Below, one piece after another: positions 1-15,326 of a stretch of 15,326 nucleotides of DNA. The position numbers and the translations under genes are program-made. Origin of the DNA: Candidatus Omnitrophota bacterium (lineage in GTDB: Bacteria > Omnitrophota > JACPQZ01); NCBI GenBank assembly GCA_016190205.1, contig JACPQZ010000032.1:1-15326 (forward strand), in the 5' to 3' direction. Each line of letters begins with the position of its first letter. Position 1 is the stretch's first letter. Below the pieces are notes generated by a model. The model was not told the DNA's origin. It did no database searches and saw only the letters and a program-made list of their open reading frames with translations.

Positions 1-32
1 GATATAGATCACCCACATCCCACGGCTATCCC

Positions 33-150
33 TGGGAGGGAGGAGGCGGCTCGGGATCGGCGGGTGGATCCAGTTTCCCCGCCCCCGACCCCATCCCTCG
101 TATTTAACGATTACCGTTGGGAGGGCAGAGACCAATCGGGATCGGCGGGT
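33..150. repeat. Degenerate direct repeat, 85-bp period
   Basis: TGGGAGGG at 33-40 recurs at 118-125, and the 15-mer TCGGGATCGGCGGGT at 51-65 recurs exactly at 136-150. Both pairs have the same 85-bp offset, so this is one repeat unit with a diverged middle. Each copy is followed by a C-tract cluster. No third clear copy of the 15-mer is seen, although another C-tract cluster follows at 260-284. This is an intergenic repeat of unknown function. Confidence 0.75.
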
Positions 151-284
151 CGCTTCTGTACCCCAACCCCCAGCCCCCAAGCCCCAATCCCTGTTCTGAA
201 TGGGTTGTTCCCGGATGGCGGAGACGTCTAGAGACCGGAGGTTTCTCGCCATGTCCGAACCCCGACCCCCAATCCCCAGCCCCC
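77..284 (-). repeat. Three C-tract clusters (potential G-quadruplexes on minus strand)
   Basis: Runs of three to five C separated by one to three bases occur at 77-97, 161-191 and 260-284. Each cluster has at least four runs, so the minus strand reads as G3-5 runs with short spacers, the classic form of a potential G-quadruplex. The clusters sit about 85-100 bp apart and partly follow the 85-bp repeat. They could be structural, could mark recombination-prone DNA, or could be lineage-specific intergenic repeats. Folding is inferred from the pattern only. Confidence 0.6.
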
Positions 285-431
285 GCATTTCATGGGGGCC
301 ATGGACGAACCCAGTGCCGATTCTCATGTGAGGATCGGCGTTTCCTATTCTTTGACCTCTCAGGGAATCGGTTCATGAGCCGACCTCTCGCCCCATTAAG
401 AGCAGGTTGTCACTCATTGCGGTTGGCGCCC

Positions 432-442
432 CCGGTCACCGG
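432..442. promoter_or_regulatory. Short palindrome upstream of the first gene
   Basis: CCGGTCACCGG is a perfect 5-bp inverted repeat around a central C, 24 bp before the chosen ATG of the first gene. It could be an operator half-site pair or a coincidence in GC-rich DNA; no second copy was seen near the other genes. Confidence 0.2.
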
Positions 443-445
443 TCG

Positions 446-460
446 AGAGGGATTACCTCT
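446..460 (+). promoter_or_regulatory. Small hairpin overlapping the candidate ribosome-binding site of gene 1
   Basis: AGAGG (446-450) pairs with CCTCT (456-460) around the loop GATTA. The GAGAGGG purine run is the only Shine-Dalgarno-like element near the ATG at 467, and its spacing (about 15 nt) is longer than usual. The hairpin would either hide this site or, if extruded, shorten its effective distance to the start. A translational control role is inferred and untested; the stem is short. Confidence 0.25.
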
Positions 461-466
461 AGCGTA

Positions 467-3370
467 ATGATGACGCTGGTCGATTTGCAGAAACAGCTCG
501 ACCAACATTTCAGGAGGCTGCGCGAAGAACGCTCAGCGGCCGTCGGTGACAAACCGATCTTTGCGCTTGAGCATGGGCTGGACACATCTGAACTGCAGGA
601 ATTGGCTGATCAAATCCGGTCCCACATAGTTCAATTTCCACCTTCCGACGGCCATGCTTTGCCTTGGATCGTATACGCCTCCGAGATTGGTTATCGCTAT
701 TTGGGTGATGAATATTGGCAAACCTTCGAAGAGGAAACACCCGGCTGGAGTTTTGGAGAGCGTGAGTGGTTGCGCCGTGCCTTTCAGTGGTTTCACCGGC
801 AATACGGTGGTGCGGAGCCATGTGGGGCGTGGGCGGATCATTTCTCAATTATTTGCTGGCCAATTACGCATGCCATTCTGCCCCACGATCTGCAGCATCA
901 TCTTGCCCGGATTCTATACGAGATACGGCATGCCTTCTCAAGCAAGCTCCTTGAATCACCGGCCGAGCTGGGAGAACGTATCGCCGCGAGAAGTTGGGAG
1001 GCTCCTTCTCGGTTTCAGAACCTCGCGCAAGACACCCTGCTCATAGGCCAGATTGCCGCAGCCCTGCTTTTCGAAGGTGAACGGGGTACACGCAGTCTGA
1101 TTCTCCCGGCCACCTTGAAACGCATTGGAGCTGATCTCGATCGCGAGAGGAGAGCACGGGATTGGCTGAAAGGCGCACGTCGCCTGGCGCACGATCGAGT
1201 TGAATTGCGAGGACTTTCGCGTGTGGGTGCTCTTGCGACCCCGGCAACTCGCGCTCCGGTAGAAGTCGCACGCGAAGAGGTTGCCGCCCTTGCGATTGAA
1301 CCACGATTGGTGCTACGACCAACTGGCGACTCTACCTCGTCATGGAAAGTCCTACTGGAGATTCCTGATCTCTCCCATTTACTCACCGCATTCCCTGAAG
1401 CTCGCCGAGCGCTCGCAGACTCTCGCTGTGTCGTGGCTGGATCCTCTGGTCGGCCTCTCCCGCGGGGTCTATTCTTACACGGCCCACATCTCGAGCCGTT
1501 AGTTCGGTGGCCACGCCCTGAGGAAGTTCTTCTGCGTTTCGAGGAGTCAACTTCGAAACTGGATTACCTTCTGCGGGCGGAATGTCTCTTGCGGCCTGGG
1601 CCCGTGTGGCTCTTTAGGGTGGCCCCAGACAGGCTCGCCTACGAAATGCGGAGCCTCCGGGTTCAGCCAGAGCAAAGTTATATAATCCTCAGTACTGGTG
1701 GACCTCTCAGACAAGACCCCCCTTTTTCGCCTGCCTCGATCTCCTGCGAGGGTGTTCACTCGGCCAAACTTGATCTTATGAAGAGAATTCCAGTAGCGTG
1801 GGCCACGGAACTGCAACGCATCGGCCTGAGACAGGGTAGAAGGATTCAAGTCTGGCCAACCGGGTTGACTGCTGTCAGTTGGGATGATGAGGGACGTGGA
1901 GAGTGGCTTTCCTCTGAGCGGCCAAGTATCGCGATCTGTGCTGACCACGAGGTCGATTCATTTAAGGTGAGCTTGGCAGGTTACACCGCCGAAGACCTGG
2001 CGATCTCATCTATCCGCCCTGGAAATCCAGTGTTTCTAGAACTTCCACATCTCCCTGTTGGCATTCACAAGTTGCGCGTATCGGCTCGCCCGACGCTGGC
2101 GAGTGGTGGGGAGGATCTCATCGGAGAACTGGATGTGTTCATCCGTGAGCCTCGTCCCTGGACCCCAAGCCTAAGCCCGCAGGGACCATTTGTTGTCTCA
2201 ATGGAGCCGATGACACCGACACTCGAACAACTCTGGGAGGGGCGTGTCGCCATTGAGATTCGCGGCCCACGAGGCCGACATGTCGCACCGATCGTCAGCC
2301 TCTTCGAAAAGCGTGCAAAGGTACCTAGTATTCGCAGGAACTTGGAACCTCTTGCACTACCGGTAGATCCTGGTGCCTGGAGAGTCCACTTCGAGAAGCA
2401 GTTCCGAGGAATCGAGCAGGTCCAGAATACGTACGATTCAGCTTACTCCTGCACTGTAGAACTCAACGCGGAAGAATTGGGGACATACTCCTTCGACTGC
2501 GAGCGAGCTTTCACTCCGATTCGATGGACAATCCAACGCAAAGCCGGCATCTATCACATTCGCCTTATTGACGACAGTGATCTATCAACCCCCGTGATGA
2601 CAACACGGTACTCATTCGATACACCAGATGTACCAGTTCAGATTGACTCCAAAGGCCTCTACCCCACGGTGCCGGCCGTCGAGGGCATGTATTTTGCTCA
2701 AAGGCAGGAGTCTTGGTGGGCCCAGATTGTGCCACCCCTTAAATTGACCCTTGGTCAGATCCCCGCGCCGTCTTTTCTTTCGTACCCTCGGAGTACTGAG
2801 GGTGTCATCGGGCTTCTTCAAGTGATTGAACGATGGGGCAAGGCACGGATTCCCGGAAATATTCTTGGTTTTGTCTTGAGGCGGAACGTGCTCCGAACTG
2901 CCACGCGACGCCTCTTTGGAAGGATAGCAGGTGGCGGCTGGGAGCATCGCGAATCATTCTGTGCCGGGGGGGCCAGTTCTCCTGGGCTCCAGGTCTTGCG
3001 CGATGGCCTCAGGGGATGGGAAGGGGAAGATTCTCTGGGGGCAGTTCTATTCAATAAGGTCTCATTATTTACGGCAATGGCCACGCCGCAGCGAATAGTT
3101 GAGCTTACCCGATTGGCACTTGACTTCAAGATAATTCGAACGGGCCCACTCGATCCACAGTGGCTGGTGGAGTTCGCTTTGAGGAATGCGAGTGAGCCAT
3201 GGACAGTGCAAGGATGGGCAGGTTCGAAGCTGCAGGATGGCATCGAAGTGCTGCTTCGGATTACCTCGCTTGCTCGGGCGGCGCGCTTCCTTGTCTTAGC
3301 GGTCGATAGCCAGGTAGGATCATTCGCAGCTGAAGGGATCAAGGTCTATTCCGGATGGGAATGGAACTAA
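467..3370 (+). CDS. Large protein of unassigned family (about 967 aa), first gene of the defence-like operon
   Basis: I do not recognise a named family. The start is taken as ATG 467 (ATG 470 follows directly); the frame extends to a TTG at 407, but that stretch reads like intergenic sequence. Residues about 60-165 are helical and rich in aromatic residues, with WIVYASEIGYRYLG (67-80), a W-F-x-x-x-Y segment and WPITHAILP (131-139). Residues about 276-430 look like a mixed alpha/beta domain. From about 500 to 740 the pattern alternates beta strands and resembles one or more Ig-like or beta-sandwich domains (YTAEDL, LPVGIHKLRV, GIYHIRLIDD). The C-terminal roughly 200 residues are mixed. There is no signal peptide, membrane segment, Walker motif or nuclease motif. 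It overlaps gene 2 by TAATG, so it belongs to the operon. By size and position beside a DruE-like helicase it could be a functional counterpart of DruH, but I cannot show homology. Existence is certain; function is unknown. Confidence 0.9.
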   Translation: MMTLVDLQKQLDQHFRRLREERSAAVGDKPIFALEHGLDTSELQELADQIRSHIVQFPPSDGHALPWIVYASEIGYRYLGDEYWQTFEEETPGWSFGEREWLRRAFQWFHRQYGGAEPCGAWADHFSIICWPITHAILPHDLQHHLARILYEIRHAFSSKLLESPAELGERIAARSWEAPSRFQNLAQDTLLIGQIAAALLFEGERGTRSLILPATLKRIGADLDRERRARDWLKGARRLAHDRVELRGLSRVGALATPATRAPVEVAREEVAALAIEPRLVLRPTGDSTSSWKVLLEIPDLSHLLTAFPEARRALADSRCVVAGSSGRPLPRGLFLHGPHLEPLVRWPRPEEVLLRFEESTSKLDYLLRAECLLRPGPVWLFRVAPDRLAYEMRSLRVQPEQSYIILSTGGPLRQDPPFSPASISCEGVHSAKLDLMKRIPVAWATELQRIGLRQGRRIQVWPTGLTAVSWDDEGRGEWLSSERPSIAICADHEVDSFKVSLAGYTAEDLAISSIRPGNPVFLELPHLPVGIHKLRVSARPTLASGGEDLIGELDVFIREPRPWTPSLSPQGPFVVSMEPMTPTLEQLWEGRVAIEIRGPRGRHVAPIVSLFEKRAKVPSIRRNLEPLALPVDPGAWRVHFEKQFRGIEQVQNTYDSAYSCTVELNAEELGTYSFDCERAFTPIRWTIQRKAGIYHIRLIDDSDLSTPVMTTRYSFDTPDVPVQIDSKGLYPTVPAVEGMYFAQRQESWWAQIVPPLKLTLGQIPAPSFLSYPRSTEGVIGLLQVIERWGKARIPGNILGFVLRRNVLRTATRRLFGRIAGGGWEHRESFCAGGASSPGLQVLRDGLRGWEGEDSLGAVLFNKVSLFTAMATPQRIVELTRLALDFKIIRTGPLDPQWLVEFALRNASEPWTVQGWAGSKLQDGIEVLLRITSLARAARFLVLAVDSQVGSFAAEGIKVYSGWEWN

Positions 3371-3372
3371 TG
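3368..3372 (+). promoter_or_regulatory. TAATG stop-start overlap, gene 1 to gene 2
   Basis: The TAA stop of gene 1 shares its last A with an ATG (3370) in the frame of gene 2. This argues for translational coupling and for 3370 as the start of gene 2, over the in-frame ATGs at 3355 and 3361 that lie inside gene 1. The same arrangement recurs at the gene 2/gene 3 junction. Confidence 0.6.
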
Positions 3373-4461
3373 AGAGTTCTGTCTGTTGACGACTTGCATG
3401 CACTTAAAGTAAAGGAATTGGGGCTTGATCCGAGTTCAATCGATCTAGGAAGTCCGGAGGCCATTGCTTGCGCCGTCCGTCGAGCTGCGGGATTTCTCTG
3501 CCCTTGTTCAGCGGTTACCCTTGTGCGTTCTGTCGTGCTTCCATTGAAGGGGCTTGTCGAAGACCTTGACAGCGTTCAACTCACAGTTGAACAGATGCTC
3601 GAAGCCCTAATAGCCCACGGAGATCTCCTCGAACACTGCGACATAAGCAGTGGAGAGTCCGAACACACCGCTGTGCTGCTCTACGGTGCGCCCCCCAGTT
3701 TTGTCATGCGGCAGACCGGTGCAGTCTTTTTGTTCGGAATCGTGCCAGATCATGCTTTGCTGCTTCCGGACGAGCTTCAGAGCCGGGTCGAATACGTTAA
3801 CCACGTCCGAAAGCTTCCTGCCGATGCTGCGGAAAACCTTCGCATTGAATTGAAGCATCTCGATTTTGTGGAGATCTCCTATGAAACTTGGCTAAAGGCG
3901 CCGCCCTATGAGACCCCTGCTGAACACATCGCGCGCCTCGACCAACTGCTCGAGGATGCGCCTGAATCCGGTGAAATCCCCGGCCTGCGCTTGTTGGATC
4001 CCTCGAAATCTGTCCGTTATTACCGGGGTCGGTGGGTTGATCCGAAGCTGGAAACCGGTCGCTTCGTGGCTCGGCGGCGTCGGGCTTACGGTGCCGACCT
4101 CTGGTGTTACGTAGAGATGCGCAATGGCCGCCCTGAGCGGTTCATCGACCTTCCACTCGCGGGCAACCGAACACGCGGTTGCGACGAAGCGTGGCGACTC
4201 CAAATGGCCATTGATGCACAGCGCGGTGATGCACAGAGGTTTAGGCTCCGTGAGGGCGTAGGAGGCAACCGTTTGCTCGATTTCTTCTCGCCTGTTCCCA
4301 TGTGGGCGCAACGCCGGTGGAATGCGATTGGCGAGCCTATGTTGAATCCCGGCTCCCTTATATCCTACCGTTTTGCGCGTGACGAGACTGCTGAGGAGAT
4401 TCATTTTGCGCATGACATGCTGTGGCTGTCAGAAATAGTGGAGCGGGGAAACGGCCAATAA
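3370..4461 (+). CDS. Unassigned protein (about 363 aa) between gene 1 and the helicase
   Basis: No family is recognised. The start is ATG 3370 in a TAATG overlap; upstream in-frame ATGs at 3355 and 3361 are possible. The N-terminal roughly 95 residues are mostly helical (AIACAVRRAAGFLCPC, then LTVEQMLEALIAHGDLLEH) with a spacing reminiscent of a winged-helix domain. A middle segment has GAPPSFVMRQTGAVFLFGI, predicted as strands. The C-terminal half carries a basic and aromatic patch (YYRGRWVDP, GRFVARRRRAYG), followed by a glycine-rich stretch and DFFSPVPMWAQRRW. No catalytic motif, transmembrane helix or zinc cluster is evident. It is locked between gene 1 and the helicase by stop-start overlaps on both sides, so it is probably made in step with both and may be an adaptor or DNA-binding subunit. 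That role is inference from context only. Confidence 0.9.
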   Translation: MRVLSVDDLHALKVKELGLDPSSIDLGSPEAIACAVRRAAGFLCPCSAVTLVRSVVLPLKGLVEDLDSVQLTVEQMLEALIAHGDLLEHCDISSGESEHTAVLLYGAPPSFVMRQTGAVFLFGIVPDHALLLPDELQSRVEYVNHVRKLPADAAENLRIELKHLDFVEISYETWLKAPPYETPAEHIARLDQLLEDAPESGEIPGLRLLDPSKSVRYYRGRWVDPKLETGRFVARRRRAYGADLWCYVEMRNGRPERFIDLPLAGNRTRGCDEAWRLQMAIDAQRGDAQRFRLREGVGGNRLLDFFSPVPMWAQRRWNAIGEPMLNPGSLISYRFARDETAEEIHFAHDMLWLSEIVERGNGQ

Positions 4462-4463
4462 TG
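4459..4463 (+). promoter_or_regulatory. TAATG stop-start overlap deciding the helicase start
   Basis: The TAA of gene 2 shares its last A with ATG 4461, in frame with the helicase. The longer frame begins at ATG 4422 but would place 13 extra residues inside the coding end of gene 2. A purine-rich GGAGCGGGG lies upstream at about 4440-4448. The identical TAATG layout at 3368-3372 supports this choice. Confidence 0.65.
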
Positions 4464-7400
4464 GATGCTCGAATGGCTACGACAATCGGGGAAACAATTC
4501 AGCAAATGCACCACGCAGTAAGAGACTACATCGAAGCAACGTATCATATTAGCCACCCAACCCTTGTTGCCCAACGACGAAATCTTCTTGAAGAGGTGGG
4601 TGTCATCCATCAAAGGCCCTATCTGGAAAGTACGCCCCGCTATCAGCTTGGTCCTGCGTTCAGTGAACTCGGACTTGAAACGGCGGCGCTTGAGATATTC
4701 TCTGCAGTATCGAAAGCCGAAGGCGACCACGGTCTCCTTATCCATGATCCGCCCTATCAGCACCAGGCTGAGGCAACGAAACGGTCTCTCGTTGGGCGGC
4801 GCAGCCTCGTGGTTATGACCGGCACAGGCTCGGGAAAGACGGAGTGCTTCCTCCTTCCGATCTTGGGGAAATTGGCGCAGGAGGCGAAAGCGAGGGGATC
4901 CGACTTCGGCAGAACCACTGCGGTCCGCGCGATCGTTCTTTACCCGATGAACGCGCTGGTTAACGATCAACTTGGCCGTCTCCGGTTGCTCTTTGGCGAT
5001 CCACGCGTCGTCAACAAATTCATGGCTTGGACCGGGAGGCCAGCGCGCTTTGCGCGCTACACCAGTCGGACGCTCTACCCAGGTGTGCGTGATGAAAAGA
5101 AGGACAGGGAGTGTCTCCCTCCGATTGAGAAGTACTACGTCCGAAACCTCGAGATAGCACTCGGGCCAGCATCTCCCCAGCAGGCTGCCGCTGAAAGCCT
5201 CGTTAAGGAGCTAAAGAAACGCGGGAAATGGCCCGCCAAGCCTGATTTGATCGGCTGGTACGGAAAAAGGGCGAGTCGCTGGAGGGACCCAAGAACTGGC
5301 GCGTTCAGGCGATGTGTCACGTTGTTGGGCGACCCGGAATTATTCACGCGACACGAGGTCCACGAGGCTCCGCCTGACGTGCTAGTCACCAACTACTCGA
5401 TGCTCGAGTACATGCTCATGCGGCCACTGGAACGGCCGATCTTCGATAGAACGAGGGAATGGCTGAAGGCGAACCCGAAAGAGGTGCTACTGCTCGTGAT
5501 TGACGAGGCCCACCTGTACCACGGCGCAGCCGGGGCCGAGGTTGCACTGCTCATTCGACGGCTTCGTATGCGGCTCGGTATTCCGCCCGAGCGGCTTCAA
5601 ATCATTTGTACGAGCGCCAGTTTCAAGGATCCCGGGTATGCAGCGAACCTCGGGGCGCAACTCACGGGGAAGGCTCGAGCGGACTTCGATACTGTCCGGG
5701 GAGATCTCCTCCTTCGGTCCGGTGCGGCCCCAGGCACCCAATGGGACGCCGATGCACTAGGCAAGATTGATCTGGGGGTGTTTTACGAGGCCGATGATGA
5801 CGCCGCGAGACTCGCAACGGTGAAATCATTCCTCGAGTACCGCAGCGTGCCCGAGCCATGGGACCTGCGACGCGCGTTGTATGACGCGCTCGTAACGTTT
5901 GGACCCATGGCGCAGTTGGTCAACTTGACCATGATGGAGGCGCGCCCCGTTGAGAGTCTGGGCGGTACGGTCTTTGCGGGCGTCGAAGCGAAGGTAGCAG
6001 CGAAAGCCGTAACGGCCCTGATCGCTCTCGGGAGCTTGGCGCGACGCGACCCGACTGAGCCTGGCCTTCTACCCTGTAGAATCCACTCCTTTTACCGTGG
6101 GCTGCCTGGGCTATGGGTGTGCATGGACCCGCAGTGTTCACACTTGCCGACCGATCAGCGCGGTGGTCCCGCTGGCAAGCTCTACAGCCAGCCACGAGAC
6201 ACTTGTGAGTGTGGCGCTCGCGTTCTCGAACTCTTTACATGCCGGAACTGCGGAAGTGCCTACGCCCGTGCCTACACCAACGACGTTGATGCTCCGAACT
6301 TCCTGTGGGCAGAGCCAGGCGGGGCCTTCCGTACAATTGTGGGCTGGTACGACGAGCTTGAGCCATTGGATCTCCTCCTTGAGACGCCCGTGGTCGAGGA
6401 TGCTGAGCCGGCCGAGTACGACCTACTCACGGGTAGACTTAACCCGCAGCAACTCGGGTCCCGGGTTCGACAAGTTTACATGCGAAAGATGCGGTCTGTA
6501 GCACCAGACCATGAAACTGAATCGATGAATGCGCGCCCGGGCGAGTTCAAGCCGTGCGCTGCATGCGGAGAGAGCGCTGCCTTCGGTCGGTCCTCGGTTC
6601 AGGACCATCAGACCAAGGGCGACCAACCTTTCCGGGCGTTGATCACAAAGCAAATCCAGGTCCAGCCGCCGAACTCGGTCGCAGCCACGAGACTCGCTCC
6701 CCTCCGAGGGCGTAAGGTGCTCGTCTTTTCCGACTCGCGGCAAACCGCAGCGCGCCTTGCCCCAAATCTCCAATCGTACTCGACGCAAGACGCGCTGCGC
6801 CCTTTGATCGTGTTTGGGTACGCCAAGCTCACGTGTGTCCAAGTTCTCGCTCAATTTCTCTCGCTCGAGGATCTGTATTTCGCGGTGTTGCTGGCGGCGA
6901 AAGCTTTGAGCGTGCGCCTCCGCCCAGAGTTGAGAGAGGGAGAGAGCTTCCAAGTGGAGTATGTCGTCGAGGGAGCCGTGAACGCCGGCGCGCTGTCGAG
7001 CGATGCTGATCTGCTGGGGCTTTTCTTACAACTCCGCTCGTCTCGTCCTCCTGAGTCCCTGCTTCGCGCGATCAGCACCTGCTTGTCCGATCGGTTCTAT
7101 GGGCTGGAGTCGCTGGCACTGGCCTCGGTCAGTGAACGGTTGGAGCACTCAACGAAGATGCAATTGTTTCCGGATGTCCCCGGCTACGCTGTCTCCACGA
7201 CCGAGAAGCTTGCGTTGGCCCGTGCGTGGCTGCGGTGCTGGAATCGAGCGGGATTTTGGCTTAGTCGGATGCCTTTGGCCTGGTGGCAGAACGATATTCA
7301 GGCACGCTCAGGCAAGTTCATGGAGTTGCATCGACTCCTCAAGGACAAGCCCGCGAGGTCGCTTTTCGAGAAAGAGTGGGTACCAAGGCTCCTCAGCCTT

Positions 7401-10028
7401 TTCGCAGAGCAGACCGAAGCAGGTAAGTACAGGCTGAAGGGTAGCGAGTTGTCGCTTAGCATTGGGGGGGTCTGGGCGTATTGTCAATCGTGCCGTACTA
7501 CACAGCGGCCTTATCCGGGGAAGACCACCTGCATGAATTGCGGGCAGGACACTGCCATTCCGATCAACCCCGATGCCGATCCCGTTTTCTCCGCCCGGAA
7601 AGGATACTACCGGGCGAGCACGGCCGCGGCGCTAAAGACGCCTCCGATTGCGCCGATGGTGCTCATCGCTGCAGAGCACACCGCACAATTGAGCACCGCA
7701 CAAGCGGATGAAGTATTCTCGAAGGCAGAGGAGCATGAACTCCTGTTTCAGGATGTGAACCTTGGGCCTGAGGATGGGGGCCGCGAACGGCCCGCCATCG
7801 ACGTCCTGTCCTGTACCACGACAATGGAGGTGGGTATCGACATCGGTACGCTCTCGGGCGTGTCTCTTCGTAACATGCCGCCGGCGCGAGCCAACTACCA
7901 ACAGCGGGCGGGCCGGGCCGGGCGTAGAGGTAACGCCGTCGCAACCGTAACTGCATTCGGCAGCGCTGACAGTCACGACGAACACTACTTCACGAACCCG
8001 GACCAGATGATTCGGGGAGCCGTTGATGACCCCACGCTGACTCTGGACAATCCGGAGATTGCGCGTCGCCACGTTACCGCCTTCCTCTTGCAGCGCTACC
8101 ACCAGACGAGACTACCGTCGATCAAGCCAGAAGATCAACCGCATCTGTTTGCGGTGTTGGGCACGGTCGCGGACTTTAAGAACCCCCGGAAGATCCTTAA
8201 CCGGGCCGATCTCGAGAGTTGGTTGCAGGCGAACGAAACCAGCTTGAAGGGTGAGGTCAACGCATGGCTGCCAGTTGAATTATCAGCTTCGGACCGAAAG
8301 AGGCTTCTCGACGAGCTTCTCGACAGAACGCTTGAGCAAATAGATGAAGCCATCGAGTATGACGCTGGTACTGCGTCCGTTGCTATCTCGACTAAAACAC
8401 TCGGACCAGTTGCAGAGGGAATGGGCGAGGACCAAGTGGCCACAACCTTGGAGGCACCGGATGAAGCTGAGGAGGAACGCCCAGGCCGAGATCCAGCCTC
8501 TGAGAACCTTCTAGATCGGCTCCTATATAAGGGGATCTTGCCACGGTACGCCTTTCCAACGGACGTGGCCGCGTTTCATGTCTTTGACCCGGACCGCTCG
8601 ACGCTATTCCGACCGGCATTTCGCTTCACACCCTCACAGGGGTTACCCATTGCGCTCTCACAATATGCACCAGGCAAGGAGGTGTGGATCGGGGGTAAGC
8701 TCTGGACGTCCGGTGCCATCTATTCACCGATGCGCAACGACCGGGTCCACGCCTGGGAGAACCGACGACTGTACTACGAATGTAGCGTTTGCCACTATGC
8801 CCGGACCGCCACACTTGATGAGGGAGTCCGGGGCGAGGCGAAGGACTGTGAGGCCTGCGGCAACGCCAACACATTTGGCCCGGCGACGTACTGGCTGCGG
8901 CCGCCAGGCTTCGCCCACCCTGTAAGCAAGGCCGAGGGTACTTCGCCCGATGACCAACCGGCGAAGAGTTACGCGACCCGCGCAAAGTTGACGGCCCCAA
9001 CACCGGCTGACGAGTCCAGTTGGGCTAGGCTCAACGAGCGGATCCGTGTTCACTACACAAGACAGCATCTTCTCGTGACCAACCGAGGACCTCGCGAAGA
9101 GGGCTACACCTACTGCACTAAGTGTGGTCTTATCGAGCCAACAGCCTTGCCGCAGGGCACTGTGGGAGCGGCGCATCGAAAGCCTTATCCGGACCAGAGG
9201 GATGCGAACTGCCCTGGCGGCGGCGCCACGAAGGGGTTGGTGCTTGGGACTGACTTCATTACTGATGTCCTTCTCGTCTCGCTCAGGGTAGACCCACCCT
9301 TGACGCTCCTCCCTACTTTGCTCGCGACGGACGTTGCCCTGCGCACGCTCTGTGAGGCGATCACGAAAGCAGCCTGTGAGAGCTTGGAACTTGATGCAAG
9401 CGAGCTACTGGCTGAGTACAGGTCTGCGCTCACACCGGCGGGCCGCGAGGGTAGGGAGGCGGAACTCTACCTCTACGACACGCTTCCTGGTGGCGCGGGC
9501 TTCGCCCAACGCGTGGGTCGACTAGGCCTCACGGTCTTCCGAGAGGCACTACGGATTCTGGAGAACTGCCCGGACAGGTGTGATCGATCATGCTACCGGT
9601 GCCTGCGCAGCTACAAGAACAAGTTCGAGCACGGCCTTCTCGATCGGCACCTAGGCGCGAGTCTTCTCAGGTTCTTGCTTGACGGTACTGCGCCGATGCT
9701 CGATGCGGCTAGGCTGGAGCGTTCCACGAACTTGCTGTACCAAGACATCGAGCGCCAAGGCCTCGAGGGCCTCTCCCTCGAGAGGAATAAAAGCGTATTG
9801 GTCCCTGGTCTGTCGAGCGCGGTCGCGCCCATCCTCGCCACGAACCGTACAGGCAGGTGTTTCGTGATTGGGCTCCATGGGCCGTTAACGCCGGACACAC
9901 CATCAGACGATGCGTTGAGGGAACTCAAGGAATTTTCGGTGGCGATCCCGGTGATACTTGTGGATGAGCTCGTGGTATGTCGGAACCTTCCGAGCGCAAC
10001 CGCGGATTTGATTGCGAAAATTCGGTAG
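4461..10028 (+). CDS. druE: DruE-like giant DEAH-box helicase with DUF1998/MZB C-terminus (about 1855 aa)
   Basis: This is an ATP-dependent superfamily 2 helicase of the YprA/MrfA-related group used as the motor in Druantia and related systems. Visible motifs (numbered from ATG 4461) are: Q-like YQHQAEA (99-105), Walker A TGTGSGKT (120-127), Ia YPMNALVNDQ (161-170), VTNYSMLEYML (309-319), DEAH (348-351), TSAS (384-387), a second RecA domain opening with VLVFSDSRQTAARL (753-766), motif V TTTMEVGIDIG (1119-1129) and motif VI QQRAGRAGRRG (1147-1157). Cysteine pairs suggesting zinc knuckles occur at about 554/559, 582/584, 594/597, 699/702, 1008/1011, 1024/1027, 1441/1444, 1463/1466 and 1552/1555. 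The DUF1998/MZB end has DTLPGGAGF (1673-1681) and four cysteines at 1703, 1707, 1711 and 1714. About 350 residues separate the start of RecA2 from motif V, an unusually long insertion. The length fits DruE. DISARM splits comparable functions between DrmA and DrmB, so a DISARM-type label fits less well. Confidence 0.93.
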   Translation: MDARMATTIGETIQQMHHAVRDYIEATYHISHPTLVAQRRNLLEEVGVIHQRPYLESTPRYQLGPAFSELGLETAALEIFSAVSKAEGDHGLLIHDPPYQHQAEATKRSLVGRRSLVVMTGTGSGKTECFLLPILGKLAQEAKARGSDFGRTTAVRAIVLYPMNALVNDQLGRLRLLFGDPRVVNKFMAWTGRPARFARYTSRTLYPGVRDEKKDRECLPPIEKYYVRNLEIALGPASPQQAAAESLVKELKKRGKWPAKPDLIGWYGKRASRWRDPRTGAFRRCVTLLGDPELFTRHEVHEAPPDVLVTNYSMLEYMLMRPLERPIFDRTREWLKANPKEVLLLVIDEAHLYHGAAGAEVALLIRRLRMRLGIPPERLQIICTSASFKDPGYAANLGAQLTGKARADFDTVRGDLLLRSGAAPGTQWDADALGKIDLGVFYEADDDAARLATVKSFLEYRSVPEPWDLRRALYDALVTFGPMAQLVNLTMMEARPVESLGGTVFAGVEAKVAAKAVTALIALGSLARRDPTEPGLLPCRIHSFYRGLPGLWVCMDPQCSHLPTDQRGGPAGKLYSQPRDTCECGARVLELFTCRNCGSAYARAYTNDVDAPNFLWAEPGGAFRTIVGWYDELEPLDLLLETPVVEDAEPAEYDLLTGRLNPQQLGSRVRQVYMRKMRSVAPDHETESMNARPGEFKPCAACGESAAFGRSSVQDHQTKGDQPFRALITKQIQVQPPNSVAATRLAPLRGRKVLVFSDSRQTAARLAPNLQSYSTQDALRPLIVFGYAKLTCVQVLAQFLSLEDLYFAVLLAAKALSVRLRPELREGESFQVEYVVEGAVNAGALSSDADLLGLFLQLRSSRPPESLLRAISTCLSDRFYGLESLALASVSERLEHSTKMQLFPDVPGYAVSTTEKLALARAWLRCWNRAGFWLSRMPLAWWQNDIQARSGKFMELHRLLKDKPARSLFEKEWVPRLLSLFAEQTEAGKYRLKGSELSLSIGGVWAYCQSCRTTQRPYPGKTTCMNCGQDTAIPINPDADPVFSARKGYYRASTAAALKTPPIAPMVLIAAEHTAQLSTAQADEVFSKAEEHELLFQDVNLGPEDGGRERPAIDVLSCTTTMEVGIDIGTLSGVSLRNMPPARANYQQRAGRAGRRGNAVATVTAFGSADSHDEHYFTNPDQMIRGAVDDPTLTLDNPEIARRHVTAFLLQRYHQTRLPSIKPEDQPHLFAVLGTVADFKNPRKILNRADLESWLQANETSLKGEVNAWLPVELSASDRKRLLDELLDRTLEQIDEAIEYDAGTASVAISTKTLGPVAEGMGEDQVATTLEAPDEAEEERPGRDPASENLLDRLLYKGILPRYAFPTDVAAFHVFDPDRSTLFRPAFRFTPSQGLPIALSQYAPGKEVWIGGKLWTSGAIYSPMRNDRVHAWENRRLYYECSVCHYARTATLDEGVRGEAKDCEACGNANTFGPATYWLRPPGFAHPVSKAEGTSPDDQPAKSYATRAKLTAPTPADESSWARLNERIRVHYTRQHLLVTNRGPREEGYTYCTKCGLIEPTALPQGTVGAAHRKPYPDQRDANCPGGGATKGLVLGTDFITDVLLVSLRVDPPLTLLPTLLATDVALRTLCEAITKAACESLELDASELLAEYRSALTPAGREGREAELYLYDTLPGGAGFAQRVGRLGLTVFREALRILENCPDRCDRSCYRCLRSYKNKFEHGLLDRHLGASLLRFLLDGTAPMLDAARLERSTNLLYQDIERQGLEGLSLERNKSVLVPGLSSAVAPILATNRTGRCFVIGLHGPLTPDTPSDDALRELKEFSVAIPVILVDELVVCRNLPSATADLIAKIR

Positions 10029-10045
10029 GCCGAGAGTGCCGAGGG

Positions 10046-11275
10046 ATGCCTGGCGTAGTGCTTTGGAATGCTAGGGAACCTGCAGTTTGGCCGAGACCGC
10101 CGCAGGAAATGACGGTTTCGACGCTGTTGGAGATCGAGACCTGCCCACGTCGATGGGCACTGGCCTCCGCGGACTATCCTGAAATCTGGGCTGGGCACGG
10201 TTACCCCCCCAAGCCGCAGATCAGCGGTCTCGCAGGGAGTGCAGTGCACCTGGCCCTCGAAACGGTGACCAAAGCGCTCGTTCACGCGGGATGCACCTCA
10301 GTTCGAGACGCAGGGGCAGTCCGATTAATGAAGAGTCTCGGGGGCTACAGCAAGGTTTTGGAAGACTGTGTTGACCGAATCGTCGAGCGTTTCGTGGGGA
10401 ACCCACGTGCAGCCCACCTCCTGGAGAACTCCGGTTCTTCTCTAAGGACGCAGATTCCCGAACTCCGCACCCGCGCGCAAGTACTGCTGGGACGACTCCG
10501 CCTCTTGGGAAGGAAAGCCATAGCAGACCGCCCAAGCGAAGCCAAGACGCGAGGCCCTCTCTTGCATGGCGCCTTCTCTGAGATCGAACTCCGGGTGCCA
10601 CGACTACGATGGAAGGGGAGAGTTGACTTGCTTATCCTCTCCGATGATGAATGCGAGATCCTTGATTTTAAGACAGGAACTGAGAATGATCAGCACCTCT
10701 TCCAGGTCAGTGTCTATGCGCTGTTATGGGGCCAAGACGTAGAGCTCAACCCTACCGGTAGACTTGCTAGCCGACTGAGGCTCGCGTACAGGGCGGGAGA
10801 TGTCATAGTGACACCGCCTTCCGCGGCTGAGTTGACTGTCCTCGAGAATGAGATTGTCACACGACAGGAGGCCGCAGAACGTGCCGTCGCGAAGAAGCCT
10901 CCCGATGCATACCCAAGTGCAGATAATTGCCATTCCTGTAACGTGAGACAACTGTGTGATGCATATTGGGGACCCGAAACGCAGGAGCAGCTTGCGATGA
11001 TTGCCGATGAGAATCAGTTCAGTGACGTCGAGTTGAGGGTCATTGGCCGACACGGTCCATCCAGTTGGGATGGAGTGATCGAATTCTTTTGCGGGAAGCC
11101 TGGGGTTGTGGGGAAGCGGTGCGTCCTTCGGGCATCTCAACAAGGCCTGGACTGCCAGACGGGTATGCGACTCCGTATCCTACATGCGCGCATCACTCCT
11201 ACGATTGACGGTGCTTCTCAACCGCCTGTAATAACATTGGGAGTGAATAGCGAAGTGTATGTTGTTGGCTGGTGA
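10046..11275 (+). CDS. Cas4/AddB-like PD-(D/E)XK nuclease with putative Fe-S cluster
   Basis: A RecB-family exonuclease-type protein of about 409 aa (numbered from ATG 10046). An early CPRRW has Cys33, then H68 and E72 lie in GSAVHLALE. Asp194 is in GRVDLL, and Asp207-x-Lys209 is in ILDFKTG, with Gln220 in the following helix, matching the usual H...D...(D/E)xK...Q layout. Cys295, 298 and 304 form C-x2-C-x5-C, which with Cys33 gives the four-cysteine pattern of a 4Fe-4S cluster as in AddB and Cas4. The last roughly 95 residues (VELRVIGRHG, GMRLRILHARITP) look like a small beta-barrel, possibly OB-fold, for DNA binding. It starts 17 bp after the helicase. The frame also has an ATG at 9977 inside the helicase gene, an ATG at 10109 and a GTG at 10058; 10046 keeps the WPRPPQ lead-in. 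It is probably the DNA-cutting partner of the helicase, which is inferred from adjacency. Confidence 0.88.
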   Translation: MPGVVLWNAREPAVWPRPPQEMTVSTLLEIETCPRRWALASADYPEIWAGHGYPPKPQISGLAGSAVHLALETVTKALVHAGCTSVRDAGAVRLMKSLGGYSKVLEDCVDRIVERFVGNPRAAHLLENSGSSLRTQIPELRTRAQVLLGRLRLLGRKAIADRPSEAKTRGPLLHGAFSEIELRVPRLRWKGRVDLLILSDDECEILDFKTGTENDQHLFQVSVYALLWGQDVELNPTGRLASRLRLAYRAGDVIVTPPSAAELTVLENEIVTRQEAAERAVAKKPPDAYPSADNCHSCNVRQLCDAYWGPETQEQLAMIADENQFSDVELRVIGRHGPSSWDGVIEFFCGKPGVVGKRCVLRASQQGLDCQTGMRLRILHARITPTIDGASQPPVITLGVNSEVYVVGW

Positions 11276-11404
11276 TTTCAGTGGGAGATGAGATTCGCAA
11301 GATACCATTGATTTCCGCGAGATTCCTGGACACTGACCATTATCAGGCGGGGAAGGCAGCATGCCCCTCCCGCCCCAACCGTCAACCTTAGGGCATGTGA
11401 GATC
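11276..11404 (+). other. 129-bp spacer, the only sizeable gap inside the cluster
   Basis: No open frame of interest. It contains the GC-rich hairpin at 11346-11374 and an AGGG at 11390-11393 that can serve as ribosome-binding site for the ATG at 11405. I found no -35/-10 pair with normal spacing, although TTGATT (11308-11313) and CATTAT (11338-11343) are present 24 bp apart, which is too far. It may hold an internal promoter or an RNA-processing site between the two blocks of genes. Confidence 0.5.
11346..11374 (+). promoter_or_regulatory. GC-rich imperfect hairpin between nuclease and GHKL genes
   Basis: GGCGGG (11346-11351) pairs with CCCGCC (11369-11374), extended by a G-T pair. After a 2x2 internal mismatch, GGCA pairs with TGCC around a 3-nt loop. 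No T-run follows, so it is not a classical intrinsic terminator. It could attenuate transcription, stabilise an mRNA end or mark a processing site that separates expression of the upstream and downstream blocks. Confidence 0.4.
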
Positions 11405-12943
11405 ATGAAAACGCCAATTGTCAAACTCCAACAGTTCATCCAGGCAATTCGCGATGCTGGCTACCGGGGTACTGGTGCAGCTTTGTCCGAGTTGATTGAT
11501 AATGCTTTTGAGGCGGGGGCGAAGAATGTCCGGATCGAGATCGAACTCAAGTCCGAGAAGAGAGAGCAAATTGGGAGTATCAGGATAGCAGATGATGGCT
11601 GCGGAATGTCCGCGGAGGTATTGGAGGCAGCTCTTCAGTTTGGTGGCAGTTCTCGGTTCGGGTCGCGTGAAGGCACTGGACGATTCGGTATGGGGTTGCC
11701 GAACAGTTCTGTGAGTCAGGCGAGACGCGTAGAGGTCTATTCTTGGGAACGTCGCGGCGCCCCACTCTGGTCGGTCCTCGATATTGACGAGATCGTCAAG
11801 GGAACGTGTGAGGCGATACCACGACCTGTTGCGAAGAAGCTTCCCGGAGGGTGTTCGCCGATTGCTTCCGCTCATGGGACAATTGTGGTGTGGTCCGAGT
11901 GTGACCGTCTCAATCCGAGCCGCCCCTCATTCCTCATTCAGCGACTACAACAAGAGATTGGCCGGATCTTCCGGTATGCGTTATGGGGGGGACGGCGTAT
12001 TACAATAAACGGTCAAGATGTCCGCCCGCGTGATCCCCTGTTTCTGCGCGAAGGAAGCAATCTGCAGGGGGCACGTCGGTACGGGCCTGAGGTGAAATAC
12101 CTTGTGAAGGTGTATGATACCGCCGGCCGGCCGGCCACATCAACGGTACTTGTACGATTCGCCGAGTTACCGATTGAAGAGTGGTATACACTTCCGAACG
12201 AGGAGAAGAGACGACAAGGAATTAGCAAGAAGGCGGGGGTCTCTATTTTGCGAGCCGGGAGGGAGATTGACTATGGTTGGTACTTCATGAGAGGGAAGCG
12301 GAAAGAGAACTACGACGACTGGTGGCGGTGCGAGGTCGAGTTCCAACCCGACCTTGATGAATTGTTCGGTGTGACGCACACAAAACAGGAAATTAATCCC
12401 ACAGACCAGATCACTGAGCTGCTTGCCCCCGATTTTGAGGAGATCGCACACAAATTGAACTCCAACGTGCGCCAGCGCTTCATCAGACTGAAACCGAATT
12501 GGGCTGCATCGTCCGAGCGCATTGCGTCGGAGAAGGATGCGCAGTTTGAACCGCCGCGGCGTGCAGTGGATGATTGCCGGAAGTCGAGCAACAATGCCGG
12601 CAATAGACCAGTTCCGATCACCTTAGGGTCGGCATTCAAGCTCGAGGGCCTGAAGTACAGGCTTGTCGTGAGGGATCTTGCATCCCCCGACTTCTTCACG
12701 TCGCAGTTGGATGGCCCCCATCTTACCGTGACACTGAACAAACTGCACCCCTTCTTCGAGCGCATGTGTCGCCCCCTCACCGAGGGTGATGGAGTAAATG
12801 CGGCGGTTCTGCGACAGCAAGTCGAATTGCTCATCTTGGCCGCCGCCAGGGCTGAGACGGGGCTAGAGACGCGTACGTCCCGGACGGTGTTCCAGCAGTT
12901 CCGTTCGTCTTGGAGTGACCTGCTGGCGGCTTTTCTCGCATGA
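11405..12943 (+). CDS. MORC/MutL-type GHKL (HSP90-like) ATPase
   Basis: A soluble ATP-binding protein of 512 aa. The Bergerat fold is clear: the N box is SELIDNAFEAGA (28-39, with Glu29 as likely catalytic base, and Asp32/Asn33), G1 is DDGCGM (63-68), and the lid/G2 is GTGRFGMGL (90-98). After about residue 175 a transducer (S5-like) domain follows, including ALWGGRRITING (192-203) and ILRAGREIDYG (281-291), the latter resembling the basic loop of MORC and MutL transducers. The C-terminal third (about 405-512) is unassigned and lacks the MutL endonuclease motif. In this family ATP binding closes an N-terminal dimer clamp on DNA. Prokaryotic MORC-like ATPases are known beside restriction-type genes. 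It has its own ribosome-binding candidate (AGGG 11390-11393) after the 129-bp spacer and ends in an ATGA overlap with the DruA gene. A histidine kinase is unlikely because no sensor, HAMP or H-box region is present. Confidence 0.9.
   Translation: MKTPIVKLQQFIQAIRDAGYRGTGAALSELIDNAFEAGAKNVRIEIELKSEKREQIGSIRIADDGCGMSAEVLEAALQFGGSSRFGSREGTGRFGMGLPNSSVSQARRVEVYSWERRGAPLWSVLDIDEIVKGTCEAIPRPVAKKLPGGCSPIASAHGTIVVWSECDRLNPSRPSFLIQRLQQEIGRIFRYALWGGRRITINGQDVRPRDPLFLREGSNLQGARRYGPEVKYLVKVYDTAGRPATSTVLVRFAELPIEEWYTLPNEEKRRQGISKKAGVSILRAGREIDYGWYFMRGKRKENYDDWWRCEVEFQPDLDELFGVTHTKQEINPTDQITELLAPDFEEIAHKLNSNVRQRFIRLKPNWAASSERIASEKDAQFEPPRRAVDDCRKSSNNAGNRPVPITLGSAFKLEGLKYRLVVRDLASPDFFTSQLDGPHLTVTLNKLHPFFERMCRPLTEGDGVNAAVLRQQVELLILAAARAETGLETRTSRTVFQQFRSSWSDLLAAFLA
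12940..12943 (+). promoter_or_regulatory. ATGA stop-start overlap, GHKL ATPase to DruA
   Basis: The ATG of the last gene overlaps the TGA stop of the GHKL gene. No Shine-Dalgarno-like sequence precedes 12940, which suggests re-initiation by ribosomes finishing the ATPase. An alternative in-frame ATG at 12955 is preceded by AAGGG at 12946-12950. Confidence 0.5.
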
Positions 12944-14982
12944 ATAAGGGCAAGATGCAGACGTACATACCACTTTTACCGTCGCTCGGGGAGCGCTCAA
13001 AAGAGTTCGTCGACATCATGCGGCGGCTCTCCAGGTGTTTGTCACGCTGCCGCCTTGGTAACAGACAGCCGGTAATCGCGAAGTTCCGGGACAAGGTGTG
13101 CTCGGCGTTGAATAGACCTCAGGCAACGCAGGCGCTTGAGTTCTCCTTCGCCGTGAACGTCATTCTTGACTACTTGACCATTGGGTGGAAGATCCGAGTT
13201 AAGGGGGGAGTCGTACAGATAGCGTCCCCGCCCGTTGACGACATGGATCCGACTGACTATAAGGACTTCATCAGACAAGGACACTTGACCGATCGAAACG
13301 CCCAACTTGCCGAGAAATCTGTTGTTCAGTTCATTCGAAAGATGGAGCGTCGAACACTTACCCCTAAGGGGTGGCATTCCATCTTCTCGCTTATGCGGGA
13401 TGGGGCGGCCCTCTCCAAGGAATTGACAGGCATTGCGAATGTGTCCGACCGAAAGGAGCAACTACGCAGGCTGGCAGAGATGATCTCGCCATATATTGAA
13501 TTAGTAACCGAGGATGCGCGGTGTCCGCATACTGGGCTTCAGCTTCGGGATGTATGGCGTTACTTACGTCATACCTGGGTGAATGCGTATAACTCCATTC
13601 CCGGCCGATCGATGTTGCTCCTAATTCGTGATGCTGCGGCAGAGAATCACCCGGTTATCGGAATTGCTGCTTTGGGTAACGCTGTCGCGCAACAGAAGAA
13701 GAGGGACGAATGGATCGGTTGGGACCAGGATGCATTCGTACAGAGGGTTCTACGGGAGCCCTCGCGCGAATATGGCCTTTGGATACTGGAGTCTCTCGAT
13801 AGATTGATTGACGCTTTGTATGTGGATGATCTCTTCCGCGATCGAATCTGTCAACTAATTGACGTCGATCACCCAACGGACCGGGCCGTCGAGCGCCTGC
13901 AAAGGGAGAGTGAGAGAGCGATCAAGCGGCACCGCCTGTATCCCAGGGCGGCGAATCACAAAGCGCGGCAGAGGCATTCCACGGAGAAAGTGAACTGGGA
14001 AGAGCAGGCACGCACAAACCTGTTTCGGAGCAAACGGTGCAAGACCCTCGCGCGGCTTCTCCGAATCCGACAGGTGTTCCAGAAGAATGGTTTAAGGTCA
14101 GGCAGCAAAGAAGAACTGGATAAGGCACTTGGGTCCTCGGCATTCAGGAACGCACTTGGTCAGCTTGTGCGAATGGTAAAGGCTGAGCATGTCGGGATCG
14201 ACATGATGGACATCGTGGTCTGCGGTTCTGTGGCGCCGTACAACGTCCTGCTGGGCGGGAAGCTAGTCTGCATGCTCCTTTGCAGCCCGGAAGTAGTGAA
14301 AAGCTATGCTCGGCGGTATGGTCAGCGAGCTAGCGTCATCGCATCATCAATGAAGGGTTCCCCCGTGATCCGCCCGCCGCACTTGGTTTTGCTTTCCACC
14401 ACAAGCCTTTATGGTGTTGGCTCCAGTCAGTACAACCGCGTCAAGATACCCTGTGAACGGATTGGCGGAGCCTCAGGGGAGCATGTGGAGTACCTGGAAC
14501 TTGGAACCAGTGTGGGGTACGGGACGTACCACTTCAGCGGTGTCAGTGCCGAGATCGCACAGAAACTGGTTGAACGGCGACAGAGTGGGCGGCAGGTGAA
14601 CAGCATATTTGGCGAAGGAGCTAACCCGAGAATTCGGAAGTTGCGGGAGGCATTCGACAGGGTGGGATTGCCTTCCAACGAGATGCTACAGCACGGGAAT
14701 CCGCGGGTTGTTTACGGGATAGCTCTTGCCCGCAACTTCCGCGAGACGTTGCTTGGTTTCGCTAGAAGGCCGTCCTACTACTTTCCACTCCCGAATGACA
14801 AGGAGCGGACACGCCAAGTCGGAGATTATTGGCGTGAGAGGTGGCTTCTCGGCAGGATTGGACGTCCGGGGATTTTAGAAGAGGTGGCGAACCACACGCT
14901 TGCGCACCCAATAGCTCATGGCGCTCGGGTCATTCTGCCGCGGAATGGCGAGGACATGCGACTGGGCTTCGACTATGAGTAA
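12940..14982 (+). CDS. druA: DUF4338 family protein, DruA-like (680 aa, N-terminally extended)
   Basis: The C-terminal two thirds carry the signature of the DUF4338 / Druantia DruA family. These are WRYLRHTW (206-213), HPVIGIAALG (237-246) followed by KRDEWIGWD (254-262), then PYNVLLGGKLVCMLL (433-447), SPEVVKSYARRYG (449-461), LLSTTSLYGVGSSQYNR (484-500) and a GTSVGYGTYHFS segment (522-533). The catalytic or binding activity of DruA is not established to my knowledge, so no reaction is proposed. Residues about 1-200 are an extra helical, basic region not seen in the shorter DruA proteins I recall; 305-375 is also strongly basic (IKRHRLYPR, NHKARQRH), suggesting nucleic-acid contact. It is coupled by ATGA to the GHKL ATPase and lies last, whereas druA is first in type I Druantia. 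ATG 12955 is an alternative start. Family assignment rests on remembered motifs, not a search. Confidence 0.85.
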   Translation: MNKGKMQTYIPLLPSLGERSKEFVDIMRRLSRCLSRCRLGNRQPVIAKFRDKVCSALNRPQATQALEFSFAVNVILDYLTIGWKIRVKGGVVQIASPPVDDMDPTDYKDFIRQGHLTDRNAQLAEKSVVQFIRKMERRTLTPKGWHSIFSLMRDGAALSKELTGIANVSDRKEQLRRLAEMISPYIELVTEDARCPHTGLQLRDVWRYLRHTWVNAYNSIPGRSMLLLIRDAAAENHPVIGIAALGNAVAQQKKRDEWIGWDQDAFVQRVLREPSREYGLWILESLDRLIDALYVDDLFRDRICQLIDVDHPTDRAVERLQRESERAIKRHRLYPRAANHKARQRHSTEKVNWEEQARTNLFRSKRCKTLARLLRIRQVFQKNGLRSGSKEELDKALGSSAFRNALGQLVRMVKAEHVGIDMMDIVVCGSVAPYNVLLGGKLVCMLLCSPEVVKSYARRYGQRASVIASSMKGSPVIRPPHLVLLSTTSLYGVGSSQYNRVKIPCERIGGASGEHVEYLELGTSVGYGTYHFSGVSAEIAQKLVERRQSGRQVNSIFGEGANPRIRKLREAFDRVGLPSNEMLQHGNPRVVYGIALARNFRETLLGFARRPSYYFPLPNDKERTRQVGDYWRERWLLGRIGRPGILEEVANHTLAHPIAHGARVILPRNGEDMRLGFDYE

Positions 14983-15007
14983 CAAGACAGCCAAGAAAAG
15001 GGTACCG

Positions 15008-15031
15008 TAATGGGGGTCATAATGAGGGTCA
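15008..15031. repeat. Two tandem 12-bp repeats
   Basis: TAATGGGGGTCA (15008-15019) is followed directly by TAATGAGGGTCA (15020-15031), differing at one base. They sit 25 bp past the stop of the DruA-like gene. They could be a paired protein-binding site or the edge of a mobile element. Confidence 0.8.
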
Positions 15032-15050
15032 GGCCTTGATAATTTGCTAT
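15020..15050. mobile_element. Possible remnant end of a REP/IS200-type (Y1 transposase) element
   Basis: The sequence AGGGTCAGGCCTTGATAATT (15025-15044) resembles the GGGTCAGG(T/C)CTTGA-type motif that I recall at borders of REP-associated (Y1) transposase elements in many environmental genomes. No transposase gene is visible in the remaining 276 bp, so this would be a solo end, a decayed copy or the start of an element outside the window. The assignment rests on memory of the motif only. Confidence 0.3.
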
Positions 15051-15231
15051 TCGAACCGCTCCACCCCTCCCGGCGCCCGTACAAGGGTTCTAAAGCGCAT
15101 TGAGGTACTTCTTACGGTCTGGCAGGTCCGCAGATACGGCCAGCCGGGTGACCGAGACCGTAATGCGTTGTTGACTACGTTGACTTCTGATGTGGGAGAC
15201 CCGGCCGACTCTCGACCTCAATCACGCGAGC

Positions 15232-15263
15232 AAGCTGGGAAGCTGGGACGCTCGAACGCTCGA
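15232..15263. repeat. Octamer tandem array
   Basis: Two copies of AAGCTGGG (15232-15247) are followed by two copies of ACGCTCGA (15248-15263) and a partial ACGCG. All share the form A(A/C)GCT(G/C)G(G/A), so this is a four-unit, 8-bp-period array with two sub-types. Arrays of this kind occur in intergenic DNA of some environmental bacteria; the function is unknown. Confidence 0.7.
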
Positions 15264-15326
15264 ACGCGATGCTCATCCCTCACTGCCTGTGGTGCCTCTC
15301 CCTCACGATGCGTCCCCGCCCCATCC

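Follow-up and report, generated by a model that had tools for sequence, protein, structure and literature searches.

Does a run of six long genes, in which Druantia-type proteins stand beside a Cas4-like nuclease and a GHKL ATPase, form an undescribed Druantia-related type of defence system, as the initial annotation of this DNA proposed, or does it belong with a type that already has a name? The window analysed here is the entire 15,326-bp contig C20 of a 1.65 Mb source genome (93% complete), and because it spans its complete contig the flanks are unreadable at this locus. For each gene, many genomes carry a homologue in the same neighbourhood, and the cluster is far above chance. The G+C content of the window (57%) was the same as that of the remaining genome, with tetranucleotide usage slightly apart; ORF1 had relatives in none of 383 other genomes of the host's phylum, and DruE was represented there by weak helicase matches only, in 57 genomes. 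The cluster fits a horizontal gain, a binning error being a possible alternative source of its presence in this genome.

Gene content and relation to Druantia type I

The six long genes occupy the plus strand of the window (Table 1). They are real and lie where they had been placed, though one junction departs from the overlapping or near-overlapping layout that had been described: all junctions overlap except that between the nuclease and GHKL genes, whose 129-bp spacing corresponds to a module boundary. Searches of the window for Rfam families, tRNA genes and tandem repeats found none, and a scan of the window for promoters and terminators returned no more sites than in shuffles. The stretch 5' of ORF1 at window 160–342 contains C-rich repeats (CCCCCAGCCCCCAAGCCCCAATCCC and similar) and, at 313–342, a 13-bp hairpin followed by a T-rich tail, the number of terminator-like sites being not above chance.

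Table 1 Features of the window, with coordinates and the basis of each assignment
Feature	Position	Strand	Basis
ORF1, unnamed core protein	467..3370	+	Without match in Pfam, PADLOC, NCBIfam, PHROGs; family in 84 loci
druD (ORF2)	3355..4461	+	PADLOC DruD1 PDLC00010; profile match to canonical DruD
druE (ORF3), YprA-family DUF1998 helicase	4422..10028	+	PADLOC DruE1 PDLC00013; DEAD, Helicase_C, MZB
Cas4/AddB-like PD-(D/E)XK nuclease (ORF4)	9977..11275	+	PDDEXK_1; invariant catalytic and cysteine positions
Gap of 129 bp between core-nuclease unit and GHKL-DruA unit	11276..11404	.	Relatives place and orient the two units differently
GHKL (MORC/MutL/MzaB-like) ATPase (ORF5)	11405..12943	+	HATPase_c_3; MORC2 best solved relative
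druA, long form, 680 aa (ORF6)	12940..14982	+	PF14236; PDLC00001; predicted GNAT-like core
Helical insertion in long DruA, ~150 residues (approx. 268–418)	13741..14193	+	Absent in short DruA; helical in model

Druantia type I, attributed to Doron et al. 2018, reportedly consists of DruABCDE, and three of these five parts (DruA, DruD and DruE) are present in the window. ORF2, one of two proteins at first left unassigned, is DruD: it matched the PADLOC model over residues 7–361 (E=1.1e-115) and canonical DruD in an hhalign profile comparison (probability 92, E=6e-7), leaving ORF1 as the only unassigned protein. DruE matched the DruE1 model with 1940 bits over 18–1866, compared to 662 bits for the next best, DruE2, and the DruE2, DruE3 and DruE4 models all scored far lower; DruA matched PF14236 (E=4e-33) and the PADLOC DruA1 model (585 bits). 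PADLOC models for DruB and DruC matched nothing in the window, and the PADLOC scan of all six proteins found no druM/F/G, druH or druL. The initial annotation was therefore right that druB, druC and druM/F/G are missing and wrong about druD, and with ORF2 being DruD and PADLOC models existing for DruA, DruD and DruE here, its argument for a separate type fails. Since druB and druC are absent the cluster is filed as a variant of type I, one of modular build, and not as an unrelated new type. There is good support for the proposed Druantia-related defence cluster that has its own nuclease and an ATP-gated clamp, and for the underlying domain calls (DEAD/Helicase_C/MZB helicase, PDDEXK_1 Cas4-like nuclease, HATPase_c_3 and DruA).

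Compared to a canonical example of type I on the Pseudomonas putida plasmid pKF715A (L015), the window shares the type I DruE, DruD and DruA and an apparently inactive C-terminal domain of DruE, but ORF1 replaces DruB/DruC, DruA carries an insertion of ~150 residues, and the GHKL ATPase and Cas4-like nuclease are extra. DruE may start at GTG 4422 or at a later ATG, and across 79 relatives no set of catalytic residues is conserved at its C-terminal end; according to a published analysis, type I DruE ends in an inactivated Vsr domain (PMC12458937). Druantia type III (DruH-DruE) likewise combines a DruE helicase with a large partner containing Ig-like domains (PMC13192584, PMC13316683), but the window lacks DruH, and type III DruE falls in another clade, without DruA, DruD, GHKL or a Cas4-like gene. 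The PLD-type nuclease domain of type III DruE itself is reported to be active (PMC13192584, PMC13316683).

ORF1 is about 968–987 aa long (ATG 467 gives 968 aa, and the frame opens at TTG 407) and had no match in any of the four libraries listed in Table 1. It belongs to a conserved family that, within Druantia loci, always adjoins DruD-DruE. The predicted model (pLDDT 86, pTM 0.59) has a helical N-terminus, an Ig-like beta-sandwich in the middle and a helical C-terminus; Foldseek returned no match at E≤0.001, with the helical N- and C-terminal parts barely covered, and structure comparison of residues 477–586 gave Ig-like beta-sandwich similarity only, a common arrangement. Sequence searches gave no convincing solved relative for ORF1, long DruA, the nuclease or DruD. 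ORF1 is common to a second defence-like system, in which ORF1-like proteins (hhalign probability 99.9) stand outside Druantia beside SNF2-type helicases in Rhizobiales and Rhodobacterales. On three alphaproteobacterial plasmids (L006:4844–19900, L007:3413–17015, L008:11188–25919), the ORF1-like protein and SNF2-type helicase occur near UvrD, DUF1998 and NERD genes.

Recurrence of the core and the slot after DruE

Using a five-sequence DruE alignment to scan 84,980 genomes, at least 566 relatives were found, of which the best 80, from nine phyla, were kept, so that the sample leans towards DruE proteins near that of the window. A profile search of ORFs across the loci, plasmid loci included, counted ORF1 in 84, DruD in 83, DruA in 80, GHKL in 39 and the nuclease in 27, and canonical DruB and DruC (P. 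putida pKF715A, PADLOC-confirmed) had no homologue in the 80 related loci. Across the 80 loci from nine phyla the order ORF1-DruD-DruE hardly varied, neighbouring genes overlapping by a median of 10 and 4 bp. The complete set of six was present in 15 further genomes, belonging to four phyla, so the six genes do travel together; many of these genomes were from actinomycetes, and Halotalea alkalilenta (L019), Desulfobulbus (L024) and the acidobacterium L040 were also among them. The one-strand layout with GHKL-DruA 3' of the core was rare, the pair lying on the opposite strand in 28 of 38 relatives; it recurred on one IMG/VR contig, where ORF1-DruD-DruE-nuclease is followed on a single strand by a GHKL-like gene and another GHKL-DruA pair.

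Carriers of the system include plasmids and viral contigs, and the flanks of relatives held phage integrases, transposases, AbiE, GmrSD, CBASS, BREX, DISARM and other defence genes as well as metabolic genes. IMG/VR contigs classed as viral (L109:10004–22958, L112:6067–21500, L110 and L111) held complete or nearly complete systems. Decaying copies were seen on two Sinorhizobium medicae plasmids (L004:8383–21612, L005:8380–19080), where an IS3 element splits DruE and ORF1 is broken. The operon DruA-ORF1-DruD-DruE on Nitrosococcus watsonii pNWAT01 (L003), of which DruA is the sole annotated member, has an identical core order to the window, but there DruA is short, GHKL is absent and the slot after DruE is without a nuclease.

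In the window this slot holds ORF4, which matched PDDEXK_1 (E=1e-17) and Cas4-like proteins, with GxxD217, DxK232, QxxxY247, C56, C318, C321 and C327 invariant in 23 sequences; the true start is probably ATG 10046, judging from the starts of homologues. The GxxD, DxK and QxxxY motifs and the four conserved cysteines, from which an Fe-S cluster may be inferred, are those of Cas4/AddB-like Fe-S nucleases, but ORF4 scored 28.8 bits against the NCBIfam Cas4 cut-off of 65 and, at ~420 aa, has extra N- and C-terminal parts. Neither cas1/cas2 nor any other cas gene was found in the window. Across the relatives, the slot directly 3' of DruE held a Cas4-like nuclease in 27 loci, a NERD/UvrD-like helicase protein in 19 (by family search), a DUF4365 and PDC-M02B pair in nine actinomycete loci (in two of these elsewhere in the locus) and nothing recognisable in 29, and at least 17 changes in its content fall on the DruE tree. 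A strict need for a nuclease in the slot was considered and rejected, as 21 of 37 short-DruA loci had no recognisable nuclease there. A tie between a filled slot and the GHKL module, strong in the raw counts (p=2e-4), found no support on the tree, with a median p of 0.25, and 0.625 for the Cas4-like gene alone. DUF4365 and PDC-M02B, a phage-defence candidate pair in PADLOC, replaces the Cas4-like nuclease at L034:15707–17463 and in eight more actinomycete loci and, since it takes the place of the nuclease after DruE, may act as a Druantia effector.

The GHKL ATPase, two forms of DruA and the alternatives

ORF5 matched HATPase_c_3 (E=2e-19), and its ATP-site residues E29, D32, N33 and D63-G65-G67-M68 were invariant in 38 sequences. 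The label 'MORC-like' was borne out by MORC2 as the best solved relative of the family (E=1e-13), which is also close to MutL. Its N-terminal GHKL domain matched MzaB of the MZA system (E=1e-21), but with 76.7 bits against a cut-off of 850, and no other MZA gene was found among the six proteins.

DruA occurs among the relatives in two forms, and the window protein scored 585 bits against the 675-residue PADLOC model compared to 127 against the 407-residue model. The long form (about 670 aa) was accompanied by a GHKL gene in 38 of 39 loci, nearly always directly upstream of DruA, whereas none of 38 loci with the short form (about 410 aa; 384–474 aa) had a GHKL neighbour. On the DruE tree, GHKL presence and DruA form changed at least seven times, jointly each time, and the independent supported pairs agreed in all cases (6/6, p=0.03). 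The main difference between the forms was the mid-protein insertion, with zero occupancy of the short form at positions 271–410. In the predicted model of long DruA (pLDDT 87, pTM 0.87) a GNAT-like core is interrupted by the insertion, which is helical. The top structural matches of the model were mostly GNAT acyltransferases (Z up to 8.8, 141 residues, 3.2 Å), and Foldseek gave no significant match (E about 1 or worse). G440-K441-L442 is conserved after a core strand, though the CoA-binding consensus Q/R-x-x-G-x-G/A was not matched exactly. On co-occurrence only, GHKL would dock on the DruA insertion, and the pair would act as one module. On haloarchaeal and Hymenobacter plasmids (L011:13698–24758, L016:13644–23742, L009:10692–22943) the partners of long DruA are an FtsK-type translocase and unnamed genes, with no GHKL gene, and together they are perhaps another DruA-based system. 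Two consecutive GHKL genes preceded DruA in three loci (L012:13545–17827, L013:956–5197, L109:21078–22958), hinting at a heterodimeric clamp.

The two units of the window have different nearest relatives among the best 80 of at least 566: the core was closest to L017 and L063 (DruE 74–76% identical), which have short DruA, and GHKL and DruA were closest to L040 and L052 (43–46%). The window is therefore a hybrid of modules, and the word 'hybrid' in the initial annotation stands in this other sense, of a core and a GHKL-DruA module that differ in their nearest relatives. The 129 bp between the units and the opposite strand of the pair in 28 of 38 relatives could speak for two independent side-by-side systems, ORF1-DruD-DruE-nuclease and GHKL-DruA, that cluster merely through the gathering of defence islands. 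A Roseivivax plasmid bears the GHKL-DruA pair and no DruE, yet its relative in Leisingera has DruE just beyond that pair. The DruE loci with enough flank had either short DruA or GHKL with long DruA, with no clear case of neither and never both, and this replacement of short DruA, a component of a known system, by GHKL and long DruA counts against independence. The units also co-diverge (r=0.85–0.91 between units, compared to 0.97 for GHKL with long DruA and 0.95–0.97 among the core genes), and two independent systems are considered improbable.

Similarly improbable is a plain Druantia type I in which ORF1 would be DruB or DruC, or the two fused, diverged beyond sequence detection, with the nuclease and GHKL as optional passengers. 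DruA, DruD and DruE do match the type I models, and the 987-aa ORF1 sits where DruB and DruC would be: in loci with short DruA, that of Nitrosococcus for example, it fills the druB-druC place, with druA on one side and druD on the other. ORF1 has no sequence kinship to either protein, however: its profile gave hhalign probabilities <1% each against P. putida DruB and DruC, by which a DruB-DruC fusion was rejected, and the PADLOC DruB/DruC models matched nothing. GHKL, unlike a passenger, tracks the form of DruA almost perfectly. A DNA-repair or chromosome-maintenance operon of a YprA/MrfA-type helicase, an AddB/Cas4-like nuclease and a MutL/MORC-like ATPase is very improbable, for though a role in repair is known for the MrfA-type helicases of the other branch of the YprA family (PMC12458937) and GHKL is also near MutL, the genes are patchy across nine phyla (with ORF1 in 0 of 383 other genomes of the same phylum), have flanks with integrases, transposases, AbiE, CBASS, DISARM, BREX and GmrSD and are carried on plasmids and viral contigs, all of which fits mobile defence, as do the DruA, DruD and DruE assignments.

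Proposed working and significance

The preferred reading, to which we give a probability of roughly 0.6, is a variant of type I with a core, an exchangeable nuclease slot and an exchangeable activator or specificity unit, in which the clamp pair licenses, DruE moves and a nuclease cuts in trans. Judged by its sequences, the cluster probably works like Druantia type I plus a clamp module plus a nuclease. What was observed is which genes are present, that their active-site motifs are conserved, that they recur as modules and that GHKL and the insertion switch together; the remaining steps may be inferred as follows. The first unit would be the ORF1-DruD-DruE core, the second the slot after DruE (here the Cas4-like nuclease), and the third either short DruA alone or, as in the window, the GHKL ATPase with long DruA. 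ATP-bound GHKL would dimerise into a clamp that sits on DNA or beside it and docks on the insertion of long DruA, and the pair would sense or license foreign DNA or an infection state and load the ORF1-DruD-DruE complex. DruE would then unwind or translocate along DNA, and the Cas4-like nuclease would cut in trans; cutting in trans is suggested by the lack of a conserved catalytic set in the C-terminal domain of DruE, and the suggestion is weakened by loci with an empty slot, which speak against a strict need for a nuclease in trans. In ORF1, the candidate surface for contact or trigger recognition is the Ig-like middle. The DruE of type III engages DNA that has single-stranded stretches, and the probable trigger sensor there is DruH, with its Ig-like domains (PMC13192584); by analogy, ORF1 and DruD may hold DruE and read the trigger.

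A review that classes type I Druantia as methylation-related describes a phage protein that promotes site-specific methylation by which phages evade this type (PMC12904381), so a methylation-based self-recognition is possible. The window has no methylase gene. The proposed model assigns methylation no role, and this counts against it.

PADLOC, NCBIfam and the papers searched contained no named subtype with the complete set, and among those papers there was no relevant one joining Druantia with GHKL, MORC or GNAT. The pattern is new to these libraries and papers, with an earlier sighting of the ORF1 core or the GHKL pairing possible. A further-reaching claim is advanced tentatively, at somewhat less than even odds: that this is a widespread subtype, absent as such from the libraries and papers searched, in which a MORC-like ATP-gated clamp and the domain inserted in a DruA of GNAT fold make up an exchangeable licensing module. 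The module would take the place of short DruA and govern a YprA helicase served by interchangeable trans nucleases, so that activation and cutting could be exchanged independently within one defence system. As PADLOC models call only half of the six genes Druantia, the variant is probably under-reported, in many phyla.

How type I Druantia recognises and destroys phage DNA is poorly understood, and the comparison made here yields testable handles. ORF1 is a core subunit missing from the catalogues; the helicase tree shows at least seven points at which the GHKL-DruA pair takes the place of plain DruA; the defined DruA insertion predicts a docking site; and the nuclease slot would explain cutting by a system whose helicase has no evident active nuclease domain.
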